In this document: positions 1 to 64,000 of the stretch, piece by piece
How the letters are laid out: every line of letters begins with the position of its first letter
Numbering within the stretch: position 1 is the stretch's first letter
Assembly (NCBI GenBank): GCA_027923505.1
Contig: BROI01000002.1
Location: forward strand, 1,674,001 to 1,738,000
DNA length: 64,000 nt
Source: Mayamaea pseudoterrestris
Taxonomy: Eukaryota; Bacillariophyta; Bacillariophyceae; Sellaphorales; Sellaphoraceae
Direction: 5' to 3'
The notes under the pieces: generated by a model
The model's database searches: none
What the model was told of the DNA's origin: nothing
What the model saw: the letters and a program-made list of their open reading frames with translations, nothing else
Program-made: the position numbers and the translations under genes

Positions 1-103
1 TCTTGCTGGAGCCATTCTCGGCATCTTCAATGGCGTTTCGTAGCTCAATGGCCCATCCGTGCTCGGGAGCTTTGGCTCGCTTACTGAAGAAAGAAGAATT
101 CAT
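1..103 (-). CDS. N-terminal fragment of an unidentified protein (cut by window edge)
   Basis: An open frame of 34 codons runs leftward from an ATG at 103 to the window edge without a stop. It begins MNSSFFSKRAKAPEHGW and continues with a stretch that could form a helix. The fragment is too short to recognise. It would share the intergenic region 104-545 with the divergent gene at 546, an arrangement seen elsewhere in the window. It could also be a chance frame. Confidence 0.4.
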   Translation of the reverse strand, partial: MNSSFFSKRAKAPEHGWAIELRNAIEDAENGSSK

Positions 104-369
104 GGGCGAATCGTTCTTGTTGCCGGAAGAAAACGTTCTTCTTCTTGTTTCGCTTATTCGCTTGATATAGAGGCAGCGAAAGAGTGAGCTCAATCACAAT
201 CCTCGCTTCACAACTTTCAATCTCTCGTTGGAGCACAAGGATTGATGTCACAGACAATTAAACAATGTATTGCGCTCAAGGTATGCTTTAACGAAAGGGT
301 CATGGTCATATTCTTTGCGCGACTCTTTTGTTCTTGTTCTTCACCTGCGAGTACCGCTACGATGTGCTA

Positions 370-379
370 GTACCGGTAC
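370..379. promoter_or_regulatory. GTACCGGTAC palindrome
   Basis: A perfect 10-bp palindrome lies 167 bp upstream of the ATG at 546. The same or nearly the same site recurs upstream of other genes at 15329, 18432, 27415, 53608 and 54823. This suggests a binding site for a dimeric regulator, which is an inference. The rest of 104-545 shows no gene. Confidence 0.4.
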
Positions 380-545
380 GATACGTTTCTGCGAGTTTTC
401 ATTTCTGCCGCAGCCATGAAGGTCAAAGATCACTCTTCGACCGCATCTTGCATGCTTGACCTTGCTGTGAGCGACGGCGACGGTACAAGACTACCTTGCG
501 ATACAACGAAAGTAGTTACGTCTTATTATATTTACAAAGCATCAA

Positions 546-2063
546 ATGAGCACTGAACCGCATATTTCTTCCGTCGTGTGGGGCGATGACGACTCTCGCG
601 ACGATTTCATGGCGCAATTCCTCCACAAGAAAACCCTCGCTATTGCGGCAAACTACAAGCTTTCGCTGACCATTAGCTCCCACTTTGTCACGACGCTCTT
701 TCGTGACTCTCGTCCAATGCAAAATTCAGTGGAAACTGTTTTACACGAAGCTGAAGTTGCGCCCATTCAACGCGTCATTGTTGACGGAACTTGGACGTAC
801 GATGAAGACGTTACGTTGGATAACTACACCAAGATCGTCACCGCTGCTGGTAAAAATACAAATTTGGAGGAGCTTTACTTCAAATACAATCTTGGCAATG
901 CCGAAAAGGTTCACGCAGCGTTGCAGTGCATGCCAAACATTTCGATTCTGACGATTCACTACTTTGTTTCCACCGATCAATTAGAAGTATTGATTGATGA
1001 ACACTCGCGAATCATTGCGTCGGGACTCTCTGGACATGAAAAACTGGAAAATGTCACGTTTTGCATGACTACGGACTTGTCCTTTTATCTGTTGATTCCG
1101 CATTTGCTGCCCGTGCTTCCGACCATGCCACGGCTGACAAAGCTTACCTTGGCAAACACGCAACAACCCGTTCCAGTCATTTCGTTGCAAGCCTGCAAGG
1201 CGATTGCGTCATTGTTGCAGCTGGATGCGCCCAACTTGGTGGTGGAGCTGGAAAGCTTTCATTTTGCAACGAACAGTGGGCGCTGCCGCATCTTGTGCAA
1301 TGCCATTGCGTCGGCCGGTGTCAAGGGCATTAGTCTTCGCTACTGCAAAATCCATAACCTTGACATGCTGGTGAATGCTCTGCAGTTGTCCAAAATCAAG
1401 ACTTTGAGCTTGTTTGCCTGGCAAGTTCGCGACTTTTTGTGCCCGTTTCTAGCCATGCTGGCTCAGTCGCTCCCAAACATGTCGCTGGAGCGGCTTGAGT
1501 TGGATCATCATCGACATGTTTTGAAATTTGACGATGTACTGCGCAACGTTGCTGCCATTGTCCGGGCGGCACCGTCTTGTATCACCCTCAAGAGTTTGCA
1601 AATCCCCTATTCGGGGCAGCGGGGTGCTGCATCGGCGAAACTAGCCCGAGCGCTCGTCGCATGCGTTCGAAGCGAGTCGCAGTTGGAAGAAATTGTCATG
1701 CATTGTCCAGCCGATAAGACATCAAGCGAAGGAAACGACGTCTTTGCTGGATTGGCGGAAGCAATGAAGAACAATTATTATATCAAGCGATTCACGTTTC
1801 AGTACGATTATGCAGTACCCAGTGAAACCATTTTCCCTTGCAATTTGCAGACCCAGTCCCTCATTGACGCTATCACTCGCATGAACAGCTCCGGCCGCAT
1901 TTACGTCAAGCTGGATCCAGCTAATAAGCGAGCTGGTGTCGACGTGCTTGACTCCGTATCCAACAGTTTGGATGGTCTATTCATTCACTTGCTGGAGAAC
2001 CCATCCTTGTGCGCACGCGACGACGTGAATCATGAAAGCAATTGGATTGTCTCCTGGGAATGA
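546..2063 (+). CDS. LRR-like hypothetical protein, 505 aa
   Basis: A single-exon frame from the ATG at 546. Repeating hydrophobic patterns are visible, for example LEELYFKYNLGNA near residue 105, LTKLTLANT near 200 and IKTLSLFAW near 285. These resemble the strand-turn part of ribonuclease-inhibitor-type leucine-rich repeats. No signal peptide, membrane segment or catalytic motif is seen, so the protein is probably intracellular and used for protein binding. I do not recognise a specific family. The last ~40 bases of the gene are duplicated just past the stop (see the repeat at 2027). Confidence 0.75.
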   Translation: MSTEPHISSVVWGDDDSRDDFMAQFLHKKTLAIAANYKLSLTISSHFVTTLFRDSRPMQNSVETVLHEAEVAPIQRVIVDGTWTYDEDVTLDNYTKIVTAAGKNTNLEELYFKYNLGNAEKVHAALQCMPNISILTIHYFVSTDQLEVLIDEHSRIIASGLSGHEKLENVTFCMTTDLSFYLLIPHLLPVLPTMPRLTKLTLANTQQPVPVISLQACKAIASLLQLDAPNLVVELESFHFATNSGRCRILCNAIASAGVKGISLRYCKIHNLDMLVNALQLSKIKTLSLFAWQVRDFLCPFLAMLAQSLPNMSLERLELDHHRHVLKFDDVLRNVAAIVRAAPSCITLKSLQIPYSGQRGAASAKLARALVACVRSESQLEEIVMHCPADKTSSEGNDVFAGLAEAMKNNYYIKRFTFQYDYAVPSETIFPCNLQTQSLIDAITRMNSSGRIYVKLDPANKRAGVDVLDSVSNSLDGLFIHLLENPSLCARDDVNHESNWIVSWE

Positions 2064-2115
2064 AGCGGCGACGAGAATCACGAAAGCAATCGTATTGTTT
2101 CCTGGGAATGAAGCG
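2027..2115 (+). repeat. 47-bp tandem duplication spanning the stop codon
   Basis: The segment from GAATCATGAAAGCAATTGG (2027) to AATGAAGCG is repeated at 2074-2115 with a few substitutions. The stop codon of the gene at 546 lies inside the first copy, so the second copy is 3' UTR. A small local duplication after the coding end is the simplest reading. Confidence 0.7.
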
Positions 2116-2245
2116 ATGATTGAGAACAATCTTTCGCAAGCGACTGCGCCCTTTCATTCACCGAACTAGTAATTTCAGCATACATTGCTCTCAAAATACG
2201 TAACACATCAATCAATATATATTATCAAAACACCAACGAAAACTA

Positions 2246-3571
2246 CTACACTGTCGCATTACAGTTTGCCGGATCCATGGTCGTTTGCAGATTCGCATTG
2301 GGCCATTGCGTGAGCATGGGCAGCGGAACGCGCGCATGTTCCGCCAAATGCTCAAAGGCCACCCACATGCTGTATCGCCGTAACGCGTTTGGCTTGCCAC
2401 TGGCCTGAATGATCCATCGATGCAATGGATACTGAATGGCGCCGCTGCAAATGAGCGCCGGCTTGCCAGTGTGTGGATCCACCGACCAGAGTGGACCATG
2501 TGCGTGTCCCGGTGGCAGCGGAATGGCAATCTGCACGCCGGTTTGGTCGTTTTGGTTGTAGGCGTGTTGGTCAGTAACAGTTATATTGCTTGGGTTGGCT
2601 TCGTACGCCAAGTTTTCTGTTTTTGGTAGCGTAGTTTGCATACCCGAGGCAGCGTTGGCGCTGTATACGGCAAGGTGTATCTCGGCAAAGGCTGTGCTCG
2701 TTAAAAGATTGGAGTGGTCGTGGTAGCCGTCGGCGCCTTCATCCTCGCGCAAGGTCCACCACTGCATGTAGCACAATCGACTGCCGTTTGCGTCCTGCAG
2801 CAAAATACCAGCCATGTTGTAGAATTCGACTCCCTGAAAGGCGTCAAAGTAGTTGCCAAACATGTTCCACTTTAAATTCTCCGAAAATGGACCAGCAACG
2901 TCTTTGGCAGGCGACGTTGTCATGTCGGTAATGGGTGTATCCAACGCGTCCGTGGTCACCTTGATGTACACAAAGACTGCTCCATTGGCTCCAGCCTTGA
3001 TTTGCTCCACCGAGTTATCGAGAAACAATGACACGGCTCGATTCGGTGGCGTCACCACAAAGGTTTCCCAATGCCCGTCCGCGCGAAGCAGTCCATTGAG
3101 GTTGACATCCAGGAGCGTGCCACGCAGGATCTTGACCAAGTGGCGTTCACCAGAAGATGGAGCCGGCGGCTCAAAGATTGCATGTGACGCTAAACTGACG
3201 AACGTATAGTTCCACGCCGCTACGGTCCAGGTGGGAGAAACACTCACACTGCTTTTGCAGCTTGCAGCATCTGGAAGCTTGACGATGACGTTGCTCGCGT
3301 TGTGCCAGTCCATGGGAATTCCGAGTGGATATTCATCAATGGCTTGGAGCTTGACGTCAAAGGCGCAGGATCCTGTCGTTGCGACAGGAGATCCGCCTGA
3401 GACAATGGATTCTGATGCAGTTGTTGTTGCACTCGTCGTTGTTGTCGTTGCTGCTGCTGGAACAAAGTCGCCTCGCAGACCCTTGCGAAGCGTTGCTCCG
3501 TCAATGGCGAGATCGGCAATGAGAATGGCAGCAATCGCCAAGAGTGGTAAAAGGTAGGATCGGTCCGACAT
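2246..3571 (-). CDS. Secreted cupin-like hypothetical protein, 441 aa
   Basis: The protein begins MSDRSYLLPLLAIAAILIA, a signal peptide or signal anchor, followed by a Thr/Ala-rich linker (residues ~38-55). The rest is a globular region with several N-glycosylation sequons (NAS, NYT, NGS, NIT). A segment with YHDHSN, then FAEIHLAVY and later PPGHAHGPLW has the spacing of a double-stranded beta-helix metal site (HxH, ExH). It reminds me of the cupin domain of fungal aldos-2-ulose dehydratases, but that is a memory-based suggestion only. The gene is convergent with the gene at 546, leaving about 180 bp between them. Confidence 0.65.
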   Translation of the reverse strand: MSDRSYLLPLLAIAAILIADLAIDGATLRKGLRGDFVPAAATTTTTSATTTASESIVSGGSPVATTGSCAFDVKLQAIDEYPLGIPMDWHNASNVIVKLPDAASCKSSVSVSPTWTVAAWNYTFVSLASHAIFEPPAPSSGERHLVKILRGTLLDVNLNGLLRADGHWETFVVTPPNRAVSLFLDNSVEQIKAGANGAVFVYIKVTTDALDTPITDMTTSPAKDVAGPFSENLKWNMFGNYFDAFQGVEFYNMAGILLQDANGSRLCYMQWWTLREDEGADGYHDHSNLLTSTAFAEIHLAVYSANAASGMQTTLPKTENLAYEANPSNITVTDQHAYNQNDQTGVQIAIPLPPGHAHGPLWSVDPHTGKPALICSGAIQYPLHRWIIQASGKPNALRRYSMWVAFEHLAEHARVPLPMLTQWPNANLQTTMDPANCNATV

Positions 3572-3951
3572 GGTTCACAAGGAGTTATGTTTGTATGTAT
3601 GCTTTTCGCTCCATGCCCTTGTCCTTGACAAGCGATCAGTCTTTTTTGTCGAATAATGAGCGCGCAGCTGCGTTCAAAAGGTCATTTGAGACACTCGACT
3701 ATGCCTCTGGTCGTGCGAATCGACCTCGCGCGTTCCGATTCGCTGTTCGACTTCTGCATTTTGTATTGCCTGGTCATTTCTGGCAATCGTTTGTCCCGAA
3801 GAAATATCAACAGGACACGCTTCAATGTTCGCTGCGACGAAAAAGTCATCTGATGGTCATTTTCGACGAGATCTGCCCATTTGCATGACGGCAAATCTTT
3901 TTCGATCCATTGCCTCGCTTGCCCATACAAATAATCATCAAGGTTGTCACC
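3572..3951. other. Intergenic, divergent promoter region
   Basis: 380 bp between two divergent genes, both with secretory leaders (start codons at 3571 and 3952). No convincing short gene, repeat or RNA was seen. Confidence 0.5.
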
Positions 3952-5472
3952 ATGGTCAAGTTCCCAGTCACAGCCTTGGCTCTCTGCTCGGCCTTGCTCT
4001 TGCTAGAGACGGCAAAGGCTGAAACTTTCTTTGTCGACACGGAGTGTCAGGACTTTTGCGACACGTAAGTTTATGGAAAAGATGCGGAGGAGAAGCCTGT
4101 TGCTAACGCACCGCAAAAGAGTCTCGATACAATTTGTTGCGGCCCTAGGTAATTGTGATTTTAACCTTGCTCTTATCTTGGACGCAGATACTTTAAGATA
4201 TGCCAGAGTAGCAATGCCTACACGAATCCGTCTCCTTCCGACATAGTTCACCGACAATTAGTGACAAGCGCCGAACCAATTCTTCATCGACTAAATAATG
4301 GATCCAGTTTCAGCAAGGACATTCTACATTGTCAAATGGATTGCATGCTGTATCCTCGTCCAGCCTCGCCGGATGAGTATGTCACGCCACTCAAGTTTGG
4401 AAGCAACCTTGGCAGCGATACCTTTTGGTGCCGCAAGCGTCACTTGTCACTCGCCGCTCGCGTCGAAGGCAACAGTTTCAACGATCCCACCTTTCATTGC
4501 TACCATGCCGGCCCTACTGGAGGAAGCATTTGCAGAGACGTTCAAATCGATGGAGCGACTCCGTACGAATACTTGCGAGACGGCCAAGACACTCGTCACC
4601 ACATTGCGTACTGCGACTTGGCGGGCAACAATACCGTCGCCGACTGCACGCAAATGTACATTACGGATGACACCTTGCCGTATGCACTGCAGTGGCTTCC
4701 CAGTACGGTCCAATATTTGTTACTCAACGGTAATCCTGGCATTACCAATCTGACAGCCGGCATTTTCAAAAACAATCTTGAGAATCCAAAAGGCTTGAAG
4801 GCATTGTTCATGGACGAATGCAACATTACCTTTATTGACTCGCGCGCCTTTGCCGGTCTCGACCACTTGGAAGCCTTGAACTTGAACATGAACTTGATGA
4901 CGTCCTTTCCCGAAAAGATGCTGGAACCAACCAGACGGTTGCGACAGCTTTCGGCCATTACTTCCGGCTCCAAGTACGCCAGCCTCGTTGGTCTCCCGGA
5001 CGATTTATTTAGCTACACGCCCAACATGCAGCGCATCATCATTTACGGACATGCCAGCATTACTTCGTTTCCGGCCAATATTTTTAGAAACTTGACCGAA
5101 TGTCAAATCATCTCCTTTGTCAACTGCGGTTTTACCAATGCTGGTTTTCCGGATGGAGTCTTTAGCGATATGACCAGTCTCATGTATTTTGACTTTTTTG
5201 GTAACAAGCTCACGAAAGTGGAGAAGCGCTGGTTCAGCGGAAGCTGGGGCAAAAACGTTTTGCGACTGGCGCTGGATACCAACCAAATCACGTCGGTGGA
5301 AACGGGCGCACTCGACTCGCTGATCAACTTGGAAGTCTTGTACCTGCATCGCAACAAGGAACTATTGACCATTCCAAAGAGTGTGATTGCCAACAATACC
5401 AAGTTGCGACACTTGACGCTGCAGGGCAACCAAGATTACATTCCAGCCTTTCGCGACCGGGACGAGTTGTAG
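3952..5472 (+). CDS. Secreted leucine-rich-repeat protein, two exons
   Basis: Exon 1 is 3952-4064 and exon 2 is 4188-5472; the 123-bp intron has GTAAGT and GCAG ends and keeps the frame (ACA formed across the junction). The product is about 465 aa. Residues 1-22 (MVKFPVTALALCSALLLLETAKA) are a clear signal peptide, followed by a Cys-containing N-terminal region. From about residue 200, LRR units are visible (LEALNLNMNLMTSFP, MYFDFFGNKLTKV, LEVLYLHRNKELLTIP). No transmembrane segment or kinase follows, so it is probably a secreted or surface LRR protein. The ligand is unknown. Confidence 0.8.
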
Positions 5473-5704
5473 GCCACCTCCAGAACTTTGAAAAGTATGT
5501 AAACTTATGTTTAATTATTTTTTGTTTAATGCGATGTGTCATTTTGTCTACCTGTATGCAATTCTGTACCGTTGTTGGCCCATGACTCGAGGCGCCATGG
5601 GCAAGGAGTGCTAGCTAGCGAGTACCAGTGAGATGCTAAAACCGCTATGACGCGTATTTTCCAAGAGTGCGTGAATCTCTCACATCCATTTCCACAAAAC
5701 AGCC

Positions 5705-8389
5705 ATGGCAAGTGAGGCAATCAATGGACGAAGTCAACGTTTCCGAGACTGCATTACAATTACATTTGCGCTATTAGGCCTCTATTGGTTCGCCTCATCA
5801 TTCTTTTTGGCCAAGAAGAATCTTTCCCTCGTGTCTTCATGTCATGAATCGGAGACACTTCTCACACAAGTCCTTGGCTTGACGGAAACTCATATAAGTT
5901 TGCTACAAACCCAAGGAATTCTTTCCAAATCATCTGAATCAAGTCGTCAAGGATGTTGGATGCCTCGGCGAGTGGAATCCGTCATGCTGTTGCTTGTCGA
6001 CGCGCTTCGGTTTGACTTTTGCCTTTACAATCTACCAAAATCCGTCGGCTCGAGACTGCCGTCACTCAAGCAGCAGCAAAACGATGATTATTTGAATCAA
6101 ACGACTCGACTCTTTCGCTTCGTCGCCGATCCTCCGACTGTGACAATGCAGCGCCTCAAAGCCTTGACGACTGGTGGCTTGCCAACCTTTGCCGACATTT
6201 CCGCCAATTTCGGAGGAGCCTCGCTCGAGGAAGACTCCTGGCTGCATCAGCTCATGAAACATACGCGCGACGACTATGCGGCTCGCGGACGCCGTCAACC
6301 AGCGCAGTCAGCCTTTGTCGGCGACGATACGTGGATTGACTTGTTTCCAAATTTGTTTACGCAAGCACATCCCTATCCAAGCTTCAATACGCGCGATTTA
6401 AACACGGTGGACGATGGATGCATGGCGCATTTGCCAAACTTGACGCACAGCTTTCTCCACAATGACTTGGAAATGGTGATTGTCCACTTTTTGGGCGTTG
6501 ACCACGTTGGTCATACCTACGGCCCTCACAATGTACACATGGATGCCAAGCTCCAGCAAATGGACCATGCACTCGCCAACGTGTTGGATCAAGTGGACGC
6601 TTCCAATAGCTCATGTCAAGCCGTCTTGATCTTTGGGGATCACGGCATGACCGAGGACGGCAACCACGGTGGCGGCACCGAGGAGGAAGTCAGTGCGGCC
6701 TTATTTGTCCACGTTTCGCCCGCGTGCGAAGATATGAATGAAGCGATTGCGCTGGAGCGCGACTCGTCCTTGCTGTGGAGCGCCTCGCAAACCTTTGCGT
6801 CGATACACCAGATTGACATGGTTTCTACCTTGTCCATGATGTTGGGACTACCTATCCCGTTTGCGAATTTGGGAAGCATGGTGCCGTCGCTGCTGCCGGG
6901 GTATGGGCATTTGCATGTAGCCACGTCGCTAGCGCTCAACGCCGCCCAAGTATGGAGATACTTGACCATTTACTCGGAAACGGCCAACAAGCTGCCTTTG
7001 GGAAATTTGAAAATGCAGCTTGATATTGCAGTGTCTGCCTATCAAAATGTTTTGGATGCGCTTCGCCAAGACAAGGTGCTGGACGCTGACAAGTGCAACC
7101 AAGCTTCGGGGCTGCTCAAGTTGTTCTTAACGGAAGCACTTGCCCTGGGTCAGCGCGTCTGGACTCGCTTTGACAATGTTGGAATGATTGGCGGAGTTAC
7201 AGTGCTGCTGCTCGCCAGTGTCGCATACGCTTCTCCGTTGGCCAGTGATGGCTTTAAGCATTTACGTCGCCTGCAGCGCGACCACATGTTGGAAGTGTCT
7301 CTTGCACTATTCGCCATGCTGTTTCTTTGTGGACTACTCACGTTCAGCAACAGCTACATTTACGAGGAACAGCATGTAATCATGTTTTCCATGTCACTTG
7401 TATCAATTGCAGTGGCTGCGCGAATACGAAACGACTCAAAGTCGTGCACGGTGTGGCGCGGCGTGCTTGTATTGCCGATTGCTTCCAGACTGAATGAAGT
7501 GTTAATATCGGGACATGGACTTGATCCCTCCATGCAGGCTCACTTGGCTCACCACCCGCTGGTCTTTGTGGCGAGTCTTGCAGCGCTGGCTGCTATTCGA
7601 TGTTATTGGTACCAATGTCGAATCATCAAGTCGTTTTGGCAAGCGACGCTCGACTGCCTTGTACTGTTCTTCTTGGCTGGGAGCTGGTGGGAGAAGAGTC
7701 TTGCGGATCCTAGCCGGAACGGGTTCGTTCTGTGCCGCATCGCACTGTTTTGGCTGGCAGTGGGAACCTTCACCGCGTTCCGCGATGCCATGACTGCTAA
7801 CAATACAGTGGCTAGTCCTAATGATGCCTACCCGACGGCTACCTTCTCAGCACTCTTCAAAATGGCGATGGCTATTATGATAGTGACGGGCCCATCTGGG
7901 GCCGCTTCACTCGTCTTTCTTTTGCTTCAGGCCATGTCAATCTACATGTTGTCGCAGCTCGTTGGATCACTGCGAATCCATTCATTCGTCATTGCCACAA
8001 TGAGTCGGCTGGTGATTCGCCACATGTTCTTTGCCACAAACCACGGCTGCGCCTTTAACCGACTGCAGTATTCGTCAGCCTTTGTCGCGACTGACGAATT
8101 CTACTTTGTATTTGGAGGCCTTTCCTTGTTTCTCAATACCTTTGGATGGGAACTATTTGGTTTGGCGTTTGTTTACATGCTCAGCAAACAACACCACCGC
8201 CATTCTCTATGCCGCATATATACGTTGCTGCAGCTGCTGGAAGCGCTCACAAGCTGCGTTTCCGTGGCCATGTTGCGACGACACCTCATGGTGTGGGACG
8301 TTTACGCGCCGCATTTCATCTTTGTCTCTATTTTTACCGCTCTGCATGGACTCTGGCTGCTCTCCTGTAACTTGCTATCAATACTATAG
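5705..8389 (+). CDS. PIGO: GPI ethanolamine phosphate transferase 3 (PIG-O)
   Basis: 894 aa in one exon. Known role of the family: PIG-O is the ER membrane enzyme that adds phosphoethanolamine to the third mannose of the GPI precursor, the link to the anchored protein. The N-terminal membrane segment (residues ~18-35) is followed by an alkaline-phosphatase-fold lumenal domain: LLLVDALRFDF near 99, PSFNTRDLNTVDDG near 225, LGVDHVGHTYGPH near 263 and FGDHGMTEDGNHGG near 312, which carry the Asp and His metal ligands. The second half (~490-894) is a run of hydrophobic helices, as in PIG-O. Length and motif order match the family. Confidence 0.93.
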   Translation: MASEAINGRSQRFRDCITITFALLGLYWFASSFFLAKKNLSLVSSCHESETLLTQVLGLTETHISLLQTQGILSKSSESSRQGCWMPRRVESVMLLLVDALRFDFCLYNLPKSVGSRLPSLKQQQNDDYLNQTTRLFRFVADPPTVTMQRLKALTTGGLPTFADISANFGGASLEEDSWLHQLMKHTRDDYAARGRRQPAQSAFVGDDTWIDLFPNLFTQAHPYPSFNTRDLNTVDDGCMAHLPNLTHSFLHNDLEMVIVHFLGVDHVGHTYGPHNVHMDAKLQQMDHALANVLDQVDASNSSCQAVLIFGDHGMTEDGNHGGGTEEEVSAALFVHVSPACEDMNEAIALERDSSLLWSASQTFASIHQIDMVSTLSMMLGLPIPFANLGSMVPSLLPGYGHLHVATSLALNAAQVWRYLTIYSETANKLPLGNLKMQLDIAVSAYQNVLDALRQDKVLDADKCNQASGLLKLFLTEALALGQRVWTRFDNVGMIGGVTVLLLASVAYASPLASDGFKHLRRLQRDHMLEVSLALFAMLFLCGLLTFSNSYIYEEQHVIMFSMSLVSIAVAARIRNDSKSCTVWRGVLVLPIASRLNEVLISGHGLDPSMQAHLAHHPLVFVASLAALAAIRCYWYQCRIIKSFWQATLDCLVLFFLAGSWWEKSLADPSRNGFVLCRIALFWLAVGTFTAFRDAMTANNTVASPNDAYPTATFSALFKMAMAIMIVTGPSGAASLVFLLLQAMSIYMLSQLVGSLRIHSFVIATMSRLVIRHMFFATNHGCAFNRLQYSSAFVATDEFYFVFGGLSLFLNTFGWELFGLAFVYMLSKQHHRHSLCRIYTLLQLLEALTSCVSVAMLRRHLMVWDVYAPHFIFVSIFTALHGLWLLSCNLLSIL

Positions 8390-8502
8390 ACTTGTGTAAA
8401 TCGTGTACGAAATATGGTATACTACGGTTAGCATTTGATGGCAGCTAAAACAATGCGGGAGGGTACAGTACAGTACCTTGACCAGAGTATATATAGGCGA
8501 TA

Positions 8503-8518
8503 GTCGTAGCGGTAATGG
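8503..8518 (+). promoter_or_regulatory. Shared upstream motif GTCGTAGCGGTAATGG
   Basis: This 16-mer, 113 bp upstream of the ATG at 8631, nearly repeats at 37955-37969 (115 bp upstream of the Ca2+-ATPase start) and at 59048-59062 (between PA2G4 and the CK2 beta gene). A TATA-like stretch (GTATATATAGG) lies about 14 bp before it. Function is inferred only from recurrence. Confidence 0.3.
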
Positions 8519-8630
8519 AGTGCGGACGTCCACGCGTTCCTTTTTTCTTCTGCGAAACATCAACATGATGTGCAAAAGTAAAGACCAGGCGAGCTGCCCA
8601 TCAATTAAATTTAGATGCAAGAGCCTTGAT

Positions 8631-10727
8631 ATGAAGCAAAGACTATACTATTATACATTCATTCTTATCGTCTGCAAAAGTTCCATCGTAACGGCGTTTG
8701 GCGCGACACCATTGCCTGGCGGCGGCGTTTCGACATGTCGAAACCTTTGTCGACAAAACCGACGGCAATGTCATCATATGACAACCATAAATGCGCAGCA
8801 ACGGCGAGCCGTTTTTTACGACGACAATGAGAATAGCAATGACCTTAATTATGTAAATGATGTTATTGATGACGATGAAAGCAGCCACTACTACGAAACT
8901 ACTTCATTGGATCGCATGACGACGACGAGAACGAACGACGGAAACAATCTGCTGCGACGAAATCTGCAAAAACCAATAACTGGCGCCGCACCATTAATCA
9001 AGCGACGGAACGAAGATAGATATTTTGACGAGTATAAATATGAGCAGGAAGAAGACGATGATGAGAATGATTACAACGACGACGATGACGATTACGACGA
9101 CGACGACGACGTAGACGACGAGGCAAAAACGACTGGAAACTTTTGGTCAAATCCCAACGCTGCTTCCATGGACCGATTTCGCCAGCGGCAGCAGCTGCCA
9201 CGGCGAGATGCTTCCACTAGGCCACGGATGTCCAGTCGAGGCCGAAGAGGAGATCCTTCATCGCAGCAGCAGCAGCAGCAGCAGCAGCAACGGAGACGAT
9301 CTACCTTTCGGTCCGGAACGCCTCCGCCACCGGCACCCTTTCGCGACTTTTACAATAAACTCTTTTGGTACGGCGTCAACGATGATAGTGACGACATAAA
9401 TGATGACGACCGTAATCCAGCCGATCCAACCATGTTTGGAGGTACCAAGGGAAAGTTCAACGGACTGGCGTATCTAAAAGTGGCAGCGTCAGACGAGCCC
9501 GACTATGACACTGCGGCGAGACGACAACGTCGACGACGACCTGCAACGAATCGAGAGGATGCTTCAACAGTTAGAGTATTACGTGGACCACCAGGAGAGT
9601 CACGCACGGAAGTGACGCCGCCGGATGATCCTCCCAACCCATGGCCAAGCACGCAACAACGACGACGGCGCAACGCGCCAGATTGGCCGGCGGAAACGGT
9701 GTCGTCGTGGTTTGACGAAGGCGACGATAACGATTTATATGACGACGATGACTATCAAGACGATCAAGATGATGAACGCTACAACAAGCAGCAGCAACAA
9801 TCAGACTCGCGAAAACGATCATCATCACCACTGTGGAAGGCGATTGACTCGTTCCTTGGCCTGGATCGACAAGAGATGCAGAGACAAGCGACATGGTACA
9901 ATGATCAAATGGGAATCGACAAGAATAGACAGCGGCAACGGCCAAAACAACCAATAAAGCAGCAGCAGCAGCAGCAGCGACGTCCACGTCCTGGTTATCT
10001 ATACGCCATGGGCGAGGACGATTTAGAGGATGAAACGTTTAATGGTGGTGAGGATGAAGTTGTGGTAGATGTCGATCCAAAACCCGTGGTTGACGGTTCC
10101 AATAAAGACGGACCAAACGTAGCAGCGGTCAATGACGATGACGATAATAAAGACAGCATGGCAGCGGCGCAGAAGAAGGACCTTTCCTGGCAGGAGCGAG
10201 CAGCTGCCGTGGAACGTGTTCCTCCAGCTGGAATACCGGCATGGGGACCATCCGGCGAGCTGGACATTGACGCACGCACCAAGAGCATTCTTGACGCGCT
10301 GGAAGATGTCGTCAATGCCAAACTGCGCGTCAGCGAGCAAGAAAAGCTTGTGGAACTTGCCAAGGAGCAAGTGTCAGTGCTGCGGGTGGAGGCGCAACTA
10401 ACGCAACGGCGCCTCGAGCAATCGCGACAACCTATCAACACAATGCAAAACGCGCTACGCAAGCTTGACTTTGACGTTGAAGAAGCTTCACGCAAACTGC
10501 GGCTATGCAAGAGTCGGCTATCTTTCGCCAAGGAAGAGTTGGCTGACTTGGAAGCTCGCCACTGGGCAGTCTTGAGCTTTTACAATCCCGATGTGGTGGC
10601 AGCGAATCTTGCGGATGCCTTTCGTGAATTGGAAGAAAGTGAACCGGCGGTGAAACAGTACAAGGAGGAAATGGAGGCGTCAGAGTCATCGGCAACGACA
10701 TTAGAAACGAGTAACGAAAAGGAATGA
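8631..10727 (+). CDS. Plastid-targeted, largely disordered protein with C-terminal coiled coil
   Basis: I place the start at 8631 because it gives a clean secretory leader ending KSSIVTA|FGATPLPGG, the Ala-Phe cleavage signature of plastid import in diatoms; an in-frame ATG lies upstream at 8478. The product is 698 aa. Residues ~60-420 are low-complexity: Asp-rich runs, Arg/Gln-rich stretches and polyQ encoded by pure CAG tracts (9262-9289, 9960-9978). A conserved-looking segment (LSWQERAAAVERVPPAGIP near 555) precedes a long heptad-type coiled coil (residues ~575-670). I do not recognise the family. A plastid scaffold or membrane-associated coiled-coil protein is possible. Confidence 0.75.
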   Translation: MKQRLYYYTFILIVCKSSIVTAFGATPLPGGGVSTCRNLCRQNRRQCHHMTTINAQQRRAVFYDDNENSNDLNYVNDVIDDDESSHYYETTSLDRMTTTRTNDGNNLLRRNLQKPITGAAPLIKRRNEDRYFDEYKYEQEEDDDENDYNDDDDDYDDDDDVDDEAKTTGNFWSNPNAASMDRFRQRQQLPRRDASTRPRMSSRGRRGDPSSQQQQQQQQQRRRSTFRSGTPPPPAPFRDFYNKLFWYGVNDDSDDINDDDRNPADPTMFGGTKGKFNGLAYLKVAASDEPDYDTAARRQRRRRPATNREDASTVRVLRGPPGESRTEVTPPDDPPNPWPSTQQRRRRNAPDWPAETVSSWFDEGDDNDLYDDDDYQDDQDDERYNKQQQQSDSRKRSSSPLWKAIDSFLGLDRQEMQRQATWYNDQMGIDKNRQRQRPKQPIKQQQQQQRRPRPGYLYAMGEDDLEDETFNGGEDEVVVDVDPKPVVDGSNKDGPNVAAVNDDDDNKDSMAAAQKKDLSWQERAAAVERVPPAGIPAWGPSGELDIDARTKSILDALEDVVNAKLRVSEQEKLVELAKEQVSVLRVEAQLTQRRLEQSRQPINTMQNALRKLDFDVEEASRKLRLCKSRLSFAKEELADLEARHWAVLSFYNPDVVAANLADAFRELEESEPAVKQYKEEMEASESSATTLETSNEKE

Positions 10728-11108
10728 TCATATAACATTCGAACTGACTAAACAATTCTAAGCAAGCGCATTTTACGCTATGGTTAAGCAATTGCTTGCC
10801 TTTGGATATGGCTTGATACGTTAGTTAGTACCTAGTTTACCAAGCGCTCGTCCCGGTACTGCACTGGTGGTTGGGTTTGCGATCTCAGAGCTTGTTCCGC
10901 TGTCGCTCTTTAAATATTTAGCACATGGAAAGTGTTGGTGGTCTGAGCAGCCCCAAGTAGTGCGATTGACCATTCTTTTTAAAATTTTTGGTTCAATTAT
11001 ACGTGTTCAGGAGGCGTAGCAAGTCAGAGACCCAAACACGCCACGAGAGACAAGAACCGTGTATATAGGTTGTGATTGACTGAGAGCGATGGATGCCCTG
11101 CAGAACAA
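10728..11108. other. Intergenic, convergent 3' ends
   Basis: 381 bp between two convergent genes. AT-rich stretches and a partial GGTAC motif were noted, but no gene or RNA. Confidence 0.5.
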
Positions 11109-13043
11109 TTAAGAAAATTGCTGAAGCAAACGGTCGACTGGACAGTCGTTGCCGCCTTGTTTTGATTCCGCGCAGAACGCGTTAAAGCCGTCCAAACACC
11201 AGTTGCGCTTCTTCAATCCCAGAAGCATAATGACAAGGCAGCCCACTGTTGCGAGGGCGATGATTGTTGCAAGAATGAAGATGATAATGCTTGCCTTGCC
11301 AGTGCGTTTAACGTAGCCATCGATTTTGCTTTTGCCCAACAGCGCCCCGGTAAAGCAAACACCAAAGTAAAAGACAGCGTAGCTCCAGTGCAGAATGCCA
11401 GACGTGAGAACGATAAAGACGACGCTCGACGCCGTCAAAACAATCATCGTCGCAGTCGTGGCGCTTGACACGCGCGGATTGACTCCCATTTCAATCATGA
11501 GAGGCCCAAGCACCATGCCACCACCGACACCAATCAAACCCGCGACAATGCCCGCGACAAACGTAAACATGCCAAACAGTTGAAGGTTTCTCCAGTCCCA
11601 CTGTGGGTCGTCGCGTAAATATGGATATCGCACGGCGACGCGTGCCACTTGGCCTTTGTAAAGCTTACGTCCAAAGATGCAGGAGAATCCAAGCAACCAT
11701 GCAAACTGGACAACAATCAAAACAATATACCAGGGACTCTGGCAAGTAATACCAATTATGGATTCGACACCCTTTCCACCTTTCATGAGAGTCAGCACTA
11801 ACAGACCAATCCACAATATAGCGAGTGAAACAATCTTGCTGATGGGGTATTGGATGGAGTCAACTTCCAGAAACGCAATACGCCGCTGAAGCTCCTCATT
11901 GGCACATGTTTCAAATGAAAGTGGGCGCGACGATCGAAATACGTCCGACTCGAAATGTGCCGTATCATCATCATCATCCATGTCGTTGCTTGCTGGTAAC
12001 CCATCCTCATACACTTTGACATCCACTGCCGCAACACTCGTAACTGCGGAACCATCGGCCACAGAAGCTGCGCCGTCAGTCGCATCTCCATCAGCCACCA
12101 TTGGCAACGGATCGTACTCGCCGTCGCTCGACGCCATTCGCATGACTCCATCTCGCTGCTCCGTATCGTTCAACCTCTGCTCCGCCTTTTGCGCGCTAAA
12201 ATACTTGACAAAGGTTTTTTGGGATGTCACACCAAGTATGAGACCCGCCAGTAGCAAGTACATGTAGTTTGGTAGCAACTTTTGCACCAGCACGCCCAGG
12301 ACGGCGCCCGCCATTTCCATGGGCGCTAAAAAGAGCGCCATGTCGTAGTGAATGAGTGGTCGCGTATAATAGCGTCTTGCATACTCTAGTTCCTGCAAAG
12401 TCGTCAATGGAACCTGCAAGGTGCGCTTCGATTCCGTCTTGTCCTTGTCGTCGACTACTCCCGGGTCGGAGCGAACGTGTTCGTTTGGATGCAGGTTGCG
12501 CACGTTGAGCAGCAAGCCACCGAGGCTGGCGCCAAAGACGGATGCTTGACTCAAGCCGGACGCTTGCTTTGGTCTGTATCATAACAATGGCAAGAGAGAC
12601 AGTGATAGTAACACAGTGCAACGACATGTTAGGTAAGCTGTCCAGCACATTCATCCCACTTTATACACGTACGCAAACTGAAGTAGCAGTATTCCCAGCG
12701 GCACGTAAATGCCTCCTCCTCCCACGCCGGCGGAAATGGCAACGGCCGCCGTGAAAAACCACACGAGCGCTCCCATCAAGTCGCAATACATATAGTGATA
12801 GTGATGGTCAGTATGAATGTCAAACAAGACGCGGCGCATGCAAATATGGTGAGTCACGTCGCCGTAGGTGTAGCCGTCACAGTTTAGACAGTCGTCCACC
12901 TGCATGCCGCCGCAGTTGGGACAAGTGAATTGGCTTTCATTGCTTTGAATGCTACATGACTTGTCGTGCTGCTGCGATTCGGCGAGTGAAATGAGCGAAA
13001 CGAGTAACAAGAGTATGGTCGTTGACGTTGCGAGAAGAGTCAT
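11109..13043 (-). CDS. TauE/SafE-family membrane permease, two exons
   Basis: Exon 1 is 13043-12673 and exon 2 is 12573-11109; the 99-bp intron has GTACGT and ACAG ends. Joining gives LLLQFAPKQASGLSQASVFG, which fits the family. The product is 611 aa. It starts with a signal peptide (MTLLATSTTILLLLVSLIS), then a Cys-rich lumenal segment with CPNCGG and CLNC, then AGVGGGGIYVPLGILL. The C-terminal half repeats the glycine motif as GVGGGMVLGPLMIEMGVNP, the family's two-fold pseudo-repeat. A long acidic loop (~residues 250-330) separates the halves. TauE/SafE proteins export or import sulfite and organosulfur anions; the substrate here is unknown. It is divergent from the PLPBP gene. Confidence 0.88.
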
Positions 13044-13404
13044 TTTTCCTCGCGAAAAGACTCGTGGAGAAAACATTAGGCTCTGACTTGTCTGAGAACG
13101 AAACCGAGGCTTAAATACGTCAAAGAGGTTATAGCGCGAATAGTGATAGCACTGAGCCTTTTGGCGTTTACGTTGTCGAGTCAACGTGAACGGCGCTTGG
13201 CCATGGTGAAAAGGTGCACCAGATCGATGATCGAGACGACAAATGGCGCTGCGACGTTGTCGTTGGTGGTGCGACGTAAAGTGACGTGGCACGACGCTCA
13301 GCCCTTTCGACCATGGAGGATTCGTCGTCCAGCATCTATCCTCCAATCCTGCACCTTGGACATCATTTTTTGCAAAGCTTTCTGAACATTGGAGCTTGGT
13401 GTAC
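13044..13404. other. Bidirectional promoter region
   Basis: 361 bp separate the divergent TauE/SafE and PLPBP starts, so the two genes probably share promoter sequence. No repeat or RNA is visible. If the PLPBP start is the later ATG at 13555, the gap is 511 bp. Confidence 0.45.
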
Positions 13405-14397
13405 ATGTTCATTCCCAAGCGAGTTTTGACAGCGATTTTGCTTTCAAGTAGCGTTCGGTGTAGCCGCTCATTTTCAACTGCTGCGTCAAGAGACACAAAA
13501 GTTCATCATTTTCGACTTGCAAATAATTGCCAAGGCCGTTCCATCAGAACCGTCATGTCGTTATCAAGTGACAAGAGCATGAGTGATGCCGAAACGTCGG
13601 AACAAGACGAAACGGTGAGTCGCATCGTGAACAATTTGGAAAACGTGCGGAACCGCATCCAAGCCGTTTGCGCGCAGAGTGATCGATCGGTCGACTCGGT
13701 GCGACTCGTTGCGGTGAGCAAGACGCAGCCTTTCGAGTCGCTACTCGCTGCCTACCAACATGGGAATCAGCGGGTCTTTGGAGAAAACTACGTGCAGGAG
13801 CTGCTCGACAAGGTGCAGCATTTTTCGCAGTTGCAGCAGCAAGACGATGATGACAACAACAACAACAACAATATCACGTGGCACTTCATTGGCACTCTGC
13901 AAAGCAACAAGGTCAATGCCATAGTTTCCGCCTTTGGCGACAAGATGGACCAGCTCGTGATTGAAACGGTGGCGTCGGTCAAGCTGGCCAACAAGCTCAA
14001 TAGTGCCGTTGCGTCGCAGCAGCAGCAGTCTGCCCCCAGCAATAGCAAGCTCAAAATTTTCATCCAAGTCAATACATCCGGAGAAGCTTCCAAGGGCGGA
14101 CTGGAGATTGACGAAAATTACGCCAGCATATTGAGTCTGTGCAAACATGTAAGAGACGAATGTTTGCACTTGCGCTTGATGGGACTCATGACGATTGGCG
14201 CGCCCAATGACGACAACGCCTTTGACAAGTTGAAGCACTGCCGCGAGGCTGTGGAGCGCGAGCTTGGACTACGCGATACCTTGGAGCTGTCCATGGGCAT
14301 GAGTGACGACTTTGAAACGGCCATTGCCAAGGGCTCAACGAACGTTCGGGTCGGATCAACCATCTTTGGAGCAAGAAACTACTCCAGTAAGCAATAG
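13405..14397 (+). CDS. PLPBP: PLP homeostasis protein (PLPBP/YggS family)
   Basis: 330 aa from the ATG at 13405; the family core begins near the ATG at 13555. The first ~50 residues are Arg/Ser-rich without acids until RD (MFIPKRVLTAILLSSSVRC), which suggests a mitochondrial or other organelle presequence. The core shows LVAVSKTQP with the PLP-binding lysine (K106), FGENYVQELLDK, WHFIGTLQSNK, IQVNTSGEASKGG, LMGLMTIGAP, LSMGMSDDFETAIAKGST and VRVGSTIFGAR, the full set for a fold-type III alanine-racemase-like barrel. Known role of the family: buffers and delivers pyridoxal phosphate. A short Gln/Asp/Asn insert (~150-160) is a local expansion. Confidence 0.93.
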   Translation: MFIPKRVLTAILLSSSVRCSRSFSTAASRDTKVHHFRLANNCQGRSIRTVMSLSSDKSMSDAETSEQDETVSRIVNNLENVRNRIQAVCAQSDRSVDSVRLVAVSKTQPFESLLAAYQHGNQRVFGENYVQELLDKVQHFSQLQQQDDDDNNNNNNITWHFIGTLQSNKVNAIVSAFGDKMDQLVIETVASVKLANKLNSAVASQQQQSAPSNSKLKIFIQVNTSGEASKGGLEIDENYASILSLCKHVRDECLHLRLMGLMTIGAPNDDNAFDKLKHCREAVERELGLRDTLELSMGMSDDFETAIAKGSTNVRVGSTIFGARNYSSKQ

Positions 14398-15489
14398 TAT
14401 TATATTGTAGATGCTAACTATTAGTGATTGTGAAGTGCTGGAGGGCATGTAAATGGTTGTATATAGTTCTTGTGTACTCAAAGCTTCACACATTCGCTTT
14501 TTGAAACAGCCGAAGTGATGCAACGTTAGTGCTATGAGTCTGCGCGTTCTTGAAGTTTCCACTAATCGGTAACATGCGCTGGAAAGGAATTTCAGCTCAT
14601 GGATAAGTAGCATGACGCGTTCATAATAACACATTCGCGGCGGGGAGGTGGCAGGATCAAGTGTCACAAAGCCTGCAAAGACTTTTACGCGCTCCGCGCA
14701 CACAAGGACTGTCAAACTGTGGTGCCAACAATTTTAGTCTATATGGAACAGAAGGAGAGGCTAGAGATTGCAGTAATTGAGTGGTAATTGATGGCGCTCT
14801 GAGAGCATACTCCTAAAGTATAGCAATGTGTTTGGGAAAGCTAACACATTTATTATTAGGGTCATTGCATGCACCACAACCATGACATCATCTAGGTTGC
14901 AGCTGCAGTATTCCAAGTATTGTTGTGAGACATGTCCGGATTTATCCTACCGCAATTAACTCCATGGTGCTACAGTGTGTGGCCTTTAACGACAATACCC
15001 AATAGTCTTATTCCATGAATTCTGTTCTGGCTATCCTTTGGGACACATATACGGTGAGATTGGTGCATCACAACCACTCCCAGCTCACGTGTAGCCTCAG
15101 TTGTTGGGGAGGGCAAAGATCCACACAGTAACCAGCCACACGGTGCTACAGTGTGTGGCCTTCAAGACTACCCCCAGTAGTATTTTTCCATGATTCTGTT
15201 CTGGCTATCCTTGGGGACACGTATGCGGTGAGAATGGTGCATAACAATCATTCCCAGCTCACGTGTGGCATCAGTAGTTGTTGGGCGGTACTTGTACGAG
15301 TAGTGGTGACGAAGCGGCATTAAAGTAAACCGGTACGACGTACATCACGCAAACCATTCGAAACGGAAACGGACTGCAAACTTGTTCGCCCTTTCACTTT
15401 ACAGATCATTGGAACAAGCCACCCTCTACAGGTACATTAATGGAATAGCAGGCTGCGAGAGAATTTAATCATTTATAGATTCTTCTGCC
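14398..15489. other. 1.1-kb intergenic region with a tandem duplication
   Basis: No convincing coding frame. The main content is the two-copy 176-bp tandem repeat at 14962-15290. An ACCGGTAC site at 15329-15336 lies 154 bp upstream of the next gene. Confidence 0.5.
14962..15290 (+). repeat. Two-copy tandem repeat, 176-bp period
   Basis: GGTGCTACAGTGTGTGGCC occurs at 14966 and again at 15142. The copies share TTCTGTTCTGGCTATCC, GGTGAGA, TTCCCAGCTCACGTGT and GTTGTTGGG in the same order, with scattered differences. Each copy has a CACGTG E-box-like site. The period is close to but the sequence unlike the satellite at 40600. It may be a remnant of a satellite or a duplicated regulatory segment. 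Confidence 0.75.
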
Positions 15490-16950
15490 ATGACGGCATT
15501 ATCAAAAGCACGAGGGACGAGCAGTCGCTGCAGTCGCTTTCAGCGCCACCAATCTCGCACTCACACCCGAATGATGTTTCTACTTGTTTACGTCTGCCTC
15601 GTTTCATTTACTCCAACGACCCATGCCATAGACGCAACATGGACTCCCAATGAATCCGACGGCGCATCCGGACCATTGCCGCTGAGCCAGCAAAAGCGCC
15701 AGCAGCTCCTCCAACTCGAAGACGCCATTCGCACGTCGCCCGATCCGCAAGGCACGCTCCATGCCGCCGCCGCGAGCATTCACATGGATCCCCAAGACTT
15801 GCTGAGTATGTTGGAACGAAATCATGCGGACATGCAGCAAACTGCGTCAACGCCAAGGGCGACGAGACGCCTTGTCCACGGCGTTGGCACCTTGACCATG
15901 GCGCTCACACATTGGACGCGCCGGCACGTTCGTCAAGCCACCTTGCTACTGACCCTCTTGGTGGTGTCACTGTATGTACTTCAAACGGCGCCGACCTCCG
16001 GGACGGTGATTTCGTCTTCAAGGCGTCCGTTGTTGTCCAATGGACCAACGACCTTGTTTCGTCCGCCGATTCTGTTTGTGCAAACACAAATGCTGCATAG
16101 TGACACGCATACTACTATTAGTCCAGTGCTTGCCAATTGGAAGCGCCAGGAATGGATGCGTGCGATGGATCAACTGCAAGTGCAGGAGGATGGAAGCATT
16201 TGGCACAAGTCGACGTCCAATCTGTCCCAAGCCGCATCGGCGCAAGTGACTCTGGACTTGACGGCGTTGACGCACGATGCAGACGAGGACGACGAGCTCC
16301 AAGCACTTGTGGAGGAATTGGCTTGGGAGCAAGCCGCCTTTGTCTTGAAGAGCAAGCTCTTGACGGAGCGCGTTGCGGATCCAAATGCCGTGCAACTCGT
16401 CGTGCCAACATCTTCCAACAACGACAAGAACGCTGTACTCGTCGTCAAGGGACTCGGCGACTACAAGCGGTACGGCATGGTGGGACTGCGCGTGGCGGAG
16501 CAACGAGTAAATGATACATTACAAGACGAGCTCTGTTTGTCCATGAACACGTGGGCCAACAGTCATTTTGATGGTCGACTGCACGTTTCAGTGACCAAAC
16601 AGGCAAACAATGAACTGACAATTCGCGTCTACTTGATGATACCAAAACATGGCAATCGAATCGCTCGCAACACTGCCTTGAGCATTGTCCATCACATGGC
16701 GTCATCCATTGCCGACTCGATTCGCATACGCACGCAGCAAACTTTGGCGCGACGCCACCAATCCAATTCGTTTTCCAAATCAGCAAAGACGCGGGCGCAG
16801 ACGCGTCGCAAGACGCGACACGACATGGAGCAGCAAATGGAAACCATGTCGACGGAGCGAAGGCGGAAGTGGCATCGGTCCAATCCCAACGTTGGCCACT
16901 ATCGGCCCAGCAACGATCGACTCAAGAGTCCGCTGAATGCAATGTATTAA
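15490..16950 (+). CDS. Hypothetical secretory/membrane protein, 486 aa
   Basis: One exon. The N-terminal ~28 residues are basic and a hydrophobic leader follows (MMFLLVYVCLVSFTPTTHA, residues ~29-47). If the later ATG (MMFLL) is the true start, this is a standard signal peptide. A second hydrophobic segment (ATLLLTLLVVSLYVLQTAP, ~150-168) would anchor it. The following ~230 residues look globular (LTALTHDADEDDELQALVEEL, VLVVKGLGDYKRYGMVGLRV), and the last ~60 are very basic. I do not recognise the family. ACCGGTAC lies 154 bp upstream. Confidence 0.65.
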   Translation: MTALSKARGTSSRCSRFQRHQSRTHTRMMFLLVYVCLVSFTPTTHAIDATWTPNESDGASGPLPLSQQKRQQLLQLEDAIRTSPDPQGTLHAAAASIHMDPQDLLSMLERNHADMQQTASTPRATRRLVHGVGTLTMALTHWTRRHVRQATLLLTLLVVSLYVLQTAPTSGTVISSSRRPLLSNGPTTLFRPPILFVQTQMLHSDTHTTISPVLANWKRQEWMRAMDQLQVQEDGSIWHKSTSNLSQAASAQVTLDLTALTHDADEDDELQALVEELAWEQAAFVLKSKLLTERVADPNAVQLVVPTSSNNDKNAVLVVKGLGDYKRYGMVGLRVAEQRVNDTLQDELCLSMNTWANSHFDGRLHVSVTKQANNELTIRVYLMIPKHGNRIARNTALSIVHHMASSIADSIRIRTQQTLARRHQSNSFSKSAKTRAQTRRKTRHDMEQQMETMSTERRRKWHRSNPNVGHYRPSNDRLKSPLNAMY

Positions 16951-17288
16951 AGGATAATAAATGGAACGGCAAATAGTAAAGATAAACGGTTCTTACATAA
17001 CTCTTGTTCACTAGGTATTTAATGAATGCGTTCATGCAGCGACATGTATGATAGCGCGCCATGCACAAAAATCCAACATTGTGAACGAAAAAAAGAGCCG
17101 CTCCGCCAACGTAAGAGTCGAATATCCAAAAATACGAAGATGAAACGTTTTCGTCAGCTCATCCTGGGTCCATGTAGTAGTAAGTGTATCCCGTGCATGG
17201 AATGCATATAAAAATACAGCTCGACTCACGTCGATGTTAGCGGAGCAACTAGTGCCCAAGTCCAAACAGCAAGCCATATTGTCCTCAA
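16951..17288. other. Intergenic, convergent 3' ends
   Basis: 338 bp between convergent genes, AT-rich. No gene, repeat or RNA recognised. Confidence 0.5.
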
Positions 17289-18274
17289 TTAAAACGTCGT
17301 GGACGATTGAATGTGACTACTACTAGAGTAATTGTCCGGCGGCTCGGACATGCGTCTCGAGTGCAGCAAACCAAACGGCGCATTCTCCGTGCGAAACTTC
17401 ATCATTAGCTCCTGCAGCTCGCGGCGCTTGGCCTCCGTGGCCCTGCACAAATCGTCCGTGGGCCAATTCTTTTGCACCGCCTCCTGAAAGACAATTTCGA
17501 GTGCGCGCACCTGCTCGCGCATGGCGTCAATCTGCGACTGCTGCTCGAACGTAAATGTAGATGATGATGCGGTGCGCGGTGACATGGAGAGTGGACCGAG
17601 GCAGCTTGCTTCGAGTGGTAGGCCAAAGGGAGAAACGTTGGGCGAGTCCATGGATGTGGTGACATGAGGACTAGCTTGGGGAGTAATGGGGCAGCCAAAA
17701 ACGTCTGCTCCTGCTGATCCGCCGCCCTTGTTGCTGAGTTGCTTCATTCGTCGTCGTGGTTGCCGGGGACTGCTCGTGGGGCTACTCATGCTGCGAAAGT
17801 GCGTCGGCAAGATCTAAGTAGGAATGAGAGAGGAATAAGGACAAAAAGGATTTGATGAGATGACTGTGATCGTAGATCAACCAAGAGTGCAATTTGGAAC
17901 TCTCTACGTTCGACGAAGAAAAGGATAGCACATACAATAGGCCGCTTCTGTACAGGATCATGATCGTGAATGATGCCTGTTCTGCAAAATGCTGCTTGCT
18001 CATGGTGTAGTACGTATATTCCAAAACCGATTAAGTCTCGCCATGGTACGCACGGCTTCGCTGACACGAAGCTTCCCAGTAAAATCCAAAGATGTCGTAA
18101 TACTCTCTTCTTCGACAAGGCCTCTCGCTCGTTCCTACGGAGCATCGGCGAAACACCATCGAATGAACGTACCTGCAGCCTCGTTCCATCCGCCGTGCCC
18201 ACCGAGGAGGAAGCTGCTACGTCAAAGGCTTGATGAAAGTAGTCATTGTCTTCCTCTGGAATCGGGGTAGTCAT
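17289..18274 (-). CDS. Hypothetical protein with short coiled coil, two exons (inferred)
   Basis: I infer exon 1 as 18274-18104 (MTTPIPEEDNDYFHQAFDVA... EALSKKR) and exon 2 as 17813-17289, joined across a 290-bp intron with GTATTA and TTAG ends. Both exons stay in frame and give 231 aa. The first exon is acidic then basic. The second starts ILPTHFRSMSSPTSSPRQPRRRM, continues Ser/Pro-rich and has a probable coiled coil (FEQQSQIDAMREQVRALEIVF, then TEAKRRELQELMMKF). Ser-Pro sites suggest phosphorylation. Without the intron the downstream part could begin at the ATG in FRSMSSP. Family not recognised. Confidence 0.55.
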
Positions 18275-18592
18275 TATAATGAGATGCAGAGCGTCTCTCC
18301 TCGCAAGAAAGTAACAATGGAGCAGGATTGATACAAGAGGTGTCACAACAATGAGGTCACGCGCTTCATCGATTGTTCTGCGCGAGAAAGATCGCCGTTC
18401 GGTGCCGTTCCGTGACTGTCCACAGCATCGGACCGGTACTCATGAACAACGGTGCGACACGGTGTCGCAGCGCATCGTTCCTCGCTTCCTCACACCATGG
18501 CAACTTGCTTGTCGTAATAGTCAACTCAAGCATCCTATTGACGTTACTTGTATACCAGACAGCTATATATATACACTTTGTTCATTTTCATT
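18275..18592. promoter_or_regulatory. Divergent promoter region with ACCGGTAC and TATA-like stretch
   Basis: 318 bp between the divergent genes starting at 18274 and 18593. ACCGGTAC lies at 18432-18439, 154 bp before the SmD1 ATG. TATATATATA at 18564-18573 sits only ~20 bp before that ATG, so it may be a TATA box with a very short leader or simply AT-rich leader sequence. Confidence 0.4.
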
Positions 18593-19082
18593 ATGAAGCT
18601 AGTCAAATTTCTACAGAAACTGACGCGGGAGCAAGTGACCATTGAGCTCAAGAATGGCAGCGTGGTGCAAGGCACCGTCGTGGGCGTGGATTCCACCATG
18701 AACTGCCATTTGCGCAAGGCCAAGGTGACAGTGTACGTTTTAATGATGACTGTGATGATAGTGAGAGTGAATGGAAGAAATTGCATGAACTGCGACATGG
18801 AGGCAGCGTTCCATGAATGATTCTTAGCTGCCGTGGCTCACGACTTGTTTCACCCCATTTTTAAACAGACGCGGCAAGAACCCGGTACCATACGCTACAC
18901 TGTCCATCCGTGGATCCACCATTCGCGCGTGGCTGCTTCCAGAGTCACTCAATCTGGATGCACTCTTGGTGGACGACACGAAAAAGGTCAAGGTGGCATC
19001 GGCGGCTGCTGGAGGCAGGGGACGAGGAGGTGGCGCTGGCGGCGGACGAGGCAGAGGACGTGGTCGGGGAATGCGACGATGA
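18593..19082 (+). CDS. SNRPD1: Small nuclear ribonucleoprotein SmD1, two exons
   Basis: Exon 1 is 18593-18732 and exon 2 is 18869-19082; the 136-bp intron has GTACGT and ACAG ends. The product is 117 aa, the usual SmD1 size. Sm1 motif: [19 protein letters not shown], then [19 protein letters not shown]. The join gives [20 protein letters not shown], which includes the Sm2 motif. The tail is GRGRG-rich, the substrate for arginine methylation in known SmD1. Role: one of seven Sm proteins forming the ring around U1, U2, U4 and U5 snRNAs. A TATA-rich leader precedes the ATG. Confidence 0.95.
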
Positions 19083-19454
19083 GTCAAAACACGTATATAA
19101 AACTTTATTGATCATTTGGTTAATGTATATGTTAGTCGACTGAGTTTGTCGCTCCGTGTCATGCACTTCAGCGCAAGCATATGCGTATTTATGTACAGCG
19201 TGATGCCAGATGTGTTGTGACCGAGAAAGTATTTTCGACACTCATCCTTCACGCTCGCAGCACGTTGAAGAATCGTTGGTTAGCCACGACTTGCGTGCGC
19301 GCATCGTGATGGATGAAAATGCTGACACAGTAGATCGCGTTGCTTGGTTGCTGGACCGTGACACAACGCGGTGCAAGGTTCATCAGCGTCTATATTGGTT
19401 GGTGGCGCCTCTCGTTGACGCCTCTATACGCGCAGCTTGAATATCACCTATACA
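19083..19454. other. Intergenic
   Basis: 372 bp between co-directional genes. AT-rich just after the SmD1 stop, with the stretch GTATATAAAACTTTATTG probably in its 3' UTR. No gene recognised. Confidence 0.45.
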
Positions 19455-20537
19455 ATGTTCAGGAGCTTGAAAGAGCTCTTTCATTGCTCCCGCGAAGGTG
19501 GATGGTGCTGGCAAGGCAGTCGCGAAACGAGCTTTGAGGCCGAGGACATGGCGGATCAGCTTTGGCAGGAGTTTTGCGAGGAGGATCCAAGTTTGCCACG
19601 CACCATTAGCATTCCCAGATGCGACTGCAACAATGATGAGTCCAGCGACTTTGTGATGTCGGCTATGGGAGAGGATGACGATTTTGATAGTGTCATTGGA
19701 ATCATGCTGCCCATTCCCGAAGTGGAGGACGAAGATGACTTTGATGATGATGATTGTCGGGCGGCTGCGACCATCATGACAGATGTCCGCACCGTGCCAA
19801 CCATGTCAACGTCTCCTTCTTCCGCTGGCTCTCGCGATGCATGTCTCAGCATGTATAGCAATGACGATGACGACGACGGCCTGGATAGTTTGTTGGGAGT
19901 CCGCTTGGTGCCCACATCGAAAGTGTCTGCGAAGACCCGCTCGGTTGCTCGCGGCATGTCGAATGGGGCTCTAAAGTCACCAGCTTCCATAAGCAAGTCA
20001 TTTTACGAACCTGGTCGTGACCTTGCCAAGAAGTTGCTGCAGATTCGAGGCCAAAAACCGAGTGTTGGCCCAATCCAAGATGGTTCCTCGCGTACTCCAG
20101 CCAAGCCCAGCGCTAACGGCGGTCGTCTGGCGGGAAAGACTCTTCTTCGATCCAACCAGTCGGCGCCTACGAGCAATCGAACCCGATCCGACTCCCTTGT
20201 CTATTCAATTGACGGTGAGGATGACGAGGATTGCTACGATGACTGCGGCGGTGACGATTTCATCGTCATGGAGCCATGCCGCCTTGGCGCTCTGCCCAAC
20301 ACCAGTGTTGCCTACTGCGGCGGTGGAGCAAGCTCGGAAACGTTGGTCTACACGCGCGCACCAACCGATGCCTTTGCTGCTGCTGGTAGCATTGACGATT
20401 CAAGCTACAGCAGTCATGGATATCGCTGGTCGCCCCCGCAAGTTGGCGTCAATGCCGTGCACCGCAAGTCTGCTTCCTCCATGACCGAGGATACATCCAG
20501 TGTTACGAGCATTACCTCGTCTTGTGCGTCCGTGTGA
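19455..20537 (+). CDS. Hypothetical acidic, low-complexity protein, 360 aa
   Basis: Single exon from the ATG at 19455 (MFRSLKELFHCSREGGWCW). Two similar acidic modules stand out: DDDFDSVIGIMLPIPEVED near residue 75 and DDDGLDSLLGVRLVPTSK near 135. This is an internal repeat of the form (D)n-x-L/V-x-(G)-x-x-L/I-P. A Ser-rich tail follows (SASSMTEDTSSVTSITS). No fold or catalytic motif is visible. It may be an intrinsically disordered regulatory protein; family unknown. Confidence 0.6.
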   Translation: MFRSLKELFHCSREGGWCWQGSRETSFEAEDMADQLWQEFCEEDPSLPRTISIPRCDCNNDESSDFVMSAMGEDDDFDSVIGIMLPIPEVEDEDDFDDDDCRAAATIMTDVRTVPTMSTSPSSAGSRDACLSMYSNDDDDDGLDSLLGVRLVPTSKVSAKTRSVARGMSNGALKSPASISKSFYEPGRDLAKKLLQIRGQKPSVGPIQDGSSRTPAKPSANGGRLAGKTLLRSNQSAPTSNRTRSDSLVYSIDGEDDEDCYDDCGGDDFIVMEPCRLGALPNTSVAYCGGGASSETLVYTRAPTDAFAAAGSIDDSSYSSHGYRWSPPQVGVNAVHRKSASSMTEDTSSVTSITSSCASV

Positions 20538-20747
20538 AGACAGTGTCGATGTTTATGATGCAACCGTGTTTATAAGCTAGCTGAATGAATTAATGTACGA
20601 AATAAATCATGTTTGCTGTAAGTATTACTGTTAACTTTACTTCTGGCCTAGGAAGGAATCGACGCCAGTCGAGTCCGTAAAGGCACCTTCTAAAAACGAT
20701 GCTACTGCATCGCGCTTCGGTCAAAATGTCAGAGTCTCCGAGCTTCT

Positions 20748-21470
20748 CTACGACCAGAATGGATCTTGCTCGGGCGCAGGTTCTGCCGCCGCCCCTTCAT
20801 TCTGCGACGTAGCCGCAGCAGGCGGAGCGTTTGGCACCAAGTATTCCGAAACATCCATAGCCTTGGCTCCCTTATCAAGCCACTGTCCTTCAATATTGTA
20901 GTACAATCGACTCTTTGGCGTCATGACGTGCACCATGATGGATCCAAAGTCCAGCAACATCCACCCCGAATCGGCCGATCCTTCCGGAACACCGGTCGTT
21001 CCAGGTCGAATGTCAAAGGTTGCTTCCACGTCCTTGCGGACGGCATTGGCAATGGCTTGATTCTGCGGACGAGAGTTTCCACTGACAATGACCAAGTAGC
21101 GCGTCAAGGTAGTGACTGGTGCGACATAGAGAGCGACAATGTTTTCCGCCTTGCGGCCGTCGGCCGATGTAATGACAGTTTTCAGCAGCTCCAGTGTGTC
21201 GTCATTGTCCTTTTGCAAATCATTGGCCGTGTCTCCAACCCATGAAAAGGTTTGTTCACCGGCAAAATACTCTTGCTGTTGCTGCTGCTGCGAGGTTGGT
21301 TCGGCTGCTGGAAGCGCAGATGATGAATGCCTCTGTTGGTGCGGTTGCGTTCGAAGAAAGGCGCGTGGATACGGCGCTTGTCCAAGGATTCGATCCGCCA
21401 AGTACCAGGCTTTAGCGGGTGCAAGAGCTGACAGCAGCCAAAGTGATGTTAGAAGGATTAGAGAAGGCAT
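20748..21470 (-). CDS. rsfS: Plastid-targeted ribosomal silencing factor RsfS/Iojap
   Basis: I choose the ATG at 21470 because it starts a clean signal peptide, MPSLILLTSLWLLSALAPAKA, followed by WYLADR; an aromatic residue after the cleavage site plus a basic transit stretch indicates plastid import in diatoms. An upstream ATG at 21536 is possible. The product is 240 aa. The RsfS domain (~85-210) shows VALYVAPVTTLTRYLVIVSG, NSRPQNQAIANAVRKDVE, GVPEGSADSGWMLLDFGSI and MVHVMTPKSRLYYNIEGQW. RsfS binds ribosomal protein uL14 and blocks subunit joining, here presumably in plastid ribosomes. Short Gln run near 50; C-terminal tail is Ala/Glu/Pro-rich. Confidence 0.9.
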   Translation of the reverse strand: MPSLILLTSLWLLSALAPAKAWYLADRILGQAPYPRAFLRTQPHQQRHSSSALPAAEPTSQQQQQQEYFAGEQTFSWVGDTANDLQKDNDDTLELLKTVITSADGRKAENIVALYVAPVTTLTRYLVIVSGNSRPQNQAIANAVRKDVEATFDIRPGTTGVPEGSADSGWMLLDFGSIMVHVMTPKSRLYYNIEGQWLDKGAKAMDVSEYLVPNAPPAAATSQNEGAAAEPAPEQDPFWS

Positions 21471-22003
21471 TCTTACTGTTGTTCTGCACATCATTGTCAT
21501 GATTGGTGATGGGATGTGGCTTTCAAAGAAGAGCATCTGGAGCTTGCTGACGGAACGCAATCACCGGACGCAGGCCAGATGCCATCTTTTGCGAACCAAC
21601 AAAGATTTGACCAATCAGAAATGCTCAGTGGAGTCGTGTGAACGGAATGATTCGTTCGAGAATGACCATGACCATGACCTCGAATAGGTTGCCTGTTACC
21701 GTAGCTAAAAGCAAGTTTGACAAGCAACATAACGACAACACTTGCTTATAAACCTCGTTCCTCGTCTACGACCTGCCTTGCTTGACCATAACTGCTCAAC
21801 ATGAGGCGTACCGTTAATGTAGCTTTTGCGGGAGCTTCATTTCGCATCGAGGACTCTTGGTGACACCCAGTCGTGTTCAAGAATCCCAGCAGTTATTTTA
21901 CGTTATTTTTCCAAGCGCGCGAGCTCAACACGAGAGAGACTTCGCCAATCGCGCAACTTCTCACAAATTGGACTCGTCGTCCCTCATTTTACCCACTGCA
22001 ACA
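21471..22003. other. Divergent promoter region
   Basis: About 530 bp between the RsfS start and the ATG at 22004. Contains CCTCGTTCCTCGTC and other pyrimidine-rich stretches; no gene or RNA recognised. Confidence 0.4.
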
Positions 22004-22291
22004 ATGTCCAAGGTCGCTCCTATTGACAAGCAAGAACTTTACAATACTGACAAGGCGGCATCCAACGACCAAGTAGTCGTTTCAACGATGAGCATGTTCG
22101 ACCAAAACTCTCCAAGCGCGGCGCGTCGCTTGATGCGCCTTCGCCGCCGCCTCTTTCTCGAGGCAGTCGCCACCCCATACGTGCCACAATCTCGAAGCTT
22201 TGCGGAGCGATCCTACTCGCAAGACAGCACCAGCACCATGGATACTTCAGTTGGTTCCGCCTTGACCATGGACGAGGAAGAAGAAGAATGA
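22004..22291 (+). CDS. Small hypothetical protein, 95 aa
   Basis: Start at 22004 (ACAATGTCC, good context). The sequence begins MSKVAPIDKQELYNTDKAA and has a basic, helical centre (SAARRLMRLRRRLFLEAVA, residues ~48-66) and a Ser-rich then Glu-rich tail. No membrane segment. The Arg-rich helix could bind nucleic acid or act as a localisation signal; this is speculation. Family not recognised. Confidence 0.5.
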   Translation: MSKVAPIDKQELYNTDKAASNDQVVVSTMSMFDQNSPSAARRLMRLRRRLFLEAVATPYVPQSRSFAERSYSQDSTSTMDTSVGSALTMDEEEEE

Positions 22292-22839
22292 AGGGACAAA
22301 CTATAGAAGGAGGTGCATTCTATTCTTCATTTATATATCTTCAAGAGACTACCTGCTACATGCTTTTGCGTTGAATACATTTTCTGCATGTCCACAACTT
22401 CTCCGCAGCTTCATGAGCCCAATGACGTTCCAGCTTTACTCCGCGCTGATTGAAATTAACAGGTCCAATGCGTCGCCTCGCTCCATAAAAACACATCCAT
22501 GAATATGTTATTGCATATTAATTTTTATATAATCGCAATGTCTCTTCCAGAATATCTGTAGAAGATATAAACAGTGCTCATCGTAAGTGCCAGATCGACA
22601 GAAAATAAAGCACTTGTTTTATGCGGGAGGTGCATCATGAGCATCGCAGTACGAAAAGTCTACGGTAAAACCCGGCGGCTCGTCATGGCTCGTCACGTCC
22701 GCCATCTGCTAGATGTAGTTGATAGTCGATCGTGCGACTTCTTATGTCACGCCAATTGAGCAAGGCCAGCGGCGGCTGCGATGCAGCTACGCGCATCTTC
22801 CCGCGACAGCAATGGCAATACTTTGTATGCAGCTCGCAC
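22292..22839. other. Intergenic, convergent 3' ends
   Basis: 548 bp, AT-rich in its first half. No supported gene, repeat or RNA. Confidence 0.45.
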
Positions 22840-24495
22840 TCAAAAGTCTCCTTGCATCGCCTTGATCAACTGCGGAGTCGCACTAAAAGACACGCAGTAG
22901 ACAGTCTTTCCCGGAGCAACATCACGGACCGCATGAAGCTGCAAGTTGCAATCGTAACATTCGTCCAATTCCTGGCGACGACAACTCGCAGCTCCCGGAG
23001 CAAGGCCAGCAATGAGGTTGGACGCAATGATTTCGACAGCCACTTCCTCCGCTGAAAGACCATCCGTCGGTCTGGCAAACGTATACACATGTACTCGGGG
23101 TATCACATCGCTATGCTTTGCCCACCATCGGAGCGCGCCGAGAAATTTGGGACCCTCCAAAGGAAAGTTCATGACGACATGGTCTGGCAGCGGATGCTGC
23201 TCACTGAGACCAAGATCCATTAGAAAGTCGTATGCATCTCCGCACTTGGCTTGAATCTGCTTGGCGTCAATCCCATTCGATTTGGCATTCTTGTGCAACC
23301 ATTCAATTGCACTCGGATTCCAATCATTGGCAAGCACGAAGCAACTCGCATCTCGCGCTGCCGCGTGCAGGCAGAGTGCACCCACTCCGCAAAAGGGATC
23401 GGCAATCAGTGCTCCTTTCTCAATCAAATTGAGCATGCGCTGTCTCTCCTCCGATAGTCGACTGCACCAGTAAACCTTGGCCATGTCAAACTGCAGCCGC
23501 AGTCCAGCTTCAACCACATCAACCAGTGTATTGTTTTCACCAGCCACAATTTCAAAGTCATAAGTGCGAAAGGGCCCCGTCACTTGACCGACCTTGACTA
23601 GTACAGTCTTGACGTGTGAGCGCAAGCTTTCCAGCAGCACTTGGCCAATGAGGTAGCGATATGGAAAATGGTGCGACCGCAGATTCATGTGAATGACATG
23701 ACCAATGGTTTCAAACGCCGTTGGCGGTGGATGTATATGAGATGGAAGTATTTGAAGGAGAGTGTAGGATGCGGTGAATTGGTTGTACGCGAACTTGATT
23801 GGAACCACAGATCCGGGTGTGCAGGCGTCTTGGACAAACGTAGGTAGCTCCTGGAACGGAGGAGCGTCCGGATGTAGGAGAATCATTTTGTCGCCATTTT
23901 CACTGTCGCGGACTACTTTGATTCGAGTATGCAGGTGACTGAGAAGGTCAAGTCGTGATGCCAAGTGGTCTTGCATCTCGGGCGCATTTACAATAGTATG
24001 AATTTGTGACGAATCCTTGACGCAAAGACTGCGAAAGACAACTGTCGGATTGAGCCTTGGATGTGCTTTCCAAGTTTCGACAAGTCGAGTAACTTCTGCA
24101 TGTTCATCTTGGTCGTTAACAACGGAGTTCCGCTCTTGATTATCTTCGTCATGATCAGAATGCACTAGCGAGAGTAAGGTATCATTCTTCAATGCGGCTG
24201 AATGCAAAGTCGGCATCTCAGCTACTGGATCATGCGCAAGCAGCGAAGCCTTTCCTATACTTAACCTCATTGAGCGACCAAGCATTGATCGGTGCATTAT
24301 TCCTCGACTCATTTGTCGGCTTAGCCGAATGGTAAAGCCCGAGCAAGATCGTATCATGATTGGAAGAATGAGAAGGGAGAGGATTGTCGACAGACTGGCA
24401 ACAGTTTGTAATCGTATTCGTCGATTCAAAATCAGAGACAGAAGCAGTGATTTGATTGTGATATTGCATCCACTCTTGGGATGCCGCCTTTGCAT
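22840..24495 (-). CDS. TRM5: tRNA (guanine37-N1)-methyltransferase Trm5
   Basis: First ATG of the frame is at 24495; the product is 551 aa, within the family range for eukaryotes. The N-terminal ~80 residues are hydrophobic/basic and contain a possible leader ending RSCSG|FTIRL, so organelle targeting (plastid-type or mitochondrial) is possible. The Trm5 core shows IGHVIHMNLRSHHFPYRYLIGQ, FRTYDFEIVAGENN, VDVVEAGLRLQFDMAKVYWC and SRLSEERQRML. The SAM-binding Rossmann part has ADPFCGVGALCL and VLANDWNPSAIEWL, then VVMNFPLEGPKFL in place of the usual MNLP motif. It methylates G37 next to the anticodon and prevents frameshifting. Confidence 0.92.
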   Translation of the reverse strand: MQRRHPKSGCNITIKSLLLSLILNRRIRLQTVASLSTILSLLILPIMIRSCSGFTIRLSRQMSRGIMHRSMLGRSMRLSIGKASLLAHDPVAEMPTLHSAALKNDTLLSLVHSDHDEDNQERNSVVNDQDEHAEVTRLVETWKAHPRLNPTVVFRSLCVKDSSQIHTIVNAPEMQDHLASRLDLLSHLHTRIKVVRDSENGDKMILLHPDAPPFQELPTFVQDACTPGSVVPIKFAYNQFTASYTLLQILPSHIHPPPTAFETIGHVIHMNLRSHHFPYRYLIGQVLLESLRSHVKTVLVKVGQVTGPFRTYDFEIVAGENNTLVDVVEAGLRLQFDMAKVYWCSRLSEERQRMLNLIEKGALIADPFCGVGALCLHAAARDASCFVLANDWNPSAIEWLHKNAKSNGIDAKQIQAKCGDAYDFLMDLGLSEQHPLPDHVVMNFPLEGPKFLGALRWWAKHSDVIPRVHVYTFARPTDGLSAEEVAVEIIASNLIAGLAPGAASCRRQELDECYDCNLQLHAVRDVAPGKTVYCVSFSATPQLIKAMQGDF

Positions 24496-24831
24496 ATTGT
24501 TATTCGAGTTTGCCGTCGCTAAGAACAAATAATGCCGTCATGGCGAACTTGACGAAACCGATGGCTCCAGGGAACGTCGCAGCGTGACAGATTGTGAGTC
24601 TGGCTCGTCGGATGGTGCGGCGGAGGGCACGTGAAAGGCAAGCTAATGTACTCTAGCCTATGTTGCTTCTGCGAAGGCGAGTCTGCCTGCGTCATACCAG
24701 CATTTACGAGAATAAAGTGCTGTATAGCTGACCCTTTTTGCGTTCATAAATGGAGGCAGCTATCTTGCGGAGAGCGACATGCTAAATAAAAATGGCAAAA
24801 ACCAACTATGTAACATTTCAACAGATTAAAA
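24496..24831. other. Intergenic
   Basis: 336 bp between co-directional minus-strand genes. It should hold the Trm5 promoter and the 3' end signals of no visible second gene. Nothing else recognised. Confidence 0.4.
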
Positions 24832-25617
24832 CTAAGCTGCAGCCGCAAACTTGCCATGCGCAAGAATTCTCCCAATTGGTGAAACAGCTTGCCATTCAAT
24901 GATTCGAGAACGTACATCAATATACATTCGCTGATATCGCCCTACTTTGCCCACGAGCATACCAGTAGCCAGGCGCGAAAGTTGAAGGACTTGAATGATG
25001 GACCGCAAAGCATGAAACGCAATAACTAAACGACAAGCTTCTGTCCCATCGATTGCTTCGTTCTGACCGTGCACCTTCGGCTGTAACGAAAGGTGAGCAG
25101 CAAATTCAAAGAACTTGATGGCATTGTGCAAGTGACGCAATCTTGAACTGCTCTCTTGTCGCTCTTCTTGTTTCGACATGAGATAACTTGTAATGCCAAC
25201 ATTGATTAAAATAATGGCAGATTCAATGTTTGGACTTGTCCGCACCGAGCGAGGCTCAACCAAGTCGATATGAATAGGAGTCCAAGCGCCAAAGCGCGGA
25301 TCGAAAACCGGCTGGAGAAATGCTGCGCATGGGGACGCACACGGGTCGCAGGATATAATCTTCACCAGACGAGCGGAAAAGGAGGTAGAGTCCGACTTGA
25401 CGTCAAGCATGCGGCGGGTTGCCTGGTCGAGCATGTGATCCACGTCCCCCGCAACGTGTTCCGGATCAACAATACCCTTTATGACGCTCATTGCGTCACT
25501 GAATGTTTGATGAGCTCGAGCAAGACATCCCTTCGATAGCAGGTAAATTCCAGCATTGTTCAGTGAAACAGCGGCGTGGTAAGCTTTGCTTGAGGCGATC
25601 TTTTCTAAACTGGTCAT
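24832..25617 (-). CDS. Hypothetical helical (TPR-like) protein, 261 aa
   Basis: Single exon from the ATG at 25617. The first ~50 residues (AYHAAVSLNNAGIYLLSKG, then LARAHQTFSDAMSVIKGIV) have the A-x-x-x-N-N-A-G and alternating helix pattern of a tetratricopeptide unit. A second such segment (IESAIILINVGITSYLMSKQ, HLHNAIKFFEFAAHLSL) follows near 130-180. No catalytic motif or targeting signal. Similar short TPR-like proteins are numerous in diatom genomes, from memory; the role is unknown. Confidence 0.65.
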   Translation of the reverse strand: MTSLEKIASSKAYHAAVSLNNAGIYLLSKGCLARAHQTFSDAMSVIKGIVDPEHVAGDVDHMLDQATRRMLDVKSDSTSFSARLVKIISCDPCASPCAAFLQPVFDPRFGAWTPIHIDLVEPRSVRTSPNIESAIILINVGITSYLMSKQEERQESSSRLRHLHNAIKFFEFAAHLSLQPKVHGQNEAIDGTEACRLVIAFHALRSIIQVLQLSRLATGMLVGKVGRYQRMYIDVRSRIIEWQAVSPIGRILAHGKFAAAA

Positions 25618-26469
25618 GTTTTGCGTTACTATGAGCTTGGTTGCCTCGACTTTACTTGCTTCGGAACTTTGGTGGATATGGTTCCATCGTCTTTGAGGTG
25701 GATGCGAAACTGTATCGGCACATATGGCATGTTTGTGCGCTGGCAGCTTCGTCTCGGAGAATCATTGGACGAATCTCCATGTCCCACATGTTTGTCAAAG
25801 CCAATCAGGATTAAACATGATCATTTGCGGTGACACATCCAATTCATTTTGATAATTGACAGCCATTACCCTTAAACGACGTCGTTGACGTGGAATGAGC
25901 CATTGGCAAAGCGAATCCTGCATACAGGGTTCAACGAGACATTTCGGAGAAATTTCGCCCTCATAAAACACCAAGTATGATACCCATATTAAGGTTTGTA
26001 CACCTACCTACTCGTACGACGAAGGTAACAAGAGTAGTAATATGGATATAAAGGCAGGCAAACAATCTAAGATAGCATCAGCAATTCGAGTTCTGGTAGT
26101 TACATATATACAAACTGAAGTAGGATCACAACCAATGCCCACACCTACCTTTCTCACTGTCAATGCAAGTGAGGATCAACTGGCAGTCGCTGGACCACCT
26201 GCACTGGCTTGCAACACAGTAGAGTGGCTTTTGATCAGAGTCGGTCTAAAGTAAGTTGGGTTGGCTGTCGAAGTTGGCCGGTAGCTACATTAGTAAGGGT
26301 AAGCGGACGATTACTTTTGCGGAAGTCGGAGTGGTTATCGGTGAGACATGACATCTCGAAAGCCGCACCACACAAGCACTTTAGCGACACGAGCGAACGA
26401 AGCTGCCACCCGTCTACCTACACACAGCAATAGACACATCATACATCATATCGTTACAGCAAGATTAGC
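25618..26469. other. 852-bp intergenic, divergent genes
   Basis: No supported gene, repeat or RNA. A GTACACCTACCTACTCGTAC stretch near 25997 is weakly palindromic. Confidence 0.4.
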
Positions 26470-27087
26470 ATGTCATCAATTGTTACTGCCACGCTTGACA
26501 CTTTCGACACAGCAAACGCAACGAAAGCGTCCAGGAGGAGCAACAACAAGAAGCGGCCTTTGCCGGAGACCAATTTTGTATCGACCATCGTACCATTGAC
26601 CTCTCTGAAAGCAGCCAAGACTCGTGCCAGTGAAACTTGCTCTTTATCGGAATTGAAATCCGCATCGAAAGACTCCAAGAAAGTCCGTTTCGACTCGGTG
26701 GCGATCAAGCATTATCCTCGAGCACTCGGCGACTTTGACGAATCTAACAATGTACCTTTAGATTATGCCCTTTCGCTCGACTGGGCAAGCAATGATGACG
26801 AAAATGCTGCTCCAACCATTTTGCCATTGGATGTTTACGAAAATAGCAGGACGCCGACTTGCAAGTCGCCCATTGAGTATGACGACTTGGGTCGATTGAA
26901 TGCGACGCAGCGCTGCGCGAGATTGCTTGAAAACATGCCAGTCTCCGCGCTGGCGCAGCAAGTAGGACAGCGAAACGGAAAATCGACGGCGCGAGGGATT
27001 GGGCGCATCGAGCAAGAGTTGGAAACGTTTTTAAAGCTGTCCGCGTCGTCGCCGACGGCATTGCCACCGTTTGTCACGAAAAGGTAG
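26470..27087 (+). CDS. Hypothetical protein with a stramenopile VxFxxVxIxxYxxxLGD-type motif, 205 aa
   Basis: Single exon from the ATG at 26470. After a basic N-terminus (ASRRSNNKKRPLPE), the segment KVRFDSVAIKHYPRALGD (residues ~75-92), then LSLDWASNDDE, resembles a short motif I recall as very common in diatom proteins of unknown function: a V/I-rich strand, Y, LGD, then a hydrophobic-x-W-acidic end. The C-terminal ~70 residues look helical (ATQRCARLLENMPVSALAQQ). Function unknown. Confidence 0.65.
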   Translation: MSSIVTATLDTFDTANATKASRRSNNKKRPLPETNFVSTIVPLTSLKAAKTRASETCSLSELKSASKDSKKVRFDSVAIKHYPRALGDFDESNNVPLDYALSLDWASNDDENAAPTILPLDVYENSRTPTCKSPIEYDDLGRLNATQRCARLLENMPVSALAQQVGQRNGKSTARGIGRIEQELETFLKLSASSPTALPPFVTKR

Positions 27088-27414
27088 GGGACTGGGAATA
27101 CACGATATCGTGGCATGCATATCTTGATATGAACGTAGAGCAAAAAAAATATCATAACTATCAGGGAGGATGGCAGGTACAAGCTGTACTTGTAAATTGC
27201 CAAGCATTTTACGCCGCGTGATTCAAAATGCTTCTTTTGGAGGCCTATCAGTTCCGCCAAGTCCTTGAGCTCTTCTCCAGCTACCCAGCGTAAGGCGCAA
27301 TGGCTATCCTTCATGTCTAGAATACTTGTTCTTACTATCATGCTACTTATGTCGCAACAAGGTTTACATTGGTTCCACGAAACGGACGAAGAGTCATTCC
27401 AAGGGTCATAGTCA

Positions 27415-27424
27415 GTACCGGTAC
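27415..27424. promoter_or_regulatory. GTACCGGTAC palindrome
   Basis: A perfect 10-bp palindrome 133 bp upstream of the ATG at 27557, identical to the sites at 370 and 53608. It lies in the 470-bp gap 27088-27556, which holds no gene that I can support. Confidence 0.4.
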
Positions 27425-27556
27425 GATTTTCGCTTCAGATGTTGTGACGGATTCGCCCCCTCGTTCCATTGCGAGATCAAGCAGACTGAAATGCTCTTTG
27501 ATTGACAGCTTCTGCCCTTGCTGCTGGACTTCCTTTACTATTTCTTACACGAAAGT

Positions 27557-30206
27557 ATGCCTCCTCGCCCACCAAGGTTGAACGCTGCAGACGACAATGC
27601 CAATGACCGCAGCAGGCATGGCGGCAGTGACGAGCATGAGCACGAAGATGACGACGACTTGGCAGACCTTTTGCATGATGCTGCTGCACCAAGAGAAACA
27701 TTGCCGGCGTCTGGCCCGTATGCCAAGCAGCAGGAGCGAGTCTATCATAACTTCTATCAAAAGAATGCGTCCATGTCTTGTTTTGAATACATTAGTGCCT
27801 ATATCTCAGTGTACGTTTTTGTTGAAAGTGATGCTGCTTGCTTTCCATCGAATCGAATGGTTTGTTCCCTCTGTCATCTGCATATGCAGACACTGCTCTT
27901 CTCGTAAAATTTCACATAGATGCTGCTACTACCATCCAGTTGTATGTTCCATCTTGACGTTTGGATTGGGCTTGTTTCTGTTTCTCCTACTCGTCACGCT
28001 CGTTTTGAATCCAGCCCAGCAGTTTGGCATTAGTTCCGAACACGCCAGCTACCTGTCCTCCAAAGTCCACTCCAAGTACGATTTGGAGCTCAACAAGATT
28101 GAACATTGGTGCTTGGGCGGTGGAAACTCGCGCTGTCCATACTGCGAGGATCCCTTGGTGCCGCAGAGCCGCATGGAGCATGCCAGTTGGACATTGGCAT
28201 TTAATAAAAACAAGAAGATTGTTCAGAAATACGTTGACGATCCGCTCCAAGGAGCCGAACTGGATGTTGCGTTTCTGGGTGGATCGGTCGTGGAGGAAAT
28301 GTCGGGTCGATGGATGGGAAAAAGCGGCAGTAGTGATGGCAAAAACGAAACTAATACTAGCGACAATAGCATGTCGTCGTTGCGCATTTTTGCGCGTCTC
28401 TTTCGAAGCAACTTTCAGAGTCTCGACAAGGGAATACATGGAGTTGCTCTTGGAATTGCTGGCGACTCTTCGCCAAATGTCTTGTATCGCATCATGCATG
28501 GCGAAATGCCGGAACAGTTCAATCCCAAAATATACTGGCTGAGTCTGGGTATGAATGACATTGCGCGGATGCAGTGTTCCGAGGAAGTTACACTGATTGG
28601 AATTCTGCGAGTCGTTGAGGAGATTTTGGAGCGCAAGCCACATGCGCGCATTGTCATTAACTCACTCTTTCCCATGATTACGGTGCGAGAAGGCGACTAT
28701 CCAGTCCTGAGTGACTTCATGGACTCGTTTGAGCTTCCAAGAGGTGTAGTTATTCGGCATTATAAGCCAACCCATCAAGAGGAGATAGAAGAAGGACGGC
28801 GCATGTTACGGTTTCAATCAACAGACTCGTCCTTTGATCGCCGGCAGCTATCCAAACGGGATCGTAAAACAAGGCATCGACGCCAGCGTGACATACACGA
28901 GGAGCCTCGTTCTAGAACATCAGAAGAGATTGTTACATTATCCGAAAAGGAAGAAGAAATTCGTGACATTGTTGCTCGACGTCGTCGCCGACGTAGGCGT
29001 GAAAGATTGAACCCAATACTAGCTGGCGACAAGTTCAAAATACGAAAGTTTCGACCTGGGTTCTTGGGCAAGCGACGGTTGCCGTTGTGGGTTTCTATCC
29101 GACATATAAATAAACAGCTTTCTGAGTTTGCTGCAAACAACCCCCGAGTTTACTTCTTTGACTCAACCTCACTTTTTGTGTCCAGCACCGGAGTTGACCG
29201 TAAACGCTACCATGTCATGAGTGACCGCATCAGCGCACGAGGGCACCCAACCGAGGAAGGCTACCGATTGTGGGAATCTGCAGTCATGACTCGCGTCAAA
29301 CAGGTTATTGACATTATGAAAATAGAGGAACCAGATTTATTCATCATGGATAACAAAGCATCGGAAGATGCTGGTGAGTGGACAGACAATTCTTATTTCA
29401 GTGAAAGCCTTGATGACGCCTATGACGGGTTTGAATCAGGAACTGACGATGGCGGTGAGAACCAGCAGACCGACATAGATGGCGACGGTTATGGTGGAAG
29501 CAACGACGATGATAGGGCTGGTGTTGATGTCGACGTCGACGCCGGAGACAATGGTGACAATGCCGCAGATGCGTTGCAAGGAAAGATTGAGACAAACGCA
29601 GACGACGACAAGTTTACAGTCGATGAGCAGCATCGAGGAGAAAACGGAGACATGACCCATGCTCAAGTGGATAACGGCGATCAACAGACTGTAAACACTG
29701 TCATATCGGAACCAGTAAATGAGAATGGCGACGAAGTCAGCCCCGAAGCAGTAGAATCAGAAGTAGTGGACGTCAACCAAGACAGTGCAAATGTTGTCGA
29801 GCCGGATCCTGAAGAAAACAATCCCGAAGCGGTGCAAACAGAAGCGGTTGACGGCGAACAAGACGCTGCAAATGTTGGCGAACCGGGGCCCGAAGAAGGT
29901 AATCCCGACATTGCACAACCGGAAGCGGCTGATGGCGACCAAGAAACCTCCAACGTTGAGGAACCCGCGCCAGTGGAAGGCCGAGATGAGCAGCAAGAAA
30001 TACAACCAGTGGTCGACGAGCCAAATTCAGTGGCTGAGACTGAGACGGAGCAGTCCGGAGCCGCTGAAAATGAAACCCAACAAGATGCGAATGAAGCGGT
30101 AGATGTCGCTGAACCTGCTGTCGACGCTGTTGAAGACGGCGCAACCGAGTTGGATGTTACTACTGCGAATGATGAAACTGAATCCACTCCCAACGATCAA
30201 GTATAG
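27557..30206 (+). CDS. SGNH-hydrolase-like type II membrane protein with acidic repeat tail, two exons
   Basis: Exon 1 is 27557-27810 and exon 2 is 27920-30206; the 109-bp intron has GTACGT and ATAG ends and keeps frame (ISVCCYYHPVVC). The product is 846 aa. The acidic cytosolic N-terminus precedes a membrane helix (LTFGLGLFLFLLLVTLVL, ~96-113). The ectodomain carries SGNH-like blocks: VAFLGGSVVEEM, GIAGDSSPNVLYR, YWLSLGMNDIARMQ (GxND) and ARGHPTEEGYRLW. The usual Asp three residues before the last His is Ala here. A basic Arg-rich insert (~400-470) separates the blocks. The last ~250 residues are acidic with ~25-residue repeats (PEAVQTEAVDGEQDAANV type). Possibly acts on glycans as a Golgi or surface enzyme. 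Confidence 0.75.
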
Positions 30207-30542
30207 CACTCCCGATTGGCAACCGCTTTCCCTAGTATGCTTGCTCTGCACACAACTCGCTCGCCGCTCTTTTGGCAATGCACAACTCATTTCTGTCAAC
30301 CTTACACAATTACCCTGCATGTAGTTGTACAAGTAGCTAAAATGGTTAGCTAGCGCGTGACATGTTCCTGGGGCGAAAATGGCGTGGTCGTCCCAGCGGA
30401 GGTACATGTACAGTATACCGTTAGCTTATTTATATTGCCCTTCGGACATACTCGTTTGATTCGTCCTTTATGAGTCATATCGGAAATAGTCGCTAACAGT
30501 ATTATTGCCTTTGACGTTCCAGGTGTTCGCCAATATATTACA
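30207..30542. other. Intergenic
   Basis: 336 bp upstream of the small frame at 30543. Contains GTACATGTACAGTATACC near 30403, a near-palindromic stretch. No gene recognised. Confidence 0.4.
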
Positions 30543-30842
30543 ATGACTATGACCATTGGAGTATATCCGAAATGTGTAGAGTCAAGTTGGACGTGTTTCG
30601 TTTTACTATGGCCTGGTCATTTTCATGACATATTGAAGATCCACGCCAGCCAGGGTCTTCGCATTCACAATAGCCCGTCGGACGAGGCACCATTGAAGTG
30701 CCAACTGCGGCGCGCCCTTGCAAGATTTCTTTCCGAACCCTTGATTGATCCCATTTTCTGCATCTTCCTTGCCGCGCTGCTGCTACTTGTACTGCTGCTG
30801 CAAGTCGTTCAACTACTCTACAAGAAGCTGCGTCTATTATGA
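30543..30842 (+). CDS. Possible small tail-anchored protein or upstream frame, 99 aa
   Basis: An ATG-started frame ending in a strongly hydrophobic helix, IDPIFCIFLAALLLLVLLLQ, then basic KKLRLL, as in tail-anchored membrane proteins. Its stop overlaps the phytochrome start as ATGA (30839-30842), so it lies entirely in what should be the phytochrome 5' leader. It may be a real small gene, an upstream frame on the phytochrome mRNA, or chance. No family recognised. Confidence 0.3.
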   Translation: MTMTIGVYPKCVESSWTCFVLLWPGHFHDILKIHASQGLRIHNSPSDEAPLKCQLRRALARFLSEPLIDPIFCIFLAALLLLVLLLQVVQLLYKKLRLL

Positions 30843-33800
30843 ACAGCGACTCTGACGACGAATCATCGTCGTCTTCATCATCATCATCAGCTAGTGACAT
30901 TCCATTTGCAACCATTACACTGACCGATTCTGATGTTGCCAACCGCTCGACCATTACCAGGAAGGAACTATCCGAGTGCGACCGCGAGGAGCTTCACCAC
31001 ATTGGCTACATTCAGGGCGGCTCTGGTCACTTGTTGTTCTTCGAGTATCCGTCTGGTAAAATTATTGCGCACGACCGTGACGTTCGTCAAGTCAAATGGG
31101 TTCGTCACCGCGATGCGGGTGCCGTCACGCATAAAAATGATTCCAGCAGTGATGGAACGAGTAGTTTGAGTTCATCGCAAAGTTCCTTGGAACATGATCA
31201 GGAGCATATTCCACTACTCGGAGGCTTTTTGCATTGCTGGATTCCCTACAATCTTTACATGGTTGTCATGGACATGGTGGAGGACATGCGCACGGCAAGG
31301 AGTCAGCGAGCCTTTAATTTTTATAATCATCGCAGGCGATCGTATGCAATCAGCCTGTCGACGACGAATTCGGAATTATTAATTGTTTCCATGGAGATTG
31401 AGCAGGCGGAGGATGAGCAAGAGGTAAGAAGACAGACGAGTCATTTGACAGGAGGTTTGACATATGTGGCACGAGCTAACATCACATATATTTCCCTCGT
31501 TTCTTCTATACTTTAGACTGCCGACGCTAGAACCCTTGGTCATCTTGGTCGTATCGTTGAATTTTACGCGCACGAAACCATTGCCTTTACAGCCTGCGAC
31601 ATTATCTTTGACGTGTTCAACGGCAGGTTTGATCGCGGCATGGTCTATCGCTTTCTAGACGACCTTTCCGGCGAAGTCATTCACGAAATTACCAGCTCCG
31701 ATATGGAAACCTCGTACATGGGACTGCGGTTTCCAGCGACGGATATTCCGCTGCCGGCCCGGCAGTTGTATATCAAGAATGGCATGCGATACATTCATAA
31801 TGTGGAAGCAGACAATGTTCCAGTCATTTCGGCCGAGGGCGATCAGGATCTGACGCAGATTCGCATGCGCGGCGTCTCCAAGGCGCATATCATTTACTTG
31901 CGCAACATGGGAGTCACCTGTACAATGTCGATTGCCATTGTTGTGAATGGAGAGCTTTGGGGCCTCCTAGTCTTTCATGGTTATCGGGCCCCATTCAAGC
32001 CTCCACTCCACCAACGGATTGCTTGCGAAACAATTTGCAAAATGGTCTCGGTTCGAATTGAAGCTTTGATCAAAAAGGAAGAAAGTCAGCGCATTATTGA
32101 GCTTGGAGAAGTATTGTTGTCCATGAAGCATAATCGGAGCATTATGGACAGCATCTACGACCTTGGAGAGGGTTTGCTCAAGGTACTTGACTGTGAAGTC
32201 GTTGTTGCGTACTCCGAAAACGGAAATGGATCAATTTTGGTTGGAGATAGGACGTTGGCACCAACCAAGAATTTTTGGGATCAAATGATGATCAAGGTTG
32301 CCAACCGAGAGATATTCTCCCTGTCGGGGCGAGAGGACCTTGCTGATGCTGGAATTTCTGTCATTGATTGTCCAGCCTGCGGCGTTGCATATTTTCGTGA
32401 GGGTGCGACTCATTTTTTTCTGGGCCGCAAGGAGCGGTCAAGAGACGTTGCATGGGCTGGTCGTCCGGACGAACCAAAGCTTCGCATTGGCGGGATTTTG
32501 AACCCACGCGCGTCCTTTGAGACATTTATGGAGAAGGCTCGCATGGAGTCGCGACTATGGAGTCCACAGGACTTGAACGTTGTGTCAGTCTTTCGTGATC
32601 GAATATGCGACCATTGCCACAGCTGGACAATGACATTGCTACAGAATGATATTGAGCAGACAAACAAAAAATACATGGACGCTATTGATCGAGCACATCA
32701 GAACTACGATTTTTTTGCCCGCATGAGTCATGAATTGAGAAATCCTTTGCACGGTGTTATGGGATGCTTAGATATACTAGAAGAATCGATCGAGGAACTG
32801 AGTCCTGCAGAAGCGAGAGGTTACATTACGACCGCCATTTCGTCCGGGCACCACATGATAAACTTGCTTAACGACATTCTCGACTTGTCGAAGAATAAGC
32901 ACCTATCGCATACACTTGCCCAGGACAAGACACTTTACCAGTCCCTTGCATTTGACACCATCGACTGCATGCGCTCCTTAGCGACGGCTCGGAAGATCCA
33001 GCTCTCATTTGAGGTGTATCCAAACAACCACGACAGTGTGCGCATATCAACTGACCGAACCAAAGTGATTCAGATCGTCAACAATATTGTGAATAACGCC
33101 ATCAAGTTTACCGGCAAGGGAGTCATTCGAGTAAAATTTAATCTCGTACAGTCGCTGCAGGAAGGGATTGACGAGTGGTGCAAGATTGCGTCATCCTATC
33201 AGGGCGTCGCTTACACAATGAAGGAAGGTGAAATGTTGACCTCAGTAGAGAAAATAACGAGCCAAGCTGGATCGCGGATGGTGTTTCCTGACCAGCGATG
33301 GATGTGCGTAACCGTGACGGACAATGGCTGTGGAATGAATCCGCACGAATTGGTTGCCATGTTTGAGCCATACACGCAAGCAAGCAGTGGACCTAGTAGA
33401 ACTAAGGTCGGCACCGGACTTGGCTTGTATATTTGCGTTTCGCTGTGTTTGCAAATGAAGGGTTACATAGGTTGTGCATCTTCACCTGGCGTGGGCACAT
33501 CCTTCCAGTTCGGTATTCCAGTCCAGCTCGAGACGGCTGAAAGCGAGGAAGAAGGAGCCGCGCTACAAGGCCCAGCAGACGTTGAACCAGACAAAATTAT
33601 TTACATGAGAGGTCCGATAATGGTGGTTGACGATAATGTTGTCAATGTCAAGTTATTAAAACGCACGCTTGAGCGAGAGCTTAAACTCGTCAATCTTGAC
33701 ATTGAAATACTGATAGCAACAGGAGGTGATGCTGCCGTAAGCTTGTATAAGGAAAAGAGGCCAAGTATGTGCATTGTCGATTATCACATGCCAGGCAAGG

Positions 33801-34006
33801 ATGGAGTTCAAGCGGCCAGAGAGATTCGCGAGTGGGAAAAGGAGCACCAACACCCGCCTGCTTTTATTTTAAGCTACACGGCTGACGCCACAGATCGAGC
33901 CAAGGAACTCATCATGGCGCACTCAAACGACATAATGATCAAACCACCTCCAAAGGGCTACTTGCGAAGTCTTGTGCGACGGTTGAAAGTACCAGAGAAA
34001 AGTTGA
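30839..34006 (+). CDS. DPH1: Diatom-type phytochrome (PAS-GAF-PHY-histidine kinase-receiver), two exons
   Basis: Exon 1 is 30839-31423 and exon 2 is 31517-34006; the 93-bp intron has GTAAGA and TTAG ends. The product is 1024 aa. After a Ser-rich start, Cys47 in LSECDREELHHIGYIQGG matches the biliverdin-binding cysteine of bacterial, fungal and diatom phytochromes. GAF (~200-360): FDRGMVYRFLDD and RFPATDIPLPARQLY (D271-I-P). PHY (~380-570) with the tongue motif NPRASFETF. Histidine kinase: FFARMSHELRNPLHG (H600), NNIVNNAIKFTGKG, VTDNGCGMNPHEL, GTGLGLYICVSL. C-terminal receiver: MVVDDNVVNVKLLKRTL, CIVDYHMPGKDG (D950), then an SYTAD segment and KPPPKG. It should sense red/far-red light and phosphorylate its own receiver. 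Confidence 0.95.
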
Positions 34007-34104
34007 TAAGTATTGGGAGTATTAGTAGTGAAACTGAGATCTTGGGAAATGTTACGGCATTTAGTATGGTGTAGTACAATTATAAGACTCAGACATTCAA
34101 GCGT

Positions 34105-37100
34105 TTATAAGATATGCACTTGCTTCCTCTTTTGCTTAGAAGCCGCAACTCGTTCCTCGGAGTTTACCCACCGGCCAATGGCTTTCAGAACCTCATCCAC
34201 AATCAGAATTGGTGCAGCCCATGCCATGACGGTGACCCAGTCATCAATTGTTAAAGGCACCATGCCGAAGCTAGCACCAAGACCTGGCAAGCCAAATCTA
34301 GAGCTGTACATGACAAACAAATGCAAAAGCACCGGCCCTGTCACTCCCGCTAGCAACCATTTGTTTTCAAGTGGCCCGACACGAAACAGGGAGTTGTCAA
34401 CTGATACTGCAGACAATGCCTTGAGCATTTCCATAGCCACCAGCGCAGAAAGTGACAAGGTTTGTGGCAACAAGCGACCCGCACCTTGAAACAGCTCGGT
34501 ACACGATGCGACGCCTTCGCCTGGCGTCCAAAACTCACCGCACTGGCTCCACGACGCCAGTTGACTTATGGAGATGCCTTGTGAAAGGTAGTGCTGCGCA
34601 AATATACCAATTGTAGCGAGACCAACGTATAACCCAGTGATGCAATACCGCGTCAACAGCCATTTCGTCATTATGGGTTCGTCGCTTGGCCGAGGAGGCT
34701 GCTCCATCAAGTCCGGTGCTGCTGGATTGAACCCAAGTGCTGTCGCGGGTGGTCCATCCGTCACAAGATTGACCCACAGCAAGTGCATTGCAGTGAGAGG
34801 CTCCGGGAAACCAGCGAGGGTCGCAAAGAAAATGGCGCAAATCTCCCCAATGTTACAGCTAATGAGGAAGCAGATAAATGCCTGCATGTTGGCGTAAATG
34901 CGCCTTCCTTCCTCAACAGCATTAACAATGGTAGAGAAATTATCGTCTGCAAGAACCATGTCTGCGGCTTCCTTGGCAACTTCGGTACCTGTAATTCCCA
35001 TGGCAATGCCCAGGTTGGCCTGCGAGAGTGCGGGCGCGTCATTCACGCCATCGCCTGTCATGGCAGTTATCTCGCCAAGCTTTTGAAGCATTTTCACTAG
35101 CTTTTGCTTGTCGGCAGGCTCAGCCCGACAAAAGACAATGTTGTCTTCCCGCAACAATGACAGCTGCTCATGCTGCGGCAAATTGAAGAATTCTCGGCCT
35201 TCGAATGCCTTGATTGGCTTGTCAGAATCTGCCGGCGGAAGGATATTCACATCGCGAGCAATGGCAACCGCTGTTGCCTTGGCGTCGCCAGTGATCATCA
35301 TGACGCGAATGCCTGCCTTGCTGCACAGATTTATGCTGGCTGCCACTTCCGGTCGGGCAGGGTCCTTTATTCCAACGACTCCTACAAGCGTCAGACCACT
35401 TTCGACGTCTCGATATGCCGATGACTTGGACAGTAAAGGATGTTTAGCAATCGCATTTTCGTCGTCACTAGGTTTCAATTTGCGCAGAGATTCCTCTAGC
35501 GTCCCAGTGTTCTTAATTGCCAGCGCGAGGCATCGCAAAGGACGCGCCGCCATGTCGGCCACCATGGCCTCAATAGATCGACGCAGTGACGGCGACATCT
35601 TGGTCACTGTTCCGTCGCGAAACTTAACATGCGTACATCGCTCTAGCAGCAGGTTTGGCGCTCCTTTCACCAGCAACTTGTTCTCAAACTTGCGCGGCTT
35701 GACACCGTCACGCATTCCAACAGGTGCATTGCCCTGCGGAAAGGCGCAAAGAACCGACATGCTCTTGCGATCACGGTTAAATTCTAGCGTAGCTATACGC
35801 GGATGCAAGTCTCTCCAAGAATTGACGTTCGCCGAAGCCAGTACACTCCGGGGAATATCGATATGCAGGCCTGTTTCATCGACTCGTCCGCTGTCGATAA
35901 ATCGTGACATGCCGCCGAGCTTCTCAACTAACACGCACAAGGCTGCCTCGGTTGGCTCGCCGACACGTTCAAACGACTTGCTGTGCTCTTCTTTCTTCTT
36001 GTTTCGATATTCCTTTTCGTGTTCATCGCTAGCAATATCCTTACCAATAATTTTGGCGTCATTGCACAAGGCGCAAACAGCCGCAATATCTGCAACCGAC
36101 CCGAGTGGGTGCTGCTCCAACTCTTTGTTGCGCGCAACACCATCAATCGTTCCCATTGGAGAATACGAAAAGCCCTCAACGAAGTGCTCTCGCACCGATT
36201 CGCGTCCTCCAGCCTTGTTTTCCCGTTCTAACAAGCCCAAACTTACAACTGTCATTTCATTGGTTGTCAAAGTCCCCGTCTTGTCCGTGCAAATGACACT
36301 TGTGCATCCAAGAGTTTCAACACTTTGCAGCTTGCGAACAATGACGTTTCGCTCGGCCATGCGTCGCGTGCCAAGGCTCAAGCAAAGCGTAATCACAGCG
36401 GGCAAGCCTTCGGGAATGGCTGCCACACCCAGCGCGACGGCAACCTTTGCGTAATAAATTCCACCCTCCCAAACGGATCGAAACGATGGATCATTCATCT
36501 TTGGAATACTTGCAATCCATACCGATAGGCAAATGACGCCAATAATTATTGTCAGTGTTTCTCCAAATTCATCAAGCTTGATTGCTAATGGCGTCTTGAC
36601 TTGCTCGGCCTGCGCCATTGTGACTCCCTTTTGAATGCGACCCATTTGTGTTTCCATGCCGGTTTGTACGACCAGCGCAACTGCCGTACCGCTCGTCACC
36701 ATTGTTCCGCTGTAACAAAAGAACACAAAACAAAAAGTGAGTCAAAGCATTACGATGCTGCTCGTCCCCTAGCTGCAAGGACGTTCCTATTCCTCCAGCA
36801 ACCTGCTCGTCTACTTACCTATACAACATGCCAGTTTGATCCTGAATGGGAGCGTCCAGCTGCTGGAGCGTTCCAGAGTCGCCCGCCAGTTTACCAACCG
36901 TCACGGACTCACCCGTCAAACTGCCCTGGTCCACCTGCAGGTTGCTACCTTGGAGTGAAACGATGCGAGCATCGGCTGGAACGCGCTGGCCGACGCGAAC
37001 GCGAATCACATCGCCTGGCACCAAGCAAGCAGCAGTGACGGATGGAGCCCCGTCTGCATTGTCATTGCCGCCATCCAATGATGTTGCCGTCCGACTCTGC

Positions 37101-37840
37101 ATCCATATTCCATCTCGCAACACTTCCACGACGGATCCACTCGCCTGCAAGTCTTGCAGCGCCTCGAGTGAATCGTTCGCCGACCGCGTCTGCCACACGC
37201 CAACGCTAGCGTTCAGTACTAAAATGGCTAGTATGACAATGGGCTCGACAAAGGCGGATAGTAGCGAGGTTGCTTCGTCGTGCGACTGCTGCATGAGCTC
37301 CACGTAGGAAAAGATTCCCGACAAGGCGGCGACTAATAACAAGATTTGAACGAGGCGGTCGTCAAACTGCCGCGCAATCAGCTTCCATATGGATGTTTTG
37401 GGTGGCTTGGACAGCGAGTTTGATCCAAAGACTGATAGTCGAGCTTGAGCTTGCTCTGTTGACAATCCAGTAGTTGGAGATGACTTGAGCAATTCCCATA
37501 GTGAATCCATGGAGATTGATCCTGCCGAAATGGACGACGAATTGTAATCGGATCGAGGGAGTAGCAAGTGTTCAGGCAACGACGAATCTAGGGAAACTTC
37601 TTCTTCTCCTGCTGCTGCTGCTGCTGCTGCTACTGAATTAGTTACTTGATTTTCTGCTGTCTTCATTCCAAGATTGCTGCCGCTGCTCCTCGCCATATCA
37701 TTCCTCTCGTGCAGGACCGTCTTGGAGACTCTCCAGGTGCGTCGGTCAAACGCCAGTCGGCGAGGAAGCGCCAAGGCTGCTGCGGGAATGAATGCCATGT
37801 AGAAACATAGTAGCAATGGAACGTAGCGTGGTTTCTGCAT
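34105..37840 (-). CDS. P-type IIA Ca2+-ATPase with secretory/plastid-like presequence, two exons
   Basis: Exon 1 is 37840-36819 and exon 2 is 36709-34105; the 109-bp intron has GTAAGT and ACAG ends. The join gives MLYSGTMVTSGTAVALVV, as expected. The product is 1208 aa, longer than typical SERCA (~1000). It starts MQKPRYVPLLLCFYMAFIP, a leader ending near AAALA|LPRRLAF, then a ~90-residue Ser/Ala-rich stretch, then a SERCA-type cation-ATPase N domain (SMDSLWELLKSSPTTGLST). Motifs: LTGESVTVGK, PEGLPAVITLCLSLG, CTDKTGTLTTN (Asp ~483) and TGDGVNDAPAL. It pumps Ca2+ (or Mn2+) out of the cytosol. The leader suggests a plastid envelope/periplastid or ER location. Confidence 0.93.
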
Positions 37841-37954
37841 GGCTATCTTTTGTTTAGCTTGTTTGATCTGGCCTAAGACCTTTGACGAGGATATCCATGG
37901 TCGAAAAAGTGGAAAGCAACACTTGTCACGCGTTTTCGCGGTGATGGCAGGGTT

Positions 37955-37983
37955 GTCGTAGCGGTTATGTGTCCAACCGGTGC
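37955..37983. promoter_or_regulatory. GTCGTAGCGGTTATG plus ACCGGTGC, upstream of Ca2+-ATPase
   Basis: Both motifs lie 115-143 bp upstream of the minus-strand start at 37840. The first recurs at 8503 and 59048; the second is one base off the ACCGGTAC seen at other promoters. Confidence 0.3.
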
Positions 37984-39068
37984 GACGTAAGATTTCGATT
38001 ATTTGCGGCGCGGGGTTGCACCGTAGGATTTAGGATTCATTCCAAGTCAACTTTCACCATGCAGCTAGCGTCAAAGCAGGATGAGAGAGGCGTCGCTGTT
38101 GACGGACGCGACTTCAGTCTCTAGTCTCGCAATGACGACGCTAGTCGAGAGACTGATAGCAAGCTCTCCGCATCATTCTCACCAGATGCACGAGTGCCCT
38201 TCGTCTAGTTCCGCAGCTCGTCAACCACGCATGAAAGGACGACTGCTTCAGCAAGGATGACGACAAGCAGCGAGACATGACTGCCGTCTTTGACCAAAGC
38301 ATTGGAGTTTTGACTCTGTGTCGTTTGGCTGGGACTAATGCCAGCCGGCACAGGGCACAGGACACAGGAGTAGTTGATTGTTGTAGCTTCGTTGCGAGTT
38401 GGAAGCACTGCCAATTGGACTCTGATTCCCGTTTCTGTTTCTATTGCAAGCTTTCCCCGCATTTTTATGTTACCATGAAATGTGGAAACGTCGTGTTCGT
38501 CCCCACACCACACAGCGGTTACTATGGAAGGGGTTGTCTATGTCGATTGTGTTGATGGATCTTGGAATAGTAAGTTAGAGTTTGGTCGGAACGACTCGTT
38601 ACAGAGGTGCAACCCTCACCTAAACGTCATGTTAAATGAGTGCAGGAATTACGAATTTGTATACATGGGACGACACTGTCAGCACTCAATCCTCGCCCAA
38701 ACCTGCTGTTGGCCGCAGTTATGGCAGCCTTTTGGTGCTTCACAAGGATGAAAACAAAGATGTTTACGTGTGCATCTAATGTCAAAAAGAGGCCTTTCTT
38801 TTTCGACTGGTTGTTGAGCGCCTCAGGTAGTTACTTAAAAGGAGAAGAATGATGCTACTGAGCCTTAACCTTTCCTTTTGGCAGACATTGTACAAGGCAA
38901 CACCTAATCACCATACATAATACCTTCTACTTACCTTGCTGACAGAGAAATACCACAGGTATAGAAAGTATCTTATTCCTTACTCAACGATACCGCATCT
39001 TATGTACATAAGTGCATCATGCTAATGGTTGTGCACATCAGCGTAGCTGCGCACGCAAATGTCACGCT

Positions 39069-39076
39069 TTATATAG
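39069..39076 (+). promoter_or_regulatory. TATA-like element of the 5S rRNA gene
   Basis: TTTATATAG lies about 28 bp before the inferred 5S start, the position where plants and several protists have a TATA-like element for RNA polymerase III transcription of 5S. Confidence 0.45.
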
Positions 39077-39097
39077 AGCAGCTACTCTCATTGTGCC

Positions 39098-39215
39098 AGC
39101 AAGGACCATACAGCGCTGACAGCACCGCATCCCGTCTGCTCTGCGAAGTTAAGCAGCGCCTGGCCTGGTTAGTACTACGGTGGGGGACCACGTTGGAATC
39201 CCAGGTGTTCTTGTT
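39098..39215 (+). rRNA. 5S ribosomal RNA
   Basis: 118 nt. Conserved internal control sequence CGAAGTTAAGCAGCG, then CCTGGTTAGTACTACGGTGG and GGAATCCCAGGTG match 5S rRNA. The ends pair over nine positions: AGCAAGGAC at 39098 with GTTCTTGTT at 39207-39215, allowing G-U pairs, which sets the limits. A T-run typical of polymerase III termination follows at once. A few positions in the loop E/helix IV region (GGTGGGGGACC) differ from the common GGATGGGTGACC, so a decaying copy is possible. It is the only 5S-like sequence in the window apart from the partial duplicate at 39252. Confidence 0.85.
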
Positions 39216-39226
39216 TTATTTTTATA
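39214..39226 (+). terminator. T-run, polymerase III terminator
   Basis: TTTTATTTTTAT directly after the 5S 3' end; four or more T residues stop RNA polymerase III. Confidence 0.55.
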
Positions 39227-39251
39227 GTAGTAAATAAATACAATACCACAA

Positions 39252-39305
39252 TGGAATCCCAGGTGTTCCTGTTTTGTTTTTAATAGTAGTAAATAAATAC
39301 AATAG
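39252..39305 (+). repeat. Duplicated 3' end of the 5S gene plus spacer
   Basis: TGGAATCCCAGGTGTTC, a T-rich stretch and ATAGTAGTAAATAAATACAA at 39194-39243 recur here nearly unchanged. Only the last ~25 nt of 5S are included, so it is a non-functional partial duplication 58 bp downstream, the kind left by unequal exchange in a former 5S tandem array. Confidence 0.75.
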
Positions 39306-39389
39306 GTAGACATAATATTATATGAATATTATGACATCTGCTGGGCTGGTGACAAGTTATCACCTGTCACATTGCAAGTGATGAGGTTA

Positions 39390-39522
39390 AATTACTGTAG
39401 TGGCAAGCACAAGAGTATTGTGCAAAGCATGTTCATCAAGAGCTGTACAGATTGTGGCCAAGGACCCTGTATCGGAGGTTTTTTGAGGTAAGACGTTGAC
39501 TGTGCAAGCATCAATGGAGTTT
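39390..39522 (+). mobile_element. Old LTR fragment related to the Copia element at 43521
   Basis: About 130 bp match the 3' end of the Copia LTR, in the orientation opposite to the whole element. Shared blocks include GTAGTGGCAAGC, CATCAAGAGCTGTACAG, TGTGGCCAAGGACCCTGTA and GAGGTAAGACGTTGACTG. Divergence is clearly greater than between the two LTRs of the whole copy, so this is an older, partial relic. Confidence 0.75.
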
Positions 39523-39529
39523 AAGGCCA

Positions 39530-39855
39530 TACCACTTTTGTAGGATTCCAAGGAGTCCTTTCTGCACCATTTAAGACTTTGCACTTGTCTGTAGCACACC
39601 CTGGATTGGTTTTGCCTGACTCATTGGGTTGTTGAGTGGCCAGGGTCTGGGGTGTTTAACTGGTATGACTCCAAAACTTGCTTTGGTGGCCAATTCCACA
39701 GTGTAGGCCACACATATGGTGTAGGGCTTTACGGAAGTCCTTTTTGCACCATTTGAGACTTGGCACATGTCCATGGCAAACCCTGGATAGGTTTTGCCTG
39801 AGTCATTGGGTGGTTGTGTGACCAGGGCATGGGGTGTTTGACTGGACCAACCAGC
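39530..39855 (+). repeat. 182-bp repeat family, left block
   Basis: Two partial units with a 182-bp period: TTTGCACCATTT-type landmarks at 39564 and 39746. Each unit holds a GACTT-GCAC-TGTC block, CCCTGGAT-GGTTTTGCCTGA-TCATTGGGT and GGGGTGTTTAACTGGTATGA-type sequence. The same family, in the same orientation, lies on the far side of the satellite at 53245-53595. Confidence 0.8.
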
Positions 39856-40599
39856 TTAAATGGTGTCTCTGCGGTTGCTAGGCATGACTAAAAGATGTAA
39901 TGTGCAATCCATACAATCATATACATTTAAACCCTCCAGGAAAAATGATGGGGGTTGGGCTTAATTTGATGGTGGCTGGCAGGCAGCATGGTAATTGTCA
40001 TTGCCATCTTGATAGTAATGCTTTTGCCAGTATACAACCATGGTCCAAACAAAGACTGCGGCATAGAGACTAAAGGCCAAAACGTTCAACTAATTCAAGC
40101 GATTCAGCGTTGGCCTTTGATTGCTTTGTTGACTCCACAAGCTATGGTGGTGATGCAAACTAGTAGGAGGCGGAGCAAGCAATTGACTCCATCTGCATCA
40201 TTATCAAGTTGAATACTGTTATGGCTGTTGTCTGCATTGTCATCTAGAGCATTGCTATGCATCACAGCTGCTGGCGTCAAAAAAGGAAAGAGCAGGCATA
40301 TCCATGAAGATAAATCTGATGGAAGTGATTGCTGCTCATCCTCTTACGCATTTTCAATTTCTTGCATGGTTTCTTGAGCGTCTAGAAACTCTCATTCTTC
40401 GTGTCCTTCAGCATGAGTACTACTCATCAAGTATTTGTACCAAAATAACTCGGATCCTTCCAGATAGGAGTGCAAAAGCCATAGCCAAATCACGTCAAGC
40501 AAAATTAAACATCACCGCAACAACATATTAAAAAGTACTGCTGAGCCATGGCAGCATATTCGTGAGTTCATACTTGAGCCATGCGTATGCCTAAATCAA
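39856..40599. other. Unassigned sequence between repeat families
   Basis: 744 bp without a supported gene. Frames are short and interrupted; it may be a remnant of an unknown repeat. No terminal repeats were seen. Confidence 0.4.
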
Positions 40600-43520
40600 G
40601 CCAGAATGGTGCTAACATCCATATTTCAGGCGCACTACAAGATGACAAGCTAGTGTCTCCATAGACTGCAATGTGACTGGTGACAACTTGTAACCAGTCT
40701 CAGCCAGCAGATAAAGTGATTTTCAAATGCCCATACCTTGAGCCATGTGTATGCCCAAATTAAGCCAGAATGGTGCTAACATCCTTATTTCAGGTGCGCT
40801 ACAAGATGGATTGCCTGGCTGGCCCCTCAGTTTACTGCAAAGTGACTGGTGATAACTTGTCACCAGTCTCAGTCAGCAGCTGCTATGCCTTTCAATGAGC
40901 CATGTGTATGACCAATACAAGCCAGAATGATGCTTACATTTTAGTTTAAGGTGTGATACAAGATGCATTGCCTGGCTGGTGCCTCCAGGGACTACAATGT
41001 GATTGGTGACAATTTGTCACCAGACTCAGTCAGCTGATGCCTTAACATTCAAACCAGAAAGGTGCCAACATCTTTTTTTGGCTTCGCTACATGATGGTAT
41101 GCCTGGATGGTGTTTCAGGGGACTGTGATGTAATTGGTGACAACTTGTCACCAGTCTCAGCCAGCTGATGCCTTGACATTTAAACCTCCCTACACCAAGC
41201 CCTGTAGGTGACCAAATTACACCAAAATGGTGCCACCATCATTATTCAGGCTGCGCTACAAGATGGTTTGCCTGGCTGGTGTCTCAGGGGATGGCAATGT
41301 ATTTGGTGACAACTTGTCACCAGTCTCATCGCGCAATGCTGTGACATTCAAACACCCCTACAGCAGACCTTGTAGGTGCCCAAATTACACCAGAGTGGTG
41401 CCAACATCATTATTCAAGGCTGCGCTACAAAATGTTATGCCTGGCTGGTGTCTCAGGGGATGGCAATGTATTTGGTGACAACTTGTCACCAGTCTCATCC
41501 CGCACGTGCCGTGACATTCAAACGCCCCTACAGCAAGCCCTGTAGGTGCCCGAATTACACCAGAATGGTGCCAACATCATTATTCAGGCTGCGCTACAAG
41601 ATGGTATGCCTGGCTGGTGTCTCAGGGGATGGCAATGTATTTGGTGACATTTTGTCACCAGTCTCATCCCGCAATGCCGTGACATTCAAACGCCCCTACA
41701 GCAAGCCCTGTAGGTGCCCAAATTACACCAGAATGGTGCCACCATCATTATTCAGGTTGCGCTACAAGATGGTATGCCTGGCTGGTGTCTCAGGGGATGG
41801 CAATGTATTTGGTGACAACTTGTCACCAGTCTCAGCCGCACATGCCATGACATTCAAATGCCCCTACAGCAAGCCCTGTAGGTGCCCAAATTACACCAGA
41901 ATGGTGCCACCATCATTATTCAGGTTGCGCTACAAGATGGTATGCCTGGCTGGTGTCTCAGGGGATGGCAATGTATTTGGTGACAACTTGTCACCAGTCT
42001 CGTCCCGCAATGCCGTGACATTCAAACGCCTCTACAGCAAGCCCTGTAGGTGCCCGAATTACACCAGAATGGTGCCAACATCATTATTCAGGCTGCGCTA
42101 CAAGATGGTAGGCTTGGCTGGTGTCTCAGGGGATGGCAATGTATTTGGTGACAACTTGTCACCAGTCTCAGCCCACAGGTGCCGTGACATTCAAACGCCC
42201 CTACAGCAGACCTTGTAGGTGCCCAAATTACACCAGAATGGTGCCAACATTATTATTCAGGCTGCGCTACAAGATGGTATGCCTGGCTGGTGTCTCAGGG
42301 GATGGCAATGCATTTGGTGACAACTTGTCACCAGTCTCAGCCTGCACATGCCATGGCATTCAAACGCCCCTACAGCAAGCCCTGTAGGTGCCCAAATTAC
42401 ACCAGAATGGTGCCAACGTCATTATTCAGGCTGCGCTACAAGATGGTATGACAGGCTGGTGTCTCAGGGGATGGCAATGTATTTGGTGACAACTTGTCAC
42501 CAGTCGCAGCCGCACATGCCATGACATTCAAATGCTCCTACAGCAAGCCCTGTAGGTGCCCAAATTACACCAGAATGGTGCCAGCATCATTATTCAGGCT
42601 GCGCTACAAGATGGTAGGCTTGGCTGGTGTCTCAGGGGATGGCAATGTATTTGGTGACAACTTGTCACCAGTCTCAGCCCACAGGTGCCGTGACATTCAA
42701 ACGCCCCTACAGCTGACCTTGTAGGTGCCCAAATTACACCAGAATGGTGCCACCATCATTTTTCAGGCTGCGCTACAAGATGGTATACCTGGCTGGTGTC
42801 TCAGGGGATTGCAATGTATTTGGTGACAACTTGTCACCAGTCTCAGCCCGCAATGCCGTGACATTCAAACGCCTCTACAGCAGACCTTGTAGGTGCCCAA
42901 ATTACACCAGAATGGTGACAACATTATTGTTCAGGCTGCGCTACAAGGTGGTAGGCTTGGCTGGTGTCTCAGGGGATGGCAATGTATTTGGTGACAACTT
43001 GTCACTAGTCTCATCTCGCAATGCCATGACTTTCAAACGCCTCTACAGCAAGCCCTGTAGGAGCCCAAATTACACTAGAATGGTGACAACATCATTTTTC
43101 AGGCTGTACTACAAGATGGTAGGCTTGGCTGGTGTCTCAGGGGATGGTAATGCATTTGGTGACAACTTGTCACCAGTCTCAGCCCACAGGTGCCATGACA
43201 TTCAAACGCCCCTACAGCAAGCCTTGTAGGTGCCCAATTACAACAGAATGGTGCCAACATCATTATGCAGGCTGGGCTACAAGATGGTATGCCTGGCTGG
43301 TGTCTCAGGGGATGGCAATGTATTTGGTGACAACTTGTCACCAGTCTCAGCCCGCACGTGCCATGACATTCAAACGCCCCTACAGCAAGCCCTGTAGGTG
43401 CCCCAGTTACACCAGAATGGTGCCAACATCATTATTCAGGCTGCGCTACAAGATGGTAGGCTTGGCTGGTGTCTCAGGGGATGGCAATGTATTTGGTGAC
43501 AACTTGTCACCAGTCTCAGC
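40600..43520 (+). repeat. 168-bp satellite array, left part
   Basis: About 18 head-to-tail units. The GAATGGTGCC landmark recurs at 41563, 41731, 41899, 42067 and 42236, giving 168-169 bp spacing. Each unit contains GGTGACAACTTGTCACC, a 17-bp palindrome, and CCTACAGCAAGCCCTGTAGG, a 7-bp inverted repeat around 6 bases. Units left of ~41200 are clearly more diverged than those inside, as expected when homogenisation works best in the middle of an array. Because 168 is three times 56, open frames run through many units by chance. Confidence 0.95.
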
Positions 43521-43915
43521 TAACACCGTTGACGATTTCGCAGTCAACGTCTTACCTCCAAAAAGCTCCGATACAGGGTCCTTGGCCACGGTCTGTACAG
43601 CTCTTGATGGAGATGGCTCGTGGAATAGTCTTGCGCTCGCCACTACACGAATACGACTGCACTCTCGTCGCAAACTAGTAGTTCTATATTGTGAGCTTAT
43701 CGCTACATCGCTACATCGACCACTCGGAAGATCATCCGATCAATCCGTTTCTTTCAATCACATTACATCAGTCGTAACTGGTCGTTCCATTCATACAACG
43801 CATCCACACGACGGTTGCGCACTTTCTTCATTCACATGTCACATACGACAGCTGCGGACTCGACACAAGCTAATTAGGGTTCGGGCTCTTGACTTCGCCG
43901 CTCTGCGACTTGTCA
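43521..43915 (-). repeat. 3' LTR of the Copia element
   Basis: 395 bp. In element orientation it starts TGACAAGTCGC and ends GGTGTTA. The last residues of the gag-pol frame and its stop are encoded inside this LTR. Confidence 0.95.
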
Positions 43916-46900
43916 CTCCCCTCGGGTACGCTGCTGGTCGTAGCCGCATTCTTGTCCTTCACAATCGCATACGATGTATCGCCGCGCCAAAACAATACTG
44001 GCTTGAGCAATGGCATCGCATCACAGTACGGCAGGTACTTCGTCAGTACGTCCGCAATGTTCTCCTTTCCGTCAATCTTTACAAACTTGATAATCCCCGC
44101 AGCAACTGCCCAACGGACACGATGGTAGGCCAACGCATTGTGTCGCTTGGACAATGTCGAACTCGGGATTGTAGATTGCGTAATCACTGCTTGGTTGTCT
44201 CCGTACATCCAGGCAGACTTCTCCAATGGTACGCCCATAGCCATGAGCGACGCACGTAGAGAAATGCTGATATCCGTTCCACTCTTTGCTACGCCGAATT
44301 CCGATCCAAAGGTCGCAGTCTCGACTGTAGCCTGGAGTTTGCAATGCCAGTCGACAGGCGTCTGGTTGACAAATGACAAAACTCCTTCCAATGACTTGCC
44401 TGTCACCATGCAATGCATGAGACACGCATCCTCGAAAGTTGATGTTCGTACAGTCACACCCTTTGGTGGTGGGTAGACGTCCAACATCTCATCAACTCCG
44501 TCCTTCCCGTAAACGCTGCGCTCCCAATCTTGTTCCTCCATGGTGCCAAAGTGCTCCTCGTTTGCTGGCCACTTCGTACGGAAACGGATTGCTGCGTCCG
44601 GTAACTCTCGCAAATATCCACAGACTCGCTTCACCCGCTGCAGGTGTCCCTTGCGCGGCTCCACACGGAATCGCGACAGACTCACAACTGCTACGGCAAT
44701 GTCAAATCGACCCAAAGTAATTGCCCACTGAAGTGCTCCGACTAGAGACTGGTAAATCTTCTTCTCTTGGTCGTTCAGTAGCTCGCTTTGGTCAAGTTCG
44801 GGATGATCGTCTTTGTCGATTGGTGATGAGTACTTCTTCGGAGGACCTTCAAACAAACGCTCGTACTGCGCCAAGAGTTTCGCAACGTATGTCTTGGCCG
44901 ACCAGTAAAGAGTTCCGTCAGGGTCTCGTCCAAAGTCACCGCCGAGATGATACTCGGGATGTCCAACACCTTTGAGCTTAAACTTGTACTTCTCCTCTAG
45001 CATCTTGAAGAACGCTGCTGGATCGTCTGAAATATTTAACAGATCGTCGACCCATACACAGAGGTAGTCGTAGCTGTCGCCGGCGTCCTTGATCCACAGA
45101 TCGGAATCGCAATAGGACGGTTTCCATCCTTCCGCAAGTAGGGCGTCGGCTAAGCGTTCGTGAAATCGTGCTCCGCTCGTTCGCAATCCGTACAAAGCCT
45201 TGACGATGACCAGGATGTGTCCTTCGCGCTCCCCGAACTCGGGGCCTCCAACGAAGTATACCTTCTCCTTGGTGAACGCTTCGAGATAAGCATTCCCAAT
45301 GTCACCGACCATGCACTTCTTGCCGTTCGCTTCTCCAATGACGAGAGCTAGACGCATTGCCTTCAATGAGATAACACTGGAGTAGGCATCGTCGTTGTCT
45401 TTCGTCATGTGGCCGCCTGCAACGAGACGTGCCTTGTATCGCAAATCGTGCTTGACATCGTACACAAAATGGACTCGGATCTTCTGATAACCAGTTGGTG
45501 GTGTTGTGGTGGAACTCGGACCAAGATCTTGAAACGTCTCGTACTCGTCCAGGTTCGCAAGCTCCACGCCTTCCGCATCCGTCCACTTCGTGTGCCCTGC
45601 AGCTTCCTGCAAACGTCGCGCTTCCTTCCAATCTCGGGGTACTTGGACTCCAAACTTGTAGCGCGGTCCGTTCTTTTGCTGCTCCATTCGGGCGGTCGCC
45701 ACCTTGCGCGCAACCTTCTTGGCGTTCCGGGCCCATCGGTTCAACGATGACCATCCGTCCTTGTCGAGAAGATTATGCTTTTGCGCGTAGGCTGCCACTG
45801 ATACTTTGTCGCTTTCGATCATCGCGTTGAGAGGCTCCCAAGTCTTGGATCCATCGTCCCATTGTACAAGGACGTTCCACTTGGAATGCTTCCAGTTCTT
45901 CGACTTGCTCGTCAGCGGACCCTGATGGTCTAGAATCTCCTTGAAGAACCATTTACGCTCAGGATTCGCCATGTCTTGGTTCACTTCGGCCTCGTAGAGA
46001 TCGGAAACCTCGACATAGGACATAACTTCATCCGCTTCGCCGTTACCAAGTTTCAGCATCATTTTAATGTTCTGATGGTTCTGGGCGTCGCGATTGTTCA
46101 GCTTGCTCATGACGGTCGCTCGAACTTCTTGTCCGTCGTCCGTCTTCATGAGAAACGACTTGCCGATAAGTTCATTGGGTGCATACTTCGGGAGTTTGCG
46201 CCACGGATTGATGTTCTTCTTCTTTGGCTTGTCGTTGTCGTCATTGGCAGGGTCGTCATCGGCAGGATTAGGATCTAGCTCCCCGTCGGTCATATCGTCA
46301 TCTTCCGGGTATTCCACCGTCTCGACCAAAGGGGTATCGTCTTCGTCAGGAATGAAAGAATCTTCGTCTCTGCTGTCGGTGTCGGTAATCTTCTTGATCA
46401 TTTCCGGCATAAGGATCTCGCCACCTAGACCAGGTACGGTATAGAGACGCGGCTCCCCTTCTTTCATGACGGGGGAAGCAGGTGCCGGTACGCGAAGGTT
46501 CAAAAATTTTGGGTCATTTTGGGGTAAGCAAACCGATCGCGTCATGATCTCGTGGGTCTCGCAATCACAGATGAAGTACGTCAGGTCGTCTCCGCACGTC
46601 GTGTTGGGACCAAGCCAGTACGCCGCGCGCTGGCGGGTACCCGGGGCCTCGACATCCTTGACAAAGTAGTTGACAATTTCAAACCAACAAAAATGCAAAT
46701 ACTTTGACACGTCGGGGACTTGCCCAGTGATAAACTCGATGGGAGACTTGCCGTCCAAGGCAGGATGCGACAAATGACGGTACATCTCGGTCTGGAAGAG
46801 TAAAGCGCGTAGCCAGAAGCATGCCGGAGTGCCTGTTCGGTCCATAAGCCGTTCATGACTTTCCTTGACGTGCCCAATGATGCGCTCGGCTGGGTTTTGA

Positions 46901-49743
46901 TTCTGATAGTACGGCTCCGATGTATGACGACGGCGAATCATGAACTCGCGCATTACTTCGTCAAACTCGGCACTCATCGCTTCTTTCGCATTATCCGAGA
47001 AGACTTCCAACGGAGCTCCAAACTCGCGGATGAAATCACGGAATCGTTTCGGTACGTCACCTTTCGTCCGCATGGGATACACGACAATGATCTGACTGCA
47101 ACAACCATAGAATAGCTGCACGCATGTGCACCCTGCATGTCCGTCGATATGGTCATCCATGGCAGGTTCGTCGAAGAACATGGTGTCATGGGCCACTCGA
47201 TCATCTAGACGGTAGACGTTCAGGAATCGGCTCTTTCGATGCATTCGTGGGGGGTATTGGCGCTCGTGCATGTTGAACTGCGTGCTATGGCGCAAAGTAT
47301 CCTTGATCGTCTGCGCCGGGTACCATGCAAAGTTCGGCAGCAATGCGTCGATATCAGGTTTCTTTGGCAGGATAGACTTGTAGGGCTGATAGACGAGATC
47401 CGCATTGTACTTCTGTACGACGGCACAAACATTCAGCTCCTTCTCGGTGTAAACAGGTTGATTGTCGTGTCCGAGATTCGTATAAGTCACGTTGCTTTGA
47501 CGATGGGTGCGATTCCGCGTACGCGAGCGTGTCACGCGCGTGAAGCCCTCTTCGTCGTCACTGACTTCGTCGTCTTCGTCGCGCGACAACAAGTCCGGTA
47601 CGTCGTCCTCGTCGTCATCGTCATCCGAAGAGTCATAGTCGTCGTCCTCGGTCGGCTCGACGTCAAACTCGTTCGGATCCCAAGGCCCATCGAAGGTCAT
47701 CATGACCCGAGGTAAGGTGTGAAGCTCATGCACCGACACTGGAAACATTGGCAAGGTCGCCATGCCACTTTCCATTCCGAGCATAAACTTGTATCCATCT
47801 GGCGTTTCGATTCGTAACTTGCCACCAAAGTTGTAATGCTTATCGTTGACATGAAGTCCGAAGGCTTCCATCTGCATACTCGAATGAATCGTCTTGCCGG
47901 TTCCAGAATATGCGTAATTATGGAACTCGCCGACGACCCAACCCTTGGTGCTCTTAAGCTTAGCGACTGCCGTGACGGTAGACAGGTCCGGAAGCTTGAG
48001 ACCACCGACTCCAGTGACTTCAATCTTGTGGAACTTGTCCTCGGTAAGGATGCGGCCGTCCGCTCCCCATACTCCGCCACTCGCGCCGGGATCAACAGTC
48101 GACGCTGAATGCTTATCCAAGTCAATGCTCGCGACTTTGTACTTGCGACTCTGAGCAATATTTGCTCCCCGAGTCGTAGTCGTGGGCTGGTCTGGACCTA
48201 AGAAACTTCGCATCGCTGAGCCTCGGCTAGTGTTGTTCACACGTTCGGTCGCCACACTCGCCGTCGTCGCCGCTGATGAAGTGGCTGCGACGTTCGCGTT
48301 GCGTGTTGTACTCGTCGTTTGCGTGGTGCCTGCCTGTGTTGCTGATGTCGAACCACCTGCAGCACTGGCCGCTCGACTCGTACCACGGCGTTCAAACACT
48401 TCGTGTTGCTGATCGCGGGTAAGGAGTCGCCACGTGTTTGGTGGAATCGTCGCATTCACGTCGCTGGGAATTTCGATCGTCTTCGTGTCGGCATAGCTGC
48501 GAACATACGAGCGAGTATCTCCCCGACCGCGGCCGCCGCCGCCGCCTCGTCCCGTGCTCAAGTCGCCGTGACCACCGCCCCCCTGATTGGATTGCTGATT
48601 GTTGCTGCTACTTGGCGTAGACTGGGAATTGTTCGCGCTTGCCTTCTTCGTCTTCTCCTTCTCTTTCTTGGTTTGTTCAGATTGGTTCGCCTGGCGCTTC
48701 TCGGTCTCCTTGATGCCACGACGATTGTCAGATTGACGTGCGACGTCGTTCAGGAGGTTCCAAAACTGGGTGTACGTCATCGGGTTGCCGGTCTTGGACT
48801 CTTCGATCAGCGCCATGTTCACCGCCGATGCCATATCCGCATGGCGGAAAACCGCGCGCTCCAAAATCTGACGCTTCGTGCTTGCTGTAAGTAGCTCGGT
48901 TTCCTCGGCGTAGTCATTGTAGTTCTCTTCCTTGCTGGACCACTGGATAAGCCAATTGACGAGAGACTTGGCGTAACTCGCGTCGAGAGTGAAATTGCGC
49001 CATTCGTCTTCGGCCGAACGTAGATCCAACTTGCGCGCCATCCCGTCGAGGAATGTCGCCTCCAACTCTGCAATGCACGCTGAGGCATTCGCGCTGTCGA
49101 TGTGCTTGCGGACAATGAGCTTGCTCTGCGGTGTCTTGTAGGTATACTCTACGCCGCTAAAGCTTCGAACACTGATACTGATACTCGGCGAATTCGGGCT
49201 CGAGTGCAGCTGGTGCCTTGAACTCGTCGTCCCAAAAGTAGCCAAGTCGCTTCGCATGCGGTTCTTGAAGGCCCGCCAGTAGGAGCAGAACTTGCGATCG
49301 TTCTTGAGCTCCAGCATGGTCTTCAGATCCAGCTTGATGTCGTGTCGTTTCGTCGTGGTGTCGTTGCCTCCGATAACGCTGAAGTCTCCGAAACTGCGGT
49401 TGCCTGCGGTCGGTGACCCCGGTGCTGCTGGGAGGTCTCGGCTCGTAATGTGGTCTTTCTCCAGGTCTTGCCATTGCGCAGTCGTCCGACGTTGCTCGTG
49501 AATCCAACTCATGAGCTTGCGCAATCGGCTTGTTCGTATCGTCGACCACTGGTGCTGGGTCTTAATGTTCGTCACGTCTTGTTCCGACAGCTCGGCCATC
49601 GCCTCCGCAGTCGTGAGTTCCTCTTGCTCGAAACACACTGCGGTAGGGTCGTTTGGATCCCAAGTTGCGGATGCTGCGAGCCACGGAATGTCGAAGACTT
49701 TACCGACGGCACGCTTGTAGGTCGTTACATCAATTGTCGCCAT
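43870..49743 (-). CDS. Copia Gag-Pol polyprotein, 1957 aa
   Basis: One continuous frame. Approximate parts by residue: Gag 1-~500, ending in a Gly/Arg-rich stretch; aspartic-protease-like region ~540-680; integrase catalytic core ~850-1010 (GCTCVQLFYG, FSDNAKEAM, NPAERIIGHVKESHE); a chromo-like module ~1285-1330 (WNVLVQWDDGSKTWEP); reverse transcriptase ~1450-1680 (VGDIGNAYLEAF, YLCVWVDDLL); RNase H ~1780-1910 (YGDNQAVITQ, NIADVLTKYLP). A Copia-family single polyprotein is expected to be cut by its own protease. The frame ends inside the LTR. Confidence 0.93.
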   Translation of the reverse strand: MATIDVTTYKRAVGKVFDIPWLAASATWDPNDPTAVCFEQEELTTAEAMAELSEQDVTNIKTQHQWSTIRTSRLRKLMSWIHEQRRTTAQWQDLEKDHITSRDLPAAPGSPTAGNRSFGDFSVIGGNDTTTKRHDIKLDLKTMLELKNDRKFCSYWRAFKNRMRSDLATFGTTSSRHQLHSSPNSPSISISVRSFSGVEYTYKTPQSKLIVRKHIDSANASACIAELEATFLDGMARKLDLRSAEDEWRNFTLDASYAKSLVNWLIQWSSKEENYNDYAEETELLTASTKRQILERAVFRHADMASAVNMALIEESKTGNPMTYTQFWNLLNDVARQSDNRRGIKETEKRQANQSEQTKKEKEKTKKASANNSQSTPSSSNNQQSNQGGGGHGDLSTGRGGGGGRGRGDTRSYVRSYADTKTIEIPSDVNATIPPNTWRLLTRDQQHEVFERRGTSRAASAAGGSTSATQAGTTQTTSTTRNANVAATSSAATTASVATERVNNTSRGSAMRSFLGPDQPTTTTRGANIAQSRKYKVASIDLDKHSASTVDPGASGGVWGADGRILTEDKFHKIEVTGVGGLKLPDLSTVTAVAKLKSTKGWVVGEFHNYAYSGTGKTIHSSMQMEAFGLHVNDKHYNFGGKLRIETPDGYKFMLGMESGMATLPMFPVSVHELHTLPRVMMTFDGPWDPNEFDVEPTEDDDYDSSDDDDDEDDVPDLLSRDEDDEVSDDEEGFTRVTRSRTRNRTHRQSNVTYTNLGHDNQPVYTEKELNVCAVVQKYNADLVYQPYKSILPKKPDIDALLPNFAWYPAQTIKDTLRHSTQFNMHERQYPPRMHRKSRFLNVYRLDDRVAHDTMFFDEPAMDDHIDGHAGCTCVQLFYGCCSQIIVVYPMRTKGDVPKRFRDFIREFGAPLEVFSDNAKEAMSAEFDEVMREFMIRRRHTSEPYYQNQNPAERIIGHVKESHERLMDRTGTPACFWLRALLFQTEMYRHLSHPALDGKSPIEFITGQVPDVSKYLHFCWFEIVNYFVKDVEAPGTRQRAAYWLGPNTTCGDDLTYFICDCETHEIMTRSVCLPQNDPKFLNLRVPAPASPVMKEGEPRLYTVPGLGGEILMPEMIKKITDTDSRDEDSFIPDEDDTPLVETVEYPEDDDMTDGELDPNPADDDPANDDNDKPKKKNINPWRKLPKYAPNELIGKSFLMKTDDGQEVRATVMSKLNNRDAQNHQNIKMMLKLGNGEADEVMSYVEVSDLYEAEVNQDMANPERKWFFKEILDHQGPLTSKSKNWKHSKWNVLVQWDDGSKTWEPLNAMIESDKVSVAAYAQKHNLLDKDGWSSLNRWARNAKKVARKVATARMEQQKNGPRYKFGVQVPRDWKEARRLQEAAGHTKWTDAEGVELANLDEYETFQDLGPSSTTTPPTGYQKIRVHFVYDVKHDLRYKARLVAGGHMTKDNDDAYSSVISLKAMRLALVIGEANGKKCMVGDIGNAYLEAFTKEKVYFVGGPEFGEREGHILVIVKALYGLRTSGARFHERLADALLAEGWKPSYCDSDLWIKDAGDSYDYLCVWVDDLLNISDDPAAFFKMLEEKYKFKLKGVGHPEYHLGGDFGRDPDGTLYWSAKTYVAKLLAQYERLFEGPPKKYSSPIDKDDHPELDQSELLNDQEKKIYQSLVGALQWAITLGRFDIAVAVVSLSRFRVEPRKGHLQRVKRVCGYLRELPDAAIRFRTKWPANEEHFGTMEEQDWERSVYGKDGVDEMLDVYPPPKGVTVRTSTFEDACLMHCMVTGKSLEGVLSFVNQTPVDWHCKLQATVETATFGSEFGVAKSGTDISISLRASLMAMGVPLEKSAWMYGDNQAVITQSTIPSSTLSKRHNALAYHRVRWAVAAGIIKFVKIDGKENIADVLTKYLPYCDAMPLLKPVLFWRGDTSYAIVKDKNAATTSSVPEGSDKSQSGEVKSPNPN
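43916..43923 (-). other. Polypurine tract of the Copia element
   Basis: GAGGGGAG in element orientation, directly before the 3' LTR, the usual primer site for second-strand synthesis. It lies inside the coding frame. A primer-binding site after the 5' LTR could not be matched to a tRNA by eye. Confidence 0.7.
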
Positions 49744-49840
49744 GGTGGAGGTTGATCAGAGGAATCGGACTCGCTGCAGACGAATGTGTCACGATAGCTC
49801 CCTCGCTCGTTCTTGCTCTCGAAGCACTGAAATGTTAATC

Positions 49841-50235
49841 TAACACCGTTGACAATTTCGCAGTCAACGTCTTACCTCCAAAAAGCTCCGATACAGGGTC
49901 CTTGGCCACGGTCTGTACAGCTCTTGATGGAGATGGCTCGTGGAATAGTCTTGCGCTCGCCACTACATGAATACGACTGCACTCTCGTCGCAAACTAGTA
50001 GTTCTATATTGTGAGCTTATCGCTACATCGCTACATCGACCACTCGGAAGATCATCCGATCAATCCGTTTCTTTCAATCACATTACATCAGTCGTAACTG
50101 GTCGTTCCATTCATACAACGCATCCACACGACGGTTGCGCACTTTCTTCATTCACATGTCACATACGACAGCTGAGGACTCGACACAAGCTAATTAGGGT
50201 TCGGGCTCTTGACTTCGCCGCTCTGCGACTTGTCA
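49841..50235 (-). repeat. 5' LTR of the Copia element
   Basis: 395 bp, the same length as the 3' LTR and about 99% identical. The ~97-bp leader 49744-49840 separates it from the gag-pol start. Confidence 0.95.
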
Positions 50236-53235
50236 TCAGCCCGCACGTGCCATGACATTCAAACGCCCCTACAGCAAGCCCTGTAGGTGCCCAAATTACA
50301 CCAGAATGGTGCCAACATCATTGTTTAGGCTGCGCTACAAGATGGTATGCCTGGCTGGTGTCTCAGGGAATGGCAATGTATTTGGTGACAACTTATCACC
50401 AGTCTCAGCCCGCAAGTGCCATGACATTCTAACGCCCCTACAGCAAGCCCTGTAGGTGCCCAAATTACACCAGAATGGTGCCAACATCATTAATCAGGCT
50501 GCGCTACAAGATGGTATACCTGGCTGGTGTCTCAGGGGATGGCAATGCATTTCGTGACAACTTGTCACCAGTCTCAGCCTGCACGTGCCATGACATTCAA
50601 ACGCCCCTACAGCAAGCCCTGTAGGTGCCCAAATTACACCAGAATGGTGCCAACATCATTATTCAGGCTGCGCTACAAGATGGTATGCCTGGCTGGTGTC
50701 TCAGGGGATGGCAATGTATTTGGTGACAACTTGTCACCAGTCTCAGCCAGCACATGCCATGACATTCAAACGCCCCTACAGCAAGCCCTGTAGGTGCCCA
50801 AATTACACCAGAATGGTGCCACCATCATTATTCAGGTTGCGCTACAAGATGGTATGCCTGGCTGGTGTCTCAGGGGATGGCAATGTATTTGGTGACAACT
50901 TGTCACCAGTCTCATCCCGCAATGCCGTGACATTCAAATGCCTCTACAGCAAGCCCTGTAGGTGCCCAAATTACACCAGAATGGTGACAACATCATTATT
51001 CAGGCTGCGCTACAAGATGGTATGCCTGGCTGGTGTCTCAGGGGATGGCAATGCATTTGGTGACAACTTGTCACCAGTCTCAGCCGCACATGCCATGACA
51101 TTCAAATGCCCCTACAGCAAGCCCTGTAGGTGCCCAAATTACACCAGAATGGTGCCAACATCATTATTCAGGTTGCGCTACAAGATGGTATGCCTGGCTG
51201 GTGTCTCAGGGGATGGCAATGTATTTGGTGACAACTTGTCACCAGTCTCAGCTGCACATGCCATGACATTCAAATGCCCCTACAGCAAGCCCTGTAGGTG
51301 CCCAAATTTCACCAGAATGGTGCCAACATCATTATTCAGGCTGCGCTACAAGATGGTATGCCTGGCTGGTGGCTCAGGGGATGGCAATGTATTTGGTGAC
51401 AACTTGTCACCAGTCTCAGCCAGCACATGCCATGACATTCAAATGCCCCTACAGCAAGCCCTGTAGGTGCCCAAATTTCACCAGAATGGTGCCAACATCA
51501 TTATTCAGGCTGCGCTACAAGATGGTATGCCTGGCTGGTGGCTCAGGGGATGGCAATGTATTTGGTGACAACTTGTCACCAGTCTCAGCCAGCACATGCC
51601 ATGACATTCAAACGCCCCTACAGCAAGCCCTGTAGGTGCCCAAATTACACCAGAATGGTGCCACCATCATTATTCAGGTTGCGCTACAAGATGGTATGCC
51701 TGGCTGGTGTCTCAGGGGATGGCAATGTATTTGGTGACAACTTGTCACCAGTCTCATCCCGCAATGCCGTGACATTCAAACGCCTCTACAGCAAGCCCTG
51801 TAGGTGCCCAAATTTCACCAGAATGGTGCCAACATCATTATTCAGGCTGCGCTACAAGATGGTATGCCTGGCTGGTGGCTCAGGGGATGGCAATGTATTT
51901 GGTGACAACTTGTCACCAGTCTCAGCCAGCACATGCCATGACATTCAAACGCCCCTACAGCAAGCCCTGTAGGTGCCCAAATTACACCAGAATGGTGCCT
52001 ACTTCATTATTTAGGCTGAGCTACAAGATGGTATGCCTGGCTGGTGTCTCAGGGGATGGCAATGTATGTGGTGACAACTTGTCACCAGTCTCAGCCCACA
52101 CATGCCATGACATTCAAACGCCCCTACAGCAAGCCCTGTAGGTGCCCAAATTACTCCAGAATGGTGCCAACATCATGATTTAGGCTGCGCTACAAGATGG
52201 TATACCTGGCTGGTGTCTCAGGGAATGGCAATGTATTTGGTGACAACTTGTCACCAGTCTCAGCCCACAGATGCCATGACATTCAAACGCCCCTACATCA
52301 GGCCCTGTAGGTGCCCGAATTCCACCAGAATGGTACCAACATCATTTTTCAGGTTGCGCTACAAGATGGTAGGCTTGGCTGGTGTCTCAGGGGACTGCAA
52401 TGTGATTGGTGACAACTTGTCACCAGCCTCAGCCAGCTCAACCTTGACATTCAAACGCCCCTACAGCAAGCCATGTATACACCCAAATTACACGAGAAAG
52501 GCCTTAACATCATTGTTTGGGCTGCGCTACAAGATGGTATGCCTGGCTGGTGTCTCAGGGGACTGCTATGTGATTGGTGACAACTTGTCACCTGTCTCAG
52601 CCAGCTGATGCCTTGACATTCAAACGCCCCTACAGCAAGCCCTGTATATACCCAAATTACACCAGAATGGTGCCAACATCATTATTCAGGCTGCACTATA
52701 AGATGGTAGGCTTGGCTGGTGTACCAGGGGATGGCAATGTAATTGGTGACAACTTGTCACCAGTCTCAGCCCGCATATGCCGTGATATTCAAACGCACCT
52801 ACAGCAAGCCCTGTAGGTGCCCAAATTACACCAGAATGGTGGCAACATCATTATTCAGGCTGCGCTACAAGATGGTAGGCTTGGCTGGTGTCTCAGGGGA
52901 TGGCAATGTATTTGGTGACAACTTGTCACCAGTCTCAGCCAGCACATGCCATGACATTCAAACGCCCCTATAGCAAGCCCTGTAGGTGCCTAAATTACTC
53001 CAGAATGTTGCCAACATCATTATTTGGGCTGCGCTACAAGATGGTTGGCTTGGCTGGTGTCTCAGGGGATGGCAATGTATTTGGTGACAACTTGTCACCA
53101 GTCTCAGACCGCAGATGCCGTGACATTCAAATGCACCATACAGCAAGCCCTGTAGGTGCCCAAATTACTCCAGAATGGTGCCAACATTATTATTCAGGCT
53201 GCGCTACAAGATGGTTTGTCTGGCTGGTGTCTAAG
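50236..53235 (+). repeat. 168-bp satellite array, right part
   Basis: About 17 further units in the same orientation and phase as the left part, interrupted only by the Copia insertion. The palindrome GGTGACAACTTGTCACC recurs near 50725, 50894, 51059, 51228, 51397, 51566 and so on. A higher-order similarity is visible: several neighbouring units around 51300-51900 share the GGTGGCTCAGGGG and AAATTTCACC variants. Units at ~52380-52700 resemble the diverged units at the left edge (GGACTGCAATGTGATTGGTGAC). Confidence 0.95.
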
Positions 53236-53244
53236 GGGACTGCA

Positions 53245-53595
53245 ATGAGATGTGTCGTTGAGTGGCCATGGCATGGGGCATTTGACTGGTATGAATCCAA
53301 AACGTGGCCATTCCCACAGTGTAGGCCATACCAATGGTGTAGTGCTTCCAGGCAGTCCGTTTTGCACCATTTATGACTTTGCACATGTCTACGGCACACC
53401 CTGGACAGGTTTTGCCCGACTCATTGGGTGGTTGAGTGGCCTGGGCATGGGGCATTTGACTGGTATGAATCCAAAACTGCCGGAGGTTGCCATTCCCACA
53501 GTGTAGACCATACCAATGTTGTAGGGCTTCCAGGCAGTCCTTTTTGCACCTATTGAGACTTTGCACATGTCCATGGCACGCCGTGGACATGCAGC
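53245..53595 (+). repeat. 182-bp repeat family, right block
   Basis: Two partial units, landmarks TTTGCACC at 53361 and 53543 (182 bp apart), in the same orientation as the block at 39530-39855. It directly abuts the end of the satellite. Confidence 0.8.
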
Positions 53596-53607
53596 TACGC
53601 GTACGAC

Positions 53608-53617
53608 GTACCGGTAC
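53608..53617. promoter_or_regulatory. GTACCGGTAC palindrome
   Basis: A perfect 10-bp palindrome 148 bp upstream of the YIPF6 ATG, just outside the 182-bp repeat. Identical to the sites at 370 and 27415. Confidence 0.4.
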
Positions 53618-53764
53618 AGCGCTAAAAAAATGTCGCGGCAAGTAACGATGCGACTCGAATCTTTAGCTTTCCATGCATGCGTTCGACTGGCTCGCAACGA
53701 TGTGGTCATCTGCCGCTTTGCTTCAGTCGTTTCAGTTTTCCCTCCTTTTCGTAATCATAACATA

Positions 53765-54616
53765 ATGTCAAGCCAAGCTCCGCCCTCATGGGCAACTCCA
53801 TCCCCAGTCACTCAAACAAGCTTGCAACCATCCCAAGCCGCTCCACAATGGGCGCAACCAATAGCATCACAGCCTCAAGTTGCCTCCGCCGACGACCACA
53901 TGGCCGAACTCTTTCGTCCCTACAGCACGCTGGATGAGCCAGTCAGTGAAACAATCATGCGGGACGTTCGCGCCGTCTACACCAAGCTAAAGATTGTTCT
54001 GCGTCCGCTCGATCGGCGCCTGACGCTTTCGCCAGCCGCCATGTACAGCATGGTTTCCACGAGTAGTGATGATCCGGATAACAACAACAATAATAATAAT
54101 AATACTGCCAATGCAGCAGGATCAAATGCCAATACATCCGACAATCAACTTTCGGAGAATGATCGTCAAGTCATTAACGAACTAAAGGATTGGGATCTAT
54201 GGGGACCGCTCATTCTCTGCTTGATCCTTGGCGTTGTCCTTAGCTTCAAGGCGCCCACCAACCAAGCGTCCATTGTCTTTGCCTCGGTCTTTGTCACTGC
54301 GTGGGCTGGATCGACGATTGTCACCATGAATGCGCAGCTACTTGGCGGAACCATTAGTTTCTTTCAGTCGCTCTGCGTGCTTGGCTATAGCAACTTTCCA
54401 TTGGTCTTGGCGGCGTCAGCGATTGGAATCATGCGCATCTTTGTTCATACCTGGATGTGGATCGACATGATTATTGTTTCCGTTGGCTTCCTTTGGGCGA
54501 TTCGGACGAGTAGTGTTTTCATGAGCCTCTACGTCAAGCCGGAGCGGCGGTTGCTGGCGCTGTATCCAGTCTTCTTCTTTTATGTTTTCATGAGCTGGCT
54601 GATTCTGCTGTTTTAA
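53765..54616 (+). CDS. YIPF6: YIP1-family Golgi protein, YIPF6-like
   Basis: 283 aa from the ATG at 53765 (MSSQAPPSWATPSP). The N-terminal ~120 residues are Pro/Gln/Ser-rich and cytosolic, with an LDEPVSETIMRDVRAVYTKL segment and an Asn-repeat. DWDLWGPLILCLILGVVLS, close to the YIPF6 signature, starts a five-helix domain: IVFASVFVTAWAGSTIV, TISFFQSLCVLGYSNFPLVL, IDMIIVSVGFLWAIRTS and LALYPVFFFYVFMSWLIL. YIP1 proteins work in ER-Golgi vesicle traffic with Rab GTPases. First gene to the right of the repeat island. Confidence 0.92.
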   Translation: MSSQAPPSWATPSPVTQTSLQPSQAAPQWAQPIASQPQVASADDHMAELFRPYSTLDEPVSETIMRDVRAVYTKLKIVLRPLDRRLTLSPAAMYSMVSTSSDDPDNNNNNNNNTANAAGSNANTSDNQLSENDRQVINELKDWDLWGPLILCLILGVVLSFKAPTNQASIVFASVFVTAWAGSTIVTMNAQLLGGTISFFQSLCVLGYSNFPLVLAASAIGIMRIFVHTWMWIDMIIVSVGFLWAIRTSSVFMSLYVKPERRLLALYPVFFFYVFMSWLILLF

Positions 54617-54822
54617 ATATAGGAGCTGCTTCAAGTTATTATATTGACTGTATACATGGATACTCGCTACTACTTGCACTACGGTAGAAATGCTATCATG
54701 GGCCAACTTGGCGATGAGTGACGAAAAGTAGTACGTGTCGCACCACGACCCATCCTAGCTCCGAATGGAAACCGCGCCGTTGATGCCGCGCGCTTCTCAC
54801 ACAACCAAGACACTCATTGCCT

Positions 54823-54831
54823 ACCGGTACC
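54823..54831. promoter_or_regulatory. TACCGGTAC site
   Basis: Nine bases of the recurrent GTACCGGTAC motif, here only 22 bp before the ATG at 54853. The position differs from the other sites, so this one may sit in or near the transcription start. Confidence 0.3.
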
Positions 54832-54852
54832 ATACTTTAAAATTACACAATC

Positions 54853-55275
54853 ATGACCATCAAAGAAGACGACGCTGACTTGAAAAAGAAGTACGACGAC
54901 GAGGAGCCAGAGATTATCGCGGACGCTGTTCCCATCAAAGGCAATAGTAACGAAGCTCCCATTCCGCCTGGCCACTCGCGATTCTACTGCAGCAAGTGTC
55001 ACACGGTGCGTTTGTAGTGAATGAAATGCAGAAACAGAATGCTGCTCTTGCTTATATGCATGTCTCTGTTGTTTTTCAGCCGTATGATTTGCCCGACAAG
55101 GCGACTTCCTGGCGCTGTCAGCAATGGTGAGTAGTTGTGGATTAGACGTGTACACTGCTTACTTTATAATCAGTTTTTCGAATTTGCTGTTTGCTCACAA
55201 TCTACCTCTTGCTATAATAGCATGGTATTCAATTCGACATCTGTCGGCGAGTGCGAGTGGTGCAATATTTTGTAA
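54853..55275 (+). CDS. Small zinc-binding protein with three CxxC pairs, three exons
   Basis: Exons 54853-55005, 55080-55126 and 55221-55275; introns of 74 and 94 bp with GTGCGT/TCAG and GTGAGT/ATAG ends. The frame is continuous and gives 84 aa. The first ~45 residues are acidic and Lys-rich. Then come three pairs, FYCSKCHTPYDLP, SWRCQQCMVFNS and GECEWCNIL, the last near the stop. This looks like a compact zinc site of the zinc-ribbon or treble-clef kind. I do not recognise the family. The context is non-informative: YIPF6 lies upstream and the MPC gene is convergent. Confidence 0.65.
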
Positions 55276-55454
55276 GAAAAGACAGACGAGTCTTCGTACA
55301 AGAACGTCATGGAAGAATCCATTGAGCGATACATAATAAGTTGAGACTTGAGACAATATAGCTTATAACTCGACGGCAAGATTCGCCCAATCTGCTTCGT
55401 ATCTGTATATAATTTGAATCGTTTGTATTACGAGTCTGCTGGTAGTGAAGTACC

Positions 55455-56418
55455 TTATTTACTCGCCTCGTTACTAGCCGTTCCAAGATGCAAGTAATCG
55501 GCATTCACTTTGCGTCCCATATGCCATGCCGAGCTCCCAAAGAGCGCAATGTTCACGCTACACAATGCGTAATTGATAGGAGTCACCAATAGAGCGTATC
55601 GCGAAAAGAAAAAGCCCGTCAAGGTCAAGGCCGTGTACTGCGGCAGAGAAATCTTATCCGTCGGCCGCTGCAAGTCGAAAAAGGAGGCGCCACTAATCAT
55701 CCACTTTGACATTGGGGCCCAAAAGTGTACTGCATATTGAGGAGAAAAGAGAGGGAATATTCTATAGGTTAGATAGCAGAAACAAATAGCTAGCTGACCC
55801 ATTCAAAGAACGTCTCTTAGTTGACGCACCTGTAAACGGTCCAGCCGGAGCCGCAGCAACCTTGGAAACAACGCCATAGTCACTCTTGGTCAGCATGTTC
55901 CGAACCGTCGGTGCTCCAACAATGGTTCCAGCAATCAAGACTCCTCCAATTGCCGCCTGCTGCAAAATTCTACTGGCCTCATCCTCCTCTCCGTTACTCA
56001 TCTTGTATTCAACAGCCCGTCGAAACTGATTCAGCTGCGCTCCAATATTCGCCAAGTGACATCCACAAAGCAGCAAATTGCGTGGCTGCACGATCCAGGC
56101 CCAGCGAGCAAACAAGCTCGAGTAGACAATCAAGACGGGCGTCATGGTCAAACTGATCACTTCCGGGCCGCTCGAGTAGGCGTCCCAAATGGCCGACGCG
56201 GACATGCCCCAGCCGGCCAAGGCGCCAAAGCCGCCCCATAGTTCGGCGCTGTACCACCAGCCAGTCTTTTTGGGAGATGATGTTGATGATGACGAAGTAA
56301 AGGTTCGGCGAGTCGGTGGTGCAATTTTGCAAGCACTCGATCGAGCGGCAGACGGAACGACGAGCGATCTTGTCGTTTGCAGCACCAGCCGGCTTGATTG
56401 AGACGCTGCAGAAAACAT
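55455..56418 (-). CDS. MPC1-MPC2: Mitochondrial pyruvate carrier, MPC1-MPC2 fusion, two exons
   Basis: Exon 1 is 56418-55830 and exon 2 is 55729-55455; the 100-bp intron has GTGCGT and GCAG ends. Joining gives APAGPFTVHFWAPMSKW, a normal MPC2 start, so the join is not an artefact of two genes. The product is 287 aa. Residues 1-~45: Ser/Arg-rich mitochondrial presequence. MPC1 module ~57-138: GFGALAGWGMSASAIWDA, MTPVLIVYSSLFARWAWIV, QPRNLLLCGCHLANIGAQLN. Linker ~139-190 holds an extra hydrophobic helix, AAIGGVLIAGTIVGA. MPC2 module ~191-270: WMISGASFFDLQRP, LTGFFFSRYALLVTPINYAL. MPC normally works as an MPC1/MPC2 heterodimer importing pyruvate across the inner membrane. Confidence 0.9.
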
Positions 56419-56964
56419 ACTTGACAAGTTACTTTTAGCTTATAGGTGAGCAATGCGAGGAGTCGAACGAATGATGAAGAAGGATCGTTGGAAACGGATG
56501 TGAGCAGCAGCAGGTGCCGTCGGCGAATCTAGGATGCTCCTTGGCGCACCGTGACAACTCAACTTGAGTTAGTTTTATGTTGCGATTTGATTAGCATCGC
56601 GCGCCGATGAGTCACTTTTCAGCTAGTGTATCATTTCAGCAGCCTGCCAAGCACGAGAGCCAGGCTCTTTTCTGTTTTTCTGATCAACAGAGCATGTTAT
56701 GTAGGCCCGCCTGCAGTTGACAAGTCTGTTGAAATGACTACTGGTGCTCCGCCGTCAACGCTGCATGAATGCTGCGCGAGGACATATGCGCCGAGGACAA
56801 CCCGCTCGTCGAAAGGAATACATTACACGTATCTAGTTAAGCGAGAACTACCGGTAGTATTAAAAGTCTAGAATGTCATTGACAGGGCACGAGTATGAAA
56901 TTCAAGTTGTAGCAGCAAAAACTCTGTATCAACTCGTCCCCCGTATGAATCATGCATAAGCACT
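56419..56964. other. Intergenic upstream of the MPC gene
   Basis: 546 bp between the PA2G4 stop and the MPC start, both on the minus strand. ACTACCGGTAGT (56847-56858), a perfect 12-bp palindrome with the same CCGG core as the GTACCGGTAC sites, lies near the PA2G4 3' end. No gene seen. Confidence 0.45.
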
Positions 56965-58904
56965 CTATTTCTTGCCCTTGGCCTTTTTAGCAGCTTTTCG
57001 GGCAGCTCTCTTTTGCGCCTCGGCTTCAAGCTCGTCGAGAACCTTCTTTGTATCCTCATCAGGTTCCTTCTTCGTCTTGAAGTACTCGGGCATGTCTAAT
57101 CCGGTAACTCGGCTCGTTCCACTCGGCAACAGGAGGACTGTACACTTGAAGTGTGCCACCTTGCCACTATGTTCATGCAGGCTCGGATACGGTTGCAGCA
57201 AGGTACGCGTCACACATTCCTGCAATCCGAGTCGAGCTTTTCGAACATCGTTCAAGTGGCGCAAGGTAAATGGTAACGTCGGAAATTTCTTGTCCACTTC
57301 GGCCAGCAATGCGCGCGAAGCCTGTACCTTGAGTTGGTAGGTTTGGTCGACGTTACGCTTAAAGACCGTCGTGCGCATATCGCCCGGGCGTGCATTGCCG
57401 TCGCCCGAGCTCATGGCAACGTCGACGGCGTATACTTCATACTGCTCGAATGTGCATTCCGGCAGCTTTTCTTCCACTGCCTGGTGCTCCTCCGGACTCG
57501 TCTTTCGAAGAGCAACTTCCTTGACGCCGTCCAATACGTAGCGCTTCATTTGATGCATGCGCACCGAGTGAATTGGCGTGACGCCATAATTGTTGGCGAC
57601 ACGCTCCACCGCCTCGGTCACTTCGGTATTTTTCTTGCCGGCAGCAATGGCGTGAGCGGCCACCAACATGGCATTGTAGGCAGCAACGGCAACATTGCCA
57701 GTCTCCTCGTCGGGTTCAGGCGGAGCCTGGTCTTCAGATTCGGGAACGATGCAAGTGTGCGCGGCAACGGCAATGTATCCATCAATGTGACAACCAAGAT
57801 CAATCTTGACAATGTCTCCCACTTTAAGTACTGGCTGTGTACAGCGTTGAAGCGAAATACAGATGTGTGAGTCAATCACGTGATATATAGTTGTTGGCCA
57901 GCATCCTTCCGAACATAATGCGACCATGACAAAGAGAGGGTCTCGTGAACAGAGTAGACAAGTGGCCGGCCACGAACAAGCGCAAAATGGTTTGCTTCAG
58001 TTAGAAAACATCCCCATTCGCCTTGTCCGTCAATCTTCCTGTTGAACGCGGGTCTGTGCGCAAGTCCGAGAACGCCTCTCCCGCCGAAACGAAAGAATTG
58101 AACAGGGCAGAACCAAAATTCATCAATCCCACCCCATTTGGCGTACAATCGTCGCGCACTTGGTACGACCACAACAGGTTTTGTTTTTAATCAAAATGCA
58201 CGCTTGACAAGCAAATCGAATGCATCTTCTCGCCACGACATTTCATCGGCACGTACCCTTTCTTCACTCAGCAATGGACTATGGTTGCAGACAACGTCAT
58301 TCACCGAAACACAAACGGGAAAGGCAATTCCTCGATCAATGACTTGTCCATTGATCTTCTTTGTGTACAGCTTGGAGCATCCCTGCGTAATGACCGTGTG
58401 TCCAAACTCGCAGAGCTCAATCACCTTTTTTCCCGGAAGGCATTGCTTGACAAGTCCCTCCAAAGCGAGATTGACAATCTTGGCTGCTTCCTGGTACTTT
58501 GTAGTAACGTTGCTGTGAAAATAAAAGACGAGAGATGTATGTTAGCCATAAGTGTATCGAAGGAAGCATTTAGACGACACTACGGGCAGCGACGACGGAT
58601 TGCACCTCGGCGAAAAGCATGGCGGGAGGTGCCAACGTCACGGACAAGGCACGAGAAATTCCTCTCTATGGACTCACAAAGCACTTCGCCTAAAGACTTG
58701 CTTCCTCCATCAGCAGCAGCAGTTTCGATACTGATTATTCTCACACTCTGCTGTCGCGCATCGTCCTTGCGCATCGTCCTTGCGCGCCACTCACCTGTCG
58801 GATAGATCCGTCACCTCCTCCTCGTCGTCCATTTTCTCCGCAACGTCGCTGAGCTCGACGCCTCCGCCGGTAATGACTTCCTCCTCTTGACCGTTATCTG
58901 ACAT
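56965..58904 (-). CDS. PA2G4: Proliferation-associated protein 2G4 (EBP1), three exons
   Basis: Exons 58904-58795, 58512-58257 and 57834-56965; introns of 282 bp (GTGAGT/ACAG) and 422 bp (GTACGT/ACAG). The product is 411 aa, close to human PA2G4. The acidic start MSDNGQEEEVITGGGVELSD leads into SNVTTKYQEAAKIVNLAL, GKKVIELCEFGH, KKINGQVIDRGIAFPVC, then KVGDIVKIDLGCHIDGYIA and the methionine-aminopeptidase-like pita-bread fold. The metal-ligand set of active aminopeptidases is not kept, as in the family. The C-terminal Lys/Ala-rich tail (KRAARKAAKKAKGKK) matches the known RNA- and ribosome-binding end. Role: ribosome-exit-site and growth-control factor. Confidence 0.93.
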
Positions 58905-59047
58905 GCTCTTATAGTACTGCTAGTTGAAAAAGCTCTAACAAAGTGTCGGATGCCTTCAAGTTATCACGGAGCGAACGGTGATGGGAGGCAACAAAGTGTG
59001 ATGGCCGACGCAGCGATTTGTGCGTCCACGAGCGGTTGTCACGCTGT

Positions 59048-59062
59048 GTCGGAGCGGTTATG
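59048..59062. promoter_or_regulatory. GTCGGAGCGGTTATG motif in a divergent promoter
   Basis: One mismatch to the motif at 37955. It lies in the 226-bp gap between PA2G4 (144 bp upstream of its start) and the CK2 beta gene (69 bp upstream), so it could serve both. Confidence 0.3.
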
Positions 59063-59130
59063 GTAAACTGGTTATGAGACACAGTTAGTCGCATCGGTAC
59101 TGGTTGTGACAGGTGTCACACTCTCGCGGA

Positions 59131-60555
59131 ATGGAACCCATGATGAAAGCGACGAACTTTGACGATAGCATCAATAGCATACGGCAACTAGTGATGAGGA
59201 CAACAGGACATCAATATTTGACCCCTGCTCGACGGAGAAGAAAGAAATTTCTAGCTCAATCCGCATCGATCTCCAAGAATGCTCGAATCTGCTGGCTGTG
59301 CCTCTCATTTTTGTCGACCTCACTCTGCCATGCCTCGTCCAAAAAAGAACCTCAATGGTCCTTTTTGACGGACAATCTCGGGTCGCTCTATGTATCGGAA
59401 GACGAAGATGAGGAACGGATCCTCGCGGCTTTGGCAGATATCAGTCCTGATGACGAGCTGTATGATGACTTGAGCGAATACTCATCTGACTACACCGAGA
59501 CGATTGACAAGCAAAGTAAACCAATACCAAAACGAAGGCCTCTCAAGGCTGCAGTGAAAGAAAAGCAGCCTACAAGCAAACTCTCCTACGTGAATCTGCC
59601 TGAAACGTATCGAGCTGTAGCTCCTGCAGCTCCCATTCAACCTGCGACTGATCCAACAACAACATTAAAATCAACACCCCCAAAGACGATAATGACGACG
59701 CCGCCACCGACAAACATGGTATTGATGCATCCTGCCACTAGTTCCATGAGTCCATGGATTCAACGGTTCCTCGCATCCTGTCAAAATGATGCGTTACTGC
59801 CGCTGCCACTGGATTTTTTGCTCGACAATTTCAACCTGGCGCAACTAGCGCCTGTGGTGGAGCGCATTGCGCTGCATGCATGCTCCGAGCAGGAGCGACT
59901 CTTAGTACTGCAAACTCTTGACGCTTCACAACAATATCCAATCTATCGGCGAGCGCTAGAACTGCTCGTGGAGCAGCAGCAAGATGAACATGGCGACAAT
60001 GGCAGTCAAGACGCTACAATACCGCCACCACTGGAACGAGCCACTCGAGCCTTGTACTTGCTCCTTCATCAGCGCTTTTGTCAGAGCCCGCGCGGCTTGG
60101 ACATGGTGCGGCGACGCATTGTCGTTGCACGTGACAATGCATCGACCGCGTTTGGACATTGCCCCAATGCTTCCTGTCGCAACATGCCGCTGCTGCCAGT
60201 GGGCCTTGATGACAATTATCAATTGCTCCAGCTGGCAAACAACGAGACGAGTACGCGTAAGCACTTTTACTGCAAACGATACTGCTGCAATTGCAAACGA
60301 GTCTTTGTTCTCAAATCAAACAAGGTGGATGGTTGTGCATGGGGAAGGTCGTTTTGCCACTTGTTTGTCATGACGTTTGGTAAACAATTTTTGCAAAGCT
60401 CAAGGGTACGGCCAAATAGGCAACAGATTGAAAATGTTGTGGATCAGCAGCAGCAGCAGCAGCAGCAGCAGCAAGCCAAGCAGACGCACATGCATGGAAA
60501 GGCGGCACAAGCTACCATTTTTGGGTTTCGATTACATCCTACTGCTGGCCAATGA
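59131..60555 (+). CDS. CSNK2B: Divergent casein kinase 2 regulatory (beta) subunit
   Basis: 474 aa from the ATG at 59131; human CK2 beta is 215 aa. The first ~210 residues are an added region, mostly Lys/Arg-rich then acidic (EDEDEERILAALADISPDD). The CK2 beta domain begins WIQRFLASCQNDALLPLPLDF, DNFNLAQLAP, and has ATRALYLLLHQRFCQSPRGL. The zinc ribbon uses HCPNASCRNMPLLPVGL and FYCKRYCCNCKRVFV, spacing CxxxxC and CxxC as in CK2 beta. Then DGCAWGRSFCHLFVMTFGKQF, a polyQ tract and ATIFGFRLHP, the usual end. CK2 beta dimerises through the ribbon and binds the catalytic alpha subunits. The inserted polyQ sits between conserved segments. Confidence 0.85.
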   Translation: MEPMMKATNFDDSINSIRQLVMRTTGHQYLTPARRRRKKFLAQSASISKNARICWLCLSFLSTSLCHASSKKEPQWSFLTDNLGSLYVSEDEDEERILAALADISPDDELYDDLSEYSSDYTETIDKQSKPIPKRRPLKAAVKEKQPTSKLSYVNLPETYRAVAPAAPIQPATDPTTTLKSTPPKTIMTTPPPTNMVLMHPATSSMSPWIQRFLASCQNDALLPLPLDFLLDNFNLAQLAPVVERIALHACSEQERLLVLQTLDASQQYPIYRRALELLVEQQQDEHGDNGSQDATIPPPLERATRALYLLLHQRFCQSPRGLDMVRRRIVVARDNASTAFGHCPNASCRNMPLLPVGLDDNYQLLQLANNETSTRKHFYCKRYCCNCKRVFVLKSNKVDGCAWGRSFCHLFVMTFGKQFLQSSRVRPNRQQIENVVDQQQQQQQQQQAKQTHMHGKAAQATIFGFRLHPTAGQ

Positions 60556-60629
60556 ATACTATTATCATTCGTTGCGCATACATTTGTATTCTATCTTATC
60601 GTAAATATAATTTAACGTCGTCCATTGTA

Positions 60630-62156
60630 TCATTCCAAAGGAGTCGCACCCATCTTGCGAAGATCACGACTCATGTTCTTGTGGTGACTCTCCGTGGTTC
60701 CGCCGCCAATCTCAAGAAGTTTGGCGTCACGCCAAAACCGTTCCACCTTGTATTCACCAACGTAGCCATTTCCACCCATTACCTGAATGGCGCGGTCGGC
60801 AACATTCTTGGCCATATTGGCGCAGTACAGCTTGGTTCCATCCGCATCAAGTCCATTTCCATACGTGGCTAAATCCAATCCATTGGCAACTCCATAGACA
60901 TAGGCTCGTCCGGCCATATATTCGGCGTAACTCTCGGCGACATGCTTTTGTACTTGGCCAAAGGAGTAAAGGTCCTTTCCAAACGCCTTGCGCTCACCCG
61001 CATACTGCTTCATTTCGTCCAAGCATCGTCGCGCAATGCCAAGCGCCATGGCCGCCAAACCGATCCGTTCCACTTCCAAGTTTCGCATCATGCACAAGGT
61101 TGCCTGGTTGACATGGCCAACTACATTTTCGGGTGGTACACTGACATTGTCAAAGACTAGCTCCGCCGTCATGGACGCGCGCATGCCAAGCTTGTCCTTG
61201 ATCTGCTGGCCCAGGGCGAAGCCACTCATGTCCTTTTCGACAATGAACTGCGTCACATCTGTACGTCCAGGACCAGTGCGTGCATATATTAGAAAAACGT
61301 CTCCGGTGTCAGTGCCGTTCAATGTGCCATTCTGTGAATGGAGCGTTTGCGAGAAGAAAATTGAGTAGTGGTACGATGCGCATATTAATTCCCTTCGCGT
61401 AAATACCAATTGCCAGAAAGAAAGACACTCACTGTAATCCACATTTTCGTTCCATTCAAAATCCAATTACCGCTCGAGTCTTGCTCCGCCTTGGTTTGAA
61501 GACCCAAAACATCCGTTCCAGCGTTTGGTTCGCTCATCCCCATGCCTCCAATCCACCTTCCTTCGCATAGTTTCGGCAAATACTTGAGCTTTTGCTCCTC
61601 ACTCTGCGCGTTGGTATTCAAATTATGCACCAGCAGTAGCGAATGCGCCAAGTAGGCGAGACAAAAGGCTGGATCACTGTAGCTGAGCTCCTCGTGCACG
61701 AGCGCCACCGCCGTTGCATCGAGACCACTGCCTCCGTAATCGGAATCCACAGTCAAACCAAGCAATCCAAGTCCGTTGGAACCAAGCTGACGAAACAAGT
61801 CAATGTTGAACGTTTCAGTCTTGTTGTAGTGGTATGCTTGTGGTTCAATCTGTGAAACGAACAAGTGAATGGATGGAGTCATAATCATGATGAGTAGAAT
61901 GTCGAATGTCGACACCGACCAAAAGCAAGAACTTCTTGAGCATACACATTCAATCACTTGTAGCACTTTCGCATTTATTGTTACTTGCCTCTCGCTGCAC
62001 AAAGGTTCGAAGCGACTCGCGGAGTGCCTTGTGCTCCTCGGTTGGATTCCAAAGGCTCGACAGCGATGCCGATGCATTGCGGATGCTGCTGCATCGTGGA
62101 AGGGATCGAGTCAAGCCTCTGCATCTTGACAATGAATACGAAACGCGAGCTGCCAT
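60630..62156 (-). CDS. IVD: Isovaleryl-CoA dehydrogenase-like acyl-CoA dehydrogenase, three exons
   Basis: Exons 62156-61989, 61849-61433 and 61331-60630; introns of 139 and 101 bp. The first has GC-AG ends (GCAAGT/ACAG), which alone keep the frame (FVQREIEPQAY). The product is 428 aa. Residues 1-~32 are an Arg/Ser-rich mitochondrial presequence. The family signatures GGMGMSEPNAGTDVL, NGTKMWIT, DKLGMRASMTAELVFDN and VMGGNGYVGEYKVERFWRD are present. Near the end, RDAKLLEIGGGTTESHH has Gly where MCAD has its catalytic Glu, and the Glu used by human IVD also appears to be Asn in an eye alignment. The catalytic base is therefore uncertain. Role in the family: leucine breakdown in mitochondria, passing electrons to ETF. 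Confidence 0.85.
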
Positions 62157-62469
62157 GGTCCTTTGATAGTGTTGTTTGCAGCGCCACTAGCAAGCCTTCT
62201 TGTTCTGTGTTGTCAAGCGCGGAATCGCGATGTCATGGCGCAGCGTTTCGAAAGAACTTGACGCGCGACTCAAAATGTATCAATGCGTTGATGCGCGACT
62301 AAAAAAGAACCCCTTGAAGTCCCGTTGCGTCGAGCCGTCGCCCGCGCCATTGGCGCGCGTAACCATTGCTTCGTACATACCGTACATTATTCTTCGACCA
62401 AGGCAAGCGATTGCATTGACTTATACTATATAAAAACTTTGGCAACGCCCATACAATATACAAACTACA
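62157..62469. other. Divergent promoter region
   Basis: 313 bp between the divergent IVD-like and REI1 starts. ACTATATAAAAAC near 62425 is a TATA-like element ~40 bp before the REI1 ATG. No gene or RNA seen. Confidence 0.45.
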
Positions 62470-62754
62470 ATGTCAGCAGCAGAACAAGCATTGACATGTA
62501 CAACAGCTCCAGGCCACTTGTTTGCAAGTCGCATTGAACTCGCCAACCACTACAAGTCGGACTGGCACGCCTACAATCTCAAGCGTCGTCAGGTTGGCTT
62601 GCAGCTACTCACGCATGTGGAGTTCATGGCGCGACTGCAGGCGGCGCAGGCGGCCCGGCGGGAGCAGGAACTGTCGAAGCAAACGCAACGAAAGAGTCAT
62701 TTGAAGAATAAAACCGTGAAAAAGAATAAATGCAACAAGCAGCGGCTAGTGAAT

Positions 62755-62811
<57 letters not shown>

Positions 62812-63921
62812 GAGGAGGAGTCTTCGGCATCAAACAAAATGGAGGAGGAGGAGAGCAAGGACGAACAAACTACAGTAGCAGTCGACCAAGCCTCTGACCA
62901 AGAACCAGCAGCGGAACCAATGAACGTTACCATTGACCCATGCCAGTCCTTATATGATTCCCACGTGTCACCCAGCATCCAGGAGAACGTGGACTACATG
63001 CGCCGCAAATACGACTGGTTCATTCCCGACGCGGAATACTTGCACGACTTGGAAGGCTTGCTGGGCTACTGCCACGAAAAAATCACGTTGGGTCGCATGT
63101 GTTTGCAGTGCCACCAAACCTTTTGTTCGTCGAACGCCTGTCGCATGCACATGATATCCAAGCAGCATACGCAGTTGGCGTATTTGGTGCAGGACGATCA
63201 GGAGGAGTTGGCAGTCTTTTACGACTTTGCGCCGGCGAATCAGGAATTCATGAGTGGAAGAATGACAAAGTTGAATGCAGCAAACGGCGGCAGTAACAAC
63301 ATTGACGAGGAAGACGATGATTGGGAGGATGTTTCGGACAATGAAGACATGAAGGAAGGCGACGACAATGAAAATATGCAAGACGACGACGACGACTTGT
63401 ACTCCGGATACGCCGACCACGTTGCAAAACTGGGTTTTTCCGTCACGGAACTCGGCGAGCTCGTCTTTCCCGACGGCCGCATCGTTGGACATCGCTCATT
63501 GAACAGATACTACAAGCAGCGCCCCAAGGTATCGCGCGACAGTCCGGCCGTCGTGGCGGCGCGGATCGCGGCCGGCGAGCGCCTGCATCAGGGACGCGTC
63601 TACAATATGAACACGGCGCTCGTCACGTATCGCAACGACACTTCATCCAGCGCTTTGAACGCACGCGCACTGGCCAAGCTTGGCGTTTCGTCCGGCATGG
63701 CGGCGGGTCGCGCCAGCAGGGGTATTTTGGTGCCGTCCCGTTTGGATGGAACCTTTTCGCAGCTTTCCGTCTATCGCTACCGCGCGGCAGTCTTGAAGCA
63801 ACGCCGCGGCCTTGAGAATGGGCAGCGACTCCATCAGCGAACCGCGATGAACATGAATCGCATGGGCAAGAAGGATAACAGACTCATGAATGGTGTGAGT
63901 GTGGCGCATGCCAAGCGATAA
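62470..63921 (+). CDS. REI1: 60S ribosome biogenesis zinc-finger protein REI1/ZNF622
   Basis: 483 aa in one exon from the ATG at 62470. The first zinc finger is CTTAPGHLFASRIELANHYK with SDWHAYNLKRR following, the LYDSH and SDWHRYNLKR signatures of REI1. After a Lys-rich stretch and a pure CAG polyQ tract (62758-62806), CQSLYDSHVSPSIQENVDYM, FIPDAEYLHDLEGLLGY and the second finger GRMCLQCHQTF with H-x5-H follow. Acidic run ~280-310, then DGRIVGHRSLNRYYKQR and a basic C-terminus. Role: removes the Arx1/Alb1 export factor from cytoplasmic pre-60S subunits. Confidence 0.93.
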
Positions 63922-64000
63922 ATGAATAATGATTGATTGATGGCTATCGAAAGCGTGCGAATCGTCGCTGCTAATGTCGCAATAGCTTGCCTGTTGTAGG

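Follow-up and report, generated by a model that had tools for sequence, protein, structure and literature searches.

A probable single-chain mitochondrial pyruvate carrier with an MPC1 half and an MPC2 half in the diatom Mayamaea pseudoterrestris

Mayamaea pseudoterrestris very probably makes a single-chain mitochondrial pyruvate carrier, in which a three-helix MPC1 half is followed by a linker that crosses the inner membrane and by a three-helix MPC2 half. The gene was found on the minus strand of the window, by which we mean the whole 64,000-nucleotide stretch of contig BROI01000002.1 that was analysed (Table 1). An MPC1-MPC2 fusion is already known and is in print for diatoms, and the gene is not new as a report of such a fusion. 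The earlier note on this DNA, which suggested that a natural fusion may be undescribed, was wrong on this point, being preceded by Traller et al. 2016 (PMC5124317) and Medrano-Soto et al. 2020 (PMC7176098), as far as the accessible parts of both papers go. The worth of the finding lies in the mechanism that it makes testable.

Joining the exons from the window sequence gave a spliced frame of 287 codons plus a stop codon. The product was identical, letter for letter over all 287 aa, to an NCBI protein (P0001), which is named 'pyruvate transporter mpc1 [Mayamaea pseudoterrestris]'. The coordinates, splice sites, reading frame and 287-aa length given in the earlier note agreed with both the recomputed exon joining and this entry, and the start of the MPC2 half was divided by the intron as had been described, with A190 to T196 in exon 1 and the remainder in exon 2. 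When the DNA was read without splicing, an in-frame stop was met in the intron; the frame was open only to 55762, as a 225-aa stop-to-stop frame that did not include the MPC2 half. In P0002, the closest relative after P0001 among the matches listed, extra residues that were apparently an unspliced intron stood exactly between PFT and VHFW, which is the intron place of M. pseudoterrestris. Intron traces were also seen in other homologues: P0111 had an insertion after HFWAPM, and P0122, P0143 and P0186 followed the conserved sequence only as far as VHF or SKWL. Judged from these protein sequences, the intron place seems to be common to M. pseudoterrestris and P0002 and different in the others. 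The public names conceal the fusion, P0001 being called 'mpc1' only and the Seminavis robusta protein P0065 'pyruvate carrier 2'.

Table 1. Features of the fused gene, in window coordinates
Feature	Position	Strand	Description
Exon 1	55830..56418	minus	589 nt; residues 1-196 plus one base; presequence-like N terminus, MPC1 half, linker and start of the MPC2 half
Intron	55730..55829	minus	100 bp; GT-AG (GTGCGT...CAG); phase 1, inside V197; splice also implied by P0001
Exon 2	55455..55729	minus	275 nt; remainder of the MPC2 half plus stop codon
Presequence-like N terminus	56299..56418	minus	residues 1-40
MPC1 half	55999..56247	minus	residues 58-140; three predicted helices, 58-83, 93-109 and 115-141
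Linker	55852..55998	minus	residues 141-189
Proposed linking membrane helix TM4	55909..55962	minus	residues 153-170; model helix 145-178
MPC2 half, first part	55830..55851	minus	A190 to T196 plus first base of codon 197
MPC2 half, second part	55491..55729	minus	V197 to L276; three predicted helices, 197-214, 225-244 and 250-276

The upstream neighbour (window 56968-57996, minus strand) matched Peptidase_M24 with 33.2 bits and presumably resembles the proliferation-associated 2G4 type. On the plus strand, a frame at 53525-54613 matched the Yip1 domain with 54.1 bits and contained an Asn run, and a small convergent frame ran from 54853 to about 55130, with an acidic start followed by a Cys-containing stretch that seemingly resumes in another frame (FYCSKCHTV and YDLPDKATSWRC). 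This may be a small gene that is split; no Pfam match was obtained for its first 54 residues.

The fusion protein matched PF03650 (Pfam) in two stretches, with a total of 157.9 bits against a curated cut-off of 27. When the halves were scored separately, they gave 62.9 and 94.8 bits and covered residues 60-140 and 191-264. In comparisons with solved structures, in which the chains were human only, the N half scored 58.8 bits with MPC1L, 54.9 with MPC1 and 12.5 with MPC2, and the C half scored 64.8 bits with MPC2, 27.1 with MPC1L and 24.3 with MPC1. The two halves did not score best against the same subunit; relative to these human chains, the protein contained one MPC1-type and one MPC2-type subunit, and the sequence comparison supports the order of an MPC1 half first and an MPC2 half second. 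The genome was also searched, as an assembly of 30.6 Mb in 41 contigs. A PF03650 profile search of it gave two matches, both of which were the halves of the present gene, and a search with the whole protein led to the same two places; no separate MPC gene was found by either search. The case for the fusion as the sole MPC of the genome is strong but not complete; introns could conceal a badly split second gene. Because the gene reads as a single frame after splicing and no other PF03650 match was found in the genome, the protein is a single-chain variant of the MPC family (TC 2.A.105), outside the canonical form of a heterodimer of two polypeptides, which is how the subunits occur in humans and yeast.

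Homologues were collected by three protein searches, the first contributing the best 120 of 726 matches and the third the best 120 of 158, and comprised 243 distinct proteins. A fusion was counted as complete on the best match per half, when the N half exceeded 80 bits and the C half exceeded 100 bits and lay downstream; the half-profiles cross-match each other. By this test both halves were complete in 179 of the 243 homologues among the matches listed. The remaining 64 were fragments or broken frames (30 with the N half and linker, 18 with the N half, linker and some of the C half, 15 with the N half only, and 1 other). The search of other diatoms that had been suggested earlier yielded complete fusions in Seminavis robusta, Epithemia clementina, Cylindrotheca fusiformis and Nitzschia sp., and the same test was passed by a protein of the pelagophyte Pelagophyceae sp. 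CCMP2097 (P0213). In a second pelagophyte, Aureococcus anophagefferens, a truncated gene model (P0151) ran from the MPC1 half through the linker to the MPC2 start. These complete and partial members indicate that the fusion also occurs outside the diatoms. Of the complete fusions among the matches listed, seven were MMETSP transcript ORFs (P0021, P0053, P0069, P0101, P0178, P0213 and P0217), indicating that both halves are carried by a single mRNA in those species. The earlier reading of an MPC1 module and then an MPC2 module in one polypeptide was thus borne out by the subunit-specific scores, by the complete homologues and by the lack of a further PF03650 match in the genome.

Among eight proteins read of 33 short candidates (76-166 aa), in a search that reached close relatives, no convincing stand-alone MPC1-type protein was found near the diatom N half. 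P0122, P0135, P0143, P0148 and P0151 continued via the linker into the MPC2 start; the frame of P0147 broke after the linker began, P0133 was a partial gene model, and P0153 stopped early. One scan of viral contigs gave no relative of the fusion protein. A chance match or a misassembly was ruled out by the identical NCBI protein and the complete homologues among the matches listed.

The pocket residues that contact pyruvate in the human MPC, mapped by alignment, were kept in the corresponding halves almost throughout the complete fusions among the matches listed. H121 (human MPC1 H84) was present in 179/179, K205 (human MPC2 K49) in 178 with one gap, and N256 (human MPC2 N100) in 176, the other three having Ser (one) or a gap (two); residues Y99 and F103 were kept in all 179. 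Two aromatic positions of the pocket differed from the human subunits. Human MPC1 F69 was replaced by W at residue 106 (exon 1) in all 179 of these proteins, and human MPC2 W82 by F at residue 238 (exon 2) in 178, with V in the remaining one. According to the accessible text of PMC12007569, W82 of human MPC2 stacks on inhibitors, and the W82A mutation abolished their thermal shift. Since this position is F in the fusions, their response to inhibitors may differ. The deposited human chain 9o9t_B also has F at the W82 position in the alignment.

In the available parts of PMC12007569, the human MPC is described with both N termini in the intermembrane space, both C termini in the matrix and a pseudo-twofold axis, and semiSWEET is given as its closest structural relative. 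SWEET transporters consist of two triple-helix units joined by a membrane helix (PMC7761412, PMC7407832, in their accessible portions). The orientation of the MPC is disputed, older work placing the MPC2 N terminus in the matrix and giving MPC1 two helices (PMC12007569 and PMC7407832, as accessible). If the halves of the fusion are parallel as in the human MPC, the chain must cross the membrane once between them, and the linker helix would do so. By supplying this crossing, the helix would produce the same 3+1+3 order of helices as in SWEET transporters. Pyruvate would bind in a pocket at the interface of the halves, its carboxylate contacted by H121 and K205 and its keto group by N256. H121 would be protonated on the intermembrane-space side and deprotonated in the matrix, so that pyruvate would enter with a proton, and the fusion would fix the stoichiometry at 1:1. 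We infer that the protein is a pyruvate importer coupled to protons, with its halves in a fixed 1:1 ratio.

The opposite direction of transport, with the carrier mainly exporting mitochondrial pyruvate, was raised as a possibility by Traller et al. 2016 (PMC5124317, accessible text) because in stramenopiles the lower half of glycolysis also takes place inside mitochondria, and a mitochondrial pay-off phase in stramenopiles is likewise described in the accessible text of PMC11115451. We consider export unlikely, because the proton-coupling His and Lys are kept and an alkaline matrix should therefore drive import.

The linker between the halves was the most divergent block of the protein, the mean p-distances of linker, MPC1 half and MPC2 half being 0.55, 0.25 and 0.16, respectively; the linker of M. 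pseudoterrestris shared 33% identity with that of P0213 and 20% with that of P0161. Among the matches listed, its length was 49 aa in 165/179 complete fusions, residues 155-169 were without D, E, K, R, H, N or Q in 177/179 (the exceptions being P0104 and P0227), and P170 was invariant in 179/179. When 15-residue windows from 53 to 275 were examined, more than 90% of rows lacked these polar or charged residues only in the linker stretch and in helix 1 of the MPC1 half, and the hydrophobicity of these windows was 1.52-1.77 in the linker versus 0.62-1.13 in helix 1. The helical moment discriminated poorly, at 0.10-0.11 for the linker segment and 0.03-0.25 for the MPC helices of this protein. A rough insertion-energy sum, calculated with no position weights, was 5.97 for the linker segment, no better than the 4.23-5.9 of the other helices. 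A structure model, built from an alignment of the fusions only, had seven helices in 3+1+3 order and the SWEET fold. The sequence and the model point to a probable extra membrane helix between the halves. It is probably this membrane-helix-like linker, absent from the earlier note, that allows the fusion to work.

The divergence of the linker would also be expected if the precursor were cut there and the working carrier were again a heterodimer of two proteins. We regard such processing as improbable, since a mere cut site needs neither a nearly constant linker length nor a kept hydrophobic core. A second reading of the linker deserves still less weight, namely that its helix is an MPC2-type surface helix that does not span the bilayer. 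In human MPC2, an amphipathic helix and a linker helix stand just ahead of the first membrane helix (PMC12007569, accessible text). The predicted linker helix of the fusion is long (145-178), and the N-terminal part of several human MPC2 chains aligned on its second half, with the alignments starting at model residues 157-163 and an rmsd of 4.0-6.8 A (8yw6_B, for example, covered model residues 157-284). These alignments indicate that part of the linker helix may correspond to the MPC2 surface helix. The hydrophobic stretch described above is the part that we propose as the membrane-crossing helix.

As to the origin of the protein, the 3+1+3 layout is also predicted if a four-helix MPC precursor was duplicated internally, lost its first helix and only later diverged in its two halves, with no fusion of MPC1 and MPC2 genes. 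The C half still matched MPC1L weakly (27.1 bits), and duplication is the origin favoured for seven-TM MPC proteins by Medrano-Soto et al. 2020 (PMC7176098), who in the accessible text nevertheless leave fusion possible. However, each half was far nearer to its own human subunit (58.8 versus 12.5 and 64.8 versus 27.1 bits), and a duplication after the MPC1/MPC2 split would leave the halves most alike each other. The subunit-specific scores therefore favour fusion, and we think duplication very unlikely. That two genes were wrongly joined, as separate transcripts or by an assembly or annotation error, is scarcely credible with the same fusion in 179/243 homologues among the matches listed, including seven MMETSP transcript ORFs, and with an intron that divides the conserved start of the MPC2 half.

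The N terminus ahead of residue 41 was compared in the 108 of 120 rows, among the matches listed, that began with a start Met and had 15 or more residues in this stretch. Per 100 residues of it, 0.6 were acidic and 19.4 were basic, and no acidic residue was present in 97 of the 108 rows. An R-x-hydrophobic-[SAT] pattern occurred at 38-41 in 90 of the 120 rows listed. In the M. pseudoterrestris protein the first acidic residue was E59, and residues 37-41 read R-R-T-F / T, which we take to resemble an R-3 type cleavage site. By its composition the N terminus looks like a cleavable mitochondrial presequence, and import may have switched to the presequence route.

A broader history may be proposed, to which we give about even chances. 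An ancestor of diatoms and pelagophytes would have fused MPC1 and MPC2 once and evolved a new helix, repeating the step from semiSWEET to SWEET. The carrier would also have acquired a cleavable presequence and may have exchanged the TIM22 carrier pathway of the yeast MPC proteins for the presequence pathway, the result being a natural MPC of one chain with an obligate 1:1 ratio.

Such a carrier bears on two disputes, namely whether one MPC1 and one MPC2 together make up the working unit, and how the subunits are oriented. The retention of a fused 1:1 chain in diatoms and in at least one pelagophyte speaks for the heterodimer, and the linking membrane helix, if real, implies that the halves are parallel. 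As a single-gene construct the gene is ready for use in expression work and inhibitor tests, and it exemplifies how a two-chain transporter becomes a SWEET-like one-chain transporter.

In the open-access literature, most subscription journals lying outside the search, no paper was found on a pelagophyte fusion; nor did the open-access literature yield a paper on Perkinsus and the mitochondrial pyruvate carrier. The accession range of C5K6B0, a protein compared below, is presumably that of Perkinsus. In the open-access literature searched, a fused or seven-TM MPC was found only in PMC5124317, in PMC7176098 and in PMC7407832, which repeats the seven-TM account of PMC7176098, as far as the accessible text of these papers goes. 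The accessible parts of PMC10909473 and PMC7761412 contain no natural MPC fusion, and PMC7350735, PMC5715807 and PMC6198282 name the mitochondrial pyruvate carrier only among their references. A linker of near-constant length that is hydrophobic but free in sequence, a SWEET-like model, members from pelagophytes and a presequence were not found together in the accessible text of the open-access literature searched.

Traller et al. 2016 (PMC5124317, accessible text) reported a fused MPC1+2 gene, g13004.t1, in Cyclotella cryptica 'and other diatoms'. This gene is like the present one in that a single diatom gene holds both MPC1 and MPC2; the account is confined to diatoms, and in its accessible part the linker helix and the pocket residues are unmentioned. 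Medrano-Soto et al. 2020 (PMC7176098, accessible text) described several MPC proteins with seven putative helices in a 3+1+3 layout, in one of which the first half is MPC1-like and the second is MPC2-like. The protein C5K6B0 (TC 2.A.105.1.8) in that paper's accessible text is like the present protein in this order of halves and in the extra central membrane segment. The human MPC1/MPC2 or MPC1L/MPC2 heterodimer (PDB 9giv, 8yw6, 9mnw and 9o9t) has the same halves and the same pocket residues (H84, K49 and N100), but it consists of two chains without a linking membrane helix, and the fusion differs from it by F for MPC2 W82 and W for MPC1 F69. In its predicted model the fusion is laid out like a SWEET, and it is not filed as one: an hmmscan against Pfam-A up to E 1 gave PF03650 only, with no match to the SWEET profile PF03083. 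The SWEET sugar transporters (PDB 5ctg, 5cth and 5xpd) share 10-11% identity with it, and a different substrate is expected.
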